Source: a virus. Taken from it: DNA of 56,124 nucleotides. The stretch is from positions 1 to 56,124 of the IMG/VR virus record IMGVR_UViG_3300030116_004829; one strand, given 5' to 3'. A model generated the notes under the pieces. It did no database searches. It was not told the DNA's origin and worked only from the letters and a program-made list of their open reading frames with translations. The translations under genes and the position numbers were made by a program. The stretch's first letter is position 1. Each line of letters begins with the position of its first letter. Below are positions 1-56,124 of the stretch, piece by piece.

Positions 1-168
1 ATTTTTCATAAACGTCATTTAAAAGTTGATATCTATCAGAAGCATATTTTAAAGATAATTTCGCAGCCAATCCTGCACAAATACAATCTGTCCAACGATA
101 AGGCACATCTGCATCTTGATTAGATAAAGTCACATCATCGAGTTGATTTACTGCCCAATAAACCATAC
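1..168. repeat. Terminal overlap repeat, left copy
   Basis: These 168 bases are repeated in direct orientation at 55957-56124 with one difference: A at 53, G at 56009. The repeat lies inside a single open reading frame that continues across the join. That points to a circular map closed by assembly overlap rather than true physical ends. The mismatch is synonymous in the minus-strand gene (TCT/TCC, Ser), as expected of strain variation in a mixed sample. A real short terminal redundancy cannot be fully excluded. Confidence 0.95.
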
Positions 169-589
169 TGTATGAAGCGTCTGGAACTTGCCAAAAATAA
201 ATTTGCGGAGTGTATTGTCTATCAATCATATATTGATTCGGTTTTCCTGTTTCCGTTTTATTAGGAATTTGATTATATTCTGCTATAGAAACTCTATTAA
301 TCATTTGATCTGTATCATCTTCTCTAATTACAGCATCTATAATATCTATTGTTCCTGCAGGCAATGCATAATTAGATGTTCCACTTGTTAAAGATAATGT
401 GTTGTTGCTAACTGCCCAATAATTGATTCCTCTATTTGCCCATTCTGAAAACAGTAGATTTAAACTCCTTCTTGCAGATTTTGCAAAATACCCAGTCCTA
501 GTTTGAGTATCAATGCCACATCGCTCAAAAGATTCTGAAATAATTTCTTCAATATTCGGTCTAAATGCTACTGATCCAGAAGTTGCCAT
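1..589 (-). CDS. Head-tail connector / tail accessory protein (P22 gp4-like), N-terminal part
   Basis: The frame starts at ATG 589, overlapping the stop of the upstream gene as TAATG, and runs off the window. It resumes at 55956 and ends at 55880, giving 221 residues over the join. The protein shows the layout of short-tail connector proteins: an N-terminal helical part with RRSLNLLFSEWANRG, then a Y-x-L-P turn (NYALPAGTIDII), an IxRxS-type strand, a GKPNQYMIDR segment and a Y-F-W-Q-V-P strand. Proteins of this kind form the ring under the portal that takes the tail hub. It lies in the capsid-to-tail part of the late operon, which suits that role. The family call is by pattern, not by search. 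Confidence 0.65.
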   Translation of the reverse strand, partial: MATSGSVAFRPNIEEIISESFERCGIDTQTRTGYFAKSARRSLNLLFSEWANRGINYWAVSNNTLSLTSGTSNYALPAGTIDIIDAVIREDDTDQMINRVSIAEYNQIPNKTETGKPNQYMIDRQYTPQIYFWQVPDASYSMVYWAVNQLDDVTLSNQDADVPYRWTDCICAGLAAKLSLKYASDRYQLLNDVYEK

Positions 590-1002
590 TAGTACTGTTT
601 AATCCCTCTAATTACAATTTGATATGCATCTCCTGTTGCACCTGCACCAGTGGTTGTAAATTTAATATCACCAGTTCCATTAGTGCCAAAAGACTTGCTA
701 TTAGGTAATCCACCAAATTTAGAAAAATCTTGATAACCAGATTGACCTTCAGTTAAATGCATGATGATTACATTAGTATCTGCTGCAGCTAATATTTCAA
801 CTGTCATAGCTGATATTACCCACCAACACTCTACAATTCTAATGCCTGTGCAAGCATTACCATCTGCATTTGCAGCAAGTGCAGAAACATCTATTTTAGA
901 AACTGCACTTTCATTTCCTGTATCAACATATTGATATTGAAAAGCATAAACAACTTCATTAGTGCTTTCTGATATCTTTGTTGAAGATGTAATATCAGCC
1001 AT
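589..1002 (-). CDS. Small virion structural protein
   Basis: This 137-residue protein has no recognised catalytic motif. It is rich in Ala, Thr, Gly and Ile, with alternating hydrophobic stretches typical of beta-sandwich capsid decoration or head-completion proteins. It lies between the 159-aa structural gene downstream of the capsid and the connector gene, and its stop shares one base with the connector start, so translation is probably coupled. A head-tail joining or decoration role is inferred from position only. The gene looks intact. Confidence 0.6.
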   Translation of the reverse strand: MADITSSTKISESTNEVVYAFQYQYVDTGNESAVSKIDVSALAANADGNACTGIRIVECWWVISAMTVEILAAADTNVIIMHLTEGQSGYQDFSKFGGLPNSKSFGTNGTGDIKFTTTGAGATGDAYQIVIRGIKQY

Positions 1003-1014
1003 TAGTTTCTCCTA

Positions 1015-1494
1015 TTAAGCAGTTGGTGAATCAGAAGACAATCCAAAAAATTTCAAAGATATTGAGCCGACTGATCCTGCTGTTCCTGATATTGTAACTT
1101 CAACTTCATCAGCTGTTTCCGTTGCTGCAGTTGTTGCACCACCAGACATACCTAAAACTCCATTGCAAGGAAAGAATCCTTTAAATCCTGCAGAATCTAG
1201 TGCTGCAGTTATACCATCAACATAACCATCAGGATCTGCATCAGTCCCGATATCTACTAAATTAACAGAGTTTGAAACAGCAGTAACTACTGTAACAGCA
1301 ACACCCATTGGGATAAAATTAGATGGGACACCAATAGCTCCCTCTAAATGACCTGTGCCAGATGCAGCAATTGAAATTGTTGCAGTATAAGTTGACAAAG
1401 TCATCTCATTAGTAAGACCACCACTAGCATTCTTGATGATATGTTTAAAACCATTTTCAGACCTGACTGGTCCAGTAAAAGTTGTATTAGCCAT
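1015..1494 (-). CDS. Putative head decoration or structural protein
   Basis: This protein has 159 residues. The start is supported by an AGGAGATATAAA leader. The sequence is low in charge and rich in Ser, Thr, Gly, Ala and Val, with repeated short beta-type runs such as VAVTVVTAVSNSVNLVD and EVEVTISGTAGSVGSISLKFFG. It is the first gene after the capsid gene and is separated from it by two hairpins, so it may be made at a different level. A decoration protein is plausible; no family is recognised. Confidence 0.55.
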   Translation of the reverse strand: MANTTFTGPVRSENGFKHIIKNASGGLTNEMTLSTYTATISIAASGTGHLEGAIGVPSNFIPMGVAVTVVTAVSNSVNLVDIGTDADPDGYVDGITAALDSAGFKGFFPCNGVLGMSGGATTAATETADEVEVTISGTAGSVGSISLKFFGLSSDSPTA

Positions 1495-1518
1495 TTTATA
1501 TCTCCTGTCTTGGCAAAT

Positions 1519-1537
1519 GTCAGCTTTCGCTGTCAGT
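1519..1537 (-). other. Short GAAA-tetraloop hairpin after the capsid terminator
   Basis: On the minus strand the sequence reads TGACAGC-GAAA-GCTGACA, pairing at six of seven positions around a GNRA tetraloop. It follows the terminator-like hairpin at 1548-1567 and precedes the start at 1494. It may stabilise the 5' end of the downstream mRNA or slow its decay. No U-run follows it. Confidence 0.45.
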
Positions 1538-1540
1538 GAT

Positions 1541-1567
1541 ATTAAAAGGGAGAGCTTTCACTCTCCC
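1541..1567 (-). terminator. Terminator-like hairpin downstream of the major capsid gene
   Basis: On the minus strand GGGAGAG pairs perfectly with CTCTCCC across a 6-nt loop (stem 1548-1554 with 1561-1567) and is followed by TTTTAAT. It begins just past the capsid stop codon at 1575. Hairpins with a short, imperfect U-run after capsid genes commonly act as partial terminators or 3'-end stabilisers that raise capsid mRNA over downstream genes. Confidence 0.65.
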
Positions 1568-1574
1568 CTAGTTT

Positions 1575-2486
1575 TTATGCAGCTCCTTCAGAACCGAATA
1601 TGCCACGCCAATCAGTAAAACCGAAAGAATATCTTTCTCTTACTTTATAACGAACATTTCCTGTTTCAAAGTCACCTTCCATACCTTTTTTCATAGGAGT
1701 CCTTTGGAACATTTTCATTCCATCAGGAACATCAGTCAAAATAAAAAACTGATCAGAATCAGATAGACGACGCATTACATGATATCCTTTAGGTAAATAA
1801 CCACCTGATCGGATAGCATTAATATCATTGTCTGCTGTTCCAGTCCTTAACTGAGATTCTAAAAGTCTCTCAGCTGTAAAGGTATATGCAGTTGGAATAA
1901 CAAGAGTTGTACCTTGTGCAGCAACTCTTAGACCTCTATCATCCTTCATGTCTGCTATTTGTATTAGCATAGACTCTAATGAAGTTTCAGAAAGATCTGC
2001 AGCAGTTGCCAAAGTATTACTTTGATTTCCACTTCTTGTTGGGTGTGATGTGCTTAACAAAGAAACTCCATCACCACCAGCATAAGTACCAGCAGTTGTC
2101 GCATTATTCAAAATATCTGCAGCTTTCAGCTCTTTGGTCGCAGCCATTGAGCGTGCAAGTGCTTTAGTATATCTTGAAGCAATTGACCCATACTGACCAT
2201 CTTCTTCTGCTTCCTCAGTAATTGAGAACGCTAAAGCGATAGTTTCATGCTGATAGCGTGCAGTCCATTGTTGACTCGCACTATCATAAGATATTGCTGC
2301 ACCTTCAGCTTTTGTTGGTGCATTTCCGAAGCCTTCCAATAACACATCTTCTTCAAAAGCTTTACTTGAAGTATTTGAAGAAAATACTGCTGTGTATTCA
2401 GGAGGATAGCTATCATACTCAAGACCGAAAAGAGTATTCAATCCTGGTTCGAGCATTTTAGCAAATTGTGCTCTATTCATCGCCAT
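1575..2486 (-). CDS. Major capsid protein
   Basis: This 303-residue protein forms the icosahedral shell. The C-terminal half carries a pattern recognisable from HK97-fold major head subunits, especially the Mu gpT-type and marine-phage forms: ADMKDDRGLRVAAQG, TLVIPTAYTFTAERLL and GYHVMRRLSDSDQFFILTD, ending in a YKVRERYSFGFTDWRG strand. The N-terminal half contains the SKAFEEDVLLEGFG and YDSASQQWTARYQHE segments. Its place after scaffold-like and small structural genes, and the terminator-like hairpin behind it, fit a highly expressed capsid gene. No long N-terminal delta domain is seen, matching the presence of a separate scaffold gene. Confidence 0.85.
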   Translation of the reverse strand: MAMNRAQFAKMLEPGLNTLFGLEYDSYPPEYTAVFSSNTSSKAFEEDVLLEGFGNAPTKAEGAAISYDSASQQWTARYQHETIALAFSITEEAEEDGQYGSIASRYTKALARSMAATKELKAADILNNATTAGTYAGGDGVSLLSTSHPTRSGNQSNTLATAADLSETSLESMLIQIADMKDDRGLRVAAQGTTLVIPTAYTFTAERLLESQLRTGTADNDINAIRSGGYLPKGYHVMRRLSDSDQFFILTDVPDGMKMFQRTPMKKGMEGDFETGNVRYKVRERYSFGFTDWRGIFGSEGAA

Positions 2487-2499
2487 TATTCATGCCCTC

Positions 2500-3051
2500 C
2501 TATATACCAGCAGTTGCTTTTAGAAGATGCTCATTAATAAGCACCTCTAAGACAGCATACTGCGCCATTGAATTATCAGGTGTATCATGTAAAGCTAATA
2601 TTTTACATGTAGCTGTACCATTACTCATAGTACCATTTAAACTAAAACCTGAACGACCAGTTGTTGTAGATCCTGCTCCTGCAACAACATCAGCACACTC
2701 GCCAATGCTTGCTTGAGTTGGAGTACCAGCTGATTGTATTTTATAGACGATATAAGGATCATCATAAACATAAGCGATTATCTCTGTAGCTGTTGTGCCA
2801 CTTGGCCAATACTCGCTATAGACATAAGAACCATCTGATGCAGTATAACTCACTCCTGCAAATACACCAATGTTGTTTGTTTCTGTAGCAGTATGAGGTG
2901 TAATTACACCATCTGCTGTAAGAATGCAAAGATCACCTGTAAAGATGTTCTCTGCCAAACCACTTGTAATTGTGTATTTATTTGCACGAGGAGCATTACC
3001 ACTCATATGGCGGATTGGGACTAGCCCAAAGGCTGCATTTACATTAGCCAT
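2500..3051 (-). CDS. Head-associated structural protein
   Basis: This protein has 183 residues. It starts MANVNAAFGLVPIRHMSG, a kind of opening seen in capsid-adjacent proteins of many marine phages. The body is beta-rich (GVFAGVSYTASDGSYVYSEYW, then EIIAYVYDDPYIVYKIQ) and ends in an AQYAVLEVLINEHLL helix. It sits immediately before the capsid gene in the same operon. A decoration or capsid-stabilising role is the best guess from layout and sequence type. No enzymatic motif is visible. Confidence 0.6.
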   Translation of the reverse strand: MANVNAAFGLVPIRHMSGNAPRANKYTITSGLAENIFTGDLCILTADGVITPHTATETNNIGVFAGVSYTASDGSYVYSEYWPSGTTATEIIAYVYDDPYIVYKIQSAGTPTQASIGECADVVAGAGSTTTGRSGFSLNGTMSNGTATCKILALHDTPDNSMAQYAVLEVLINEHLLKATAGI

Positions 3052-3075
3052 TTTTTGCTCCTACAAAATTAAGTT

Positions 3076-3555
3076 TCATTTATCATCCATGATAGATAAA
3101 TCTCTACCACGACTCGAAGTAGACTCCCTAGTTTGATAAATAGGTTGTCCTGTTTTTCGTCCTAACGCATCAAGGTCTGAAGCAACTGCTTCATTTTGCT
3201 CTGAGTTTCTTTGATTGTAATATGCCTTCATAGACCTATGGGTTTCTTCTGGCATTTCGCAAAGCAACATTCCTTCAATTCCTATACAGCCTTTCCACTC
3301 ACCGTGATTGATAGTTGGGTATCGCTTATCTTTCACTGAGTCAGCAGAGCGTGGATTCCAGCCTTCACGCATACGTTTGTATACATTATCTGGAGTTTCT
3401 TTACCCTGAATCGAGGTAGTTATCCATCGTTGAACATATCCTGGACGACATTCTGGAGCATCCAACAATGACGGAGGTTTCCATGAAACAGCAGGCTTTT
3501 GCTGTCTTATAGGATCTCTTATTTCGTTTGCACGCACATTTCTTTTCTCAACCAT
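3076..3555 (-). CDS. Conserved hypothetical head-region protein
   Basis: This 159-residue, charged and largely hydrophilic protein contains WITTSIQGKETPDNVYKRMREGWNPR and IEGMLLCEMPEETHRSMKAYYNQR. The C-terminal end is polar and probably flexible. It lies between the scaffold-like gene and the capsid-flanking gene with 2-24 nt spacing. It may be an assembly factor made alongside the scaffold, but I do not recognise a family with certainty. Confidence 0.55.
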   Translation of the reverse strand: MVEKRNVRANEIRDPIRQQKPAVSWKPPSLLDAPECRPGYVQRWITTSIQGKETPDNVYKRMREGWNPRSADSVKDKRYPTINHGEWKGCIGIEGMLLCEMPEETHRSMKAYYNQRNSEQNEAVASDLDALGRKTGQPIYQTRESTSSRGRDLSIMDDK

Positions 3556-3557
3556 AA

Positions 3558-4463
3558 CTAGTTCCTCTCTTGTTTTCTGATTTCAGCTTCATATTTTTTA
3601 AGACTACTTTCATCTGTTATTCCAAGTTCTCTAGCCATTCTCAATTGATCTTGAGACATACGCACTCTATTGCCCTTGTATTTTTGAGGTGCGCCAGTAG
3701 TTGGAGCGACAGGAGATCTACTTTTCACCTTCGGTTTACTCGGACTTGAAGATGAGTTTAACTCGGGAAAGACAGAAAGTAAACGAGAATTTAAATTTTC
3801 GTAATATTCGTCTGAATTTTTATCATATCCCTCTACATCGAGTTGAACATCTATTGCTCTTGCAGCAGCAGTTTCTCGTTCAAATCCTGGAGAATTAAAC
3901 CAATTATTCTTTTGCCACCAATCAATAGCTTTAGGTGGTGCAGGATTTTGAACAGTTTGTTGAGCTTTGCCTACTGTTGGAGAAGTATTTTGTTGTGCTC
4001 TTTGTTGCCTTTGAATTTCAGCAATTCTTATTGTTGCTCTCATATCAGCTAATTGTTCTTGAAAATTAATTTGAGCTTCAGTATCACCTTCTTCAACTGC
4101 TTTTTTAAGTGCGAGTCTAGTTTGATTGTATCTTGTTTTAAATTGATCTGCTGCACTTTTTTCTGAACCTTGCTCAAGACGAGACAATCTAGCATTAAGT
4201 TGACTATTCTGCTCTTGCATCTCTTTAGCTTGTAACTCTGCAGCTCTTCTTTGCTCAACTAATTTAGCAATCCTTTTTTGCACTTTTTGACCATACTCAG
4301 GATCTTCTTGAGGTTTCTGCTCTTCTTCAGCTTTTTTCTCTTCAGCGACGTCTTTCGCTTCTTCAACAGGATCATCAGTTATTTCTATTTGAAAATCTTC
4401 TGGTTCACCTTTAGCTTTTTTAATTTCAGCTTCTATTTCTTTTTCTACTTCTTCTTTTTCCAT
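3558..4463 (-). CDS. Putative capsid scaffolding protein
   Basis: This 301-residue protein has a very acidic N-terminal third of Glu/Lys-rich helices. A predicted coiled coil follows (about residues 80-165, KRIAKLVEQRRAAELQAKEMQ onwards). The C-terminus is basic (SKPKVKSRSPVAPTTG, then a short helix ending in EIRKQERN). This charge layout, with a helical rod and a basic C-terminal tail, is that of podovirus scaffolding proteins, and the gene precedes the capsid gene as expected. The start is supported by TTGGAG 7-10 nt upstream. The call rests on composition and position. Confidence 0.65.
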   Translation of the reverse strand: MEKEEVEKEIEAEIKKAKGEPEDFQIEITDDPVEEAKDVAEEKKAEEEQKPQEDPEYGQKVQKRIAKLVEQRRAAELQAKEMQEQNSQLNARLSRLEQGSEKSAADQFKTRYNQTRLALKKAVEEGDTEAQINFQEQLADMRATIRIAEIQRQQRAQQNTSPTVGKAQQTVQNPAPPKAIDWWQKNNWFNSPGFERETAAARAIDVQLDVEGYDKNSDEYYENLNSRLLSVFPELNSSSSPSKPKVKSRSPVAPTTGAPQKYKGNRVRMSQDQLRMARELGITDESSLKKYEAEIRKQERN

Positions 4464-4478
4464 GGTACGACTCCAAGT

Positions 4479-4877
4479 TTACGTTACATAAGCCATGATA
4501 TCAGTTCCCTCTTGCAAAATAGATGTGATTTCATCATCATTAAGCAATAAAAACTTAACACCATTAACTGTTATTTTTTGACCAGCATATTTTCCATATG
4601 TAACTCTGTCTCCTACTCTAGGAATAGAATTACTTTTCCAAGAAATACCTGTGTCACGATCACGATAAGCTAAATCACCCATTGCAGCAACTTTTCCAGA
4701 AGCAATTAAATAATCTTCATTGTCTTTAGATTGTGCAGTCAAAATTAAACCACCTTCTGTTTTTGTTTTTGCTTGATTAGGTTTTATTAGAACTTTCCAG
4801 TTTAAAGGAACTGGCAAAAGATCAGAAGTTATCGTGGCTTCTGTATCTTCATCCTTATATTCATGTTGATGAGACAT
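4479..4877 (-). CDS. groES: GroES-like co-chaperonin
   Basis: The Cpn10 fold is readable: PVPLNWKVLIKPNQAKTKTEGGLIL (first strand and mobile loop), ASGKVAAMGDLAYRD, PRVGDRVTYGKYAGQKITVNG and the closing FLLLNDDEITSIL. Phage co-chaperonins, T4 gp31 being the best known, join host GroEL to fold the capsid protein. Here the gene lies two genes upstream of the capsid in the same operon. I choose ATG 4877, which gives 132 residues. It has GAGG nine bases upstream and follows the previous stop by one base. Earlier in-frame ATGs at 4895 and 4886 lack a suitable leader. Confidence 0.85.
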   Translation of the reverse strand: MSHQHEYKDEDTEATITSDLLPVPLNWKVLIKPNQAKTKTEGGLILTAQSKDNEDYLIASGKVAAMGDLAYRDRDTGISWKSNSIPRVGDRVTYGKYAGQKITVNGVKFLLLNDDEITSILQEGTDIMAYVT

Positions 4878-4878
4878 G

Positions 4879-5076
4879 TTATTCATCCTCTTCATTTAAT
4901 TTTTTCAATGTTTCATCGATAATCTCAATGGATTGTTGTAATCCTTCAGCGACACCGACGTGTTTATGATACGATTGAAGGTCAGCCATTCGACCTTCAA
5001 CCATACTCATTCCAATTTCAGTCTTTCTTTGCTTCAGGTTTGCTTTTATTTTCTGGAGCAGGTCTGTTACTGTCAT
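4879..5076 (-). CDS. Small helical hypothetical protein
   Basis: This protein has 65 residues and is mostly helical by composition (LLQKIKANLKQRKTEIGM, then EGLQQSIEIIDETLKKLNEE), likely a short coiled coil. A strong AGGAGG lies seven bases before the ATG. Its 3' end carries the GAGG leader of the groES gene, so the two are probably coupled. The function is not known; a capsid-assembly helper is possible from context. Confidence 0.6.
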   Translation of the reverse strand: MTVTDLLQKIKANLKQRKTEIGMSMVEGRMADLQSYHKHVGVAEGLQQSIEIIDETLKKLNEEDE

Positions 5077-5137
5077 TTTTTACACCTCCTGACATAGATA
5101 CGCCAGTTACATGTATAACAACATCTTTTTCCGACAT
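5018..5137 (-). CDS. Tiny overlapping ORF, 39 residues
   Basis: The ATG at 5137 directly follows the TAA of the Lys-rich gene upstream and has AAAGGA seven bases before it. The product starts MSEKDVVIHVTGVSMSGG and ends in a Lys/Pro/Glu-rich tail. Its second half overlaps the next gene in another frame and supplies that gene's AGGAGG leader. It could be a real small protein or a leader that couples translation. Confidence 0.45.
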   Translation of the reverse strand: MSEKDVVIHVTGVSMSGGVKNDSNRPAPENKSKPEAKKD

Positions 5138-5227
5138 TTAATATCCTTTCTTTTTGCCTTTAGTCATTTTTTTCTTTTTAGCCATTTTCTTATTACCTTT
5201 GGCCATTTTCTTTTTGCCATGCATCAT
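5138..5227 (-). CDS. 29-residue lysine-rich peptide
   Basis: The best start is ATG 5227 with AAAGGAGGTGATTCTAAA before it. The longer open frame reaching 5323 lacks a leader. The product is almost half lysine in repeated K-K-M-A-K-G-type units. It resembles the small basic proteins at 7.4-8.8 kb and may bind DNA or neutralise charge in the capsid. That role is inferred from composition. Confidence 0.55.
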   Translation of the reverse strand: MMHGKKKMAKGNKKMAKKKKMTKGKKKGY

Positions 5228-5267
5228 TTTAGAATCACCTCCTTTTAATAATTTACTAAATTGACTT

Positions 5268-6212
5268 CTATTCAACTGTTTGATCTCCTGATATAAATGG
5301 CAGAACACCCACTGGTGCAACACCTGCTAAAGTGCTTGAAATATTTTTTAAGAGAGGATCAAATATGGCTCTGGTTTGTCTTATTCTTTCTGGTTGACCT
5401 CCGATAGCTATATTGGTCTTAGGATAATTAACATCATAATTACCATATGGTCCAGTGACAGGAGTTGTTTTAGAATCTAAAGATTTTAAAAAACTTTGAA
5501 TTTTATAATAATCACCTCTGTCGCTGCCAATATCGTAAATATCTCTAAATTCTACAGTTTTTGAGGGAACTTCTCCTGGAGAAGTCAACCTAACAATATC
5601 TTCTGTTGTATAATCTTTAGGAGAAGTTCTTCCGACAACTGGAAATCTATCTGTACTCGGTCCAAAATATTCTTCAATATTTAATCTTGGCATTGATGAG
5701 TATTCTTCGTCTTCTGGAAAAACTTTTGTTTCAGGCGACATGCTTTTCCAAGATTGGTTGTCAGCTTCTACAATCGTTGTTGGAATAATTTCACCTTTTA
5801 TAGTCTTTTGAGGTCTTACAACAAATTCCATAACGTCTTTTCCATAGGTCTGAGCCAAAGCTGGGTCTCTAGATCCGAAAATAAATCCAGTATGTAAATT
5901 TACATTTCCGATATTAGTGTGACTTCCTCTATAAAAAAGATTATTTAAATCGAAGCCAATCTGCTTCGCTCTTTCCATTCTATCTAATTTACCCATTGGC
6001 AAATCATAATTGTTTAGCAAATAATTAAAATCAGCATTCCTAAAACTAGCTTCAGCTGTAGACAACTCGCCATCAGTCAATTCACGACCTTCTTTTCTGG
6101 CTGTAGAAACTATTCTTATAACTTCTGCAGCTTCTTCTTGGGCAAGTGTTGTAGGCACTTTTTCTTTTAAAGATTTTAAAAATGTTGTTACTATTTTACT
6201 TACGATTGGCAT
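5268..6212 (-). CDS. Polyvalent-protein-like ADP-ribosyltransferase (ART) domain protein
   Basis: This protein has 314 residues. Around 93-124 it shows YRGS, a short gap, then FIFGSRDPALAQTYG, matching the Y-R/H-G and F-(T/G)-x-D-x-x-x-A-x-x-Y pattern of phage ART domains. Near the C-terminus (about 277-287) IRQTRAIFDPLLKN resembles the I-R-S-x-x-A-x-F-D-P segment that ends many polyvalent-protein toxin domains, and GVAPVGVLPF follows. Such proteins are thought to be packaged and injected to modify host targets. It is cotranscribed with a second ART-like gene (7581-8123), with TAATG coupling to the gene upstream. Activity is inferred and the target is unknown. Confidence 0.55.
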   Translation of the reverse strand: MPIVSKIVTTFLKSLKEKVPTTLAQEEAAEVIRIVSTARKEGRELTDGELSTAEASFRNADFNYLLNNYDLPMGKLDRMERAKQIGFDLNNLFYRGSHTNIGNVNLHTGFIFGSRDPALAQTYGKDVMEFVVRPQKTIKGEIIPTTIVEADNQSWKSMSPETKVFPEDEEYSSMPRLNIEEYFGPSTDRFPVVGRTSPKDYTTEDIVRLTSPGEVPSKTVEFRDIYDIGSDRGDYYKIQSFLKSLDSKTTPVTGPYGNYDVNYPKTNIAIGGQPERIRQTRAIFDPLLKNISSTLAGVAPVGVLPFISGDQTVE

Positions 6213-7390
6213 TATTCACTAACTTCAGATATAATTTTTCCAACTATATCTTCCTCATTGCTTCCATAAAATTTTTCCCAAAGTTCGTCTTCGGACCAAT
6301 TTTCCCAATTTTCTGATTCATCTCCGAGACCAAGTTTTTTTCCAACATCTGGGTCTCCTTCAGCACCACCAAATTCAAGATATGTTTCCCAAACTTTTGT
6401 GTTTTTTCTTGTAGTTGAATCAGTCTTATTAATAAAATTTATTATTTCGTCGTCTGTGTATCCAAACTGTATTTGAAGATTTTCTAAATAATCAGACATT
6501 TCACTATTAGAAGAAATCATATCTAATTCATCTTGATCAACAGCTTTCTTTTTCATCTCAAAATATTTTTTTGATTTATTAAGCTCTGATGAAAAATTTT
6601 CAATACTTTCTTTCATCGTTTCATCTCCATACTGTGGACCTTTACCAAAATCTGTAAAATCCATCAGCTCATTAATTACTCTAGTCCTTGATGGTTGTCC
6701 TACATTTTCCACAACAGCACCTGCAATTTTTGATGCAACAGGTTTAACAACTGGGATATCTGAAACTGGCATAACATCCTCCATAATCTTTCCAACAGGA
6801 ACTTCACTCAATGCTCCTACTGCAACTGGTGCTGCAGCAATTGCTCCTAATGCTTCTCTTCTAGATAGATCAGTTGGTGTTTCCGAAGTCACTTTATTTT
6901 TTAATTTTTGAAAAAATTCAGAAACTTTTGGAGAAACAAATTTTACAGCTTTCTCACCACCATAACCTAGCAATCCTGATAAAGTACCAACTAATGCTGC
7001 ATCTTTTGCTCTGCCTTCAACACCTTCACCTGCCAAAAAACCTTCTAATCCTCCTAATGCTGCTGAAGTTCCAGTTACACCTAATTTTGTTGCTAATGCT
7101 GGGACAGACATAATTAAAGTTGGCAAAACACCAGATATGTAAGCACCAGTGCTTGCTCCTGGATTTTTCTCTGCAAAAGACTCCATCTCAGATCTTATTT
7201 GATCTATATTTTCATTGTAAGACTTATCTCCTAAAACAGACTTGATTATTGCTTCAGCTTCGTCAGAACCACCTAAAGTTAATCCTTGAGCAAATTGTCT
7301 GCCTGCTCCAGCAAGATCTTTTCCAAGATCTTCGGTATAGATATCGCTGAATGTAGCACCTTTAGGCAATGCACCTATAACTTGAACCAC
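6212..7390 (-). CDS. Putative ejected internal virion protein
   Basis: This 392-residue protein starts at GTG 7390, overlapping the previous stop as TAGTG. The N-terminal part (GLTLGGSDEAEAIIKSVLG, then IDQIRSEMESFAEKNPGAS) resembles N-terminal regions of large phage ejection proteins. Residues about 88-150 are Gly/Ala/Leu-rich and may cross or insert in membrane. A second hydrophobic run follows SRREALG near residue 177. The C-terminal half is acidic with no motif I can name. It lies between two ART-like genes, so it may be their carrier or a partner delivered with them. Confidence 0.5.
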   Translation of the reverse strand: MVQVIGALPKGATFSDIYTEDLGKDLAGAGRQFAQGLTLGGSDEAEAIIKSVLGDKSYNENIDQIRSEMESFAEKNPGASTGAYISGVLPTLIMSVPALATKLGVTGTSAALGGLEGFLAGEGVEGRAKDAALVGTLSGLLGYGGEKAVKFVSPKVSEFFQKLKNKVTSETPTDLSRREALGAIAAAPVAVGALSEVPVGKIMEDVMPVSDIPVVKPVASKIAGAVVENVGQPSRTRVINELMDFTDFGKGPQYGDETMKESIENFSSELNKSKKYFEMKKKAVDQDELDMISSNSEMSDYLENLQIQFGYTDDEIINFINKTDSTTRKNTKVWETYLEFGGAEGDPDVGKKLGLGDESENWENWSEDELWEKFYGSNEEDIVGKIISEVSE

Positions 7391-7581
7391 TAAACTTGAC
7401 CTCCAGACAATTCTCTTGCTAATACTTTTAAAGTTTCATTAAAACTTTTGTCAAGTTCTTTTGCTGCTTTTGCAAATTTACGAGGAGACACTTCGTCAGA
7501 ATCTATTCCTCTGCGTTTTAAAAAACTTTTTGCAGCTCTTATCTCTGCTGCTGCGACTCTTTTAATTGCTGCTTTGGCCAT
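7390..7581 (-). CDS. Small basic Ala/Lys-rich protein
   Basis: This 63-residue, strongly helical, basic protein starts MAKAAIKRVAAAEIRAAKSFLKRRG. It is translationally coupled at both ends (TAATG upstream, TAGTG downstream). The composition suggests nucleic acid binding or packing inside the head. No family recognised. It belongs to the string of small basic genes between the portal and ART-like genes. Confidence 0.6.
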   Translation of the reverse strand: MAKAAIKRVAAAEIRAAKSFLKRRGIDSDEVSPRKFAKAAKELDKSFNETLKVLARELSGGQV

Positions 7582-8123
7582 TATTTGATCCTTGATTGCG
7601 ATATAACTTCTATAGATGATGGATCATAAACTCTTATTCCACTCTCGTTAAGATTATGATGTCCTTTGAATCCTAACTTTTTAAGGTCATTTTCGATACT
7701 TTCCAAAAGTTCAAAATCTGATTCCATCTCTAAAGGATGTCCTTCTGGCAAATTCATATTTACTAAATCATTCGCTTCTTCCAAATTATCAAGATCATCA
7801 AGCAATCCATTCCTTTTTGCTAGATTAAAATGATTCTCATTTAATATATTAAAAACTTCTTCGTCTCTTATTTTAAGTTTCATTTTGATTAAATTAGAAT
7901 GCTCATCCTTTCCTTGTCCAAGAGTTGAATATTTTATTGCTGTTTCTTTATCATGAGTTACATCTGTAAATGGTTTTATTTCTTTTTCAATGTCTCTAGA
8001 TCCTCTGTAAAAAGTAACATCAGGAGTACCAATCATCACGTGATCTCTGATAAAATCTTCCAACACACCGATTTTATTACCCAACGCATCGACTGCACTT
8101 TTTATTAATTTAGCTTTCGCCAT
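7581..8123 (-). CDS. Second polyvalent-protein-like ADP-ribosyltransferase
   Basis: I choose ATG 8123, which overlaps the previous stop as TAATG and gives 180 residues. Motifs in order: TFYRGS (37-42); THDKETAIKYS (56-66), which fits F/T-x-D-x-x-x-A-x-x-Y; LKKLGFKGHHN (about 150-160); and a terminal IRVYDPSSIEVIS that fits the v-x-F-D-P-x-x-I strand of ART domains in phage polyvalent proteins. Length is close to a bare ART domain. It probably modifies host proteins or RNA early after injection. The acidic middle (EEANDLVNMNLPEGHPLEMESD) may be an insert. The specific reaction is inferred. Confidence 0.6.
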   Translation of the reverse strand: MAKAKLIKSAVDALGNKIGVLEDFIRDHVMIGTPDVTFYRGSRDIEKEIKPFTDVTHDKETAIKYSTLGQGKDEHSNLIKMKLKIRDEEVFNILNENHFNLAKRNGLLDDLDNLEEANDLVNMNLPEGHPLEMESDFELLESIENDLKKLGFKGHHNLNESGIRVYDPSSIEVISQSRIK

Positions 8124-8380
8124 TACCAAGCCTTACAAGACCAATATCTTGCTTTTGTTTTTGGTCCAGGATTATCACAATTATGCCTTGATCTAAAATT
8201 GCTTCTGCGACCTTTTTGATTTTTCTTAATGCGCATGTTTGGATCTCCAAATGTAACCCTTTTAATTCTATCGCCATCTTTAACAAAGACAACAGATTTT
8301 TTCCTGCCATAGCTTGTTTCACCTTTTGCGATACGTCTAGGCTTATTCAATGTAACTTTTTTGCCTTTATATGTTGCCAT
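8123..8380 (-). CDS. Conserved small basic phage protein with C-terminal Cys pair
   Basis: This protein has 85 residues and is very basic. It begins MATYKGKKVTLNKPRRI and ends with a conserved-looking block, FRSRHNCDNPGPKTKARYW then SCKAW. I recall close relatives of this block in many marine phages beside portal and head genes, with no assigned function. The His-Cys and Cys in that block could bind metal. It is coupled to its neighbours by TAATG junctions. Confidence 0.65.
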   Translation of the reverse strand: MATYKGKKVTLNKPRRIAKGETSYGRKKSVVFVKDGDRIKRVTFGDPNMRIKKNQKGRRSNFRSRHNCDNPGPKTKARYWSCKAW

Positions 8381-8535
8381 TACTTTTTATGAACCTTTTG
8401 TATTTCGAAACTAGCTTTTTGGCTTGCTCCCTTGTGTGGCTTATAACCACCAGCAGGATTTTTCATTAATTTAAATCCATTACCAGACTTCATCCAATGA
8501 AATCCTTTAGGTGCGTCAACTGCTTTTTTTGCCAC
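8380..8535 (-). CDS. 51-residue basic protein
   Basis: The start is GTG 8535 with AAAGG eight bases before it, giving MAKKAVDAPKGFHWMKSG and a Lys-rich remainder. The open frame extends to 8607 in the overlapping gene, but that extension has no leader. It overlaps the end of the upstream gene by 20 nt. The composition and MAKK start match the other small basic proteins here. Confidence 0.55.
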   Translation of the reverse strand: MAKKAVDAPKGFHWMKSGNGFKLMKNPAGGYKPHKGASQKASFEIQKVHKK

Positions 8536-8704
8536 TTTTCTTACCTTTCTTTTTAGGTTTCTTTGCTGTCTTTGCTGCAGCTTTAAATTGTGCTGCTGTC
8601 GGAGCACCTTTAGATCCTACTTTACGCATCTTTTCGCCACTGCCAGCTTTTATCCTTTTTCTTTTTGCGTGGATATTTGCATATAATCCTGGTTTTTTAG
8701 CCAT
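8516..8704 (-). CDS. Conserved small Lys-rich phage protein
   Basis: This 62-residue protein has the MAKKPGLYANIHAKRKRIKAG opening followed by SGEKMRKVGSKGAPTAAQF. I recognise this as a widespread short protein of marine and T7-like phages, of unknown role. The C-terminal third is almost only Lys, Gly, Ser and Pro. It is coupled to the 36-residue gene upstream by TAATG. It probably works with nucleic acid in the virion, which is an inference. Confidence 0.65.
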   Translation of the reverse strand: MAKKPGLYANIHAKRKRIKAGSGEKMRKVGSKGAPTAAQFKAAAKTAKKPKKKGKKSGKKSS

Positions 8705-8814
8705 TATTTTTTCCTTTTCTTAAGTTTTTTAAAATCAGCACCAGTTATCTTTGTTCTTGGCTTTGCAACTTTTGCCAACTTTTTTTGTTTAGGTGAGTAT
8801 TTGCTAAATGGCAT
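8704..8814 (-). CDS. 36-residue conserved basic peptide
   Basis: The peptide begins MPFSKYSPKQKKLAKVAKPR and contains KITGADFKKLKKRKK at the end. A strong AGGAGG leader stands before ATG 8814, and the stop overlaps the next ATG (TAATG). I recall similar MPFSKYSxKQKKLA peptides beside portal genes in other phages. It is too short to assign a role. Confidence 0.6.
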   Translation of the reverse strand: MPFSKYSPKQKKLAKVAKPRTKITGADFKKLKKRKK

Positions 8815-8815
8815 A

Positions 8816-9082
8816 TTATCCTCCTAACAATTCATTCATCATATGATGAACATCGTCACCTGAACCAACTTTCATGACTTTTACTTTTACACCATCGCCA
8901 TGCTCTTCTTCCATCATTTCCTCTTCTTCACCTATGCCATATTGAGTTTGATGACACAATAATAAAAAATTTACAAGTTGGTCGTCGGTCATTTCTAAAC
9001 CTTCGTGGTCATGTGCAAAACCCATCTTCTCAACAAAAAGGTCTGCATTTTCTTCCATATTTTCTACATTAATTTCAGCCAT
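8816..9082 (-). CDS. Small acidic hypothetical protein
   Basis: This 88-residue protein is very acidic (EEEEMMEEEHGDG), with a helical N-terminal half and a His/Met-rich tail (DDVHHMMNELLGG). It lies directly upstream of the run of strongly basic small proteins, so it could act as their charge partner or chaperone, though this is inferred only from composition. No known family. Confidence 0.55.
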   Translation of the reverse strand: MAEINVENMEENADLFVEKMGFAHDHEGLEMTDDQLVNFLLLCHQTQYGIGEEEEMMEEEHGDGVKVKVMKVGSGDDVHHMMNELLGG

Positions 9083-9087
9083 TTTAT

Positions 9088-9603
9088 TTACCTTTCCATA
9101 GTGTTATAATTTTTAGAAGCTTCCAACATCTCTATTAATTCTTGATCAGGCTCTACAGACATTGGACTTGGGTCTTTGGGATCTCGATCTGGTATTGGTC
9201 TTGGTACTGGATCTCGATCTGGTATTGGTAGGTCTTTGGGCAAAGTGCTTGTTCTATCAATAATACTTTGCAACATAGATCTAATATTAGACGGCATTGT
9301 TTTTGCAACAGACCTATCAGGAACTGAATCTTGATTAACAAACATTAGCTCTTTCTTTTGTTGTTCTAAAAAACTCCAAATGTCCATAAGCTCTCCTGGC
9401 ATAGAACTAGCATCAGGAAATGGATCTGTTAATATTTTTTGAACAGTTTGAATTAAATTTATATCACTGGCATTAATCTGTTCTTGTTCTTCACGAGGAA
9501 CTCTAACATTGCCATATGGATTATCTTTATTTAGACTAGGAAACCTTCCTCTTTCGTTGCCTTGTCTAAGAATTCGATCTATCAATGCAGTTTGATCTTT
9601 CAT
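9088..9603 (-). CDS. Hypothetical protein with a PIPDRDP repeat
   Basis: This 171-residue, hydrophilic protein has a helical middle section (LMDIWSFLEQQKKELMF) and a Pro/Asp/Arg-rich linker with two PIPDRDP units near residues 125-145. At DNA level the repeat is about 21 bp with a 30-bp period (9179-9199 and 9209-9229). The C-terminal end is acidic and helical. It sits between the 648-aa unknown gene and the small gene cluster, in the packaging-to-head part of the operon. Confidence 0.55.
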   Translation of the reverse strand: MKDQTALIDRILRQGNERGRFPSLNKDNPYGNVRVPREEQEQINASDINLIQTVQKILTDPFPDASSMPGELMDIWSFLEQQKKELMFVNQDSVPDRSVAKTMPSNIRSMLQSIIDRTSTLPKDLPIPDRDPVPRPIPDRDPKDPSPMSVEPDQELIEMLEASKNYNTMER

Positions 9604-11549
9604 TATTCATCCTCGCTGGTTGTTTCATCTTCGTTTACAACTACTTTGGGCATTGTCACTGGATTGTCTTCATCATCATAAACAACATTGCCATCTTCAT
9701 CAAGTTTAGTAAGTTGCATGTTTTCTAAAAATTTAGGATCTACTGGACTACCATCTTCAAAGAAATATAATTTTTCTACTGGATCATAAGTTAAATTTAA
9801 ATCAATAGTTTGTTGTGGTTTATAACCGAATCTTTGAAACATATAATTAGTTGCATATGGTCCAAGACCACCACCTTTAAAAGCTCTGACTGTAAATGGG
9901 TCTGTTTCTTCTGGTGTTTCAGGATCTGCATCTGGATCTGCATCTTCGTCAGGATCTGTACCTTCATCATCACCAGTAATGGATGACACTTGTGAATCCG
10001 AATCAGTATCAAAAGCATCTAATTGAAATGAAGGATCTATTCCTAATCCATCATCAAATTGACCTTGACCTTGTAATTTATCTAAAACAAGATTTAAACC
10101 ATCTACTCCAGTTGCAGTAGGATACATTTGATCTATAGAAATAAAATCACCATCAACTCTTTTACCACCTGCTAATGCTGTAAAAAAATTACCATCTTTA
10201 ATCATTTGCAATGTATCTCTTTGTTGTGACTTTACAAAAGGCTCTAAACCTTGTGATTCTGCTTGATTAAAAAATGGTTCTAAATTAAAACGATTAGATG
10301 GTGGACTTGATAAAACAAAATTTTGATTATCATCAAAACCAAAAGCTGCACCAATATCATATGGCACATTAGTTCCAATAGATTCGAAAAAACTATCAGT
10401 CGCATCAGGTTGACCTGTAATAACTTTCCCTTCAGAATCTAAACTTGTTCCACTGGCAACATAACCTTGAAATGTTTTATCTAAAACTGGTGAAGTGTAA
10501 GTTGTTGGATCGTCTTTTGCAACTAATTGATTTTTATCACCAAGATCTAATTGTGTAGGATCTCTTGTAATATTTGTTGCACCAACAGGAATGCCTTGAC
10601 CAGTTCCACTAACATCTACATATGTTCTGCCATTATAAGTATAAAAAAGATCGTTATCTGATTTATCATTGCTACGTGCTGATATCGCTTGCTGTTCCAA
10701 TGCTTGTGGAGTAAATCTACCACCAAATTCGTACTTTGTAGGATCTATGTCCACTCTAATTGTGTCATCTCCACCACTGGGTTTGGCAATCGCTCCTATT
10801 AGTTGTAATTCATCGCTATCAAAACCTTCTCGTATGTTTCCAGTTAAATCTTTTGGTGGTGCAATACCATATTCAAACTCAAAATCATCATAATCATAAT
10901 CATACATTCTACCAGTTTCAGGATCTTTAAAATATAATCTCTCTACTTGTCCTCCAATTAGATTTTCTAAACTATAATCACTCCCAAAAACTTTTGTAGG
11001 CTCTGGTTGTGGACTGCCATGTGGACCTAAATCTTCAGCAACTGGTTCTGGTACATTCGGATCCATAGCACTTAATTGTGGTTGACTTGCAGAAAACTCA
11101 TCAAATGTCATTCCAACAGAATCTAAATATGCTTTTGTTTCATCTGCATATGGTCCTTCACCATATTTATACATTCCATCAGCAGGACCAAAATAATAAC
11201 CTTTTGGAGCAACTACACCACCCAAACCTTTTTGAAGTTGACTGTAATCAGTGCCAACTGATGTCGGATTAGGATCTTGAAGTTGCACTCCACCACTTTG
11301 TTTATCACCTAATAACAAATTTGTTTCTGTATTATCAGTTAAATTACTTAATGCACCTGTGTTAGTTCCCATGTTCAGTGGATCTTGAAAATCTGAAGAT
11401 CCAATAATAGGATTATTGACAATATCTTGTTGTTGAGTTTCCACATTTTGCATTGCTTGACGAAACTGGTCGGCAGTAATTTCACCTGCTTGCAATTGAT
11501 CAATAAAAGGCACCATCTCATTAGTAAAATGTGCAAAATTATGTGGCAT
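9603..11549 (-). CDS. Large acidic protein of unknown function (648 residues)
   Basis: This gene is unrecognised. The protein starts MPHNFAHFTNEMVPFIDQLQ and a short helical N-terminus (QAGEITADQFRQAMQN) precedes a long Asp/Gly/Pro/Asn-rich, mostly non-helical body. An aspartate-rich linker occurs near 530-555 (DEGTDPDEDADPDADPE). Repeated Y-x-Y-G and F-x-F-x-D aromatic-acid clusters could form beta structure. It lies directly after the portal gene and a 67-aa gene, so a virion component such as a portal plug, core or ejection protein is plausible. It is the largest gene here without any functional clue. Confidence 0.55.
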   Translation of the reverse strand: MPHNFAHFTNEMVPFIDQLQAGEITADQFRQAMQNVETQQQDIVNNPIIGSSDFQDPLNMGTNTGALSNLTDNTETNLLLGDKQSGGVQLQDPNPTSVGTDYSQLQKGLGGVVAPKGYYFGPADGMYKYGEGPYADETKAYLDSVGMTFDEFSASQPQLSAMDPNVPEPVAEDLGPHGSPQPEPTKVFGSDYSLENLIGGQVERLYFKDPETGRMYDYDYDDFEFEYGIAPPKDLTGNIREGFDSDELQLIGAIAKPSGGDDTIRVDIDPTKYEFGGRFTPQALEQQAISARSNDKSDNDLFYTYNGRTYVDVSGTGQGIPVGATNITRDPTQLDLGDKNQLVAKDDPTTYTSPVLDKTFQGYVASGTSLDSEGKVITGQPDATDSFFESIGTNVPYDIGAAFGFDDNQNFVLSSPPSNRFNLEPFFNQAESQGLEPFVKSQQRDTLQMIKDGNFFTALAGGKRVDGDFISIDQMYPTATGVDGLNLVLDKLQGQGQFDDGLGIDPSFQLDAFDTDSDSQVSSITGDDEGTDPDEDADPDADPETPEETDPFTVRAFKGGGLGPYATNYMFQRFGYKPQQTIDLNLTYDPVEKLYFFEDGSPVDPKFLENMQLTKLDEDGNVVYDDEDNPVTMPKVVVNEDETTSEDE

Positions 11550-11752
11550 TATCTTCTCCCTGTTTGTTGAAGAAATGCAAGTAAATTACCTAAAGCACCA
11601 AAGTTTCTATCTTTAGCTTGCTTGTCTTGCATCATTTTTTGCATCACCATCTGTTGCATTCTAGGATCTGCTCCTTGTTGCATAGGTGGTTGCATACCTC
11701 CAAATTGACTTGGATCAACTGGATTTAAAGCTAATACATCACTTATTCGCAT
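11549..11752 (-). CDS. Small Met/Gln-rich protein downstream of the portal
   Basis: This protein has 67 residues, with a Pro/Met/Gln-rich centre (FGGMQPPMQQGADPRMQQMV) and a helical C-terminus. It overlaps the portal 3' end by 14 nt and the next start by one base, so it is firmly inside the operon. A similar Met/Gln-rich small protein lies beside the ejection genes at 41766. The function is unknown; a portal- or core-associated helper is possible. Confidence 0.55.
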   Translation of the reverse strand: MRISDVLALNPVDPSQFGGMQPPMQQGADPRMQQMVMQKMMQDKQAKDRNFGALGNLLAFLQQTGRR

Positions 11753-14147
11753 TTTTCATAGCTTCCATTTGTATCTTTGCTGCTGTCTTTTCTCTTTCTA
11801 ATTTTAGGTCAGCTTCTAACTTTGCAATTTTAGCTTGAAGATCTGCTTGTGCTTTGGCAGCATCGATTTGCATATCTTGTCTTGCTTCAAGTTGCTTAAT
11901 CTTGATATCTGATGCAGCTTTTGCTTGGTCTGCTTGTATTTCAGATTGTGTTCTGGCTTTAAGTGCTTGAGCTTCGAGTTGTGCAAGTTGTTGGGCATAT
12001 TGTAAAGGATTTTGTTGCTGTTGTCTTTGCTGGGCATTCCTAAATGCTTCAATTTGTTGCATTTGAGGTGCTTGTCGGACAACTTGTGCTGCTCTCTGGC
12101 TTATCAATCTATCTAAATCAGGACTGATATCTTTGCCTTCATATTTAGGATCTTTGAAATCTGGTACATCAGGCATTGGTATTTTAATGCTTGCTTCCAT
12201 TCTATTTCTATATAATAAGGCAATATGCTCTGCTATGTGAGCAACAATTAGTGGTTGCGATCTTTTTAATGCTGGATTTGCAGCTAACGATGGATCTTGT
12301 AAAAATTGCATGTGAACAGCAATATGAGATTCATGATCTTGTTCGACAAATGCTTTTATTGGCTTGCCATATAACACTGACATATTTTCATCTATCGGAT
12401 CCATTCTTTTAGCTTCTTGAGGCTCTTTTAGAATCTCTTCTATGTTTGGAATCCTTATGGCTTCATACATACGTTTATATGCAGCATGCAAATCATGCAA
12501 TTGTGGAGCTGATTGTGCCATTTGTAAAATGGCTTGAGCTTGAGCAATACGTTGCGTGCTAGAAAAAATGTTTGGATCGCTGACTGGTATGATGTCAACT
12601 CTGCCATCAAAATCAGCTGCGAAGATTTCAGAACTTGCTCCTGCTAAAGCAAATTGAAAAGATTCAGTTAAATTTTCAGCATACAACTTAGCAAGTAATT
12701 TAAACTCTTGACCTTGTGAATAATGTAATCTTTTATGAATTGCAGAAAACGCTTTTGAGCCTTGTTCAATCAAGGCAACTGTAGAGCCGACTGGTGCATT
12801 CGGATTAACGTCACCAACATTTAGGTCAGCAGTATTTGCAAATCTTTTACCTGCTTCAACAATAAATCCTAATAAATTAAACAAAGATCCACTAGGCTCT
12901 TTAAATGGCAAAGGCATAATAGCTTTATTAACATCGTCAACAGTTGCGTCTAAATCAACAAACTCTCCAGGATTGACTTGCATCTCGCCACCAGAGACTC
13001 TTCCTCTTAATTTAAATCCACCTTGCATATTGCTAAATGCAGCAGAGTCTAGCAATGCTCTTAATGAACCAGTTGCAGCTTTGCCTAATCCACCGATTAC
13101 ATGATAAAGACCGAAACCATAAAATCCTAATCCTGGAAGAAACTTATAACTGACAAACCATTCTCTTTTTAATTTCTTTTCATCTTCTTCATTCCAGTTC
13201 CTGCGAATGCTGACAATAGTATCGTTGTCATAATCTATTGTTATAACATAAGGCAATCCAACTTCTGATTCTTCTTCATCAAAGTAATCATAAACATGCA
13301 TTTCTAATAAAGTAATAATATGATCTTCAGATTCATCTAAATCTTGATCAACACCTTCAATCTGTCCTACAGTATTGCCAGAAGGATCTATATCACTGCC
13401 TTGGTCTGAAGTTGGTAAATAATAACCAGATTCAACATATCTTTCATAATCATTTTTCGGCATACGAATGACATGAGTATATCTGATTGATGTATGCAAG
13501 TCTTTGCTCTCTGGCGAAACAACAAAGTCTTCTGCTTTTACAAACTGAGAACATTGTCTATCTAAATTAACATCCCACCAAATCTTTTTAAAAGTATGTC
13601 CAACTAATGGAAGATGAAATAACATTTGATCAAGTTCAGGGAAATATTCTGGCATTTCCTGAGTGATCTGATAATTCATAAAGTCTTTTACTCTGCGAGC
13701 TTGATCCTCTGATTCTTCTGTTGGCTCACCAACAATAACAGTTTTCACTGGTCCACCAGACGGATACAATTCAGCAATAGCTCTAGCATTAAATTGAGTT
13801 GCAGCTTCTGCAATTAAAGGATGAACAACAACACTTAGACCTCTTGTTGCTCTCTCATCTTCACCTTCATCAAGTCCACCATCGGCATCTAAAGTTTCTA
13901 AACCTTTTTTATATTTTTCTTCCCATTCAGATCTAGCTTCTCTGTCAGTTTCATAGGCTTTAATTAATTCTGAAGCTTTTCTATTTAATTCTTTTTCATC
14001 TATTTGTTCAGCTAAATTTTCATCAAAAGAACTTTCAGTTTCTTCAACAATATCAAGTTCTGGGTCGCCTATCAATACATCATCACCTACTTCTTCAACT
14101 TTTAAATCATCTGGTGGTGATCCTTCGGCAAAAGGTATTTCAACCAT
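11739..14147 (-). CDS. Portal protein
   Basis: This 802-residue protein forms the ring at the DNA entry vertex. It follows the large terminase directly (8-nt overlap). The central domain carries segments I know from long podovirus portals: LLDSAAFSNMQGGFKLRGR, EFVDLDATVDDVNKAI and the VGDVNPNAPVGSTVALIEQG stretch around residue 445, then a long stem helix with HKRLHYSQGQEFKLLAKLY. The last 110 residues are a Gln/Ala/Lys-rich coiled coil that could form a P22-like barrel. The N-terminal 60 residues are acidic and probably disordered. Confidence 0.88.
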   Translation of the reverse strand: MVEIPFAEGSPPDDLKVEEVGDDVLIGDPELDIVEETESSFDENLAEQIDEKELNRKASELIKAYETDREARSEWEEKYKKGLETLDADGGLDEGEDERATRGLSVVVHPLIAEAATQFNARAIAELYPSGGPVKTVIVGEPTEESEDQARRVKDFMNYQITQEMPEYFPELDQMLFHLPLVGHTFKKIWWDVNLDRQCSQFVKAEDFVVSPESKDLHTSIRYTHVIRMPKNDYERYVESGYYLPTSDQGSDIDPSGNTVGQIEGVDQDLDESEDHIITLLEMHVYDYFDEEESEVGLPYVITIDYDNDTIVSIRRNWNEEDEKKLKREWFVSYKFLPGLGFYGFGLYHVIGGLGKAATGSLRALLDSAAFSNMQGGFKLRGRVSGGEMQVNPGEFVDLDATVDDVNKAIMPLPFKEPSGSLFNLLGFIVEAGKRFANTADLNVGDVNPNAPVGSTVALIEQGSKAFSAIHKRLHYSQGQEFKLLAKLYAENLTESFQFALAGASSEIFAADFDGRVDIIPVSDPNIFSSTQRIAQAQAILQMAQSAPQLHDLHAAYKRMYEAIRIPNIEEILKEPQEAKRMDPIDENMSVLYGKPIKAFVEQDHESHIAVHMQFLQDPSLAANPALKRSQPLIVAHIAEHIALLYRNRMEASIKIPMPDVPDFKDPKYEGKDISPDLDRLISQRAAQVVRQAPQMQQIEAFRNAQQRQQQQNPLQYAQQLAQLEAQALKARTQSEIQADQAKAASDIKIKQLEARQDMQIDAAKAQADLQAKIAKLEADLKLEREKTAAKIQMEAMKNANK

Positions 14148-15648
14148 ATAATGTCATCCTTGTTTTCGTTTCGTAATTTTCATCTTCTCTATCGTCTTGA
14201 GAATGAGTAACAAACCAACCTTTTCGCAACCTTAACCATGCTTGCGTACATGTATCAACTATATCATCATTATCACCTGCTGGGAATGCTGCACAGATGT
14301 CTATTAAATCTTTACTCCATTTTTTGTTAGATGGAAAGTAAATTCTTCCATCTTCTAGTAAAGCAGACGATGCATGAGCACGAGCTTCCTTATCTCTATC
14401 AGGTAAATATTCAATAACTGGCACACCTGCCATGCGCAAATCTTGCAACAAACTTTGGCCAGAAGCTTTCTTTTCTATCAACACAGCGTCAGGCTCATAG
14501 TCTTCATAAGCGTCTTGTGCGATTCTTCTTAACTCAGGATATGTAACTCTATCATACCACATCTCTAAAACTAAAGCATTTATTTGGCCATCTTTCCTGA
14601 ACACACCCCATGTTGTTCTAGCAGAATAAGAAGTTTTTTCTTTAGTGCTGAATGCTGTATCGTAAGATTGCAATACATATTCTATTTCTGGGAGATGACT
14701 ATTTTCCCATGGCACCCACCATTCTGATTTTAAAATACCACCACCTTTGGGCATTGGTCTTTGTTGCAGCTGACCTGCTGAGGCATATGACCCCAGACTC
14801 TTTTCCAAGTTCTGTAAAGTTTTCTCGTCAATCCTCTCTGGCCACAACAGATCTCCTTCTTTTGTTCTTGGGTCTGTGAAGTACAATTTTGACTTGGTTG
14901 GTGACGGATGCCCGATTTCATATCGAGCAGGTAAGCATAAATGATCCCATTCATCGTTTTCGTTCGCTAATATGTGTCCTGTTAAATCGTTTTCATGAAC
15001 TCTTTGCATTATAATTACAAAAGCACCTGTCTTTGGATCGTTAAGTCTGGTCTGCATCGCTTGATCCCACCATTCAAGAACTCCTTCTCTAACAGTAGAA
15101 GATTCAGCTTCTCTTACATTGTGCGGATCGTCAATAACAATAATGTCTCCACCTTCACCAGTTAATGCACCATCAACAGATGTTGCTATTCTATACCCAG
15201 TTTTATTATTCTCAAAGCGTTGTTTTTGATTTTGGTCAGTTGTCAGCTCAAAAGAATCGCCAAAATATTCTTTATACCATCTGCTGTCAATTAATCTTCT
15301 ACACTTTACAGAGTCACGAATCGATAAAGATCCTGCATAAGATGCAAACAAGAATCGTTTCTCTGGGCATTTAGACCAAGTCCATGCTGGTAAAGCAACA
15401 GCAACAGAAATAGATTTCATATGTCTAGGAGGAATATTAATAATTAATCTTTTAATATCTCCTTCAACGACAGCTTGCAAATGCTCAGCTATTGCATCAA
15501 TGTGCCAGTTGTCATGGAAATCTCTTCCAGGCTCAATCGTCTGCCAACTGTTCTTGATAAACTCCTTGAAGGATCTCTTCATCTTCTCCGATTTGATCTC
15601 CTTCAACGACAGCGTGTTCAAGAACTCTTTCAATTGTGGTGAGGTCAT
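14140..15648 (-). CDS. terL: Terminase large subunit
   Basis: This protein has 502 residues. It is the DNA-packaging motor: an ATPase followed by a nuclease. The ATPase shows FHDNWHIDAIAEHL, a deviant P-loop IPPRHMKSISVA (about 72-82, Met where Gly is usual), and Walker B DIIVIDDPHN (168-177). The RNase H-like nuclease shows SYDTAFS (D330), LIEKKASGQSL (E392) and DDIVDTCT (461-468). It partners the gene at 15533-16075 and the portal. The start is uncertain: ATG 15648 overlaps the small subunit by 116 nt, while ATG 15582 has a close GGAG and a 50-nt overlap. Confidence 0.92.
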   Translation of the reverse strand: MTSPQLKEFLNTLSLKEIKSEKMKRSFKEFIKNSWQTIEPGRDFHDNWHIDAIAEHLQAVVEGDIKRLIINIPPRHMKSISVAVALPAWTWSKCPEKRFLFASYAGSLSIRDSVKCRRLIDSRWYKEYFGDSFELTTDQNQKQRFENNKTGYRIATSVDGALTGEGGDIIVIDDPHNVREAESSTVREGVLEWWDQAMQTRLNDPKTGAFVIIMQRVHENDLTGHILANENDEWDHLCLPARYEIGHPSPTKSKLYFTDPRTKEGDLLWPERIDEKTLQNLEKSLGSYASAGQLQQRPMPKGGGILKSEWWVPWENSHLPEIEYVLQSYDTAFSTKEKTSYSARTTWGVFRKDGQINALVLEMWYDRVTYPELRRIAQDAYEDYEPDAVLIEKKASGQSLLQDLRMAGVPVIEYLPDRDKEARAHASSALLEDGRIYFPSNKKWSKDLIDICAAFPAGDNDDIVDTCTQAWLRLRKGWFVTHSQDDREDENYETKTRMTLYG

Positions 15649-16075
15649 TATCTGTCAATCTACTTATGTCTAAAACTTTTCTTTCTTCTATTTGTGCTTT
15701 TACTTCAACTGCTTTTAAATCAGGAACACATTTGCCTAATAAAGTTTTTGCAGCCATAACTCTGAGCTCAGGGTCTGCTCCTATCTTACCAATGTTTTGA
15801 ACTGTACCATCATCACTTTGCGAATAAACAGGAAACATTTCTTTGCCATGCATAACAGATGCAAGAAATCCTACAGGATCTGCTTGTCCCATAATCCAGT
15901 TGATTGTTGCAGGATGATTCCACTTTTGATATCTTTTTTGTCTTGGTTGTGCAACCTTTTGATTCTTTAAAGCTTCAACAGATTTAAACCTGCCATCCCA
16001 CTTTTCTGGCTTAACATTGCGACCATTGTTGATTGGTCTTTGCACTTGAACTTTCTTTCCTTTGTCTGAAACCAT
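15533..16075 (-). CDS. Probable terminase small subunit
   Basis: I choose ATG 16075 with GAGAGG before it, which gives 180 residues (the frame extends to a TTG at 16111). The N-terminal part is basic. The middle has IGADPELRVMAAKTLLGKCVPD and KAVEVKAQIEERKVLDIS, a pattern common in small terminase-like proteins just upstream of TerL, and the tail is acidic. The small subunit recognises the packaging site and loads TerL. It is the first gene of the late operon, directly behind the early operon's terminator. The call rests mainly on position. Confidence 0.6.
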   Translation of the reverse strand: MVSDKGKKVQVQRPINNGRNVKPEKWDGRFKSVEALKNQKVAQPRQKRYQKWNHPATINWIMGQADPVGFLASVMHGKEMFPVYSQSDDGTVQNIGKIGADPELRVMAAKTLLGKCVPDLKAVEVKAQIEERKVLDISRLTDNDLTTIERVLEHAVVEGDQIGEDEEILQGVYQEQLADD

Positions 16076-16137
16076 TATTTTCCTCTCATAAACCTTGTTT
16101 TCAGTGGTCAACTGTAAATTAACTATAATCTATTTTT

Positions 16138-16170
16138 AAAAAAAATAAACCCTCATTTTTATCTGAGGGT
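16138..16170 (-). terminator. Rho-independent terminator of the leftward early operon
   Basis: On the minus strand ACCCTCA pairs perfectly with TGAGGGT (stem 16149-16155 with 16164-16170, 8-nt loop), followed by TTTATTTTTTTT. This is a textbook intrinsic terminator. It lies 18 nt after the stop of the 57-residue gene and ahead of the late operon, isolating early leftward transcription from terminase and head genes. Confidence 0.85.
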
Positions 16171-16187
16171 CTAAGTTATTTAGCAAG

Positions 16188-16361
16188 TCATGGAGAAAAC
16201 TTACTACCAGTGAGCATTTGAAAGGGAGGAACACAGCTATGTTGCTCATTCCATAGCTCTGGATTCCAAGAATCACAACCTAATATTAAATTAATTATTA
16301 CAAAAGTAAACATTAAACTTAAAAAAGATACAAAAATAAATTTAAATAAAAACTCAATCAT
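16188..16361 (-). CDS. 57-residue membrane-anchored or lipoprotein-like peptide
   Basis: The ATG at 16361 overlaps the previous stop as ATGA. The first 28 residues are a strong hydrophobic signal-type segment (MIEFLFKFIFVSFLSLMFTF then VIINLILGC). Cys29 is preceded by I-L-G, close to a lipobox though Leu at -2 is unusual. The remaining 28 residues contain a second Cys and would face the periplasm. It is the last gene before the terminator. An early membrane protein of this kind may take part in superinfection exclusion, which is a guess. Confidence 0.6.
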   Translation of the reverse strand: MIEFLFKFIFVSFLSLMFTFVIINLILGCDSWNPELWNEQHSCVPPFQMLTGSKFSP

Positions 16362-16552
16362 TTTTCTTTATCAATCAATGTATTTAATTTTGAATACCAT
16401 CTTTGCCAATCACATATGTCAGTGTACATATTATCTTTCAGACCATTAAGATATTCTAATTTAGTTTTGTCTCCAAGAATAAATTTTAATTTTTTAGGAT
16501 CGCTTTCTTGAAAACCTCTTATCAATTTTTTATAAATATCTATATCATGCAT
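16358..16552 (-). CDS. Small early hypothetical protein
   Basis: This protein has 64 residues: MHDIDIYKKLIRGFQESD, then a Lys/Leu-rich helical section and a Trp-rich end (CDWQRWYSKLNTLID). Its start overlaps the upstream gene by eight bases and its stop overlaps the next start. Early leftward operon genes of this size often encode host-takeover factors. No motif recognised. Confidence 0.55.
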   Translation of the reverse strand: MHDIDIYKKLIRGFQESDPKKLKFILGDKTKLEYLNGLKDNMYTDICDWQRWYSKLNTLIDKEK

Positions 16553-16742
16553 TTGTAAACCTTTCCAAATCTTTTAGAGCCAAAGTGTATTGACCTCTTT
16601 TGTATTTGTTTCCTGTTATTTTTGTAGCTGCATTAAGAATGTCCTTACCAGACATTCTAGAGTTTTTCATCCCAAGAGACAACAATTTAAGATGTCCCTT
16701 GAGAAAAACTGCTTGAACTTTTGGATCTGATGGATTAATCAT
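16545..16742 (-). CDS. Small early hypothetical protein, possibly DNA-binding
   Basis: This 65-residue basic protein has two helices around residues 12-24 and 33-45 (MSGKDILNAATKITGNKYKR), a spacing that could be a helix-turn-helix but is not convincing. It overlaps both neighbours by a few bases. Role unknown. Confidence 0.5.
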   Translation of the reverse strand: MINPSDPKVQAVFLKGHLKLLSLGMKNSRMSGKDILNAATKITGNKYKRGQYTLALKDLERFTNA

Positions 16743-17026
16743 TTGTTGTAACCAGATAAAGTTATTTTTAAAGTTGTAGAAGATTTAGTGTGAGCTCTCA
16801 TAAACTGAGGAGACAATTTATTTCTAACAGCTTTCATATCTAATCTTTCAGTTGTCACTTCTGAAACAACTGCTTTATGCTCTTCACCTTGATAAACGCC
16901 AACACCTAAATGTTTAAGAGTTGTAACAATACATTTCTCAGCATTGTTAATTTTTTCTTTTTCAGCTCGCAATGCAGCTAGTTCATTGACTAAATCAAAA
17001 ACGATATTATTGCTCATGTTATTCAT
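16739..17026 (-). CDS. Early hypothetical protein, first gene after the ribozyme
   Basis: ATG 17026 has AAAGGA eight bases upstream and gives 95 residues. The open frame extends to 17092 through the ribozyme, so that extension is not coding. The protein has an N-terminal helical hairpin (LVNELAALRAEKEKINNAEK) and a C-terminal block, GVGVYQGEEHKAVVSEV followed by LDMKAVRNKLSPQF. I recall such blocks in small proteins near phage replication genes, with no function. After hammerhead cleavage its mRNA would begin 30 nt before this ATG. Confidence 0.6.
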   Translation of the reverse strand: MNNMSNNIVFDLVNELAALRAEKEKINNAEKCIVTTLKHLGVGVYQGEEHKAVVSEVTTERLDMKAVRNKLSPQFMRAHTKSSTTLKITLSGYNK

Positions 17027-17051
17027 AATTAATTCCTTTCTAAATTTGCTA

Positions 17052-17104
17052 TCGCAGACCTTTCGGTTTCGGGTGGGGAGCAACCCCACCACTCATCAGT
17101 ACGA
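17052..17104 (-). ncRNA. Hammerhead ribozyme (stem I open)
   Basis: Read 5'-3' on the minus strand. Stem I is UCGUA paired with UGCGA (17100-17104 with 17052-17056, one G-U). The core CUGAUGA occupies 17093-17099. Stem II is eight G-C/A-U pairs with one bulged U and a UUGCU loop. GAA follows, then stem III ACC/GGU closed by a GAAA tetraloop, then C17. Every invariant hammerhead position is present. Cleavage is expected between 17057 and 17056. The element fills the gap between the stop of the 116-aa gene (17106) and the leader of the 95-aa gene. With only stem I open it is a type I arrangement. Confidence 0.9.
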
Positions 17105-17105
17105 A

Positions 17106-17456
17106 TTAACAACCATAAGCTTCGCAATAAGCTACTGATCCATAACTTGGCTCATCTTCTTCCCAAAGATACTCGTTAAGCTTTCCACCATTATCAGTAT
17201 GTAATTTCATTTTATCAGCTAAAACACTCATTGTTTGCTCAAGCAAATCTCTAGCTTTAGTTGTATCTCCTTCAGCTTTTCTAATAAAATCTGAAAGTAG
17301 AAAAACTTTATTATGATTCCATCTATAACCTTTAGAATCTTCTGCTTGTACACAATAACCTTCGTGATGTATATCAGAACCACATTCGTCTCTTCCTGCA
17401 AAAAACAACCAAGAGTGTTGTATAAAAAATAATCCTTTTGCTGCTGTTATATTCAT
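17106..17456 (-). CDS. Early hypothetical protein upstream of the ribozyme
   Basis: This 116-residue protein has seven scattered Cys/His residues (DECGSDIHHEGYC, then YCEAYGC at the end) that could bind metal. The middle is helical (KARDLLEQTMSVLADKMKLH). Its stop codon lies one base before stem I of the hammerhead, so terminating ribosomes would cover the ribozyme. An AAAGGAAATATAA leader precedes the start. No family recognised. Confidence 0.6.
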   Translation of the reverse strand: MNITAAKGLFFIQHSWLFFAGRDECGSDIHHEGYCVQAEDSKGYRWNHNKVFLLSDFIRKAEGDTTKARDLLEQTMSVLADKMKLHTDNGGKLNEYLWEEDEPSYGSVAYCEAYGC

Positions 17457-17585
17457 TTATATTTCCTTTCTCAAAAATGATTTGCCTTGCTGTCTTACTT
17501 TTTTATTGCCATTCTTTTTTAATGACTTCTCCCACTTTCTAGAAGTAGAGTGGATTCTTCCTCGACCTTTTATTCCTTTTGACAT
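17457..17585 (-). CDS. 42-residue basic peptide, first gene of the leftward early operon
   Basis: ATG 17585 has AAAGGAAGTGAAA before it. The product begins MSKGIKGRGRIHSTSRKWEK and is Lys/Arg-rich throughout. Its stop is directly followed by the ATG of the next gene. It is the gene nearest promoter A, so it should be among the first phage products made. Basic early peptides often bind host RNA polymerase or nucleic acid, but nothing here proves that. Confidence 0.6.
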   Translation of the reverse strand: MSKGIKGRGRIHSTSRKWEKSLKKNGNKKVRQQGKSFLRKEI

Positions 17586-17613
17586 TTTCACTTCCTTTCT
17601 CAACCTTATATAT

Positions 17614-17642
17614 ACTCTATCTTATTTTGTTTCAAAAGTAAA
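17614..17642 (-). promoter_or_regulatory. Early promoter A (leftward)
   Basis: On the minus strand TTTACT is followed by 17 nt and TAGAGT, then ATATATAAGG and the GAGAAAGGA leader of the 42-residue gene. The same arrangement occurs at four plus-strand sites (17956, 23916, 32179, 33234). Bases AAATAAGATAGAGT before and across the -10 are shared with sites B and C. It fits sigma70-type recognition by host polymerase. Confidence 0.85.
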
Positions 17643-17674
17643 GGATTATTTTTGATTTTATTAAAAAAAGATTC

Positions 17675-17693
17675 CTTTAAAAACAATGACTTA
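17675..17693 (-). promoter_or_regulatory. Upstream element of promoter A
   Basis: On the minus strand this reads TAAGTCATTGTTTTTAAAG, identical over 19 bases to 23884-23902 and nearly so to 33183-33202. It lies 32 nt before the -35 box of promoter A. An UP-like or activator site is plausible. Confidence 0.65.
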
Positions 17694-17955
17694 ACCCAAC
17701 CACTGGTTTCGGTTACCAATTATTTTAAGATTAAGTAACTTTAATAAACGATTGTAAACATTAATATAAGCAGCATTTCGTTACCGAGTAACCGCAAAAG
17801 GTAAGAATTTTTTTATTATTTTTTTATTAAAAAATATTCCCTATATAATAAATTAAAAACCATTGACGTCTATCAAAAAGCTCATTGATCGGTAACGATG
17901 GTTTTTTGGTAACTTGCTTGTTTTAAATAAGAAAGACTGGTAACGCAAAAAAAAC

Positions 17956-17984
17956 TTTACTTTTTTGAAAAAATAAATTAAGGT
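17956..17984 (+). promoter_or_regulatory. Early promoter E (rightward)
   Basis: TTTACT, 17 nt, then TAAGGT, followed by the TTAGAAAGGA leader of the first rightward gene. The -10 box is the weakest of the five sites. A GGTAAC motif (17939-17944) stands 11 nt before the -35 box and could be an operator for it. Confidence 0.65.
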
Positions 17985-18012
17985 TAATTAATTCAGTTAG
18001 AAAGGAATAAAA

Positions 18013-18213
18013 ATGTATATAGCTAAAATTGAACAAAAAAACTTAAATGAGAATTTATTACATGAGTTCGCACACTCTCATGGTTGTACTTATAAAATAT
18101 TAAGTAAAAGTAATTATAAATTTTCATCTGATAATTATAATTATCTTGAAGAATTGGTTCAGCAACTTAGCATTGATCCTAAAAAAGTTATAAGAAAGGA
18201 AAACTATGAATAG
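18013..18213 (+). CDS. First rightward early protein, hypothetical
   Basis: This 66-residue protein is rich in Asn, Tyr and Lys, with HEFAHSHGCTYKILSKSNYK near the middle. AGAAAGGAATAAAA precedes the ATG. It is directly under promoter E and overlaps the next gene by eight bases. A short early host-interaction factor is a reasonable but unproven idea. Confidence 0.6.
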   Translation: MYIAKIEQKNLNENLLHEFAHSHGCTYKILSKSNYKFSSDNYNYLEELVQQLSIDPKKVIRKENYE

Positions 18214-18463
18214 TTATAAAGTATTTACAAAAGAAAATTTGCGCAGAGCAAATAATTTCGCAATTAAAACTAATCGCAATAGAACATTAAATAAAAAATC
18301 TTTTATGAAACGATCTCAAGAAACTATATTCCCGATTGTTTTCGCATTGGTACACAATGATGTAGAAATGAGAGTTAAAGTTTTATTAAATGACAAAGGT
18401 TTATGGGGATGGCTAGATATTCCTTTTAAAACTTATGATGCTTTGCCGATGGTTGAAGTATGA
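18206..18463 (+). CDS. Small early hypothetical protein
   Basis: This 85-residue protein has a basic N-terminal half (RRANNFAIKTNRNRTLNKKS) and a beta-type C-terminal half (VEMRVKVLLNDKGLWGWLDIPF). AGAAAGGA in the preceding gene serves as leader. The stop overlaps the next ATG. No family recognised. Confidence 0.6.
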   Translation: MNSYKVFTKENLRRANNFAIKTNRNRTLNKKSFMKRSQETIFPIVFALVHNDVEMRVKVLLNDKGLWGWLDIPFKTYDALPMVEV

Positions 18464-18582
18464 TGGAATCTAAAAATTCAATCAAAGAACAATTTAAATT
18501 AAAGCCTATACCAAAAGCGAAATATTTTAATGTTCGTAAAAAAACTAGAGCTTTACTAACTAAAAAAAATAAATTAAAATAA
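18460..18582 (+). CDS. 40-residue basic peptide
   Basis: It starts at ATG 18460, overlapping the previous stop as ATGATGG (a second ATG follows at once). The product begins MMESKNSIKEQFKLKPIPKA and ends in Lys/Arg-rich residues. Coupling to the upstream gene supports it as real. Function unknown. Confidence 0.5.
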   Translation: MMESKNSIKEQFKLKPIPKAKYFNVRKKTRALLTKKNKLK

Positions 18583-18608
18583 TTTTCTAAATTTGAGAAA
18601 GGAATGCG

Positions 18609-18992
18609 ATGGCAAAAGTTTATTTAGTTAATAGACCAAAAGTTAATAAGTTCGGTTGGACACCAGATTTATCTGATGCTTCTCGATATGGTTCTTTAGA
18701 AGTTGTTTTTGAAAATAATGACAAACCACAATTTTTGCCCAGTCCTTCAATTCAAAAAGCTAGGCAAATTATGAAAAACTTTTGTTCAGAGGATTATATC
18801 CTTTGGCCAGGAGGTGGAGACCCAATTGCAGTTATGATTGTATGCATGATTGCTTCTGAGAACTCCCCAATCGTTCGTGTCTTAAGATGGGAGCGAAATA
18901 TAGAAGAAGGTGACAGAGATCGACGTAAAGGTTGGTATATGCCTGTTGCCCTAGAAATGAGAAAGGAAAGTGATGACAATAAATCCACTTGA
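18609..18992 (+). CDS. Conserved hypothetical early protein
   Basis: This protein has 127 residues and begins MAKVYLVNRPKVNKFGWTPD. A notable central section is DYILWPGGGDPIAVMIVCMIA, then a VLRWERN strand and a GWYMPVALE end. It looks like a small alpha/beta protein, and I recall similar sequences in marine phages without a known role. A TTGAGAAAGGA leader precedes it. Its 3' end overlaps the next gene by about 20 nt. Confidence 0.6.
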   Translation: MAKVYLVNRPKVNKFGWTPDLSDASRYGSLEVVFENNDKPQFLPSPSIQKARQIMKNFCSEDYILWPGGGDPIAVMIVCMIASENSPIVRVLRWERNIEEGDRDRRKGWYMPVALEMRKESDDNKST

Positions 18993-19563
18993 TGATGTTG
19001 CACCTGCATCAAATTCTTTAGGTGCTATTACTGATATGGGTCAAAAGATGTATGATCTACTAAAAGAGATCAAAGAGCTTGAAGACTTGTTGAAGAAAAA
19101 GAAGTGGGATTTCACAAATTTAGCTGAACATGAATTACCTGATTTAATGCAAGAGCTGAACTGTAGAGATTTTACATTATCCAATGGAACTAAATGTGAA
19201 ATAAAAGAAATCCTTTCAGGTTCAATCCCATCTAATGGAGCGATAGAAAAAGCAAAAGGCGATGACAAATTGGATTTGGAGATGAGGCAGAAGCAATGTT
19301 TAGATTGGCTGCGAGATAATAATCATGGCGACCTAATAAAAAGCAATGTGACTGTCCCATTTAGTAAGACAGAAGATAAACAATGTAATGAGTTTGTAAA
19401 TGAGTTGCGTGAAAAAAATATCTTCTACAATCGTGCTGTTGGAGTTCATCATGGTCAGCTTAATGCTCTGCTCAAAGAAAGAGTTGAAGACGGCAAAGAG
19501 ATACCATATGATCTTTTCAAGGTATTCACTGGAAGAAAAGCTATTTTTGTGAAAGGAAGTTAA
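18973..19563 (+). CDS. Early protein with coiled-coil N-terminus, Gp157-like layout
   Basis: ATG 18973 with AGAAAGGA before it gives 196 residues (an in-frame GTG sits just upstream). After a short tail comes a coiled coil (MYDLLKEIKELEDLLKKKKW), then a NLAEHELPDLMQELNC and FTLSNGTKCEIKEILSG section, and a helical C-terminal half. The order 'coiled coil, then small beta unit' resembles proteins found before phage single-strand-binding genes. It is followed one base later by such a gene, so a role in recombination or replication is likely though not shown. Confidence 0.5.
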   Translation: MTINPLDDVAPASNSLGAITDMGQKMYDLLKEIKELEDLLKKKKWDFTNLAEHELPDLMQELNCRDFTLSNGTKCEIKEILSGSIPSNGAIEKAKGDDKLDLEMRQKQCLDWLRDNNHGDLIKSNVTVPFSKTEDKQCNEFVNELREKNIFYNRAVGVHHGQLNALLKERVEDGKEIPYDLFKVFTGRKAIFVKGS

Positions 19564-19564
19564 A

Positions 19565-20353
19565 ATGGCAAGTACACAAGAAAAAACAGAAGTTGTAACT
19601 TTTGACGCTTCTATATTAATAGAAGATGCAGACGCATCTTTAAAAAATATGACACAAGATGATTTACTCATCCCACGTCTTAAAATACTACAAGCACAAT
19701 CTCCAGAAGTAAATAAAGCTGATGGTGGTTATGTTAAAGGTGCTGAAGCTGGACATATTTATGATAATGTTTCTGGCAACATAACGGATGGTTCAAAAGG
19801 TTTAACAGTTGTTCCTGTAAGTTATCGCAAAACATTTATAGAATGGACAGCTGAAAGAAAGCTTGTTGCTGATCATGGTTTAGAGCCAGCCAACATAAGT
19901 CAGTTCGAAGCTAATGAAAAAGGTGCTTTAATAAATAATGAAAATAAAAACACTTTATCTTTGACAGCAGAATATTTCGTTTATGTAATCGAAGATGATG
20001 ATACTTTTAGTCCAGCAATCGTTTCTATGAGCTCATCAGGTTTAAAAAAATCAAAAAGATGGAACTCTATGATTAATAGATTGCAAATCCCTCACCCACA
20101 AGGGAAAGGTACTATAAATCCTGCTATGTTCTGGACAGCCTATAAATTAAAAACAATCCCAGAGCAAAATGATTTTGGTTCTTGGTTTAATTGGGAAATT
20201 GAAATGAAATATGATGCTAAGAGTGGTGGCATATTAAAACAATTATCTAATGGTCAAGATCTATATCTAGAAGCACGTGAATTCAGTAAGAAGGTAAGAA
20301 GTGGTGATGTAAAAGTTGCTCCTGATACTCCTGCTGAAGATGAAGCAATGTAA
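19565..20353 (+). CDS. Putative single-stranded DNA-binding-like protein
   Basis: This protein has 262 residues. It carries DDLLIPRLKILQAQSPEVNK, GHIYDNVSGNITDGSKGLTV, then VPVSYRKTFIEWTAE, a pattern common in early phage proteins located between nuclease- and primase-type genes. The C-terminus is acidic (VAPDTPAEDEAM), as in SSB-type proteins that recruit partners. It is followed by a strong hairpin and then the primase gene. SSB function is an inference from context and tail; the family itself is uncharacterised as far as I know. Confidence 0.45.
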   Translation: MASTQEKTEVVTFDASILIEDADASLKNMTQDDLLIPRLKILQAQSPEVNKADGGYVKGAEAGHIYDNVSGNITDGSKGLTVVPVSYRKTFIEWTAERKLVADHGLEPANISQFEANEKGALINNENKNTLSLTAEYFVYVIEDDDTFSPAIVSMSSSGLKKSKRWNSMINRLQIPHPQGKGTINPAMFWTAYKLKTIPEQNDFGSWFNWEIEMKYDAKSGGILKQLSNGQDLYLEAREFSKKVRSGDVKVAPDTPAEDEAM

Positions 20354-20373
20354 TCTGTACAATAACTTGCATT

Positions 20374-20413
20374 GCGAGAGCCATCAGTTTCTGGCCTGTT
20401 TCTGATGGCTCGC
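20374..20413 (+). terminator. Strong hairpin between the SSB-like and primase genes
   Basis: AGCCATCAG (20379-20387) pairs perfectly with CTGATGGCT (20402-20410), extended by GCG/CGC with a two-base bulge; the loop is 14 nt. Only TTT follows. It may be a partial terminator or a 3' stabiliser that raises the level of the SSB-like protein over the primase. Confidence 0.5.
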
Positions 20414-20430
20414 TTTAGAAAGGATTTAAT

Positions 20431-21960
20431 ATGGCAGTAAAAAAATTCATGGAGCTTTTTCAAGGATATGAACTTGCACATGGTCAATACAGGGTAAATA
20501 AAAAAGAAGCCGATGGAAAATTATCGGGAAGAGCAGTTACAGTCAGCGAGCCTGTTACAGAAAAAAATTATAAAGAACATCTTAATGGTGGTGAATATAT
20601 TTTAGGAATCATTCCTTTATTAATAGATAACAGTTGCCATTTTGGACTTATTGATGTTGACATTAGAGGTGAAGCAAAGTTAAATGAAACACTGGAAAGT
20701 CTTGAAAAGAAAATTAGAGAACTGCCATTGGTTCTTTGTCGTTCTAAAAGTGGTGGTGCTCATTTGTACATGTTTTGCAATCCTAGCATTCCTGCAATTG
20801 ATATGGTCACTAAATTAAATGAGTTTGCTGCACAACTAGGTTATGGTGGTTCAGAAATATTTCCTAAACAGATATCTAGAGCCAATGATAGAGATCGTGG
20901 AAACTGGATTAATTTATGTTATTGGAATGGCAATGAGACTGAAAGGTACGCAATTCACAAAGGTAAAAAATTAAAACTAGAAGAATTTATTGAATTAGCA
21001 GAAAAGAAAAGAACCAATTATGAGGAACTAGAAAAATTAAATTTAAATTTGGTTGATAATTTTAGCGATGGACCACCTTGTTTACAACATATTATGACAA
21101 TGGGTTTTCCAGAAGGTGGCAGGAATAATTCTTTATTTAATGTCGGTGTATATTTTAGAAAAAAGAATCCAGACGACTGGCAAGAAGATTTAATGAAATT
21201 TAATTATGAACATGTCAGTGAACCTTTACCATCTTCAGAAGTCAATGGTTTGGTCAAAGCAGTGAGTCGCAAAGATTATGCTTATACATGCAAGCAAACA
21301 CCTCTCTGTAATTATTGTGAAAAATCTAAATGCATGAAAAGAAGCTATGGCATCGGTGGTATTGGTGGTGGTTTAGCTTTAGAAGTGGATGCCATTACAA
21401 AGTACGAAACTGAAAATAGACAATCAGTGCGTTGGTATATAGAAATGCAAGGTGAGAGAATAGAAGTGACAACACCTCAATTATTAGATCAGAAACAACT
21501 ACAGAAAATTTGCGTAGAAAAACTTAACAAATGTCCCAGCACTATGCCAGCACCTAAATGGGAGAAAAGAATAAATGAGTTGTTGCAAAGTGTAGAGATA
21601 GTTATAGATCCAGATGATGCTTCTCCACAAGGTCAATTTGAAAAAGTTCTAGACGGATTTTTGACAGGTAAAGTTCAAGCTAGACAAAGAGATGAAATTA
21701 TGAATGGCAAACCATGGCATGATTCAGATGAGGGCAAAGTTTATTTTAGGTCAGAAGATTTATTTATTTATCTAGAAGCAAGAAGATTTCGTTTTCCTAG
21801 CCAACATCAAGTTTGGTCTTGGCTTAGATCTTTAGGTGGTGATAGAAAAACCTTTCGCATTAAAGGAAAACCAGTTAAAGTATGGTCAGTACCAGAACCA
21901 GAATTTTTTGACGAAGAAGATTCTCTTGATATACCTAGTGAAGTAATGGAAGATTTTTAA
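20431..21960 (+). CDS. Archaeo-eukaryotic-type primase with PriCT-like region
   Basis: This protein has 509 residues. The AEP core is readable: FGLIDVDIRG (D75, D77 as the metal pair), VLCRSKSGGAHLYMF (S..H111), and GYGGSEIFPKQIS. A GGRNNSLFNVGVYFRKKNPDDW segment (229-250) matches the C-terminal helical domain of phage primase-helicases. A four-Cys cluster follows (C287, C293, C296, C301) and could bind zinc or Fe-S. The last 180 residues show no helicase motifs. It should prime DNA synthesis for the DnaE polymerase. AGAAAGGA precedes the ATG. The AEP call is by motif. Confidence 0.7.
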   Translation: MAVKKFMELFQGYELAHGQYRVNKKEADGKLSGRAVTVSEPVTEKNYKEHLNGGEYILGIIPLLIDNSCHFGLIDVDIRGEAKLNETLESLEKKIRELPLVLCRSKSGGAHLYMFCNPSIPAIDMVTKLNEFAAQLGYGGSEIFPKQISRANDRDRGNWINLCYWNGNETERYAIHKGKKLKLEEFIELAEKKRTNYEELEKLNLNLVDNFSDGPPCLQHIMTMGFPEGGRNNSLFNVGVYFRKKNPDDWQEDLMKFNYEHVSEPLPSSEVNGLVKAVSRKDYAYTCKQTPLCNYCEKSKCMKRSYGIGGIGGGLALEVDAITKYETENRQSVRWYIEMQGERIEVTTPQLLDQKQLQKICVEKLNKCPSTMPAPKWEKRINELLQSVEIVIDPDDASPQGQFEKVLDGFLTGKVQARQRDEIMNGKPWHDSDEGKVYFRSEDLFIYLEARRFRFPSQHQVWSWLRSLGGDRKTFRIKGKPVKVWSVPEPEFFDEEDSLDIPSEVMEDF

Positions 21961-22146
21961 ATGACAGGAAAATTAATAGAGCCAATTATTTGTTGCATGT
22001 GTGGAACTAAAATATATAACATCATGGATAGTCATAATCCAGAACCAGCTTTTAAATATCCTGATAGATGCTGCAATGCTTGTAATGAAAAAATTGTAGT
22101 TGAAAGGATTAAAGACATGAAAAATGTAAGAGAGATGTTCGAATGA
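21961..22146 (+). CDS. Small zinc-ribbon-like protein 1
   Basis: This 61-residue protein contains CCMCGTKIY and later CCNACNEK, two CxxC knuckles about 25 residues apart, typical of a zinc ribbon. It starts directly after the primase stop and overlaps the next gene by four bases. It may support primase or helicase binding to DNA. Confidence 0.6.
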   Translation: MTGKLIEPIICCMCGTKIYNIMDSHNPEPAFKYPDRCCNACNEKIVVERIKDMKNVREMFE

Positions 22147-22304
22147 AATGTTATGTTTGTAAAGAAAAATTAATTTGGGGTGGCGACCATTCATCAGAAG
22201 AAAATGAGGAATATGATATTGTAACAAATTTGTCTTGTAATAATTGTGGTGCTTTTGTATTGGTTTATCAAAAAGCTAAAAAATTTAATGGCGAATATCA
22301 ATGA
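22143..22304 (+). CDS. Small zinc-ribbon-like protein 2 (53 residues)
   Basis: Its ATG overlaps the previous stop as ATGA. MKCYVCKEKLIWGGDHSSEE opens the protein and SCNNCGAFVLVYQK follows, so there are two CxxC knuckles 30 residues apart. Similar short ribbons occur beside phage replication genes. The stop overlaps the next ATG. Confidence 0.6.
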   Translation: MKCYVCKEKLIWGGDHSSEENEEYDIVTNLSCNNCGAFVLVYQKAKKFNGEYQ

Positions 22305-22480
22305 TGATTTGCTCTAAATGTTTTAAAGAAATAATAGAAGGTGAAAACCATTATTGTCATGAGTCATATTATAATTATATAAAAAGAAGACTGAGGGAAG
22401 ATTTAGAAAGGAATAAGTTTGAGACACGTACAGATAATTCTTGGACCACCAGGAACAGGAAAGACAACAACACTTCTTAA
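22301..22480 (+). CDS. Third small Cys/His protein, overlapping the helicase start
   Basis: Its ATG overlaps the previous stop. MMICSKCFKEIIEGENHYCH gives one CxxC and a C-H pair 14 residues on, a possible zinc site. The last 20 residues overlap the helicase gene by 62 nt in another frame, so the protein may truly end there or the 3' part may be non-functional. Length is 59 residues. Confidence 0.45.
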   Translation: MMICSKCFKEIIEGENHYCHESYYNYIKRRLREDLERNKFETRTDNSWTTRNRKDNNTS

Positions 22481-23879
22481 TATTGTTGAAAGCAGTTTAA
22501 AAAGAAAAGTACCACCAGAAAGAATTGCTTATCTTGCTTTTACAAGGAAGGCTGCAAACGAAGCTCAGGAGAGAGCTATGGTGCAATTTGGTTTTGATGC
22601 TGATCGTTTTCCTTTTTTCAGAACTTTGCACTCTCTTGCTTTTAAAAGATTAGGATTGCAAAGAGATGAAGTCATGGGTGATATTCATTATCGTAAAATC
22701 GGCAAAGCTTTAGGAATACAATTTAAAGGTATTTATGATGAAGATTTAGGATTACATGTTGGGGATGGTTTAGGAGATAAATGCTCACGAATTGAATCTT
22801 TGGCTAGAGTTGGTCTTCGATCTATTGAACATCAATATAGTATTAGCAACCAATATGATTTAACATTGCATGCAGTAAAACAATATGCTGAAAGTTTATT
22901 AATTTACAAAAAACAAAATGGTCTTTTAGATTTTACAGACATGCTAGAAAAATATATAGAACCATTACCAATAGATGTTTGCATAATTGATGAAGCACAA
23001 GATTTAAGTTCTTTGCAATATCGCATGGCAATAAAAGCATCTTCAGAAGCTTCTGAAATTTATATAGCAGGTGACGATGATCAAGCTATATTTGGTTGGG
23101 CAGGAGCTGATGTAAATAAATTTTTAAATTTGAAAGGTGACAAAAGAATACTTCCACAATCTTTTAGAGTTCCTATGTCAGTTCATAAATTAGCAACTGA
23201 TGTTGTAAAAAGAATAAGGAAAAGATATGTAAAACCATGGCAATCTAGATTAGAAAAAGGTCGAGTGATTTATGTTTCTGAAGAAAATAATATCGACTTT
23301 GGTGGAGAGGGAACTTGGCTTTGTATGGCTCGTAGTAAATATTTATTAAATAGATTTAAAAAAATTGTAAGGCAACAAGGCTATGCGTATAATTACAATG
23401 GTAAAAGTTCTTTAGATAGCGATGAAACTAAAGCCATAGTGTCTTGGGAAAAAATACGCAAAAATGAATCTATATCTATGGTTGATGCTAAAAATTTAAT
23501 AAACTTTTTTGCTTTTAAAGTAAGATTGGAAAAAAGAGATTCATATAATTATGAGCACATTTGTTCAAAAGAATCGTTTAAAGGTTTTGATTGGATGACG
23601 ATGTTAAGAAGAATAGCACCAGACGAGAGAGAATATTTAAGGTCTTGCATGAGGAATGGAGAAAATTTTAAAAGTAAACCAAGAATAACTATTTCAACAA
23701 TCCATCAAAGTAAAGGTGGTGAAGCAGATAATGTTGTATTGGCTACTGATATGGGTAAATTAAGTTGGGACAGTTTAGGAACAGATGAGGAGAATAGAGT
23801 ATGGTATGTTGCATTGACTCGTACAAAAGAAAATTTGTATCTTATAAGACCGAGAGGATTAAAGTTTTTTTCTTTATAA
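22419..23879 (+). CDS. UvrD/Rep-like superfamily 1 helicase
   Basis: This protein has 486 residues. It starts at TTG 22419 with AGAAAGGA upstream. Helicase motifs in order: Walker A GPPGTGKTT (9-17), Ia YLAFTRKAANEA, II IDEAQD (190-195), III AGDDDQAIFGWAGAD (217-231), IV LPQSFRVP, V TISTIHQSKGGEADNVVL and VI WYVALTRTKENLYL. It is shorter than UvrD (about 720) because the 1B and 2B insertions are reduced. It probably unwinds DNA during replication or recombination, working 3'-5' as the family does. No DnaB-type helicase is seen, so it may be the main one. Confidence 0.88.
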   Translation: MRHVQIILGPPGTGKTTTLLNIVESSLKRKVPPERIAYLAFTRKAANEAQERAMVQFGFDADRFPFFRTLHSLAFKRLGLQRDEVMGDIHYRKIGKALGIQFKGIYDEDLGLHVGDGLGDKCSRIESLARVGLRSIEHQYSISNQYDLTLHAVKQYAESLLIYKKQNGLLDFTDMLEKYIEPLPIDVCIIDEAQDLSSLQYRMAIKASSEASEIYIAGDDDQAIFGWAGADVNKFLNLKGDKRILPQSFRVPMSVHKLATDVVKRIRKRYVKPWQSRLEKGRVIYVSEENNIDFGGEGTWLCMARSKYLLNRFKKIVRQQGYAYNYNGKSSLDSDETKAIVSWEKIRKNESISMVDAKNLINFFAFKVRLEKRDSYNYEHICSKESFKGFDWMTMLRRIAPDEREYLRSCMRNGENFKSKPRITISTIHQSKGGEADNVVLATDMGKLSWDSLGTDEENRVWYVALTRTKENLYLIRPRGLKFFSL

Positions 23880-23883
23880 TCAG

Positions 23884-23902
23884 TAAGTCATTGTTTTTAA
23901 AG
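23884..23902 (+). promoter_or_regulatory. Upstream element of promoter D
   Basis: TAAGTCATTGTTTTTAAAG matches the element upstream of promoter A exactly over 19 bases. Here it lies 13 nt before the -35 box. Confidence 0.65.
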
Positions 23903-23915
23903 AGAAAGAAAATAC

Positions 23916-23944
23916 TTTACTTTTTTATAAAAAAGAGATAGAAT
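23916..23944 (+). promoter_or_regulatory. Early promoter D
   Basis: TTTACT, 17 nt, TAGAAT, then the TTGAGAAAGGA leader of the 209-residue gene. TAGAAT is the closest of the five -10 boxes to the sigma70 consensus. It lies after the helicase gene and should drive the 24.0-32.1 kb gene series. Confidence 0.8.
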
Positions 23945-23979
23945 AATTTTATTGTTTTATTTGAGAAAGGAAATTTAAT

Positions 23980-24609
23980 ATGAATAAAGTTTTTACAATT
24001 GATTTAAAAAGTCTTAATGTTAATGCTTATGTTAGCAGATATGTTGCTAAACAACATGGTAACGGCATGGCAGTATTTGATAATGCCGATGAGCTTTTAG
24101 AAAATCCTAATATGACAACTAATAAAGTTTTAGATGTTTTCAACAAAGTATCTCCTAAGCAAGTTAAAAGATTTGCTGATAGAAAAACTGGTGTTAAAAG
24201 ATTATTTAGTCTTATAAGTGAAACACCACTTACAAAAACTAATTGGGATTCAGGTGAATACAATCAAAAAGTTTTAGCTCAAATGGATGAAGCTAAAAAG
24301 AAATCAGATCAAGTTTTCAAAAAAGCTTGGGACGAGATGGAACTATACAAAGAAAAAGTTCCTACATCTGGACCGAAAGTTTCTAAACCACGAGGTCAGT
24401 TTGCTAATAAAAAGATCCGTTGTTTAGTAGATTGGAATCCTAGAAAAGAAGGCACTCGTGCTTGGAATAACTTTCAATTGTTTTTAGGTCACGGAACAAT
24501 TTCTTATGAAGAGTTTGTAAAGCTCGCAGCTGATCATGGTAGCAATCCTGGTGGTTGTAGAGAAGATCTTGCACACGACTTGAAAAAAGGCAGAGTTGAA
24601 ATTGTCTAA
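23980..24609 (+). CDS. Early protein of unknown function with its own promoter
   Basis: This protein has 209 residues. It starts MNKVFTIDLKSLNVNAYVSR and has a linker KVPTSGPKVSKPRGQF. A C-terminal domain (about 140-209) reads KIRCLVDWNPRKEGTRAWNN, FQLFLGHGTISYEEFVKLAA and a GCREDLAHDLKKGRVEIV end. The middle is helical and Lys-rich. No catalytic motif is recognised. Being first after promoter D with a strong leader, it is probably made in quantity. A structural DNA-binding role would fit its size and charge but is not shown. Confidence 0.6.
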   Translation: MNKVFTIDLKSLNVNAYVSRYVAKQHGNGMAVFDNADELLENPNMTTNKVLDVFNKVSPKQVKRFADRKTGVKRLFSLISETPLTKTNWDSGEYNQKVLAQMDEAKKKSDQVFKKAWDEMELYKEKVPTSGPKVSKPRGQFANKKIRCLVDWNPRKEGTRAWNNFQLFLGHGTISYEEFVKLAADHGSNPGGCREDLAHDLKKGRVEIV

Positions 24610-25039
24610 TCGAACTGTAATCCTATGTGATCTTGATGGCACTCTCTCAGACTATTCTGAGAGAGTTCATCTTTATAAAGAAAAAGATTATAAGTCTTTT
24701 AATGAAGCAGGCATAAACGATAAGCCTATTGAAAAAGTTTGCGAGATAATTAGAAATTTACATTCTGATGCTGTTGAAGTTATTGTGATGACAGCTAGAG
24801 ATGAGAGTTGTCGTCGTGATACAGCACTTTGGTTATACAAAAATAAAATACCTTTTGATCAATTGCTAATGAGACCAGAAGGTGATTTTTCTTCAGACCA
24901 AGATTGTAAATCTAAACTATTTGAAATTCATTTTGACATCGAGGATATTTGGTTTGTATTAGAAGACCGAAACTCTGTTGTTGACATGTGGAGAGAAAAA
25001 GGATTAACTTGTTTGCAAGTATCGAGGAGTGATTTTTAA
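24596..25039 (+). CDS. HAD-family 3'-phosphatase, T4 polynucleotide kinase C-terminal type
   Basis: This protein has 147 residues. It starts at TTG 24596 with AAAGG upstream (a second TTG follows at 24602). HAD motifs: CDLDGTLSDY (D12, D14), VIVMTARDE (T66), a CKSK lysine near 108 and FVLEDRNSVVDMW. The order matches the phosphatase half of T4 Pnk, including WLYKNKIPFDQLLMRPEGD; the kinase half is absent. T4 Pnk removes 3'-phosphates and 2',3'-cyclic phosphates from RNA and DNA ends, the ends a hammerhead leaves. A dNMP phosphatase is an alternative. It overlaps both neighbours. Confidence 0.7.
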   Translation: MKLSNRTVILCDLDGTLSDYSERVHLYKEKDYKSFNEAGINDKPIEKVCEIIRNLHSDAVEVIVMTARDESCRRDTALWLYKNKIPFDQLLMRPEGDFSSDQDCKSKLFEIHFDIEDIWFVLEDRNSVVDMWREKGLTCLQVSRSDF

Positions 25040-25971
25040 TGAATATATTTGGTGCAGGACTAGCAGGATTATTAGCAGGCAATATGTTTAGAAGATTTAA
25101 GCCAACCTTACATGAAGCTCAAAAAAAGCTTCCTAATAATCATGGTGCTCTTTTAAGATTCAGAACTGATAAAGTTGGGACAGCTTGTGCAATACCTTTT
25201 AAAAAAGTTAAAGTTCAAAAAGCTATAAAATATGATGGCAAGATAATTACAGAACCGAATTTATTTTTGAGTAATTTGTATTCGCAAAAAGTTACAGACT
25301 CAATATTAAGTAGATCTATTAACAACCTTGACCCTGTTGAAAGATATATAGCACCATGGGAACTTATTAATATGATGGCTAAAAATTGTCATATATATAA
25401 AGAATCTCATTTAGATATGAAAGCTATAGAACATCTAAACGAAAATAAAGTCCCAACCATATCAACCATACCAATGCCAGCTCTTATGAAAATAGTTGGT
25501 TGGAAAGACATACCTGAATTTGATTCTAAAAAAATATGGACTCAGAAAGGGAAATTATCTAAACCAGATTGCAATGTTTATCAAACTATTTATTATCCAG
25601 ACCCATTAACTCCATATTATAGGATATCAATTATTGGCAACATTGTTATATCAGAATTTATTATAGAGCCACCAGAAATGATTGGACCACACATATTTAA
25701 TGTTTTGTATGAGGATTTTGGAATAAGGGCAACTGAGATTAATGAGCTAGAACAATCTCATCAAAAGTATGGAAAAATTAAACCAATAAACGAAGCTTTA
25801 AGAAAACAATTTATTTACGAAATGACCACTAAGTATAATATTTATTCTTTAGGTCGTTTTGCAACTTGGAGACAATTGCTGCTAGATGATGTTGTTGAAG
25901 ACTGCCAACACATAGAAAAGTTTATTGACTCTAATTACAATCGGCTAATGCAACAATTAGAAAGGAACTAA
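25039..25971 (+). CDS. FAD-dependent oxidoreductase-like protein
   Basis: This 310-residue protein begins MNIFGAGLAGLLAGNMFRRF, a GxGxxG nucleotide-binding turn followed by a helix and an acidic strand end (TLHEAQ), as in FAD/NAD Rossmann folds. Near the C-terminus YSLGRFATWRQLLLDDVVED resembles the G-R-x-x-x-W ... D-D-x-x motif that contacts FAD in amine-oxidase and mutase-type flavoproteins. It lies one base before thyX, another FAD enzyme, with TAATG coupling upstream. Substrate unknown. It could reduce or modify a nucleotide, sugar or tRNA. Confidence 0.6.
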   Translation: MNIFGAGLAGLLAGNMFRRFKPTLHEAQKKLPNNHGALLRFRTDKVGTACAIPFKKVKVQKAIKYDGKIITEPNLFLSNLYSQKVTDSILSRSINNLDPVERYIAPWELINMMAKNCHIYKESHLDMKAIEHLNENKVPTISTIPMPALMKIVGWKDIPEFDSKKIWTQKGKLSKPDCNVYQTIYYPDPLTPYYRISIIGNIVISEFIIEPPEMIGPHIFNVLYEDFGIRATEINELEQSHQKYGKIKPINEALRKQFIYEMTTKYNIYSLGRFATWRQLLLDDVVEDCQHIEKFIDSNYNRLMQQLERN

Positions 25972-25972
25972 A

Positions 25973-26620
25973 ATGAGAGTTAAATTAATAAACGCAACTT
26001 CAGATGCTGTTAATCTTTTATTATTTACAAAAAATACTAGACTTATGAATGACGAAGATGCTTACAGTAAAATATCAGCTTGGGATGATGAAAAGAAACA
26101 ATCAGAACTAGACTATATGCTTAATACAATTAGATCGTCTTGGGAATTTATTGACTATACTTTTGATGTAAAAGACGTTACAAGAGGATTTACACATCAG
26201 TTTGTTAGGACTCGTCAAGGTTCATATGCCCAGCAGTCTCAAAGAACTGTTGACATGCAAGGATTTGGGTATTATACTCCTGATAGAATATATAAAGATG
26301 AAACTGCAAATATAATATATGATGATGCGATGCGAATGATAAATGATAAATATCAAGAGCTTAGAAATTTAGGCATCCCAGCAGAAGATGCAAGAGGAAT
26401 ATTACCAACAAATATTCATACGAATATTGTAGCAAAATTCAATTTGAGAACTTTAAGTGAGATGGCAAAATCTAGATTATCTCCGAGAGCTCAAGGTGAA
26501 TATCAAGAGGTGTTTAAATTAATGGTAAAAGAAGTTGTTGCTGTTCATCCATGGGCAGAAGCATTTCTTACACCTAAAGAATGGGCAGCACCTTCAATGG
26601 CGAAACCTTTAAACAAATGA
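25973..26620 (+). CDS. thyX: Flavin-dependent thymidylate synthase ThyX
   Basis: This 215-residue protein makes dTMP from dUMP using methylene-THF, FAD and NADPH. The signature R-x-R-x-x-S-x-x-x-x-S-x-R is present at 79-91 (RTRQGSYAQQSQR) after FTHQFV. The usual His of RHR is Thr here, and NE is AQ. NLRTLSEMAKSRLSPRAQGE near the C-terminus fits the ThyX region that binds dUMP. Phages often carry ThyX to feed DNA synthesis. It is cotranscribed with the FAD protein and polymerase genes. Confidence 0.88.
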   Translation: MRVKLINATSDAVNLLLFTKNTRLMNDEDAYSKISAWDDEKKQSELDYMLNTIRSSWEFIDYTFDVKDVTRGFTHQFVRTRQGSYAQQSQRTVDMQGFGYYTPDRIYKDETANIIYDDAMRMINDKYQELRNLGIPAEDARGILPTNIHTNIVAKFNLRTLSEMAKSRLSPRAQGEYQEVFKLMVKEVVAVHPWAEAFLTPKEWAAPSMAKPLNK

Positions 26621-26627
26621 GGCAGTA

Positions 26628-26927
26628 ATGTTTATGAAAAAATACGATCAAGATTTTGTTGACGTTGTACACCATTTAAATAAAAAATATAAAGGTGACA
26701 GAGATAAGACAGCAGAAAAAATGGGTGTTAAAAGAAGAACTATTAGATATATAATTAATAAAAGAAAACCATCAAAATATTATTTATCTGGTGCGAAGCT
26801 TGCGTCAAAAGTTGATAAATTTTTACAACCAGATGCTGTTGTAGAAAGCTTTCATGAACAAAATAGTAAATTAACTATCTGGCAAAGAATAAAAAAACTT
26901 TTAGGAATATTTTACAAAAAGAAATAA
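26628..26927 (+). CDS. Small helix-turn-helix DNA-binding protein
   Basis: This 99-residue basic protein has a helix-turn-helix between about 23 and 48: GDRDKTAEKMGVKRRTIRYI, then INKRKPSKYY. This is the 'D-K-x-A-E-x-x-G-x-x-R-x-T-I' form used by XRE- or homeodomain-like regulators. The C-terminal 40 residues are helical and end in lysines. It is the only clear candidate regulator in the window and might bind the GGTAAC repeats at 17.7-17.95 kb. No dimerisation or protease domain is seen. Confidence 0.6.
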   Translation: MFMKKYDQDFVDVVHHLNKKYKGDRDKTAEKMGVKRRTIRYIINKRKPSKYYLSGAKLASKVDKFLQPDAVVESFHEQNSKLTIWQRIKKLLGIFYKKK

Positions 26928-26950
26928 ATTTTAAATGAGAAAGGAACAAA

Positions 26951-27202
26951 ATGAAATACGCTGTGGCATTACTTTTGCTGTTCGCACTTTTTATGTTAAT
27001 AGGTTGCTCAAGCAAAGATGAAGTAGAAATTGTTCATCATAAAGAAATTTACCAGATGGACAGAGAAGAAGTTATAAATGCAATAAATGATTGTAGAAGT
27101 AATGGGTTGAGATCCATTATAAATAAAACGAATATAAAAACTGATTCTGGCAGAGTTCCTATTGTTATCAATGTAACTTGTGCTCCGAGAGGAGATTTTT
27201 AA
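26951..27202 (+). CDS. Small lipoprotein
   Basis: This 83-residue protein has a signal peptide (MKYAVALLLLFALFM) and a good lipobox LIGC with Cys19, followed by SSKDEVE; Ser at +2 predicts outer-membrane sorting. The mature part has two Cys residues that may form a disulphide. A TGAGAAAGGA leader precedes it. Early phage lipoproteins often block superinfection by binding the receptor, a plausible role here. Confidence 0.7.
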   Translation: MKYAVALLLLFALFMLIGCSSKDEVEIVHHKEIYQMDREEVINAINDCRSNGLRSIINKTNIKTDSGRVPIVINVTCAPRGDF

Positions 27203-27372
27203 TGATTAGGATAAGAGGAAATGATATTGAGCTTAATGAGAAAAAGATAGCAAGATTGTTCGATGTTACTTCTATACAAAGGCAAGATTTAGAACAGCTT
27301 TTTGATAAAGCGAATAATTATGAAGACGACATTGAAAAAGCATTTCAAGACGGGAAAAGAGAAAATGAATAA
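27202..27372 (+). CDS. 56-residue hypothetical protein
   Basis: ATG 27202 overlaps the lipoprotein stop as TAATG. The product begins MIRIRGNDIELNEKKIARLF and is helical and acidic after that. It overlaps the next gene by eight bases. The open frame extends upstream to 27178 but without leader. Function unknown. Confidence 0.55.
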   Translation: MIRIRGNDIELNEKKIARLFDVTSIQRQDLEQLFDKANNYEDDIEKAFQDGKRENE

Positions 27373-27658
27373 AGATGCAGCAAAAATACTCGAAGATATG
27401 GCAGAAACTTTTAGGGAGAGAAATAAAGTTTATGGCGACAACTATAAAACTGTTGGAGAAGTCATGGTGGCTTTATTCCCCAAAGGTGTCAATCTTAAAA
27501 CTGTTGATGATTATAATGTTTGGCACTTGTTTGAATTAATGGTTGTAAAAATTACAAGATTTGCTAATAATGGTTTGAAACACAAAGATTCAATTCACGA
27601 TGCAGCAGTTTATGCAGCAATGGTTGAATCATTAATAAAAGGAAATAATGATGAGTAA
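27365..27658 (+). CDS. DUF1599/DUF6378-like small protein
   Basis: ATG 27365 has GGGAAAAGAG before it and gives 97 residues; the longer frame from 27302 lies in the previous gene. The pattern F-x-x-R-x-x-x-Y-G (TFRERNKVYGDN), then VVKITRFANNG and KDSIHDAAVYAAMVESLI, matches a short all-helical phage family (DUF1599/DUF6378-type) found with nucleotide-metabolism genes, here near thyX. The family's reaction is not established. The family name is by recall. Confidence 0.6.
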   Translation: MNKDAAKILEDMAETFRERNKVYGDNYKTVGEVMVALFPKGVNLKTVDDYNVWHLFELMVVKITRFANNGLKHKDSIHDAAVYAAMVESLIKGNNDE

Positions 27659-28322
27659 TATTTTAATAACAGGCACTGGCAAAGGCTTGGGCAAAGCTAT
27701 GAAAGAAGAACTTACTAATCAAGGTCATTTAGTTCATAGTTATAATTTAGAAGATGGCTTTGATATTCGGAAAACTAATTCAATTGCATTCCCATCTATT
27801 GACATATTAATAAATAATGCTGGAATTAATTTAATAGACTGGCTAGAAAATTTTGAGGAAGATATGTGGGATGAAGTTATGGACACGAATGCAAAAGGCA
27901 TATACATGATGACTAAAGCTTGCTTGCCTTTATTAATAAAAAGCAAAGGAACTGTTCTTAACATTGTTAGTAATGCTGCCCACATGCCTATGACTTGTTC
28001 ACTGGCTTACAATGCATCTAAAGGTGCAGCTCATATTATGACTTTGCAGTTAGCTCGTGAGTTGACTAAAAAATATGAAATAACAGTTTTTGGGATAGCA
28101 CCGAATAAATTATCAGGAACTGGTATGAGTGAATCAATAGATAATCAAGTTGTTAAGACTCGTGGCTGGACAAAAAAATATGCTCAAAATTATCAGCTTA
28201 ATGGATTATTAACAGGAAAAGAAACCCCACCAGAAAAAGTAGCAGAGTTTGTTGCTTTTCTACTTCAATCAAAAGAGCATCATCGCTATTTAAGTGGATG
28301 CATATTACCATATGGAGCTTAA
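27648..28322 (+). CDS. Short-chain dehydrogenase/reductase (SDR)
   Basis: This 224-residue protein is a complete classical SDR. Cofactor motif TGTGKGLG is at 8-15, NNAG at 56-59, catalytic Ser near 108 (NIVSNAA) and YNASK at 121-125, and C-terminal YLSGCILPYGA is the usual end. The acidic/neutral residue after beta-2 (SYNLEDG) does not decide NAD versus NADP. It is slightly short but nothing essential is missing. It is followed two bases later by a VOC-type gene, suggesting a shared substrate. The metabolic role is unknown. Confidence 0.85.
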   Translation: MMSNILITGTGKGLGKAMKEELTNQGHLVHSYNLEDGFDIRKTNSIAFPSIDILINNAGINLIDWLENFEEDMWDEVMDTNAKGIYMMTKACLPLLIKSKGTVLNIVSNAAHMPMTCSLAYNASKGAAHIMTLQLARELTKKYEITVFGIAPNKLSGTGMSESIDNQVVKTRGWTKKYAQNYQLNGLLTGKETPPEKVAEFVAFLLQSKEHHRYLSGCILPYGA

Positions 28323-28323
28323 A

Positions 28324-28821
28324 ATGAAATTTACTATAGAACAAATCGCTATCTGCCCAAAAAATCCTATCGCTGCAAAAAAGCTTTTAAAAGAAATTGG
28401 TGCAGTTGAATGGGCTGAAGACCATGTTGTTGCATCTGGCACAGTGTTCGGAGAACATGACGTTAAGAATGAAGCAAATTTATCTTTTAATTACGATATC
28501 TTTGCAGGTAAAGAATTCGAGATTTTAAATTATACTTCTGGAAAAAATTGGGTTGATGAAACTGGTGGTTTACAAATATCTAAAGAAAGGAACACAGTCA
28601 GCCATTTAGGAATGCATTGTTCGGCAGAAGAATTATTAAAATGGAGAAAGTTTTTTAAAGATAGAAATATAATCGTAGCTCAAGAAGTTTTTACAGAATC
28701 TCATACTAATCCTGTAATCGCAGGCAAGAGATCTTACAACTATGTAATTTTTAATACGAAGCCAATATTAGGAGTTGATTTGAAATTTATAGTCAGGATA
28801 AATAAAGATGATAGTGTTTGA
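28324..28821 (+). CDS. Glyoxalase/VOC-superfamily-like protein
   Basis: ATG 28324 gives 165 residues; the longer frame from 28294 is in the SDR gene. The order beta (MKFTIEQIAICPKNPIAAKK), a FEILNYTSG strand, SHLGMHCSAEELLKWRKFF and a final GVDLKFIVRI strand fits one betaalphabetabetabeta pair of the VOC fold. The His in SHLGMH and acidic residues in EFEIL are at places where metal ligands often stand. The enzyme activity is unknown. It overlaps the DnaQ-like gene by 14 nt. Confidence 0.6.
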   Translation: MKFTIEQIAICPKNPIAAKKLLKEIGAVEWAEDHVVASGTVFGEHDVKNEANLSFNYDIFAGKEFEILNYTSGKNWVDETGGLQISKERNTVSHLGMHCSAEELLKWRKFFKDRNIIVAQEVFTESHTNPVIAGKRSYNYVIFNTKPILGVDLKFIVRINKDDSV

Positions 28822-29344
28822 TCTAGAAACAACAGGATTGCCTAAAGCTGAAGGCTCAGACTTAGATTTACAACCTAGAATAATTGAGTTCGGTGCAATA
28901 AGATTTACCGATGGTAATTTCGAAGAATATGATAGGTTAGAATTTATGTGTAATCCTGGACACAACCTAGATCCTAAAATTAGTAAAATAACAGGCATTA
29001 GTGACGAAGATTTAAAAAAAGAAAAACCTTTTATTTATTATTATAAAGATTTATGTAAATTCTTTCTTGGCGAAACATCAATGGCTGCACACAATTTACC
29101 TTTTGATAGAAAGATTTTAAGATTCGAATTAGAAAGAATAGATAAACTTACAAAATTTCCTTGGCCAGTGGATCATATATGCACAGTTGAAGTTGGTCAA
29201 GGTGTTTGGGGTAAAATGCGTAAATTAAGTGAAATATATAAAGAGATCACTGGAAAAGAACATAAAGGTGCTCACAGATCTTTAGTTGATGTAGAAGCAA
29301 CAATAGAAATATTAAAGTGGTATAAAAAAGAAGGACACATTTGA
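28808..29344 (+). CDS. DnaQ-like 3'-5' proofreading exonuclease
   Basis: This 178-residue protein has the DEDDh exonuclease motifs: Exo I FDLETTG (4-10), Exo II AAHNLPFD (93-100) and Exo III GAHRSLVDVEAT (H156, D161). It corresponds to the epsilon subunit of DNA polymerase III or the exonuclease of T4-like replisomes. The stop overlaps the dnaE start (TGATG), so the two are made together and most likely act together. It lacks a C-terminal clamp-binding tail. Confidence 0.88.
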   Translation: MIVFDLETTGLPKAEGSDLDLQPRIIEFGAIRFTDGNFEEYDRLEFMCNPGHNLDPKISKITGISDEDLKKEKPFIYYYKDLCKFFLGETSMAAHNLPFDRKILRFELERIDKLTKFPWPVDHICTVEVGQGVWGKMRKLSEIYKEITGKEHKGAHRSLVDVEATIEILKWYKKEGHI

Positions 29345-32151
29345 TGTTGCATTTAAGAGCCAGAACTGAATACTCTTTTAGAAAAGCATATGGTCCAATA
29401 AATAATTTAGTTGGCTTGGCAGGAGAGGCAATGGGCATTGCTGATGCTGGAACTTGGGGTCATGTGGCTTTTAACAATGCTTGTAAAAAAGCAAATGTAA
29501 AGCCAATATTCGGAGTTGAGATAGGTGTTGTTGAAGATGCAAAAGAAAGGTCAAAGCAACCAATAAATTACATGGCTTTTATAGCAAAAAATAATTCAGG
29601 CTTGGCAGAGATTTATCAACTTGTAACTAAAAGCACTTCTAAAGAAAATTTTTATTATATACCAAGAATAAGCTATTATGATCTTTTCGAAGTATCTGAA
29701 AACGTAATTATTTTAACAGGAACTAATCCTAATGTTGGGTTAATACCTTTAACTAAAAAGAAGCATATTTATTTCGAGATAAATCCAATGACAAGTAAAA
29801 AGAGCTTTCTTTGGGCAAAAGATAAGCGTTTTCAATTTGTGGCAACTTCAGATAATTACTATCCAAAAGTTACAGATAAAAAAGCTTATGAAGTTTTAGT
29901 TGGAATGAATAGGACAGAAAGAACTAAACCAATGCACCTATTAAATGAATATGAGCTAGTTGATTGTGTTCCTTGGATACCAGATGAAGCAATGCAAATG
30001 ACTTACAAAATTGCTGACGAATGTAATGTTGATTTACCTATTGCTAAAATGATATCTTTTCAACCGAGCAAGACATTAGAAGAAATGTGCATAGATGCAG
30101 CAGAATCAAGAGGAATAGATCTAAAAAATAAAGTTTACAAGGATCGTCTGAGAAGAGAAATAGACATGATTGCAAGTAAAAATTTCGAAGATTATTTTTA
30201 CGTCATTGCTGATATGATTAATTATGCTAAACAACATATGTTAGTTGGTCCAGCAAGAGGATCTAGTGCTGGTTCTTTAGTTTGCTATTTAATAGGAATT
30301 ACAGATATAGATCCTATAAAGTTTGATTTATTATTCGAAAGATTTATAGATATCACCAGAGCTGATCTTCCTGATATAGATATAGATTTTCAAGATGACA
30401 GAAGAGAGATGGTTTTCGAATATTTAAGACAAAAGTATGGTGCAGAAAAAGTTGCCCATTTAGGAACAGTAAGTAGATACAAAGCTAAAAGCACAATCAC
30501 TGAAGTTGCTAAAGAACTAGGAATACCAGCTTGGGAAGTCAATGATTTAAAAGGTGCTATAATAGAAAGAAGTGGTGGTGATGCTCGTGCTGCCATGTGT
30601 ATTATGGATACATTTAATGATTTAGATATTGGCAAAGAAGTTTTAAAAAAATATCCACAAATAAAAATAGCAGAAAGAATGGAAAATCATGCTAGACATT
30701 CTGGAGTTCATGCAGCAGGAATTATAATAACAGAAAAGCCAGTGAGTGAATATTGTTCTGTTAGTGCTCAAACTGGTGCAGCACAAATAGATAAATACGA
30801 TGCTGAAAGTTTAAATTTATTAAAAATAGATGCTTTAGGATTAAGAACACTTTCTGTATTAAATGATGTTTTAGAGCAAGTCAATTGGACAAAAGAAAAA
30901 ATTATTAATTTCCCTTTAGAAGATCAAAAAGCTTTTGATGTCTTAAATAAAGAAAGGCATGCAGGCATTTTTCAATTTGAAGGCTATGCATTACAATCTT
31001 TAACACGTCAAATGAAAATAAGTAATTTTGAGGATATTGCTTCCATAACGGCATTGGCTCGTCCTGGACCATTAACATCTGGTGGTACAACAAAATATAT
31101 AAGACGGAAGATAGGTGAAGAGCCTATTACATATTTGCACCCAATGGCAGAAAACATTACTAAAGTAACATTTGGTGTTGTTGTTTATCAAGAACAAGTT
31201 ATGACTATTGCTCGTGACATTGGTAAATTAAGTTGGGAAGATGTTTCTCAGTTGCGTAAAGCAATGAGTAAATCTTTAGGTGAGGAATTTTTTGATCGTT
31301 ATTGGAAGAAGTTTAAAGTTGGTGCTGAAGAGCAAGGAATACCAGAAGACGAATCAATAAAAATATGGAAGAATATTAATACAATGGGATCATGGGCATT
31401 TAATAGATCGCATGCTATTGCTTATGGCTTGGTCAGTTATTGGTGTTGTGTTTTGAAAAGTCGTTTCCCATTAGAGTTTGCTGCAGCATGCCTTAGGAAT
31501 GTAAAAGACGAAGATCAAGGTGTAAAACTATTAAGAGAAGTTGTTAAAGAAGGATTAGGATATAAGCCATATGATAAATATAAATCAGAATTAAATTGGT
31601 CTGTACAAGATGGTGAGTTGATCGGAGGACTTATAGGTATCAAAGGTGTTGGTCCAAAAATGGCAGAAGATATTATAGAAAGAAGAAAATTTGCACAACC
31701 TTTAACACCTCGTCAGGAAAAACTTTTAGATCAGGGAGAGACTCCATTCGATGATATTTTCGAATGTGAAAGAAGATTTGGTCATATTAAAAAAGATCCA
31801 TCAGCTCATAATATTAAAACACCTATAACAGACATTCATAATTTAGAAGCTGATAATCCTGGAGAGTTTGTTGTTTTCGGCAAGCTTGTAGAGAAAAACC
31901 TTAGAGACTTAAATGAAGCTGTCAATTTAGCTAAAAGAGGTGGCAGGAGAGCTGAAACTAATAATCTATGGTTAAACATGAAATTTGAGGATGATACTGG
32001 TCCAATCCTCGCAGGAATAGATAGATGGAAATATCCAAAGCTAGGAAAACCAATAGTTGAAGATGGTAAAATTGGTGATTGGTATTTGTTAAAAGGTCAA
32101 ATTAGAAAGGGATTTAGGAAGCTTAACATAGATAAATGGAGAAAACTTTAA
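29344..32151 (+). CDS. dnaE: Family C DNA polymerase (DnaE-like alpha subunit)
   Basis: This 935-residue protein (from ATG 29344) is the likely replicative polymerase. The N-terminal PHP domain is degenerate: LHLRARTEYSF replaces the H-x-H metal site, so it cannot proofread. Palm motifs are intact: GPARGSSAGSL (303-312), LPDIDIDFQDD with two catalytic Asp (about 343-352), and ARHSGVHAAGIII. Fingers follow with ARPGPLTSGG and AFNRSHAIAYG. A helix-hairpin-helix (LIGIKGVGPKMAEDII) and an OB-fold-like end complete it. It is about 220 residues shorter than E. coli DnaE, lacking the tau-binding C-terminus. Confidence 0.92.
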   Translation: MLHLRARTEYSFRKAYGPINNLVGLAGEAMGIADAGTWGHVAFNNACKKANVKPIFGVEIGVVEDAKERSKQPINYMAFIAKNNSGLAEIYQLVTKSTSKENFYYIPRISYYDLFEVSENVIILTGTNPNVGLIPLTKKKHIYFEINPMTSKKSFLWAKDKRFQFVATSDNYYPKVTDKKAYEVLVGMNRTERTKPMHLLNEYELVDCVPWIPDEAMQMTYKIADECNVDLPIAKMISFQPSKTLEEMCIDAAESRGIDLKNKVYKDRLRREIDMIASKNFEDYFYVIADMINYAKQHMLVGPARGSSAGSLVCYLIGITDIDPIKFDLLFERFIDITRADLPDIDIDFQDDRREMVFEYLRQKYGAEKVAHLGTVSRYKAKSTITEVAKELGIPAWEVNDLKGAIIERSGGDARAAMCIMDTFNDLDIGKEVLKKYPQIKIAERMENHARHSGVHAAGIIITEKPVSEYCSVSAQTGAAQIDKYDAESLNLLKIDALGLRTLSVLNDVLEQVNWTKEKIINFPLEDQKAFDVLNKERHAGIFQFEGYALQSLTRQMKISNFEDIASITALARPGPLTSGGTTKYIRRKIGEEPITYLHPMAENITKVTFGVVVYQEQVMTIARDIGKLSWEDVSQLRKAMSKSLGEEFFDRYWKKFKVGAEEQGIPEDESIKIWKNINTMGSWAFNRSHAIAYGLVSYWCCVLKSRFPLEFAAACLRNVKDEDQGVKLLREVVKEGLGYKPYDKYKSELNWSVQDGELIGGLIGIKGVGPKMAEDIIERRKFAQPLTPRQEKLLDQGETPFDDIFECERRFGHIKKDPSAHNIKTPITDIHNLEADNPGEFVVFGKLVEKNLRDLNEAVNLAKRGGRRAETNNLWLNMKFEDDTGPILAGIDRWKYPKLGKPIVEDGKIGDWYLLKGQIRKGFRKLNIDKWRKL

Positions 32152-32178
32152 ATTTTTTTAAAAAAATGAAATTAACGC

Positions 32179-32207
32179 TTTACTTCTCTGGCCAAATAAG
32201 ATAGAGT
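32179..32207 (+). promoter_or_regulatory. Early promoter B
   Basis: TTTACT, 17 nt, TAGAGT, then GTATATATAAGG and TTGAGAAAGGA. It is nearly identical to promoter A from AAATAAGA to the leader. It lies 27 nt after the dnaE stop. It should drive the cysteine-peptidase-like and SleB genes. Confidence 0.85.
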
Positions 32208-32239
32208 GTATATATAAGGTTGAGAAAGGAAATATAAAA

Positions 32240-32737
32240 ATGGAAAAGCATAACCCAAAAACAAGATTAATAACTGACTGGACTGGAAAATCAAGAGTTA
32301 CATGGTGTGGTCCATTTTCAGTTGCAACTGTTGCTGGTATACAATATGAGCCAGCATACCAAATACTTAAAGGAATACGTGGCAAGCGTCATTGTAAAGG
32401 TGTTAGCAATGATAATATTAAAAAAGCTTGTCATGAGTTAGGTGTAAAAGGCAAGTGGCACAAATCTAAAAAAAGAACTGTTCTTAGAAAATTTGTTAAA
32501 GAAAATCTTGAGTCTGGTAAAGTTTACATCGTTCAAATAACAAAACATGTTTTAGTTATCGACACTCGTGATTGGACAACAATCGACAATCAAGTTCCTG
32601 AGTGGAGAGCAATGGATGCATCTCATCACTGGGCTAAAAAACTTGTTCACAATTTCTTTGAAGTTTACAATCCTAAATTTTCTGAGCAAATCGAAAAGCA
32701 ATTAGACTTTGATTTTGCTTTACAAAGTGTTGCCTAA
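32240..32737 (+). CDS. Papain-like-fold cysteine peptidase candidate
   Basis: This protein has 165 residues. VTWCGPFSVATVAG puts Cys23 at the start of a helix. The VYIVQITKHVLVIDTRDW strand carries H103 and is followed by TIDNQVP (D116, N117). This C...H...D/N order and spacing are those of C39- or papain-like-fold enzymes. GVSNDNIKKACHELGVKGKW between them resembles the helical part of the fold. No signal peptide. It could cut host or phage proteins, or act as an acyl/amide transferase. It is coupled to the SleB gene by TAATG and both are under promoter B. Confidence 0.55.
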   Translation: MEKHNPKTRLITDWTGKSRVTWCGPFSVATVAGIQYEPAYQILKGIRGKRHCKGVSNDNIKKACHELGVKGKWHKSKKRTVLRKFVKENLESGKVYIVQITKHVLVIDTRDWTTIDNQVPEWRAMDASHHWAKKLVHNFFEVYNPKFSEQIEKQLDFDFALQSVA

Positions 32738-33189
32738 TGATTAGTGCAGCAGCAATGTGTCTAGCTTTGAATATTTACTTCGAAGCTAGAAATCAACCAA
32801 TCCAAGGACAAATAGCAGTCGCTGAAGTCACTCTTAATCGGGTGGCTTCAGAACAATGGCCAGATACAATTTGTGGTGTTGTTAAACAGTCTGGTAAAAA
32901 TGGTTGTGCTTTTAGTTGGTATTGCGATAAAAATTCTAACACACCTAAAGAAAAACAAGCATTTGAAAAATCAAAAAAATTAGCTGAAATATTAATAAAT
33001 AATAAAGTTTCTGTTGTTGGTGAAAAAGCAACTTATTATCACAATGATTCTATAACTCCATATTGGGCAAAAAATTTTTATGTTATTAAAAAGATAGGAA
33101 ACCATATATTTTACTCAGAAAAATTATGGGTAAGCGAACCACTGCAAAGACCAGAAAAATTAATCATAAACGAAAAAAATTATAAGTGA
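32737..33189 (+). CDS. SleB-type cell-wall hydrolase
   Basis: This 150-residue protein matches the Hydrolase_2 (SleB) family from its first residues: MCLALNIYFEARNQPIQGQIAVAEVTLNRV (key Glu in YFEA), WPDTICGVVKQ and CAFSWYCD. SleB-type enzymes cleave peptidoglycan glycan strands. It lacks a signal peptide and a binding domain. It belongs to the early rightward block, unlike the holin and M15 enzyme on the other strand. It may serve lysis or wall remodelling early in infection. Confidence 0.8.
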   Translation: MISAAAMCLALNIYFEARNQPIQGQIAVAEVTLNRVASEQWPDTICGVVKQSGKNGCAFSWYCDKNSNTPKEKQAFEKSKKLAEILINNKVSVVGEKATYYHNDSITPYWAKNFYVIKKIGNHIFYSEKLWVSEPLQRPEKLIINEKNYK

Positions 33190-33202
33190 TTGTTTTTAAA
33201 AG
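33183..33202 (+). promoter_or_regulatory. Upstream element of promoter C
   Basis: TAAGTGATTGTTTTTAAAAG differs from the elements at A and D by one substitution (C to G) and one extra A. It lies 31 nt before the -35 box, close to the 32 nt at promoter A, and overlaps the end of the SleB gene. Confidence 0.6.
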
Positions 33203-33233
33203 ATTCTTTCTTCACTTAATTCAAAAAAAAGAC

Positions 33234-33262
33234 TTTACTTCTCTGTTGAAATAAGATAGAGT
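33234..33262 (+). promoter_or_regulatory. Early promoter C
   Basis: TTTACT, 17 nt, TAGAGT, then ATATATATAA and TTAGAAAGGA. The spacer TCTCTG...AAATAAGA is almost the same as in promoter B, so the two were probably copied or are under the same constraint. Confidence 0.85.
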
Positions 33263-33292
33263 ATATATATAAATTTTAGAAAGGAAAAAATT

Positions 33293-33901
33293 ATGAACAT
33301 CGATTTAGTAGAACATATTCAAAATGAAAAAGCTTTAAAAGTGAAAAAATTTGACCAAGAAAATCCTGGTTTAATTGATGCCTTGAGGGAAATTGTTTCT
33401 TGGAATTCTTTTGCTGCTTCTTTAGTAAATCAGTATGATTCTCGTGGTACACTTTCTGAAAAGCAAACAGGTGCTGCAATTGCCATGCTTATGAAAATTT
33501 CAAAAAATGGCAAAAAGACTTTGGATTCAGTAGATTATCGTAAAGTCAAAGAAGTTCTTGACAATGCTTTTTCTGACGGCATCAACAATCCTAAGTTACG
33601 TTTCGGTGACATAGTTCTTTCTCGTGCTGGAGATAATGGTGTTAACAAAGGTGCTGTTTACATTAAAGTAGATGGTGAATATGCTGGCAAGTTGCATGGT
33701 GGTTATTTCTTACCAATCAAAATGAATCAGTTATGGCGTCAGGAAACATTCAAGAGATTGAAAGTTATACTCAATGACCCTCTTGAGCAAGCAGTTGCTT
33801 ATGGTCGCAAATTTGGAAGTTGTTGTGCTTGTGGCAGGACTCTTACGAATCACGCTAGTATTGAAGCTGGTATTGGTCCAATATGTGGAAGTCGTTTCTA
33901 A
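33293..33901 (+). CDS. DUF6011-type protein with C-terminal zinc site
   Basis: This protein has 202 residues. The last 28 residues, CCACGRTLTNHASIEAGIGP followed by ICGSRF, form the C-x-x-C-G-R-x-L ... G-I-G-P-x-C-G signature of the DUF6011 zinc-binding tail. The N-terminal part is helical (LIDALREIVSWNSFAASLV) and a beta section with FGDIVLSRAGDNGVNKGAVY lies between. The tail often sits on phage DNA-processing proteins. Its stop overlaps the next ATG (TAATG), so it may work with the SNF2-like helicase. It has its own strong promoter (C). Confidence 0.7.
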   Translation: MNIDLVEHIQNEKALKVKKFDQENPGLIDALREIVSWNSFAASLVNQYDSRGTLSEKQTGAAIAMLMKISKNGKKTLDSVDYRKVKEVLDNAFSDGINNPKLRFGDIVLSRAGDNGVNKGAVYIKVDGEYAGKLHGGYFLPIKMNQLWRQETFKRLKVILNDPLEQAVAYGRKFGSCCACGRTLTNHASIEAGIGPICGSRF

Positions 33902-35595
33902 TGATTATCAAGAGAGCAGATTTCGGCAAATATTGCATTATTGAATCCAGACTTGAAGGTGACACTTTCGAAAAATTATCTTCTCTTCCAGGATTTAAAA
34001 GATGGATTGGTCGGGATCTGCTTTTTGATCCAACAGGTGCTAATATAGAAAGAATACATAAATTTTTTCCTAATGCTGAGTGGGATAAAAGTGCAGCTCC
34101 TGCACTTGATAAATATATAGAAAATTTAAAAGCTTTAGAAGAAACTCGTAAATTCAAAGAAAAACCTTTACCAACTAACGATGATTTCAAATTTAAAACA
34201 AAACCTTTTGAACATCAAAGAAAAGCTTTTTACATGAGTAGAGATAAAAAAGAATTTGCTTTACTTATGGAACAAGGAACTGGAAAAACAAAAGTTATCA
34301 TAGATAATGCTGCATATTTATATAGCAAAGGAAGAATCAATTCTTTAATTGTTATTGCTCCTAATGGAGTACATAGGAACTGGATTAAAGAAATAGAAAC
34401 CCATATGCCCGATTGGTGTCCTTATAAATCTTTTTATTACACAGCTGGCATGAGTCAGAAAAGAATAGAAGAATTTAATGGAATCATCGCATCAACTATG
34501 GATTTGAAAATATACACTTTTAATGTTGAAGCTTTTGTAAGTAAAAAAGCAGTCGAATTTATTAATAGAATATTGGTAAGTGGTAAAATAATGTTAGTGG
34601 TTGATGAAAGTTCTAGGATTAAACGTCCAGGAGCGAAAAGAACTAAAATGATAACAAAGTTTGGTAAATCATCAGAGTACAAAAGAATTCTAACAGGAAC
34701 TCCAGTCACTAAAGGTGCTGAAGATGTTTACTCACAGTTTAAATTTTTAAATCCTCAAATACTAGGTTATGACAGTTTTTATTCTTTTAGAGCCAGATAT
34801 TGTATTATGGGTGGTTTTGAAAATAGACAAGTTGTTTCTTATAATAATTTAGAAGAGTTAACAAGAAACATAGAAGGTCATAGCTTTAGAGTTTTAAAGA
34901 AAGATTGCTTAGATCTTCCTGATAAAATTTATCAAAGATATTATGTTGAGATGACTGCTAATCAAAAGAAATTATATGATAATATTAAAAAATCTTTTAT
35001 AGCTGAATTTGAGGGTCAAGAATTATCTGCACCAGAAGCAGTAACAAGACTATTAAGGATGCAACAGATACTTTGTGGATGGTTTCCTTCAGAGCATGAA
35101 ACAAAACCTATAGACAGCAAAAATCCTAGAATAGAAGCACTCAAAGAAATACTTAGTGATATAGATTCTAAAGTTATTATTTGGGCACGCTTTAAAGCCG
35201 ATTTAAAAGCCATAGAAAGCGAACTTGGGAATCTAGCTGTAAGTTATCATGGTGGGATAGATTCGGACACTAGGGAAGCTGCAGTCACTGCATTTCAGAA
35301 CAATCCTAAAATAAAATATTTCATTGGCAATCCACAATCTGGTGGAATAGGTTTAACTTTAACTGCTGCCGATTATGCTATTTATTATTCTAATAGTTTT
35401 GATCTAGAGCAAAGAATGCAATCAGAAGATCGTTGCCATAGGATAGGAACAAAGAATAATATTACTTATATCGACATAGAAACTAGGAAGTCTGTAGATA
35501 GTAAAATAATACAAGCTTTAAGAGACAAAAAGAATATCGCTGATGTTATTACAAAAGATCCAATCTCTTTATTTATGGAGGAAAAGAATGAGTGA
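33901..35595 (+). CDS. SNF2-like superfamily 2 helicase
   Basis: ATG 33901 (TAATG coupling) gives 564 residues; the frame extends to 33883. Motifs: Q-like EHQRKAFYM, Walker A MEQGTGKTKV (123-132), Ia IVIAPNGVHRNW, II VVDESSRIK (233-241, DESS rather than DEAH), III RILTGTPVTKGAEDVY, IV KVIIWARFKADL, V NPQSGGIGLTLTAAD and VI RMQSEDRCHRIGTKN. The first 95 residues are a separate N-terminal region. It may move along dsDNA in replication, repair or transcription. The next gene, a nuclease, overlaps its 3' end. Confidence 0.88.
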   Translation: MIIKRADFGKYCIIESRLEGDTFEKLSSLPGFKRWIGRDLLFDPTGANIERIHKFFPNAEWDKSAAPALDKYIENLKALEETRKFKEKPLPTNDDFKFKTKPFEHQRKAFYMSRDKKEFALLMEQGTGKTKVIIDNAAYLYSKGRINSLIVIAPNGVHRNWIKEIETHMPDWCPYKSFYYTAGMSQKRIEEFNGIIASTMDLKIYTFNVEAFVSKKAVEFINRILVSGKIMLVVDESSRIKRPGAKRTKMITKFGKSSEYKRILTGTPVTKGAEDVYSQFKFLNPQILGYDSFYSFRARYCIMGGFENRQVVSYNNLEELTRNIEGHSFRVLKKDCLDLPDKIYQRYYVEMTANQKKLYDNIKKSFIAEFEGQELSAPEAVTRLLRMQQILCGWFPSEHETKPIDSKNPRIEALKEILSDIDSKVIIWARFKADLKAIESELGNLAVSYHGGIDSDTREAAVTAFQNNPKIKYFIGNPQSGGIGLTLTAADYAIYYSNSFDLEQRMQSEDRCHRIGTKNNITYIDIETRKSVDSKIIQALRDKKNIADVITKDPISLFMEEKNE

Positions 35596-35998
35596 AAAAA
35601 GTTTCTGGGCATTAATAAGAAAAAAGTTGCCTTTAAAAATGTATCGTGTTGAAAATAAAGTTATGAAAGGCATGCCAGATATTCATTATATAAAAGATGG
35701 TCAATCTGGATGGATAGAATTAAAATACATTGATAAATGGCCAAAAAAACGTATCGCAATAGGATTTAAATTAAATCAATCTTTATGGGCAAAAGAATAC
35801 ACTGCGAAAGGTGGCAAAAGCTGGATATTAATTAGAGCAGAAAGAACTCATATTATTTTAATAAAAGGTGAAAAGGCTGATGCTCTATATAAACGACCTC
35901 ATGTAAAAGATTTAATTAGCATGGCTAGTTGGTCAAAAAATAAAAATATGACAGATAAAGATTGGGATGAGTTAGCTTCCATTCTTACCATTCCTTGA
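35588..35998 (+). CDS. VRR-NUC-like PD-(D/E)XK nuclease
   Basis: ATG 35588 gives 136 residues; the frame extends to 35543 inside the helicase gene. RVENKVMKGMPDIHYIKDGQ, then SGWIELKYIDKW puts P-D at 30-31 and E-L-K at 44-46, as in VRR-NUC and Holliday-junction nucleases. KLNQSLWAKEYTAKGGKSWI adds the conserved Q and the last strand. It likely cuts branched DNA before packaging. The last 27 nt overlap the end of the opposite-strand membrane gene. Confidence 0.75.
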   Translation: MSEKSFWALIRKKLPLKMYRVENKVMKGMPDIHYIKDGQSGWIELKYIDKWPKKRIAIGFKLNQSLWAKEYTAKGGKSWILIRAERTHIILIKGEKADALYKRPHVKDLISMASWSKNKNMTDKDWDELASILTIP

Positions 35999-36331
35999 TT
36001 TTACATAAGCAGTAGATCCCATAAACCCAACAACAATAGTTGCTTGAGCGACTAAAAATGTATTTAAAAATCCACTTATCGGTGCCATCCTTATAATGCT
36101 AACAAAGTCAGTAAGTAAAATGCAAATAATAACAATAGAAGATAACATAGAAACCCATGCCATCATTCTTTGTTGATCCATCTGTCTATCTAAATTTTCG
36201 TGCATCGCTCTTTGATGTTCAAGTTCTTCAACCTTTTTAGCCATAGCCATTTCACCATCAGTTATAACACCATCCCCATCTAAATCGGCAACTTCCCAAG
36301 AAGATCCTTTTTGTAATTTTTTCTGTGCCAT
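35972..36331 (-). CDS. Membrane protein with an EF-hand loop, holin-like
   Basis: This protein has 119 residues. Residues 16-27 (DLDGDGVITDGE) match the 12-residue calcium-binding EF-hand loop at every key position (1, 3, 5, 6, 8, 12). A charged helix (KKVEELEHQRAMHENLDRQM) follows, then two membrane segments (about 58-76 and 85-108) and a basic tail. AGGAGGTAAAA precedes the start. It is the last gene of the late block, overlapping the nuclease gene tail to tail. The two-helix layout suits a holin or antiholin; calcium binding would be unusual for one. Confidence 0.65.
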   Translation of the reverse strand: MAQKKLQKGSSWEVADLDGDGVITDGEMAMAKKVEELEHQRAMHENLDRQMDQQRMMAWVSMLSSIVIICILLTDFVSIIRMAPISGFLNTFLVAQATIVVGFMGSTAYVKSRNGKNGS

Positions 36332-36340
36332 TTTTACCTC

Positions 36341-36433
36341 CTATTTAATAAATAACCACTTTGGTGGAAATGCAACAGCCCAATAATAAGCTATAAGAAC
36401 CATAAAAATAAATATTAAATCTTTAACTTCCAT
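36341..36433 (-). CDS. 30-residue single-helix membrane peptide
   Basis: The frame begins MEVKDLIFIFMVLIAYYWAV and has one hydrophobic segment. Its ATG overlaps the 3' end of the 170-aa gene by 19 nt and has AGG seven bases upstream. The stop lies in the AGGAGG leader of the EF-hand gene. Its place between two membrane-protein genes supports a real, perhaps lysis-related, peptide. Confidence 0.5.
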   Translation of the reverse strand: MEVKDLIFIFMVLIAYYWAVAFPPKWLFIK

Positions 36434-36927
36434 TCTGTACCTGCTTGTGCTATTTGTGCAAAAGAAACAACAGCAAATAAAACACTAAAAATTAAAATTA
36501 GAATACAAATACCTAAAGCGAAATATCCTGCAACTTCCATAATTTCTTCTTGTTGTTTCTTTTTTTCTAATCTTCGTTTTTTCTCTGCTGCTTTTGCTTC
36601 GTCTATTCTCTTTTTTCTTTCAGCTAATATTCCTGCCCAAGTACCATGACCAAATCTTTGATCAACCATAACAGAAACTTCATACAATCTTTCAGCTGCC
36701 AATTTTGCATCGATGACTTCTGAAGCAACTGATTTAACACCAAACTGATCAGCAATAGTCATGCCGTCTTTTTTACTTCTTTTTTTGTTTATTTGGCTTT
36801 GAGCTTCAAATAAATTTTCAATCTCACCAGAAATTTCTCGAATATCTTTACAAGTATTAATATTAGATTTTATAAAATCTACGCTCTTTTGAAAAAGAGC
36901 AATACCTGTAAGAACTTCTGCAAACAT
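36415..36927 (-). CDS. Coiled-coil protein with C-terminal membrane anchor
   Basis: This 170-residue protein starts MFAEVLTGIALFQKSVDFIK. It then has a helical, charged middle (RKKRIDEAKAAEKKRRLEKK) and one membrane segment (about 135-158, ALGICILILIFSVLFAVV). I recall proteins of this form beside ejection genes in cyanophages and marine podoviruses. It could anchor at the inner membrane during ejection or lysis. Function unproven. Confidence 0.6.
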   Translation of the reverse strand: MFAEVLTGIALFQKSVDFIKSNINTCKDIREISGEIENLFEAQSQINKKRSKKDGMTIADQFGVKSVASEVIDAKLAAERLYEVSVMVDQRFGHGTWAGILAERKKRIDEAKAAEKKRRLEKKKQQEEIMEVAGYFALGICILILIFSVLFAVVSFAQIAQAGTEWKLKI

Positions 36928-36928
36928 A

Positions 36929-39049
36929 TCATTGATTCATAAATTGCAATATTTTATCTTTTGCACTAGGAGAAATACTTTCAACAATACTATCTAAAGA
37001 ATCAGAGCTTTGATCTTCTTCAACTGGCTGTGGGATTGGCGTTTCTGCTTGAGTTAGCAAAGCACCTTGAAGCCAATTTCTTCTATCATCTATTCCCATT
37101 GTTTTTGCCCATCTTATATAAGCAGGCGTTTTGTTTAATTTGTTTATTGTGTTTTGAGAAACAGATCCATTTTCTACAATTTCTTCTATCATATTTATAA
37201 AATTTGGATTATCAAAAAGTTCCCCTGCTACTTTTAATTTATCTTTTGGAGCGAACTTTATCATATCTGCTAAATTGGACGCACCCACTGATCCTAGTGG
37301 ACCAGCAACAACTCCTGCACCTCCAACAGTAGCTGATTTTACAATATTCCTAGAAACTCTATTTTGCATAAATTTTTCTAAAATGTTTTCTGCTAACATA
37401 CCATTTAATAATGCTTGATTGGCTTTTCCTGTTGGGATAACATTCCCTCTAGCAATTGTTATTTTATTAGATATATTAGAAAGATCTTCTAAAACTTTTA
37501 TTGCATCTTCACCAAGCTCTTTTTTTAATATATTATAAATTTGAGATTGTTTTTTAAGACGTTCAAATGTGCTAGAAAATTTAGAAAAAGAAAATGGATC
37601 AGTTACACTAGCTGTTCCACGAGTGTCTCTAGATACAGAATTTAATGCTGTCAATAAAGATTCTTTTCTAAGGTTTTCAGGAATTATTTTTAAAATTTTA
37701 TTTAACTTTGTAATGTCTCCTTTTTCACCTGTTGTTAAAGTTGATCTTAAAAGACTTGCTATGCTTCCTGCACCTTCTTTACCAAAAGCATTTGCAATTC
37801 TATCTTCTAAAGCTTTATATTTAACTGTAAGTCTGTTCGCACCTTTTAATTTATTGACTATTTCTTCTCCTGCCTCATTTCTAACAACATTAAGTTGATC
37901 ACTCCTTAAAACATTGTACAAATCGTTTACAGTTTGACTATCTAAATCACCAAACAAACCACCTTTATTTTGAACAGCTTTGTATACATTCCTTTTCAAT
38001 CTCATGAAAGCACGATACGTCATAGGATTCTTTTTATTTGTGATTTGTTTAAATACTTGAAGCTCTTCTGGAGTTAATGCATTAATATTACCACCTAAAT
38101 CTTTAACAAGATCATCAAAATATTTTAATGTATCGGTTAAATTTACTTTCATTGATGGGTTAATAACTGCATCAACTTCTGTAAAAAGTTTTGAAGCTTC
38201 ATTATTTAAATTTGTTCTTGTGTCATTTAAATTTTTAGAAACTTTTTCTGAAATTAAAGAAAGATCTTGACTGCCACCTATTTCTTCCATAATTTCATCA
38301 GCTCTAATCATAGCATTTTCAATAGTTTTCATCCAATTTGCTGAAGCATCAGATGCAACAATTGATCTAGTTAATCCTCCTGCCTGTTGGACTAATTGAC
38401 TTTCTGCTAAAACGTCTGGTGGTAAATTTATTCCTAATCTTTTTGCTGCAGCCAATGCTTCAGGATTTACTTTTGCTTCTTCTACTAATTTTTCAATTGA
38501 TTTTTTATTCCCTAGAGATGCTTCTCTTACTAATGTTCCTACATCAAAAGCTTTTTGGTCTAAATTACTAGTTGTTTCTTTTACAACAGGCTTTGATACT
38601 TTTTTAATTGTGCTTCTCATAAGTGTTTGAGGTGATCCTAAAAAAGCGTCAGGCAAAGACATAAAATCTTTAACGAATCGCTTTGCATAGCTTTTATCCA
38701 TTCCTAAATTAGTAAATATATCACCAACTCCACCTACAGTATAACCTATTCCTGCTTCTAAACCACTTAATATGCCTAAAGCTGTATCTGCAAAACCTTC
38801 AAATTGTTTTTGTAAACTTGTTGGAATTTTTAATTTTGGACCATCTTCTTTATAAATAGGAACTTCATCAGGTATATCTACAACACCTTCAAGAAAAGCT
38901 CTTTTCATAAATTCGATGCCATCTTCAGAAAATTGTGTTCTTAAAGGCTTTTCTTCTTTTTTATTCATAAAATTTTCTATAGAAGTTTTATCGTCAGCAT
39001 CAGTGACGTTAGAGTCTTTTTCCATAAATTTTTGAATTACATCACTCAT
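36929..39049 (-). CDS. Large internal virion/ejection protein
   Basis: ATG 39049 with CAGGAG upstream gives 706 residues (a TTG lies two codons earlier). The protein is almost entirely helical. The N-terminus is acidic, followed by an amphipathic Gly/Ala-rich section (ALGILSGLEAGIGYTVGGVG), long Lys/Leu/Asn-rich helices, and a second Gly-rich hydrophobic run (VGGAGVVAGPLGSVGAS near 590). The last 20 residues repeat a short helix like the N-terminal one (IQKFMEK versus ILQFMNQ). Size, composition and position after two other ejection-type genes fit a protein that forms the DNA channel across the envelope. Confidence 0.65.
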   Translation of the reverse strand: MSDVIQKFMEKDSNVTDADDKTSIENFMNKKEEKPLRTQFSEDGIEFMKRAFLEGVVDIPDEVPIYKEDGPKLKIPTSLQKQFEGFADTALGILSGLEAGIGYTVGGVGDIFTNLGMDKSYAKRFVKDFMSLPDAFLGSPQTLMRSTIKKVSKPVVKETTSNLDQKAFDVGTLVREASLGNKKSIEKLVEEAKVNPEALAAAKRLGINLPPDVLAESQLVQQAGGLTRSIVASDASANWMKTIENAMIRADEIMEEIGGSQDLSLISEKVSKNLNDTRTNLNNEASKLFTEVDAVINPSMKVNLTDTLKYFDDLVKDLGGNINALTPEELQVFKQITNKKNPMTYRAFMRLKRNVYKAVQNKGGLFGDLDSQTVNDLYNVLRSDQLNVVRNEAGEEIVNKLKGANRLTVKYKALEDRIANAFGKEGAGSIASLLRSTLTTGEKGDITKLNKILKIIPENLRKESLLTALNSVSRDTRGTASVTDPFSFSKFSSTFERLKKQSQIYNILKKELGEDAIKVLEDLSNISNKITIARGNVIPTGKANQALLNGMLAENILEKFMQNRVSRNIVKSATVGGAGVVAGPLGSVGASNLADMIKFAPKDKLKVAGELFDNPNFINMIEEIVENGSVSQNTINKLNKTPAYIRWAKTMGIDDRRNWLQGALLTQAETPIPQPVEEDQSSDSLDSIVESISPSAKDKILQFMNQ

Positions 39050-40652
39050 TTTCAAGCTCCTGAATTCTTTTTATGACTGCTGCTTCTAGTCCAGGAGTGA
39101 AATTTTCCCTGCCGACAGACCTTATCATTTCTCTTAATTGATCTGCATTCATATTAGGAACTTGTGAAATAAATTCAGATTGTTCAGCTTGTCTGCTAGC
39201 TGAAGATTTAGTTCTCATAAATTCTTGCCAATCGGAAATTGTTTTCAGTCCTGATCCTAAAAATTCTGCTTGTTCTCTATAATAGTCTAATAATTTATTT
39301 TGAGCTGCAATTTTTTTGTCTAACCACTCGATCAATTGAGGTTCATTTAATGCTGGTGGCAAAGCAGTGTCTAATGCTAAATTCAATTCGCCTTCACTTA
39401 AAGCACCAAAAGTTACAGAACCTATTATATCTAAACCTAATTCACGTTGTAAATTCCTTAAAGATATACTTCCTGCTGTATAATCTGGTAAATATTGTTG
39501 GATAAATCCAGTTTTTGCACCACCTTCTTCTAAAAGCTTTTTACCTTTTATTAAATTCCTAATGTTTTTATCTATTTTAGGAATTTGTTCAAAAGCTTTT
39601 TGGGACTGATCAACACCCAATTTAACAGCCTGTGTTACTCCTGCTGTTCTTATCTCATCCAATATTCCAGATTCTCTTGCTTTTGCGAGAACTTCGTCTC
39701 TTTCTGTAGGATCAGTAATTGTTTTTCCAGTTGAATCCCTTACCACTGTCTCACCATTTTTAAGAACTAGCAAAACAGTACTGTCATTGAAAACAACACT
39801 TCTTTGGACATTGCTACCACTAGCTGATGTAGAAGAAGTTTTTAATGCTTTAGCAAAATCGACAGCTAATGGACCTTCTGCTGCCAAAGCATCTCTTTGT
39901 GATTTTTTAGTTCTCATTAAATATTCTGCAGGAGAAGCAAATGCACCTGAAGCTGATCCTAATAAAGTGCTTCCTGGTTGATTAGCTAGCTCTCCCATTT
40001 TCGTGAAATATAATAAAGAAGCGATGGCAGGATCGAACTCTTCTGGTTTAGGTCTTAATGCTCTAGCTAATTTTAAAGCAGTCTCTGCATTGGCACTATC
40101 CCCTGCCAATGTTGTTAAAGCATCTATGTCTAAATTATCTAAAACACTCATATTATTATCTCCTTGTATCTCAACATTCGACTCTGGTCCAGCATCTAAA
40201 CCATATAAGTTTGCATATCTTCTAGCATGACCATATCTTTGGCTTCTAACACTTTGTGCTGGAAAAATATAATTATTTGTAATTGCTGCTGTCGCTTCAT
40301 CTATTGTTGCATCTCTATCTGTTAAAACCTCATAAACTTCAGGATAATTTTCTTTTACATCTTTAAAAAAATATTCTAATTGACCATCTGCTGAATCTCT
40401 TCCTAAACCTTGCGAATCCAAAAAACTAAATAATTTATTTTTTCTAGGATCAGGAGCAGACATTCCTTCCTCCTGAGGAACATTCCTATATTGAAATAAT
40501 CCCCAAGCCAATTCTTCAGGGTCTTCATTAAATGCTCCAGGATTAAATCTAGACTCTGCAAAAATAGTTCCCATAATTGCAGCTTTAGCCTGATCAGTCC
40601 ATGGCTGACTATCAAGGATAGAAAATATAGCATCTGTATTTTCATTTTTCAT
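39042..40652 (-). CDS. Internal virion protein with N-terminal lysozyme domain
   Basis: This protein has 536 residues. Residues 1-160 match a phage tail-lysozyme fold: AIMGTIFAESRFNPGAFNED (Glu in the catalytic helix), ELAWGLFQYRN, LEYFFKDVKENYPEVYEVL and RSQRYGHARRYANLY. It should open the peptidoglycan for DNA entry, as T7 gp16 does with another fold. The rest is long helices (RALRPKPEEFDPAIASLLYF) with GALSEGELNLALDTALPPAL near 430. It overlaps the next gene by eight bases. Confidence 0.75.
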   Translation of the reverse strand: MKNENTDAIFSILDSQPWTDQAKAAIMGTIFAESRFNPGAFNEDPEELAWGLFQYRNVPQEEGMSAPDPRKNKLFSFLDSQGLGRDSADGQLEYFFKDVKENYPEVYEVLTDRDATIDEATAAITNNYIFPAQSVRSQRYGHARRYANLYGLDAGPESNVEIQGDNNMSVLDNLDIDALTTLAGDSANAETALKLARALRPKPEEFDPAIASLLYFTKMGELANQPGSTLLGSASGAFASPAEYLMRTKKSQRDALAAEGPLAVDFAKALKTSSTSASGSNVQRSVVFNDSTVLLVLKNGETVVRDSTGKTITDPTERDEVLAKARESGILDEIRTAGVTQAVKLGVDQSQKAFEQIPKIDKNIRNLIKGKKLLEEGGAKTGFIQQYLPDYTAGSISLRNLQRELGLDIIGSVTFGALSEGELNLALDTALPPALNEPQLIEWLDKKIAAQNKLLDYYREQAEFLGSGLKTISDWQEFMRTKSSASRQAEQSEFISQVPNMNADQLREMIRSVGRENFTPGLEAAVIKRIQELENE

Positions 40653-40655
40653 ATA

Positions 40656-41762
40656 TTAACTTCTTTGCGATAATGCATAAGCACTTCCTAGACTTCCTAA
40701 AGCAGATAAAGTTTGCGCATAAACACTAGGAATAGGTGTTTGAGTTGTTGAATAACCTTGAGTAAAACCTCTTTGGTCATAAGGAACTCCTTGCAACAGA
40801 CCTAAAATATAATTTAAATCTTCCATAGGCTGTGCTCTTTGGTCTAAATAGTCTTGATATGCTTGATCCACACCTCTTTGATCTAATGCTCTTTCTGCTT
40901 CACCTACTGTTATTAAACCTTGTGCAACTGCATTTTTTAAATTTTCTTGAGTTGTTGCTGCATCTTGTATAGCTTGTATTTCTTTTAATCTAGATGCTTC
41001 GTCAGTTTCATATGCTGATCTTAATGCAGCATCTGCATCAAATCTTGCAGTTCTATCTGCATCAAATCTGCCTGCAGCAAAACCTAATGCATCAGCACCT
41101 GCTTTAGCTAATAAATCAGCTTCCGATTGTATACCTTCTGCACCTAAAGTTGCTTCCATTAAACCTAACCTTGACCCACCGAATGCACCTGACCTTGCAG
41201 CTTTATCTCTTGCTGCTTGCTGACCTATTGCAGTCTGTTCTTGTATTTGTTTTATTGCTGGATCAATTGCAGCTGTATAAGTGTCTAGATAAGGTGATAA
41301 ATCAGCTGTACTAAAAGCATCACCTTCTAAATAATCTCTTAAATATTGATCAGTTGTCTTTCCTGCTGCCAATGCATCAGCTGCCATTCCTGGAGCATAT
41401 CCTGCACCTAAACCATCTAACAATCCACCAGTCTCAGTAATAGTGTCCATTAAAGTTGAATAATCACCTTTGCCTTCCATCAAGATTTTATAAGCTTGTT
41501 GTTCGGCAGGTGACATTTTAGAACCGATTATCTCACCAGTAGGAAGATCAACTACTCTTGCTGCTCCTGTACCACCTTCAATTACATCATAGGTTATATT
41601 TCTAGGAGGAGCAGCTTCTGGCTTCAAATCGCTTTCTATAAGATTCATGCCTTGTTCAACAATCTGCTGACCAGCATCAGACATCCATGATGGTATCTCT
41701 GTTCCAGTTACAGTTTGATTATAACTCGGTAAAGTTGTAAATTGTGGATCGAATATTGACAT
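40656..41762 (-). CDS. Ejection / internal virion protein
   Basis: This 368-residue protein is Ala-, Gln- and Gly-rich and helical. It has GIQSEADLLAKAGADALGFA, repeated FDADRTARFDADAALRSAYE units and a C-terminal VPYDQRGFTQGYSTTQTPIP. I recognise this last kind of ending from ejection proteins of many marine podoviruses. It lies among the other internal virion genes. It probably leaves the head with the DNA and helps build the channel. Confidence 0.65.
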   Translation of the reverse strand: MSIFDPQFTTLPSYNQTVTGTEIPSWMSDAGQQIVEQGMNLIESDLKPEAAPPRNITYDVIEGGTGAARVVDLPTGEIIGSKMSPAEQQAYKILMEGKGDYSTLMDTITETGGLLDGLGAGYAPGMAADALAAGKTTDQYLRDYLEGDAFSTADLSPYLDTYTAAIDPAIKQIQEQTAIGQQAARDKAARSGAFGGSRLGLMEATLGAEGIQSEADLLAKAGADALGFAAGRFDADRTARFDADAALRSAYETDEASRLKEIQAIQDAATTQENLKNAVAQGLITVGEAERALDQRGVDQAYQDYLDQRAQPMEDLNYILGLLQGVPYDQRGFTQGYSTTQTPIPSVYAQTLSALGSLGSAYALSQRS

Positions 41763-41765
41763 TTC

Positions 41766-42089
41766 TTACCTCATTCCACCTAATGCACCCATTTGCTCTC
41801 TAGGCATTTGTTGACTTTGACCTGCAACTTGCTCTATTAACCTTCTTAATTCAGGAAGTAATTTCATTAATACTCTAGCAACTTCTGGAGTAATTGCAGA
41901 ATCTAGCGACCTTAATTCTTCAGGTGACATGTTTGTAAGTCTAGACATTAAAACTGCAGATATTTCGTCTGAAGGTTGCATTAATCTTGCTTTTGCTTCT
42001 TCAGGCATATTATTAGCTTGCATTTCTCTTTCAGGCATTTGTCTATCTGGCATATTAGCCATAGCACCTTTTCCCATCATTTCAGCCAT
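41766..42089 (-). CDS. Small Met-rich virion-region protein
   Basis: This 107-residue protein has a Met/Pro/Gln-rich first third (GAMANMPDRQMPEREMQANN) and two helices after it (SPEELRSLDSAITPEVARVL). It overlaps the gene before it by eight bases. It may be a partner of the neighbouring ejection proteins. No known family. Confidence 0.55.
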   Translation of the reverse strand: MAEMMGKGAMANMPDRQMPEREMQANNMPEEAKARLMQPSDEISAVLMSRLTNMSPEELRSLDSAITPEVARVLMKLLPELRRLIEQVAGQSQQMPREQMGALGGMR

Positions 42090-43206
42090 TATTTTTCTCC
42101 TTGTAAAGTACAGACCAGTCTGTTGATTTCTTAAAAGTACCTAAAAGCCAACAGACAGGCTCTCCGATACGACGATATATTTTGCCTAAATAATCTGGCT
42201 TTTCTCTTTTACCATATATATAAGCGATTTCATTTGCTCTATGTGTTGCAATATGTTTCCAGAATTTTACCATCCTACCTTTGCGCATTTGTTTAACAAC
42301 CCAAACTGCCCAGAGATGATATCCATTAACATGTGTTGGTGTTAAATAATCTCTTGTAAATTTATAATCCATAAGAACTTGTTCTTTGGTCAATAATCCT
42401 TGTTTGTGTAATTCGTTACATATAACTCTGCCACCTAATGCTCCACCAACAAATCCTGCAATTGCTCCACCAACTGGTCCAAGTAATGGAGTAAAAATAG
42501 CTCTGGCAGTATGAGATGCGAGAGCACTTGCTCCTGCTTTTCTTGCAGCACTGGCAGGATCTTCACCTGCAATTAACTGCACAGCAAAGTTGCCTACAGC
42601 TTGACCACCAGCTCTAGCTATTTGTGTTTGGTCTTTAAAAATATCTAAAAATTCTACACCTTCTTGTTGTAAAATATTTGCTCCTGCTCTTGCTCCTTCT
42701 GGGAATACACCACCTTTAGCAAAAACTTCTTTACCAGTTTGTGGATCAAACATTTGATCTGGTGCAAAATTTAAAGCACCTTTACCTCCACCGAAAGGCA
42801 AAATAGAAGAAAATGCATCTTTTCCTGTAACACCTTCGCCAAACAATTTCATACCAATTGCTCCACCGATTGGAGCACCTATTGTAGTGCCTAATGCACT
42901 AGCACCTGCTGATATTAGTTCACTAGGTGACATCATGCCTTCTGGCTGACCATATTGATCGATATACTTTTCGTATCTATCCATCATTTCTTCATCCATA
43001 GGATCTTTTTGATCATATGCTTTTTCACCAGTTTGCACTTTTTTAACCCACTCAAACATTGGCAGAACATAAGTGCCATATGAAAATTGTAAATTTTTCA
43101 TATCAAAGTCTGGTGTCTGGCTTTCTAAACTATATATAGGAAAAGTTTCTTGCTCTTCCTCTTCTTCAGTTGTCTGGTCGTCAGTTGTTTGATCATGATC
43201 TGGCAT
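42082..43206 (-). CDS. Virion protein with glycine-zipper region
   Basis: This protein has 374 residues: an acidic N-terminus (TTDDQTTEEEEEQETF), a Gly/Ala-zipper (ISAGASALGTTIGAPIGGAIG) and a second one (LLGPVGGAIAGFVGGALGGR). The C-terminal domain reads CNELHKQGLLTKEQVLMDYK, LTPTHVNGYHLWAVWVVKQM and PVCWLLG. That C-terminal form appears in many marine-phage virion proteins near ejection genes. The zippers suggest membrane insertion during DNA entry. Confidence 0.6.
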   Translation of the reverse strand: MPDHDQTTDDQTTEEEEEQETFPIYSLESQTPDFDMKNLQFSYGTYVLPMFEWVKKVQTGEKAYDQKDPMDEEMMDRYEKYIDQYGQPEGMMSPSELISAGASALGTTIGAPIGGAIGMKLFGEGVTGKDAFSSILPFGGGKGALNFAPDQMFDPQTGKEVFAKGGVFPEGARAGANILQQEGVEFLDIFKDQTQIARAGGQAVGNFAVQLIAGEDPASAARKAGASALASHTARAIFTPLLGPVGGAIAGFVGGALGGRVICNELHKQGLLTKEQVLMDYKFTRDYLTPTHVNGYHLWAVWVVKQMRKGRMVKFWKHIATHRANEIAYIYGKREKPDYLGKIYRRIGEPVCWLLGTFKKSTDWSVLYKEKNNG

Positions 43207-43207
43207 T

Positions 43208-43531
43208 TTAACTTACCTCCAATATACTTGCAACTACATGTAGCCTGTCTGCTGTTGCTGCTGTTACTTTTAAAATTTCACTTTCTTCTACAACTAATGG
43301 TGCTGATAATAATTCTAATGTTTGTTTTGCAGATATCGCTTTATCTTTATATATACTATATACTGCACTTGAAGCATTTGTTAAAGTTAAAGTTATAGTG
43401 TCTGCATTATTAGAATCTTCACTAACCAATATGGATTTAACAATTGCAGTTGTTGCACTAGGACAAGTGTACAATGTTGTAGCATTTGTAGTTGTTAAAT
43501 CAACTTTAGCATTTTTAAATAAATTAGCCAT
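43208..43531 (-). CDS. Small beta-rich virion protein
   Basis: This protein has 107 residues, mostly strands (TLYTCPSATTAIVKSILVSE, then TITLTLTNASSAVYSIY). It resembles, in style and length, the 124-aa protein at 52678, and both could be tail decoration or fibre-attachment modules. It follows the hub and a 62-aa gene, overlapping the latter by eight bases. Confidence 0.55.
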   Translation of the reverse strand: MANLFKNAKVDLTTTNATTLYTCPSATTAIVKSILVSEDSNNADTITLTLTNASSAVYSIYKDKAISAKQTLELLSAPLVVEESEILKVTAATADRLHVVASILEVS

Positions 43532-43712
43532 TAAACCAAGTCACTGCTTCCGATTGTTCTGTTGCTGATTTTATAATAAAACTTTGTCCAAAATATGCTG
43601 ATCTTTTTTCTAGTTCTATTATATTATTTAATCTAATTTGATAATTCCTGTCGTAATTATTCGGAGGGTCAGGCAATCTTGCTAATGCTAATGGTGAAGC
43701 TTGTTCTGTCAT
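43524..43712 (-). CDS. Small tail-region protein
   Basis: This 62-residue protein includes LPDPPNNYDRNYQIRLNNII and ends in a Phe/Thr/Trp-rich strand. The N-terminal PPxNYD piece is common in short tail-associated proteins located after hub genes. It overlaps the hub gene by four bases. Confidence 0.55.
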   Translation of the reverse strand: MTEQASPLALARLPDPPNNYDRNYQIRLNNIIELEKRSAYFGQSFIIKSATEQSEAVTWFNG

Positions 43713-46033
43713 CTTAACCCATCCTCTTTTGTATTTATTCTAAAAGTTCCTGTTGCCCATTGATCAGCAATACCTTTACTTTGTATTTTTAAAGAAACTT
43801 GTCTTCCTCTTATTCTTGTGCTTATTTTATCAGTTGAAGTTAAAGATGTTGTGTTACTATAACTTACATTGTGTGGACCTTTCATAGATACATCACCTGT
43901 ACCAACCCCACCAGATGTGGGAAGTGAAAAAGGAAATTTACTCGCTTTTAAATATAAATCAAGAGATGTTGTATCACTTATGCTAACATCAGGAATTAAT
44001 CTATCAATTAATTGCATCTCATTTCCGTTGCTAGTAAGTTCTTGTGGAGAACTTTCTATATAGGCATTCATTGCATCTCCGTCAGCTGTTGTACCACTTT
44101 CATGATTATATAATACTCCATCTGATTCAAAAGCAAAAGGTTTATCTCTTGCACCAAAACTATCTAGCCAACAACTTCTTCCCATATTACCTACTGTCCA
44201 AATATTTTGTTCATAATTATAAGTAACATAATTATTATTTTCTGGGTTATCATCGTCAGTTAAAGATGTTATAGAATTTATTGCTGACCTTTTATCATTA
44301 ATAGAAGATTGTATAGTTATTTGCTTGCTTATAAATTGCCAAGTAGCAGTTGGATCTATTTTAGTTTCATCTCCAGTTATATAATTCATAGGATCAATTT
44401 CTATCTCAATATTGTTTTGATCTGTAACTTTTGTAATAAATGCTTTTACACTATAACTATTTTTTGAAAAAAGGCTAAAAATTCCATCTGCATCACTATT
44501 TTTTGATATCCATACAGGATCTCCAACTTCCCAAGTATCAACTCCAGGAGATGGCCAAGTAATACCACAAGAGTTTTTACCTAGTGTTTGAGAAACAATA
44601 TTACTTGATAAAGCTATATTTAAAGAATATTTTTTATTTTTACTAGGATAAAACCAAGATAACTCTTTAAATTTTTTATTATGACCTGTTACCACTTTAT
44701 CTTTATATTCAGAATGAATTCTATTAAATACATATTGTTGTACAGGACAAGCCAGCTCTTTTACTGCACCATCATAAATATAAAAATTATTATCACCCAT
44801 CCAATATACTGTACTATCAACATTAATCATCGCATTTAAACCTGTTGATGCTGAACCAACAGCCAATAGTCTAAAACTAAATACAAAATCACCACCGACA
44901 AAAGTCATACCATAAACAGCTTCATCTGTAGAAATGATTGTTTCTTCTCTAGTGCTAATCATAGATATAATTTTAGATCCAATTTGTAATCTTTGATCAC
45001 CTGCTGTATTTGTTGCAGTCGGTGTCCATATAGTATAATCTTCTTGGTTGCTCCAACGAACCAACATTTCATCCATTGTTGATGTTCCTGCTGTAGTACA
45101 TCCACCACAAACATAATGTCTATCTGGAAAAGATACGATTGCAGTTCTTGCCTTACTAGGAACATCAGTTGCACCACCAATTGAGGATATTAAAACTGCT
45201 CTGCTAGTCGGACCACCAGATGTATCCCAATAATATAAACCATGATTTCTAATACCTGCTAATACATCTTCACCCCAAAGATTAATGTGCCAACTAGAAT
45301 TTTCTAACACAACAGTTGTTGAGCCAACAGTTGCAGGACTACCCCAACCATCACTACCCCAAGTGCTGATACCCCAACCGAGAGCAGGAGCTGATGTTTG
45401 TGTGCCTAATCCGTCATCTAAACCTTTAAGGTATAAAACATCTAAAGTTGTACCACCACCAGAACTTACTGTACTAGAAGCTGCACTATCAACTGTTATT
45501 GTATATGAATTAGAATCAACAAGTGTAATTTGATATCCTGATTTTCTATTTAAATCATCAGCTGCGATACCACCTGTTGCAGCTGCACTTTCTATTACAA
45601 CAAAGTCTCCAGTTTTTGCACCATGACCACTATCTGTAACAGTCACAGTTGTGCTCCCATTAGTTGTTGCTAACGGATTACTTAAATTATTTGTTGTTTT
45701 TCTTAATGGTGTAATATCGTACAACAAGCCATCTTGTATAATATATAAATGACTATGTGTTCCTAAAACTATTCTATCTTTACTATCGGACAAAGCTCTC
45801 CAAAAAAGCATTTTTCTGCCGACACCTTTCGGATTTTCAACTACACCACTAGCACCACCACTAGCTGTCAAACCTTCTATATCTTCTTTCGACCAACCAC
45901 CAATTTTAGCAGGATAACCATCTTGAAATCGCACAAGATTACTGTCTATCCAAAATGGACCATTCTTTCCAGCTGTGTACTCTGTAATGTCTTTTATAAC
46001 ACCAGGATTAAATTTTAGTAATTGTAATGTCAT
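43709..46033 (-). CDS. Tail hub / nozzle protein (P22 gp10- or T7 gp12-like)
   Basis: This 774-residue protein opens with FNPGVIKDITEYTAGKNGPF then WIDSNLVRFQDGYPAKIGGW, typical of the large short-tail hub of podoviruses. Strand-rich blades follow: KDRIVLGTHSHLYIIQDGLL, VSFPDRHYVCGGC, VRWSNQEDYTIWTPTATNTA, GDQRLQIGSKIISMISTREE and FKELSWFYPSKN. Together they suggest a beta-propeller. Residues 120-200 (SNPLATTNGSTTVTVTDSGH) look like an inserted Ig-like unit. This protein closes the tail and leads DNA out. Confidence 0.75.
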   Translation of the reverse strand: MTLQLLKFNPGVIKDITEYTAGKNGPFWIDSNLVRFQDGYPAKIGGWSKEDIEGLTASGGASGVVENPKGVGRKMLFWRALSDSKDRIVLGTHSHLYIIQDGLLYDITPLRKTTNNLSNPLATTNGSTTVTVTDSGHGAKTGDFVVIESAAATGGIAADDLNRKSGYQITLVDSNSYTITVDSAASSTVSSGGGTTLDVLYLKGLDDGLGTQTSAPALGWGISTWGSDGWGSPATVGSTTVVLENSSWHINLWGEDVLAGIRNHGLYYWDTSGGPTSRAVLISSIGGATDVPSKARTAIVSFPDRHYVCGGCTTAGTSTMDEMLVRWSNQEDYTIWTPTATNTAGDQRLQIGSKIISMISTREETIISTDEAVYGMTFVGGDFVFSFRLLAVGSASTGLNAMINVDSTVYWMGDNNFYIYDGAVKELACPVQQYVFNRIHSEYKDKVVTGHNKKFKELSWFYPSKNKKYSLNIALSSNIVSQTLGKNSCGITWPSPGVDTWEVGDPVWISKNSDADGIFSLFSKNSYSVKAFITKVTDQNNIEIEIDPMNYITGDETKIDPTATWQFISKQITIQSSINDKRSAINSITSLTDDDNPENNNYVTYNYEQNIWTVGNMGRSCWLDSFGARDKPFAFESDGVLYNHESGTTADGDAMNAYIESSPQELTSNGNEMQLIDRLIPDVSISDTTSLDLYLKASKFPFSLPTSGGVGTGDVSMKGPHNVSYSNTTSLTSTDKISTRIRGRQVSLKIQSKGIADQWATGTFRINTKEDGLR

Positions 46034-46500
46034 ATTAATTCAAAATGTGGACCATCTATAAATGGTCTTCTCCCTTCACTACGTCTTAAATCTACATATT
46101 TCATCATTGCATCTTCTGCTGTTCCAGGATAAGATCTTATATCACCTTCTGACCATGCTGCACCCCATTTTATTGCAACACCATGCATCTCTGCTGCTTT
46201 TTTAAATGCATCGCAAATATCATCATAAACATTTATTTCCCATACAATATCTGATCCATCATACGCAACAACATCAACAGCATGCGAATAGCCAGTTGAA
46301 TCTTGTTTAAGGTGTTTTGAATTCATAGTTTGAGATCTTCCTGAATCATATAATTTTTTCTGTTCTTCTAAAGTTCTCACACCATAGGTTACACCAAAAT
46401 CAACTTTGGTAAGAGTGATTGCAGTTTCAACAACACTTATCATGTCTGGATGAACACCTTCTAATTTACTTTTAGATCTATTTGATAATGAAAAAGCCAT
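46030..46500 (-). CDS. M15-type peptidoglycan endopeptidase (endolysin)
   Basis: This protein has 156 residues. Zinc motif: SKHLKQDSTGYSHAVDVVAY holds H73 and D76, and GPHFELI at the end gives H152. TYGVRTLEEQKKLYDSGRSQ is the family's conserved helix. This is the VanY/L-alanyl-D-glutamate peptidase form used by phage endolysins. It has no signal peptide, so a holin is needed, and a holin gene lies directly upstream (one base away). It overlaps the hub gene by four bases. Confidence 0.85.
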   Translation of the reverse strand: MAFSLSNRSKSKLEGVHPDMISVVETAITLTKVDFGVTYGVRTLEEQKKLYDSGRSQTMNSKHLKQDSTGYSHAVDVVAYDGSDIVWEINVYDDICDAFKKAAEMHGVAIKWGAAWSEGDIRSYPGTAEDAMMKYVDLRRSEGRRPFIDGPHFELI

Positions 46501-46501
46501 T

Positions 46502-46903
46502 TTATTTCGTCAATCCTTTCTGTTTCTCGTATGTTCTTAAACCACCTATTCCTAGCATACCACCTAAAACTGTAAGTAATGTTCCCATTTCAAACTCTGG
46601 CAAACTAGGCATTTGCAAACCTATTATAGCAACTATAAAAATAATAACAGGCTGACAAATAAAATGATAGAAAAAAGCAATCCCACAGACCCAACCAATG
46701 AAAGGACGCCAGCCACCTTTAAAAAAGCTTCCAGAAGAAGCTTCTTCTTTATTAACTGCGATTTGTGCAAGTGCGATTTCTTGTGCATGTTTATCTGCCA
46801 TCGTTGCAAGTTCATGTGCTAATTTTGCTTTTTGATCTTTATCTTCTATAAATTTATCTAATAAATCTGTTGCTGGACCAACTAAGGATGTTAATAAACT
46901 CAT
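46502..46903 (-). CDS. Holin, GTA-type three-TM family
   Basis: This 133-residue protein has an N-terminal amphipathic coiled coil (FIEDKDQKAKLAHELATMAD), WRPFIGWVCGIAFFYHFICQ as first membrane segment with the family's W-R-P motif, VIIFIVAIIGL as second and LLTVLGGMLGIGGLRTYEKQ as third. This pattern is that of the gene-transfer-agent holin family common in Alphaproteobacteria and their phages. It should release the M15 endolysin that follows. Confidence 0.85.
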   Translation of the reverse strand: MSLLTSLVGPATDLLDKFIEDKDQKAKLAHELATMADKHAQEIALAQIAVNKEEASSGSFFKGGWRPFIGWVCGIAFFYHFICQPVIIFIVAIIGLQMPSLPEFEMGTLLTVLGGMLGIGGLRTYEKQKGLTK

Positions 46904-46904
46904 T

Positions 46905-47735
46905 TTAATGTTTCTTTCTATTTTCTAACTTTTTTGTATTTGTTAATGATTGTTTGTCTAATAATGTAAAACCTCTGCGATTAGCAAATATTTCTGGATC
47001 TTTTTCCCATTTATCTGCGCAAGCTTCTAACCAACGCATTGTCATTTCATGAGTAGGTGCTTTGTTATTTTTCATTAATTCATTTTCAGCTTGTAAATAA
47101 GCAAATACTTCTGCTTGTGCTTGAGCACCATTAATCCCTAAATCAAATATATATATCATGTTTCCTTCATCTATAACTCCACCTCTTGGTCTAGCACTAG
47201 TCAAAGCTTGTTTCATAGCTGTCATTATATGATATCTGTTTTCTTCTCTCTCATACATTTCCTCTGTTATTTCATCGACACCTAAATGTTTTAACAAAGA
47301 ATTATATTGATTAATAAAAAAATTTAGTTTTCGTATAGCACCTTGTACAGAGTTTTGTGCATTTACAGAATGTGTTTGCATTTCTAGTATTTCTACTTCT
47401 AACATCTCACGATCTAAATCATCTTTACACTCTAATAATTCACGCTGTTTTATTTTTAATTCTACAGCTTTTTTCTGCAGATTTATTTGTGCTTCTTGTA
47501 AAGCACTTTTAGTTTTATCTACTTCAGCCAAAGTATGTTTGATAGAACGTATTGGTGTTATAGCAGTAACATCTAATGTAACACCCATAAATTGAGAATG
47601 TGACTTATAAAAATTGCTAGATGCCTGTTGTATCATAGGCATATTTTTATCTATGTTTTTTAACATAGTTTTATACTCTGGTTTCACTTCAGACAAAGTT
47701 GTTTGTATGTTTTTTATAACAAGTTCAGTTTTCAT
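46905..47735 (-). CDS. Long coiled-coil protein of unknown function
   Basis: This protein has 276 residues. Residues 70-135 form a strong coiled coil (ALQEAQINLQKKAVELKIKQ then RELLECKDDLDREMLEVEIL). A C-terminal domain includes GGVIDEGNMIYIFDLGINGA and HEMTMRWLEACADKWEKDPE. It is one base after the ParB-like gene and one base before the holin. It may be a minor tail part or a host-directed late protein. No family recognised. Confidence 0.55.
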   Translation of the reverse strand: MKTELVIKNIQTTLSEVKPEYKTMLKNIDKNMPMIQQASSNFYKSHSQFMGVTLDVTAITPIRSIKHTLAEVDKTKSALQEAQINLQKKAVELKIKQRELLECKDDLDREMLEVEILEMQTHSVNAQNSVQGAIRKLNFFINQYNSLLKHLGVDEITEEMYEREENRYHIMTAMKQALTSARPRGGVIDEGNMIYIFDLGINGAQAQAEVFAYLQAENELMKNNKAPTHEMTMRWLEACADKWEKDPEIFANRRGFTLLDKQSLTNTKKLENRKKH

Positions 47736-48092
47736 TTATTCCTCTTTAAATTGTATATCTGCATCCCATAAGTCTACATCATTAGGCAAAACACATTGTT
47801 CTGGTTTAAGCTTTTCATAGTTTAAATAATTTTTTTTAGAATACAAAATACATTTTACTTTTTTATAATTTAAATTATTAAGTGCTTGAAGTCTTTGATT
47901 TCCTACATCTACTACATAACCTTTGTTAGTTTCTGAAACAAACAATGGATTTTTTAATCCTTCTTTTTCTATAGATTCTGTTAATTTATTTAACATTTTA
48001 ATCCTTCTAGGATATTTTTCCCACCATTCTTTATTTCTATTAACTCCGTATAATAATTTTTTAACTGGTAATTCAACGCTATAATAATTCAT
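47736..48092 (-). CDS. ParB N-terminal-domain-like protein
   Basis: This protein has 118 residues. LTESIEKEGLKNPLFVSE, GYVVDVGNQRLQALNNLNYK and VKCILY follow the ParB/Srx fold: a helix, a strand pair and the G-N-x-R-x-x-A-L box (64-71, Gln for the usual His/Glu). There is no DNA-binding HTH or dimerisation part. Such stand-alone domains can bind nucleotides (CTP in ParB) or act as nucleases. It is odd among tail and lysis genes. Its start overlaps the gene before by one base. Confidence 0.65.
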   Translation of the reverse strand: MNYYSVELPVKKLLYGVNRNKEWWEKYPRRIKMLNKLTESIEKEGLKNPLFVSETNKGYVVDVGNQRLQALNNLNYKKVKCILYSKKNYLNYEKLKPEQCVLPNDVDLWDADIQFKEE

Positions 48093-48436
48093 TATCCACC
48101 ATTTAATGTTGTTAAATCATTCCAAATTTTTGTAGCATGAGTTTCTGGAACGAAATTTTCACTTTCTCCTTCTGCATTTATTTGTTTCCATTTCATAGCA
48201 TTGTTCATGTCTGTAAGATAAATTATTAAATCATCTTTACTGGCGATCTCTCCTTCAGAACCAGATATATCTGCACCATCATCTGCTATTCCAAGAAAAA
48301 TATTATCTCTTGGACTTTTTGTACTATTATCTTTAACAGGATACATACCACCTGTTCCTTGAAGCACACCAAACTTTAGAAAAGTTGGAATTGTACCTTC
48401 GGCTGTTAATCTATATTTAACTACTTTATATGCCAT
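48092..48436 (-). CDS. Small tail-associated protein
   Basis: This 114-residue protein begins MAYKVVKYRLTAEGTIPTFL and has GGMYPVKDNSTKSPRDNIFL, GIADDGADI and a beta/acidic end. It lies directly after a large tail fibre gene and could be a fibre chaperone or attachment protein. No family recognised. Confidence 0.55.
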   Translation of the reverse strand: MAYKVVKYRLTAEGTIPTFLKFGVLQGTGGMYPVKDNSTKSPRDNIFLGIADDGADISGSEGEIASKDDLIIYLTDMNNAMKWKQINAEGESENFVPETHATKIWNDLTTLNGG

Positions 48437-48445
48437 TTTTACTAC

Positions 48446-50494
48446 CTATTGTGCTATTGCGTAAAAAAAGTATGATCCAGTTGTAAATCCACTAGCTATC
48501 TGAAAACCACTGCTAAGTGGATCAATAAAATCTGTATTTGTAACTTCTGCATCTTGTGTATTCATTAAAAAATAAGGATCATTACCAGATACAATACCTC
48601 TGGCACTATCCCACAAATACCAATCACCAGTACTATCTGTTCTTTTAACAATAACTAATGATGACCCAGAGCTAAATCCACAATCTACATCTGTACTACT
48701 TCCATTAGTATGACTAAATGTTCCCACTTTACTAATACCTGCAAGTGTTGCAAATAAACAAGCTAAATAGGTACTAGTGCTATTATTTACAAAGTAATCT
48801 GCACTAACTGAAAATACACTTGATGTAGGACCAGTATCACTCATAATTGCTTCATCAACTTCTGCTGCATTTGTATCTAAATAAAGTGTAGTATCATTTG
48901 TTGCAGTTGCATTCGGTAAATGAAGTGAAGTTACAACCCAACCTCTTGTAGCTCCTGCGTCAGATGTTCTTAACTTTATCCAAATCATGTCTGGAACAAC
49001 ACCTAAGTTGTGAGTAATTGTCCTACCATCTGATCCATTCCCATCATATGTAATCACATCAAAAAATCCTGGTGCTCTTCTCCATGCATAACCATATTGA
49101 TTTTGAGTCCAAATAGAATTTGAAACCCATTTATTATTATAATCCATTCCCCATCCATAAGATGTACCACTAAAAGTAGTTCGAGAAGTATCATTATTGG
49201 TTCTTAAATAGTTACCACTAGTTTCTGTTTGTCCCATAAGTCTAGGAACAACAGGTATATTATCTGAACCACCAGATGTGTTAGGATTCAAAATCAGATC
49301 AACAGGAAAATTAGTTGTATAATCTCTAGCACCACTCGCACCAGATAGAGCTTCAACTGCAAACACACTAGCTCTCGTTGTAGGTGTTTTCATTGGTCCT
49401 CTTCGAATTGCGACATACACGTAAGAAGATCCAGCTGCATTGCTAAAATACCAAGATCCTTTTACTTTAAAACCTGTAGAAGTAGGTTCTAATACATCAT
49501 CTTGTGAATCTTCTGCATTAACAGCATCAGCAAAAAGACCTGCATCTTTAGCAGTTGTAAGTCCTCTAATGTTATCAAACATTATCCAACCTGCTGCACC
49601 TCCTACTGAACGCTTTATCATAATCCATTGTGGCTCAAATCCTAAAGTTATATTAGCATCACCACCTGATCCATTGTAAGTTCCACATTGTATCATACCA
49701 TCTGAAGTCGTATCATGTCCAAAAAGATATAATATGTATTCTGCACCACTACCATTAACTGAATTATATTGTGCTACTGTAACTTCTGTGGATGTCGGCT
49801 CTGTATTGTACCAAGGCTCATCTGAAGTTGTAACATTATCAGTTGTATTAAGTTTTAAATATTTAGTTGCTCCTGGACCTCTATGGTAACAATACCAAGG
49901 CTCACCATTAGCATCTATTCTTTTCACTATCATAAATCCTGGAACAGCACCTAAATTATGACTGATAGTTCTTCCTGCTGTTCCATTTCCTGTATATTTT
50001 ACCATATCAAAAAACTTTGGTGCTTTTCTAAATGTCCAAGCTACATAGTCATTTGAACTTGAATTAATTTGATTGTCGGATGTGTTTAAGCTCCAGCCTG
50101 TGCTTGTAAATGCTTGCCCAAAGAAAGCTCCATCACTTCCATTAGTAGTAGAAGTTCGGAGAATCATGCCATTCCCTCTTTCAGTGTCAAATAAATTGTG
50201 ATATTCAGCTATATCACGACCTTTATGCCATACCAATCCACCTTCACCAGTAAGGTTAACATTATTAGTAACAGTTAAAGAGCCACTAGCACCTGTATAA
50301 ACATCAATACTAAATATATTTTCTATATGTTTAGATGTATTTTCATTTCCTGCTGTTGGCCAAAGACTTTGTTTGTTAAGCATTTCAGCTTCACTTAATG
50401 TCCATATTCCTGAAGCAGAAGTATCTTGAAAGTTATCAGCAGGAATAGTTTTTGTTTCGTCTGCTGTAATTAATCCACCTAAATATCTTGTCAT
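48446..50494 (-). CDS. Tail fibre protein with DUF7483-like repeats
   Basis: This protein has 682 residues. A repeat unit starts with YTGNGTAGRTISHNLGAVPG then FMIVKR, and recurs as YNGSGGDANITLGFEPQWIM (about 270), YDGNGSDGRTITHNLGVVPD (about 485) and FSHTNGSSTDVDCGFSSGSS (about 610). Each unit continues with a W-x-x-x-D/H strand and a 'STGFxV' end. I know such units from marine-phage tail fibres (DUF7483-type). They are receptor-facing adhesins and are probably variable between strains. The stop overlaps nothing unusual; the N-terminus (MTRYLGGLITADETK) should attach to the tail. Confidence 0.7.
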   Translation of the reverse strand: MTRYLGGLITADETKTIPADNFQDTSASGIWTLSEAEMLNKQSLWPTAGNENTSKHIENIFSIDVYTGASGSLTVTNNVNLTGEGGLVWHKGRDIAEYHNLFDTERGNGMILRTSTTNGSDGAFFGQAFTSTGWSLNTSDNQINSSSNDYVAWTFRKAPKFFDMVKYTGNGTAGRTISHNLGAVPGFMIVKRIDANGEPWYCYHRGPGATKYLKLNTTDNVTTSDEPWYNTEPTSTEVTVAQYNSVNGSGAEYILYLFGHDTTSDGMIQCGTYNGSGGDANITLGFEPQWIMIKRSVGGAAGWIMFDNIRGLTTAKDAGLFADAVNAEDSQDDVLEPTSTGFKVKGSWYFSNAAGSSYVYVAIRRGPMKTPTTRASVFAVEALSGASGARDYTTNFPVDLILNPNTSGGSDNIPVVPRLMGQTETSGNYLRTNNDTSRTTFSGTSYGWGMDYNNKWVSNSIWTQNQYGYAWRRAPGFFDVITYDGNGSDGRTITHNLGVVPDMIWIKLRTSDAGATRGWVVTSLHLPNATATNDTTLYLDTNAAEVDEAIMSDTGPTSSVFSVSADYFVNNSTSTYLACLFATLAGISKVGTFSHTNGSSTDVDCGFSSGSSLVIVKRTDSTGDWYLWDSARGIVSGNDPYFLMNTQDAEVTNTDFIDPLSSGFQIASGFTTGSYFFYAIAQ

Positions 50495-51477
50495 TATGCT
50501 AATCCTCCATGAGATGACGAAACACCAGAACTTCCTGAAAGATACCCTCTAGCATTTACTAAGTCACCAAAATCTGTTGCATTCCCTAGTGAAGTTATAA
50601 CTACTTGGTCTATTGTGTTTACATAAGTAGTACCTGATGCAATCCCACCTGCCCAAACACCTATTGTCTTTCCAGAAGCAGATGTAACTGTATATCTCGC
50701 TTGTGTTAAATCGCCAAAATCTGTGGCATTAGAAGCACTAGCCATTGTAATATAATCAATTACATTTGAATAAGATCCTGCTGCATAACCACCACCAAAA
50801 ATACCTCTTGTAGCATTAGAAACACCACCAAAACCATAATCAGATCTTGTTAAGTCTCCAAAGTCACTGGCATTACCTTCTGATGCTATTGTAACAAAAT
50901 CAATTACATTTACAGTGGCTGCTGTTCCACCTGCCCATATTCCTCTTGTTGGAGAAGAACAAGATGCTCTATAACTTTTCGTAACTGTCAAGTCTCCGAA
51001 ATCTGAGGAATTTGATAAAATGTTAAGAGTAACAAAATCAATTATATTAACTGTGCTTGCTGCATTTTCTCCTGAACCATAAAGACCTCTTGTATGATTA
51101 GATGCACAAGCTGCATTTTGCCTAACTGTCGTTAAATCTCCAAAATCTTGACCATTCCCTGCTGAAGCAAAAGTTACATATTCCAATGTATTAACAGCAT
51201 AATTTGGAGCACCTGTTTGTCCTAAACTATAAACTGCCCTTGTTGTATTACCTGCTGCACCAACAGCATAAGCACCTGTACTCATGTCACCAAAATCACT
51301 AGCATTGCCTGTGCTTGCTAAGTTCCTTTGATCAATATAATTCTGTCCACCAGAACCTGCTGATCCACCAAAGAACAAAGCAATTTGTTGAAATATTTCT
51401 GGTGGATTAGACCAAAGACTTCCTTGTTGAGCAACACCTTGTTGTCTTAAATCCCATACTCCAGAATAATTAGGCAT
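50494..51477 (-). CDS. Tail fibre with six FGDL repeats
   Basis: ATG 51477 (TAATG coupling) gives 327 residues; the frame extends upstream without leader. After MPNYSGVWDLRQQGVAQQ come six units of about 47 residues, each with NVIDYITMASASNATDFGDL and a TRGIFGGG-type strand. They look like blades of a beta-propeller or a kelch-like fold. The end, SSSHGGLA, matches that of the next fibre. It is a paralogue of 51477-52667 without its Fn3 domain. Likely a host-recognition part. Confidence 0.65.
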   Translation of the reverse strand: MPNYSGVWDLRQQGVAQQGSLWSNPPEIFQQIALFFGGSAGSGGQNYIDQRNLASTGNASDFGDMSTGAYAVGAAGNTTRAVYSLGQTGAPNYAVNTLEYVTFASAGNGQDFGDLTTVRQNAACASNHTRGLYGSGENAASTVNIIDFVTLNILSNSSDFGDLTVTKSYRASCSSPTRGIWAGGTAATVNVIDFVTIASEGNASDFGDLTRSDYGFGGVSNATRGIFGGGYAAGSYSNVIDYITMASASNATDFGDLTQARYTVTSASGKTIGVWAGGIASGTTYVNTIDQVVITSLGNATDFGDLVNARGYLSGSSGVSSSHGGLA

Positions 51478-52667
51478 TATTGCAATCCTCCATGAGAAGT
51501 TGAAAAACAAGAAAGTCCATTTGTTTCAGCGTTTGTTAAGTCACCAAAATCACTAGCATTGCCTAATGAAGCTATGGTAATATAATCAATTCCAGTGCTA
51601 TTGCCTACATATTCACCTGCAATTAAAGCTCTTGTGTTTGAACAGCCTGAAGCATGATAACGTACAGAGTTTGTTAAGTCACCAAAATCAGTTCCATTAG
51701 ATGCTGCTGCAATAGTAATATATTCTATAATATTTAGTTGCCCACTTCCTGCATCACCACCTGAAATTATACCTCTTGTTGAACTCGAGCAACTAGCTGT
51801 ACCATTCCTACCTACAGTTAAGTCACCAAAATCGGTGGAATTGCCTAAACTCATAATTGTAACATAATCTATTACATTTATAGAAGTTTGCCCACCACTA
51901 AATACAGCTCTTGTCGGAGAAGCACAACCTGATACTATAACTCTCGCTGTAAGTAAATTACCAAAGTCAGAAGCATTGCCTTCACTTGCAATAGTAACAT
52001 ATTCTATAGTATCTGATGCAGCATATGATGAATTAAAACCTTGAGTAAAAACACCTCTTGTACCATTACCACCACCTGCTCCAGATTGAGCACTAGTTAC
52101 ACTTAGTTCTCCAAAATTTGTACCTGCTCCTGCACTTGCAAGATTTAATTTTTCAATTTTTCTAGATGATGCTGCAGAAGTATTAGCATCATAACCACAC
52201 TGCACTCCTCTAGTTGCAGATGAAGCTGTTGGAGGATAATATGCTGCATATTGCATTGCATATCCCCAATCAGTAGTATTACCTAAAGAAGAAATGTTTG
52301 AATAAAAAACATTAACAGTTGTCCTGCCAAGCCAAAATACTCTAGGGATTGGAGGAATTGCTGTAGTAGCAGAGCTATAAGGACTTGAACCAAAAGCATT
52401 GTTCGCAAGACCTGTAACAGAATAGCTTGTGCCATTTGTTAATCCAGTTATGGTTATAGGACTTGTCGCACTTGTTGTTCCTGTAGATACACCACTTGCT
52501 ATTATTGTCGCTGTATAAGAGCTAATAGCACCACCACCCACATCTGATGGATTAGTAAAAGCAACTTGAAGTTGAGAATCTCCTGTTGTAACACTTATTT
52601 CAGGTGCATCTGGTGCTCTTAGTTGGTCAAAGCCACCTATTAAACCACCTTTGTTACGAGTACCCAT
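51477..52667 (-). CDS. Tail fibre with Fn3 domain and six FGDL repeats
   Basis: This protein has 396 residues. Residues 15-105 are a fibronectin type III domain (APDAPEISVTTGDSQLQVAF, GLTNGTSYSVTGLANNAFGS). Then six units of about 45-50 residues with FGDL- or FGNL-type cores and N-x-I-D-Y-V-T-I strands, ending in TSHGGLQ. The repeats match those of the neighbouring paralogue. Fn3 domains are common in phage surface proteins and may bind sugars. Likely host recognition. Confidence 0.7.
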   Translation of the reverse strand: MGTRNKGGLIGGFDQLRAPDAPEISVTTGDSQLQVAFTNPSDVGGGAISSYTATIIASGVSTGTTSATSPITITGLTNGTSYSVTGLANNAFGSSPYSSATTAIPPIPRVFWLGRTTVNVFYSNISSLGNTTDWGYAMQYAAYYPPTASSATRGVQCGYDANTSAASSRKIEKLNLASAGAGTNFGELSVTSAQSGAGGGNGTRGVFTQGFNSSYAASDTIEYVTIASEGNASDFGNLLTARVIVSGCASPTRAVFSGGQTSINVIDYVTIMSLGNSTDFGDLTVGRNGTASCSSSTRGIISGGDAGSGQLNIIEYITIAAASNGTDFGDLTNSVRYHASGCSNTRALIAGEYVGNSTGIDYITIASLGNASDFGDLTNAETNGLSCFSTSHGGLQ

Positions 52668-52677
52668 TTAAAATCCT

Positions 52678-53052
52678 TTAGCTTAATTCCTCATATGTAA
52701 TTGTACAAGCTAAATCATTTGCTGCACTTGCTGTAACTCCAATAGAAGTATCTTCCTCTAAATATAAACCCATATTTTTATCTATTACCACTAATGAAGC
52801 ATCAGCAGGTACTGAAATTGTAGAAGCTAATAATACAGCTGTTCCTGCAATATCATCTTGTGGATAAATCCCTACAGTTATTGTAGCTGCATTTGTACCA
52901 TCTACATTTGCGACTACCAATGAATTTACTTTTATTACTTTGCCAGACGATGCTGTATTTTCTAATAATTTAGTTGCACTTGTTGTAGACAACAAAAGTG
53001 TATCTGTTTTTGCTGTAATTGTTGCAACATTTACTATATTTGGTGCTGCCAT
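52678..53052 (-). CDS. Small beta-rich tail protein
   Basis: This 124-residue protein has strand-rich sections such as KVIKVNSLVVANVDGTNAAT and ITVGIYPQDDIAG and ends in an acidic beta pair. The layout (small Ig-like unit before fibre genes) suggests a collar or fibre-attachment protein. It resembles 43208-43531 in size and composition. The function is inferred. Confidence 0.55.
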   Translation of the reverse strand: MAAPNIVNVATITAKTDTLLLSTTSATKLLENTASSGKVIKVNSLVVANVDGTNAATITVGIYPQDDIAGTAVLLASTISVPADASLVVIDKNMGLYLEEDTSIGVTASAANDLACTITYEELS

Positions 53053-53066
53053 TTTTTATCTCCTTG

Positions 53067-53540
53067 TTATCCAAATACCATTGCCATTGCGATTGCTTTT
53101 CCAGTAGTGGCAGCTGATGAAGATATTCCTGCATCTTGAACTGCAGCTCCTGCACCTGCTCCATCTAAATAAACTATTCTTATTTCATTAGGAACAATTG
53201 TGACTTCATTTCCAGAACCTTGTTTTATAATTATGTTCTGACTGCCACTAGTCGCATTTTCAATTATGTGAACTCTTTTTAAAGTGTTTGGACCAATTGT
53301 AATTGTACAAGCAGAATCTAATGTGCCAGTGTATTTAATATACATTGCTCTTGCTTCATCTGCTGAACCATCTGCAACAGTACTAGCATGAGTGTCTGCA
53401 TTGGTTGTTATGGCTTCTGTTCCATATCCAACTGCCTGACCTATTAATTCAAGATTGGTATTTGTGGATGTACCCCAAGTACCAGATTCTGCACCAGTTG
53501 CAATTTCTTTTAATCTTAAATTATTTACATATGTTGCCAT
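53067..53540 (-). CDS. Virion structural protein
   Basis: This protein has 157 residues and begins MATYVNNLRLKEIATGAESG then TWGTSTNTNLELIG, an opening common in tail-fibre N-terminal or short virion proteins of marine phages. The rest has HIIENATSGSQNIIIKQGSG and VTIVPNEIRIVYLDGAGAGA, a beta sandwich by pattern. Its start shares one base with the previous stop. Confidence 0.6.
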   Translation of the reverse strand: MATYVNNLRLKEIATGAESGTWGTSTNTNLELIGQAVGYGTEAITTNADTHASTVADGSADEARAMYIKYTGTLDSACTITIGPNTLKRVHIIENATSGSQNIIIKQGSGNEVTIVPNEIRIVYLDGAGAGAAVQDAGISSSAATTGKAIAMAMVFG

Positions 53541-53977
53541 TAATCTATCCTAACTATCGCATTGCTTGCAGTCGCAGCAGGAAAAACTATTTTAAAAGTA
53601 CCACCTGCAACAGTAAAATCTCCACCGAAATTTAAAACTGCGATTGCACCTCTAGAATTTGATGAAGAATCTCCTAGAGTTTTATTATAAATTAAAGCAC
53701 CTCTTGCAGTGAAAGTAGCAGTAGTCCATTCTGGATCAGCTGCATCGAATACACCACTTGTACTATTTTCTGTCACTGCTTTACTTGATAAAGCAACTCC
53801 ACCTGCTGAATAGCCAGTTCCACTAACTTCATTAGATGTAGTGTAACCATCTGTGGCTGCATCTAAAGATGCAGAACTAGTATAAAGTGCGATATGAATT
53901 GTATCTGTATCCAGATGATGATCACCTAGTAACAAATCTTTTTTGAACAATGTACACATTGCTTGAGTTATAGCCAT
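53540..53977 (-). CDS. Virion structural protein
   Basis: This 145-residue protein includes TDTIHIALYTSSASLDAATD, YTTSNEVSGTGYSAGGVALS, ATFTARGALIYNKTLGDSSS and GTFKIVFPAATASNAIVRID. This form, with the 'HIALYT ... Y ... GGVAL' order, is known from small tail or connector-associated proteins of many phages, with no assigned job. It is two bases after the connector-like gene. Confidence 0.65.
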   Translation of the reverse strand: MAITQAMCTLFKKDLLLGDHHLDTDTIHIALYTSSASLDAATDGYTTSNEVSGTGYSAGGVALSSKAVTENSTSGVFDAADPEWTTATFTARGALIYNKTLGDSSSNSRGAIAVLNFGGDFTVAGGTFKIVFPAATASNAIVRID

Positions 53978-53979
53978 TT

Positions 53980-54603
53980 TTAAATACCTCCGTCGTATTC
54001 TGCTGCATAATTACGTTGCATTTCTTGAGCAAACAAATTTACAGCTTCTTCAAATTGAGTTTTATATAATTGTAGCGTTTCTCCTGCTTTAAGGAAAGCA
54101 GAACTTTCATAAAGTGCTGCTGACAATAAAACATTTGGAGCGTTAGTGTCAATCCAAGTGTTTGCATTGCTTGAACTTAAACCAGTTTCAGGAGCAATAA
54201 AATCAACTTGGTAAGCAAGATCAGCAGATGGTGTTGGAGCAATTGTAATTATTGTTCCGTCATCACCTGAAGATTTAGTGCTATACATTATTGGTGTTCC
54301 TGTGTTAGAAGAATTTGGCCAATAATCTCTTAAATAAGAATCAACTCTATGATTCAAATAAACTTTATTGCTAGAATCAGTAATACAAACTTGTCTTATC
54401 ATTCTAGCGTTTGCAATAGTATATTCTGATGTGTTTGTAATTAATGTTCCTGTAAATGTATTTCTAAAACAAGGTAGATTAGGCAACCTTTGGAATACCA
54501 TAGATTCAGCTTGAGCTATTATATCATCAATAGATGCAACAAACTCTGAACCATCATTTTCAATAAAATTTTGTATTTTAGTTTTTAAAGTTGTATAGCT
54601 CAT
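53980..54603 (-). CDS. Second head-tail connector-like protein
   Basis: This protein has 207 residues: MSYTTLKTKIQNFIENDGSE, helical IDDIIAQAESMVFQRLPNLP, a strand TSEYTIANARMIRQVCITDS, YLRDYWPNSSNTGTPIMYST, and a long C-terminal helix. The Y-L-x-x-Y-W-P ... G-x-P-x-x-Y order parallels the connector at the join (1-589), so both may stack below the portal. It overlaps the cupredoxin-type gene by one base. Confidence 0.6.
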   Translation of the reverse strand: MSYTTLKTKIQNFIENDGSEFVASIDDIIAQAESMVFQRLPNLPCFRNTFTGTLITNTSEYTIANARMIRQVCITDSSNKVYLNHRVDSYLRDYWPNSSNTGTPIMYSTKSSGDDGTIITIAPTPSADLAYQVDFIAPETGLSSSNANTWIDTNAPNVLLSAALYESSAFLKAGETLQLYKTQFEEAVNLFAQEMQRNYAAEYDGGI

Positions 54604-55880
54604 TAATTACCCCAAGTTCCATCACCCCAAGTACCAGAACCCCATTCTTGATTTACTGTTACTGATTCATCACCTACACCACCAGTGCCACCAAGCCCAG
54701 TTTCAGCTATTGTAACAACAACTGCCTCATTGCCTACGCCACCTGTTCCACCTAATCCAGTTTCATTTATACTTAATTGTACACTTTCGTCATTTGTTTC
54801 TCCTGGATTACCTGCTCTACCAGTTCCTGCCTGACCAGTAACATCTAAATTTAAATCTGCAACAACTGTTTCATTACCTACACCACCAGTTCCTCCTGTT
54901 CCACTTACACCACCAGAACCTGCAATAATTGCTGTACCTACACCACCAGTTCCTCCTAATCCAGCTTCAATTATTGAAAGCTCAAAAGCCTCAGTTCCTA
55001 CACCACCAGTACCACCAAGTCCAGTTTCAGCTATTGAAACTTGTGGAGTTTCATTACCTACACCACCAGTTCCTCCTGGACCAGTTGGAGATGCTAATAT
55101 TCTTAAACCTTCTATACCAACTTCACCTGCACCACCTAATGACCCAACACCAATAACAGCTGCAATTTCAACAGTTGAAATCGTATCAACTACATTTATT
55201 GTATTACCCATGCCATTGCCATGAACAGTGCAATAATATTTTAATGTATCAGGTGCATCTGAAGGAACAGCAAATACAACTGTCGCACCTGAATCTCCTG
55301 CTGTTCCATTTACTGTAACTCCAGAAGTATAAGCTGCATCAGCAGATGTTCTAAATGCTAAAGGATGGCCATCATTTGTACTATCGCTTTGATCAAAAGT
55401 ATATGTAGCACCTCTTCTTAATGTAAGAACTGGATTAGTAGATCCATTTAATGCAAATTTATTACCACTACTATCTACAACAGTTACAGTATAAGTTCTA
55501 GTTCCAACACCTGCACCTGCTTCACCTAAACCACCAACACCAGTTAGAGCAAAAGATGTTTCTAAATCTGTGTTTCTAAAACCGACTTCACTTTTTCCTC
55601 CAGGAGCATTTTTACTTATAGTTCTTGGGTCTACAGACCAATCATAATTAAATCCTACAAAAATAGTTGCATTTTCAGGATCGTTGTCTGGTCTTGGATT
55701 AAATAGACTAGTTGCATCTATTACATTTTTTGCAGGAGTTAATTGTGGATGCTTTGATTCAAATTCTTCAGGCTCAACACGTAAATTATCCCATGTAGTT
55801 TTAAGTTGAGTGTATCTAACTTTAAAACCACTTCTGTCGCTTATTGCGTAAGATTTTTTGCCTTTTGCGTTTCTTGCCAT
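54603..55880 (-). CDS. Tail protein with cupredoxin-like domain and glycine repeats
   Basis: This protein has 425 residues. The N-terminal 100 residues include NVIDATSLFNPRPDNDPENA. Residues 128-232 look like a cupredoxin domain: GATYTFDQSDSTNDGHPLAF (H172) and YYCTVHGNGMG (C217, H220, M224), the full type-1 copper set. Then seven glycine-rich units of about 20 residues with G-G-T-G-G-V-G. The end, WGSGTWGDGTWGN, is a common tail motif in marine phages. It lies between the two connectors, so a tail-surface or fibre-like role is likely. Copper binding is inferred. Confidence 0.6.
   Translation of the reverse strand: MARNAKGKKSYAISDRSGFKVRYTQLKTTWDNLRVEPEEFESKHPQLTPAKNVIDATSLFNPRPDNDPENATIFVGFNYDWSVDPRTISKNAPGGKSEVGFRNTDLETSFALTGVGGLGEAGAGVGTRTYTVTVVDSSGNKFALNGSTNPVLTLRRGATYTFDQSDSTNDGHPLAFRTSADAAYTSGVTVNGTAGDSGATVVFAVPSDAPDTLKYYCTVHGNGMGNTINVVDTISTVEIAAVIGVGSLGGAGEVGIEGLRILASPTGPGGTGGVGNETPQVSIAETGLGGTGGVGTEAFELSIIEAGLGGTGGVGTAIIAGSGGVSGTGGTGGVGNETVVADLNLDVTGQAGTGRAGNPGETNDESVQLSINETGLGGTGGVGNEAVVVTIAETGLGGTGGVGDESVTVNQEWGSGTWGDGTWGN
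54650..55090. repeat. Imperfect tandem repeats coding for glycine-rich units
   Basis: Seven imperfect copies with a period near 60 bp (CCTACACCACCAGTTCCTCC-like core on the plus strand) encode the G-G-T-G-G-V-G units of the 425-aa tail protein. Copy number can change by recombination or slippage, so strains may differ here. Confidence 0.8.
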
Positions 55881-56124
55881 TAAATTAAATTCAACGCTGT
55901 CGGTTGAACCCTCAAATTAACACCATCATTATCTGCTGAAGAAGCAAAACTAAAAGATTTTTCATAAACGTCATTTAAAAGTTGATATCTATCAGAAGCA
56001 TATTTTAAGGATAATTTCGCAGCCAATCCTGCACAAATACAATCTGTCCAACGATAAGGCACATCTGCATCTTGATTAGATAAAGTCACATCATCGAGTT
56101 GATTTACTGCCCAATAAACCATAC
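55880..56124 (-). CDS. Head-tail connector, C-terminal part of the gene at 1-589
   Basis: This is the end of the P22 gp4-like connector. Over the join the frame is continuous, with no shift: 589 + 77 = 666 nt, 221 residues plus stop. This part adds DVTLSNQDADVPYRWTDCIC, AGLAAKLSLKYASDRYQLLN, then DVYEKSFSFASSADNDGVNL. The last 168 bases duplicate the left end. An internal ATG at 56122 is not the real start. Confidence 0.7.
   Translation of the reverse strand, partial: MVYWAVNQLDDVTLSNQDADVPYRWTDCICAGLAAKLSLKYASDRYQLLNDVYEKSFSFASSADNDGVNLRVQPTALNLI
55957..56124. repeat. Terminal overlap repeat, right copy
   Basis: Direct copy of 1-168, with G at 56009 in place of A at 53. See the left copy for interpretation. 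Confidence 0.95.

Follow-up and report, generated by a model that had tools for sequence, protein, structure and literature searches.

The operon and its phage

The window, by which is meant the whole stretch of 56,124 nucleotides analysed (IMG/VR record IMGVR_UViG_3300030116_004829), carries a leftward operon on the minus strand. Its genes were identified by translation of open reading frames. In leftward order, the operon comprises a first gene of 42 aa (17457-17585), a 116-aa gene (17106-17456), a predicted hammerhead ribozyme, genes of 95 aa (16739-17026), 65 aa (16545-16742; 81-85% conserved in relatives) and 64 aa (16358-16552), and a last gene of 57 aa (16188-16361). A terminator-like hairpin followed by U8 (16146-16173) then precedes the terminase genes (terS). 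The intergenic stretch between the 116-aa and 95-aa genes (17105-17027) is nearly all hammerhead and then ribosome-binding site, with a Shine-Dalgarno-like AGAAAGGA at 17034-17041, 7 nt before the ATG at 17026.

The head of the operon is marked by a promoter-like motif, CTTTACTT...ATAAGATAGAGTATATATAAGG, at 17604-17643 (-). Further copies were located at 32178-32217 (+) and 33233-33272 (+), both in the replication region, and nowhere else in the window; shuffled sequences gave an expectation of 0.01. The repeated motif CTTTACTT...ATAAGATAGAGTNTATATA precedes three operons, and the three sites probably constitute a phage-regulated promoter set. Because the motif is shared with the replication region and a terminator stands before terS, assignment as an early operon is plausible. 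A late structural operon had also been considered and was dropped on the same grounds.

The terminase large subunit was 77% identical to that of CRP-901 and CRP-902, which are Roseobacter CHAB-I-5 phages (PMC10149686). The source is a marine, Roseobacter-type phage. A direct terminal repeat of 168 nt (1-168 and 55957-56124, one mismatch at position 53) makes it probable that the phage genome is complete in this contig. The replication module (29341-32151 and 20431-21960) encodes a homologue of DNA polymerase III alpha and a protein resembling archaeo-eukaryotic primases; such a module beside a CRP-901-like terminase indicates a mosaic genome. Within the leftward structural-module coding region, a 64-nt repeat occurs nine times at 50550-52007, mostly about 140 nt apart. 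In a related phage (L009), RF03012 (Mu-gpT-DE RNA) was found at 7941-7991, after the counterpart of the gene that occupies 1575-2486 in the window; RF03012 had no match in the window itself.

Sequence and structure of the element

The whole conserved element, as delimited by a covariance model, spans 17043-17108 (-) and comprises a stop codon, the hammerhead and a pseudoknot strand. The UAA stop of the 116-aa gene (17108-17106), absent from the preliminary description, is separated from stem I by U17105 alone. Stem I is formed by UCGUA (17100-17104) and UGCGA (17052-17056), giving 5 bp including one G-U, and both strands show compensatory changes in relatives. The core sequence CUGAUGA (C3-A9, 17093-17099) leads into stem II (17071-17092), which has 8 bp, a bulged U17091 and the loop UUGCU. 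This stem consists of a G-C pair, the bulged U and then seven pairs, GGUGGGG/CCCCACC; two-sided changes were recorded at 7 of its 8 pairs. The core GAA (G12 A13 A14, 17068-17070) is followed by stem III, ACC-GAAA-GGU (17058-17067), a 3-bp stem that covaries and lengthens in relatives. The hammerhead mechanism places the predicted cleavage site 3' of C17, between 17057 and 17056.

All invariant core positions (C3 U4 G5 A6 N7 G8 A9, G12 A13 A14, A15.1-U16.1 and H17) are present between 17099 and 17057. As in type I hammerheads, stem I is the open-ended one, and loops close the other two stems. Judged by sequence comparison, the element is a real and complete type I hammerhead, and RNA covering 17108-17043 very probably cuts itself.

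The preliminary description overlooked a pseudoknot. Loop II, UUGCU (17079-17083), is the reverse complement of AGCAA (17046-17050), and the two strands pair and covary in relatives. AGCAA begins one base 3' of stem I and carries the element out to 17046; it lies on the downstream-mRNA side of the cut.

Covariance searches and folding

A loose hammerhead descriptor (core, with at least 5 pairs in stem I, 4 in stem II and 3 in stem III) matched a single site in the window; the expectation from 300 first-order simulations was 0.003 per window. A covariance model (R2) was built from 22 relatives with window-type stem II sequences excluded. It scored the element at 76.8 bits (E 9.5e-18), the sole match in 56 kb. 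The full minus-strand hammerhead with every invariant core base, as claimed in the preliminary description, was confirmed base for base.

The Rfam models, proposed there for a covariance search, gave no match in the window at gathering thresholds. When Rfam was run on 96 bases, two families matched below threshold in the right register: RF03152 (RAGATH-1-hammerhead) with 18.3 bits and RF02275 (Hammerhead_HH9) with 15.8 bits, against gathering scores of 56.3 and 52. Both share the core of the element, and a stem III of 3 bp is likewise present in HH9. A c-di-AMP riboswitch and a snoRNA in the low-score list were far below threshold and were dismissed. In 36 scanned loci, no Rfam hammerhead family (RF00163, RF00008, RF02275, RF03152 and others) reached threshold. 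Rfam thresholds are uninformative for the hammerhead group to which the element belongs.

A blastn search of the element against isolated phages and plasmids gave no meaningful match. In sequenced prokaryote genomes 20 sites fitted the pattern; none of them scored above 24.6 bits with the model, and they were taken as chance.

Nearest-neighbour folding of the window RNA gave -18.9 kcal/mol for the hammerhead fold and a minimum of -22.0 kcal/mol, so that an alternative without stem I was preferred by 3.1 kcal/mol in a calculation that leaves out the pseudoknot and the core contacts. Calculated in the same way, the stem I pair probability was about 0.03, and lower still with more flank. This minimum-energy fold and the lack of a threshold match in Rfam would both suit a hammerhead that has decayed or lost its activity, or an ordinary hairpin of the terminator type that merely looks like one. 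The intact core, the compensatory changes and the similar placement of 186 relatives argue against such an origin, as does the absence of a U tract after the hairpin, and it is scarcely credible.

Relatives and covariation

Relatives of the element were collected by pattern scans of IMG/VR contigs, and relatives of the upstream gene by a protein scan. At least 186 non-redundant related ribozymes were found in uncultured-phage contigs. The collection patterns demanded core bases, and some also demanded AGCAA, so part of the conservation of core and tail reflects the selection of matches. Copies that were found by the model, and not by a core-requiring pattern, nevertheless keep the core, with variation at position 7 alone. 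This position is U, C, A or G in relatives and is free in the published consensus.

Across 36 aligned relatives, 97.1% of pair cells were paired. Two-sided changes numbered 85 in the alignment; shuffled controls gave 19.5, and slid controls never more than 9. The length of stem III varies among relatives between 3 and 9 pairs. The preliminary description had called so minimal a stem III unusual; the 3-bp form is common, occurring in 75 of the 186 listed relatives.

Loop II and tail change together in relatives (UUGCU/AGCAA, UGGUU/AACCA, UAGUU/AACUA, UGAUU/AAUCA). A pseudoknot of at least 4 bp was computed for 179 of the 186 listed relatives; entry into this set depended in part on the sequence of the tail or on a pseudoknot of 5 bp, and the shuffle test is therefore a better guide than that raw count. 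In the shuffle test, 79 of 86 distinct loop/tail combinations pair, against a shuffled mean of 47 and a maximum of 56. According to PMC3088659, about 40% of known hammerheads are predicted to have such a pseudoknot, and where tested it was needed for fast cleavage.

The covariance model found no match in CRP-901, the cultured relative of the structural module; CRP-902 was compared by a core motif scan alone. Relatives of the 116-aa gene with 77-97% identity have no ribozyme after the gene. The lack of the element in CRP-901 and in close relatives of the upstream gene indicates that it is dispensable.

Placement at gene junctions

The preliminary description placed the hammerhead between two co-oriented protein genes, which was supported, and regarded an intergenic ribozyme as unusual, which was not. 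In every one of the 174 copies whose flanks were long enough, a start codon follows the cut at a distance of 12-56 nt, and PMC3088659 described phage hammerheads beside small genes in 2011. A Shine-Dalgarno-like motif was present in 155 of the 174. The upstream ORF ends between -43 and +23 of the core in 167, and the remaining 7 had no detected upstream stop. Under a strict joint stop-and-start criterion, 137 of 174 copies qualified, compared with 2.3% of random positions on the same contigs and strands.

The upstream stop mostly abuts or overlaps the ribozyme. Its commonest start is -9 from CUGAUGA (56/174), and in 26/174 its first base lies at +1, where the stop is the core's own UGA. These two preferred positions would suit a ribozyme under translational control, in which a ribosome halted at that stop sits over stem I and the core and cleavage occurs only when the upstream gene is untranslated; through the element, what becomes of the downstream message would then depend on whether the upstream gene is translated. 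Compact phage genomes, however, put stops near the next element anyway, and about 15 of the 174 stops lie at least 20 nt upstream, besides the 7 copies with none detected. Translational control is considered rather unlikely.

Whole phage records contain up to 5 copies. In multi-copy loci all copies share one strand (28/28), with spacings of the order of gene lengths (252-3357 nt). Tandem sets of 2-5 copies in several phage contigs could release pieces between successive hammerheads that become RNA circles or mobile RNAs, as in retrozymes, and the 2',3'-cyclic phosphate and 5'-OH ends of hammerhead products suit RtcB-type ligation. Against this, the window holds one copy and hence yields no circle, lacking the tandem arrangement of retrozyme or viroid-like elements, and in the bacterial cases of PMC3088659, circles and spliced products were sought and not seen. 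Circle formation is very improbable.

The proteins encoded downstream of the 186 listed ribozymes fall into 114 clusters with a median length of 95 aa. With 114 unrelated downstream clusters, the element marks gene junctions and not one gene. In twelve related loci a ribozyme occupies the same slot, 0.6-1.5 kb ahead of terS, and the genes that follow it differ. Homologues of the 95-aa protein also lie behind a ribozyme (L021, L034, L036, L054 and L057; 44-52% in the well-aligned ones). In relatives this gene is located after the DNA polymerase, again behind a ribozyme. A related-locus search with the 95-aa protein confirmed none; these relatives surfaced through the ribozyme.

The variety of downstream clusters would also be expected if the hammerhead were mainly a shared junction for gene-cassette exchange by recombination, with cleavage secondary. 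The 95-aa gene, which lies elsewhere in relatives, and the stem II sequence of the window element, which is that of ribozymes in the same operon slot, both fit such exchange. The stems and the pseudoknot, however, vary freely while pairing is kept, which points to selection on RNA structure and not on DNA identity, and exchange as the main role is improbable.

An ArdC-like anti-restriction protein is encoded directly behind the ribozyme in three loci (L051 at 2745, L052 at 3268 and L074 at 4877); L051 was tested and the others are homologues. In published cases, ardA sits behind hammerheads. Taken with the ArdC-like genes, these cases suggest that anti-restriction genes may be favoured.

Proposed function and known systems

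The preferred reading, with a probability of roughly 0.8, is that the element is a type I hammerhead locked by its loop II pseudoknot and working as a gene-junction cutter of polycistronic phage mRNA. Cleavage in the cell and its benefit are what we infer from structure, compensatory conservation and placement, which were established by comparing sequences. By established hammerhead chemistry, a cut after C17 would produce one end with a 2',3'-cyclic phosphate and another with a 5'-OH.

Once the polymerase had passed AGCAA (17046), the RNA would fold and be cut co-transcriptionally at the C17057/U17056 junction. The 42-aa and 116-aa genes would then lie on an upstream message whose 3' end consists of the stable hairpins of stems II and III and bears a 2',3'-cyclic phosphate. 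The 95-, 65-, 64- and 57-aa genes would lie on a downstream message that has a 5'-hydroxyl at its start, followed by a leader of 30 nt with its own ribosome-binding site; the predicted cut and the leader before the ATG at 17026 agree with the positions given in the preliminary description. The benefit might be that each mRNA half has a dosage, stability or translation of its own.

In T7 early mRNA, intercistronic RNase III sites are cut between genes, leaving hairpin 3' ends. The gene-junction cutter proposed here would resemble these sites, since phage mRNA would again be cut between genes to give hairpin 3' ends. In T7 the cut is made by a host protein enzyme and leaves 5'-phosphate ends, whereas a hammerhead is a self-cutting RNA and leaves 5'-OH ends.

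The element shares its core, open stem I and stem I-II pseudoknot with bacterial and phage type I hammerheads (Perreault et al. 2011, PMC3088659; review PMC6155905). In PMC3088659, clustered hammerheads beside small prophage genes were active in vitro and in E. coli; the position beside small phage genes and the occurrence of several copies in a row are common to both sets. The present set differs from those described there in being a large group from uncultured, mainly aquatic phages, in its fixed architecture and fixed stop-ribozyme-start order, and in scoring below threshold in Rfam. According to the same paper, the HHphage of haloviruses HF1/HF2 lies in a phage operon directly ahead of a start codon, 13 nt away, with a mapped 5' end no more than 3 nt from the cut site. 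The HF1/HF2 core is atypical, with inserted bases and a high-salt setting, whereas the window core is canonical. The present set forms a sizeable new group within a known kind, and some members may already be in the supplementary alignments of PMC3088659.

The role of hammerheads in phages has been called open (PMC6155905; PMC10085705). At least 186 copies with one architecture and near-fixed placement before unrelated genes argue for a general mRNA-processing role and not a gene-specific one. Regular placement makes the purpose of phage hammerheads testable, and phages that have the element and their relatives that lack it, together with the cultured CRP-901, provide the means of testing an mRNA-processing role. 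A more far-reaching reading, possible but doubtful, would have a large aquatic-phage group use this operon-punctuating family as a standard device for maturing its mRNA. Such a device would be stop-sited and ribosome-gated, its 5'-OH messages would escape 5'-phosphate-dependent decay, and its junctions would swap stop-ribozyme-gene cassettes.

A separate phage hammerhead group, characterized by CTGATGAAGCGAAAGCAGAAACCGAAAGGTC and variants, was encountered in loci L017, L025, L028, L040, L029, L022, L027, L035, L039, L010, L007 and L014. Hammerheads of the CTGATGAAGCGAAAGCAGAAACCGAAAGGTC type are outside the family of the window element and lie within a longer conserved structure, in which the flanks could extend stem I.
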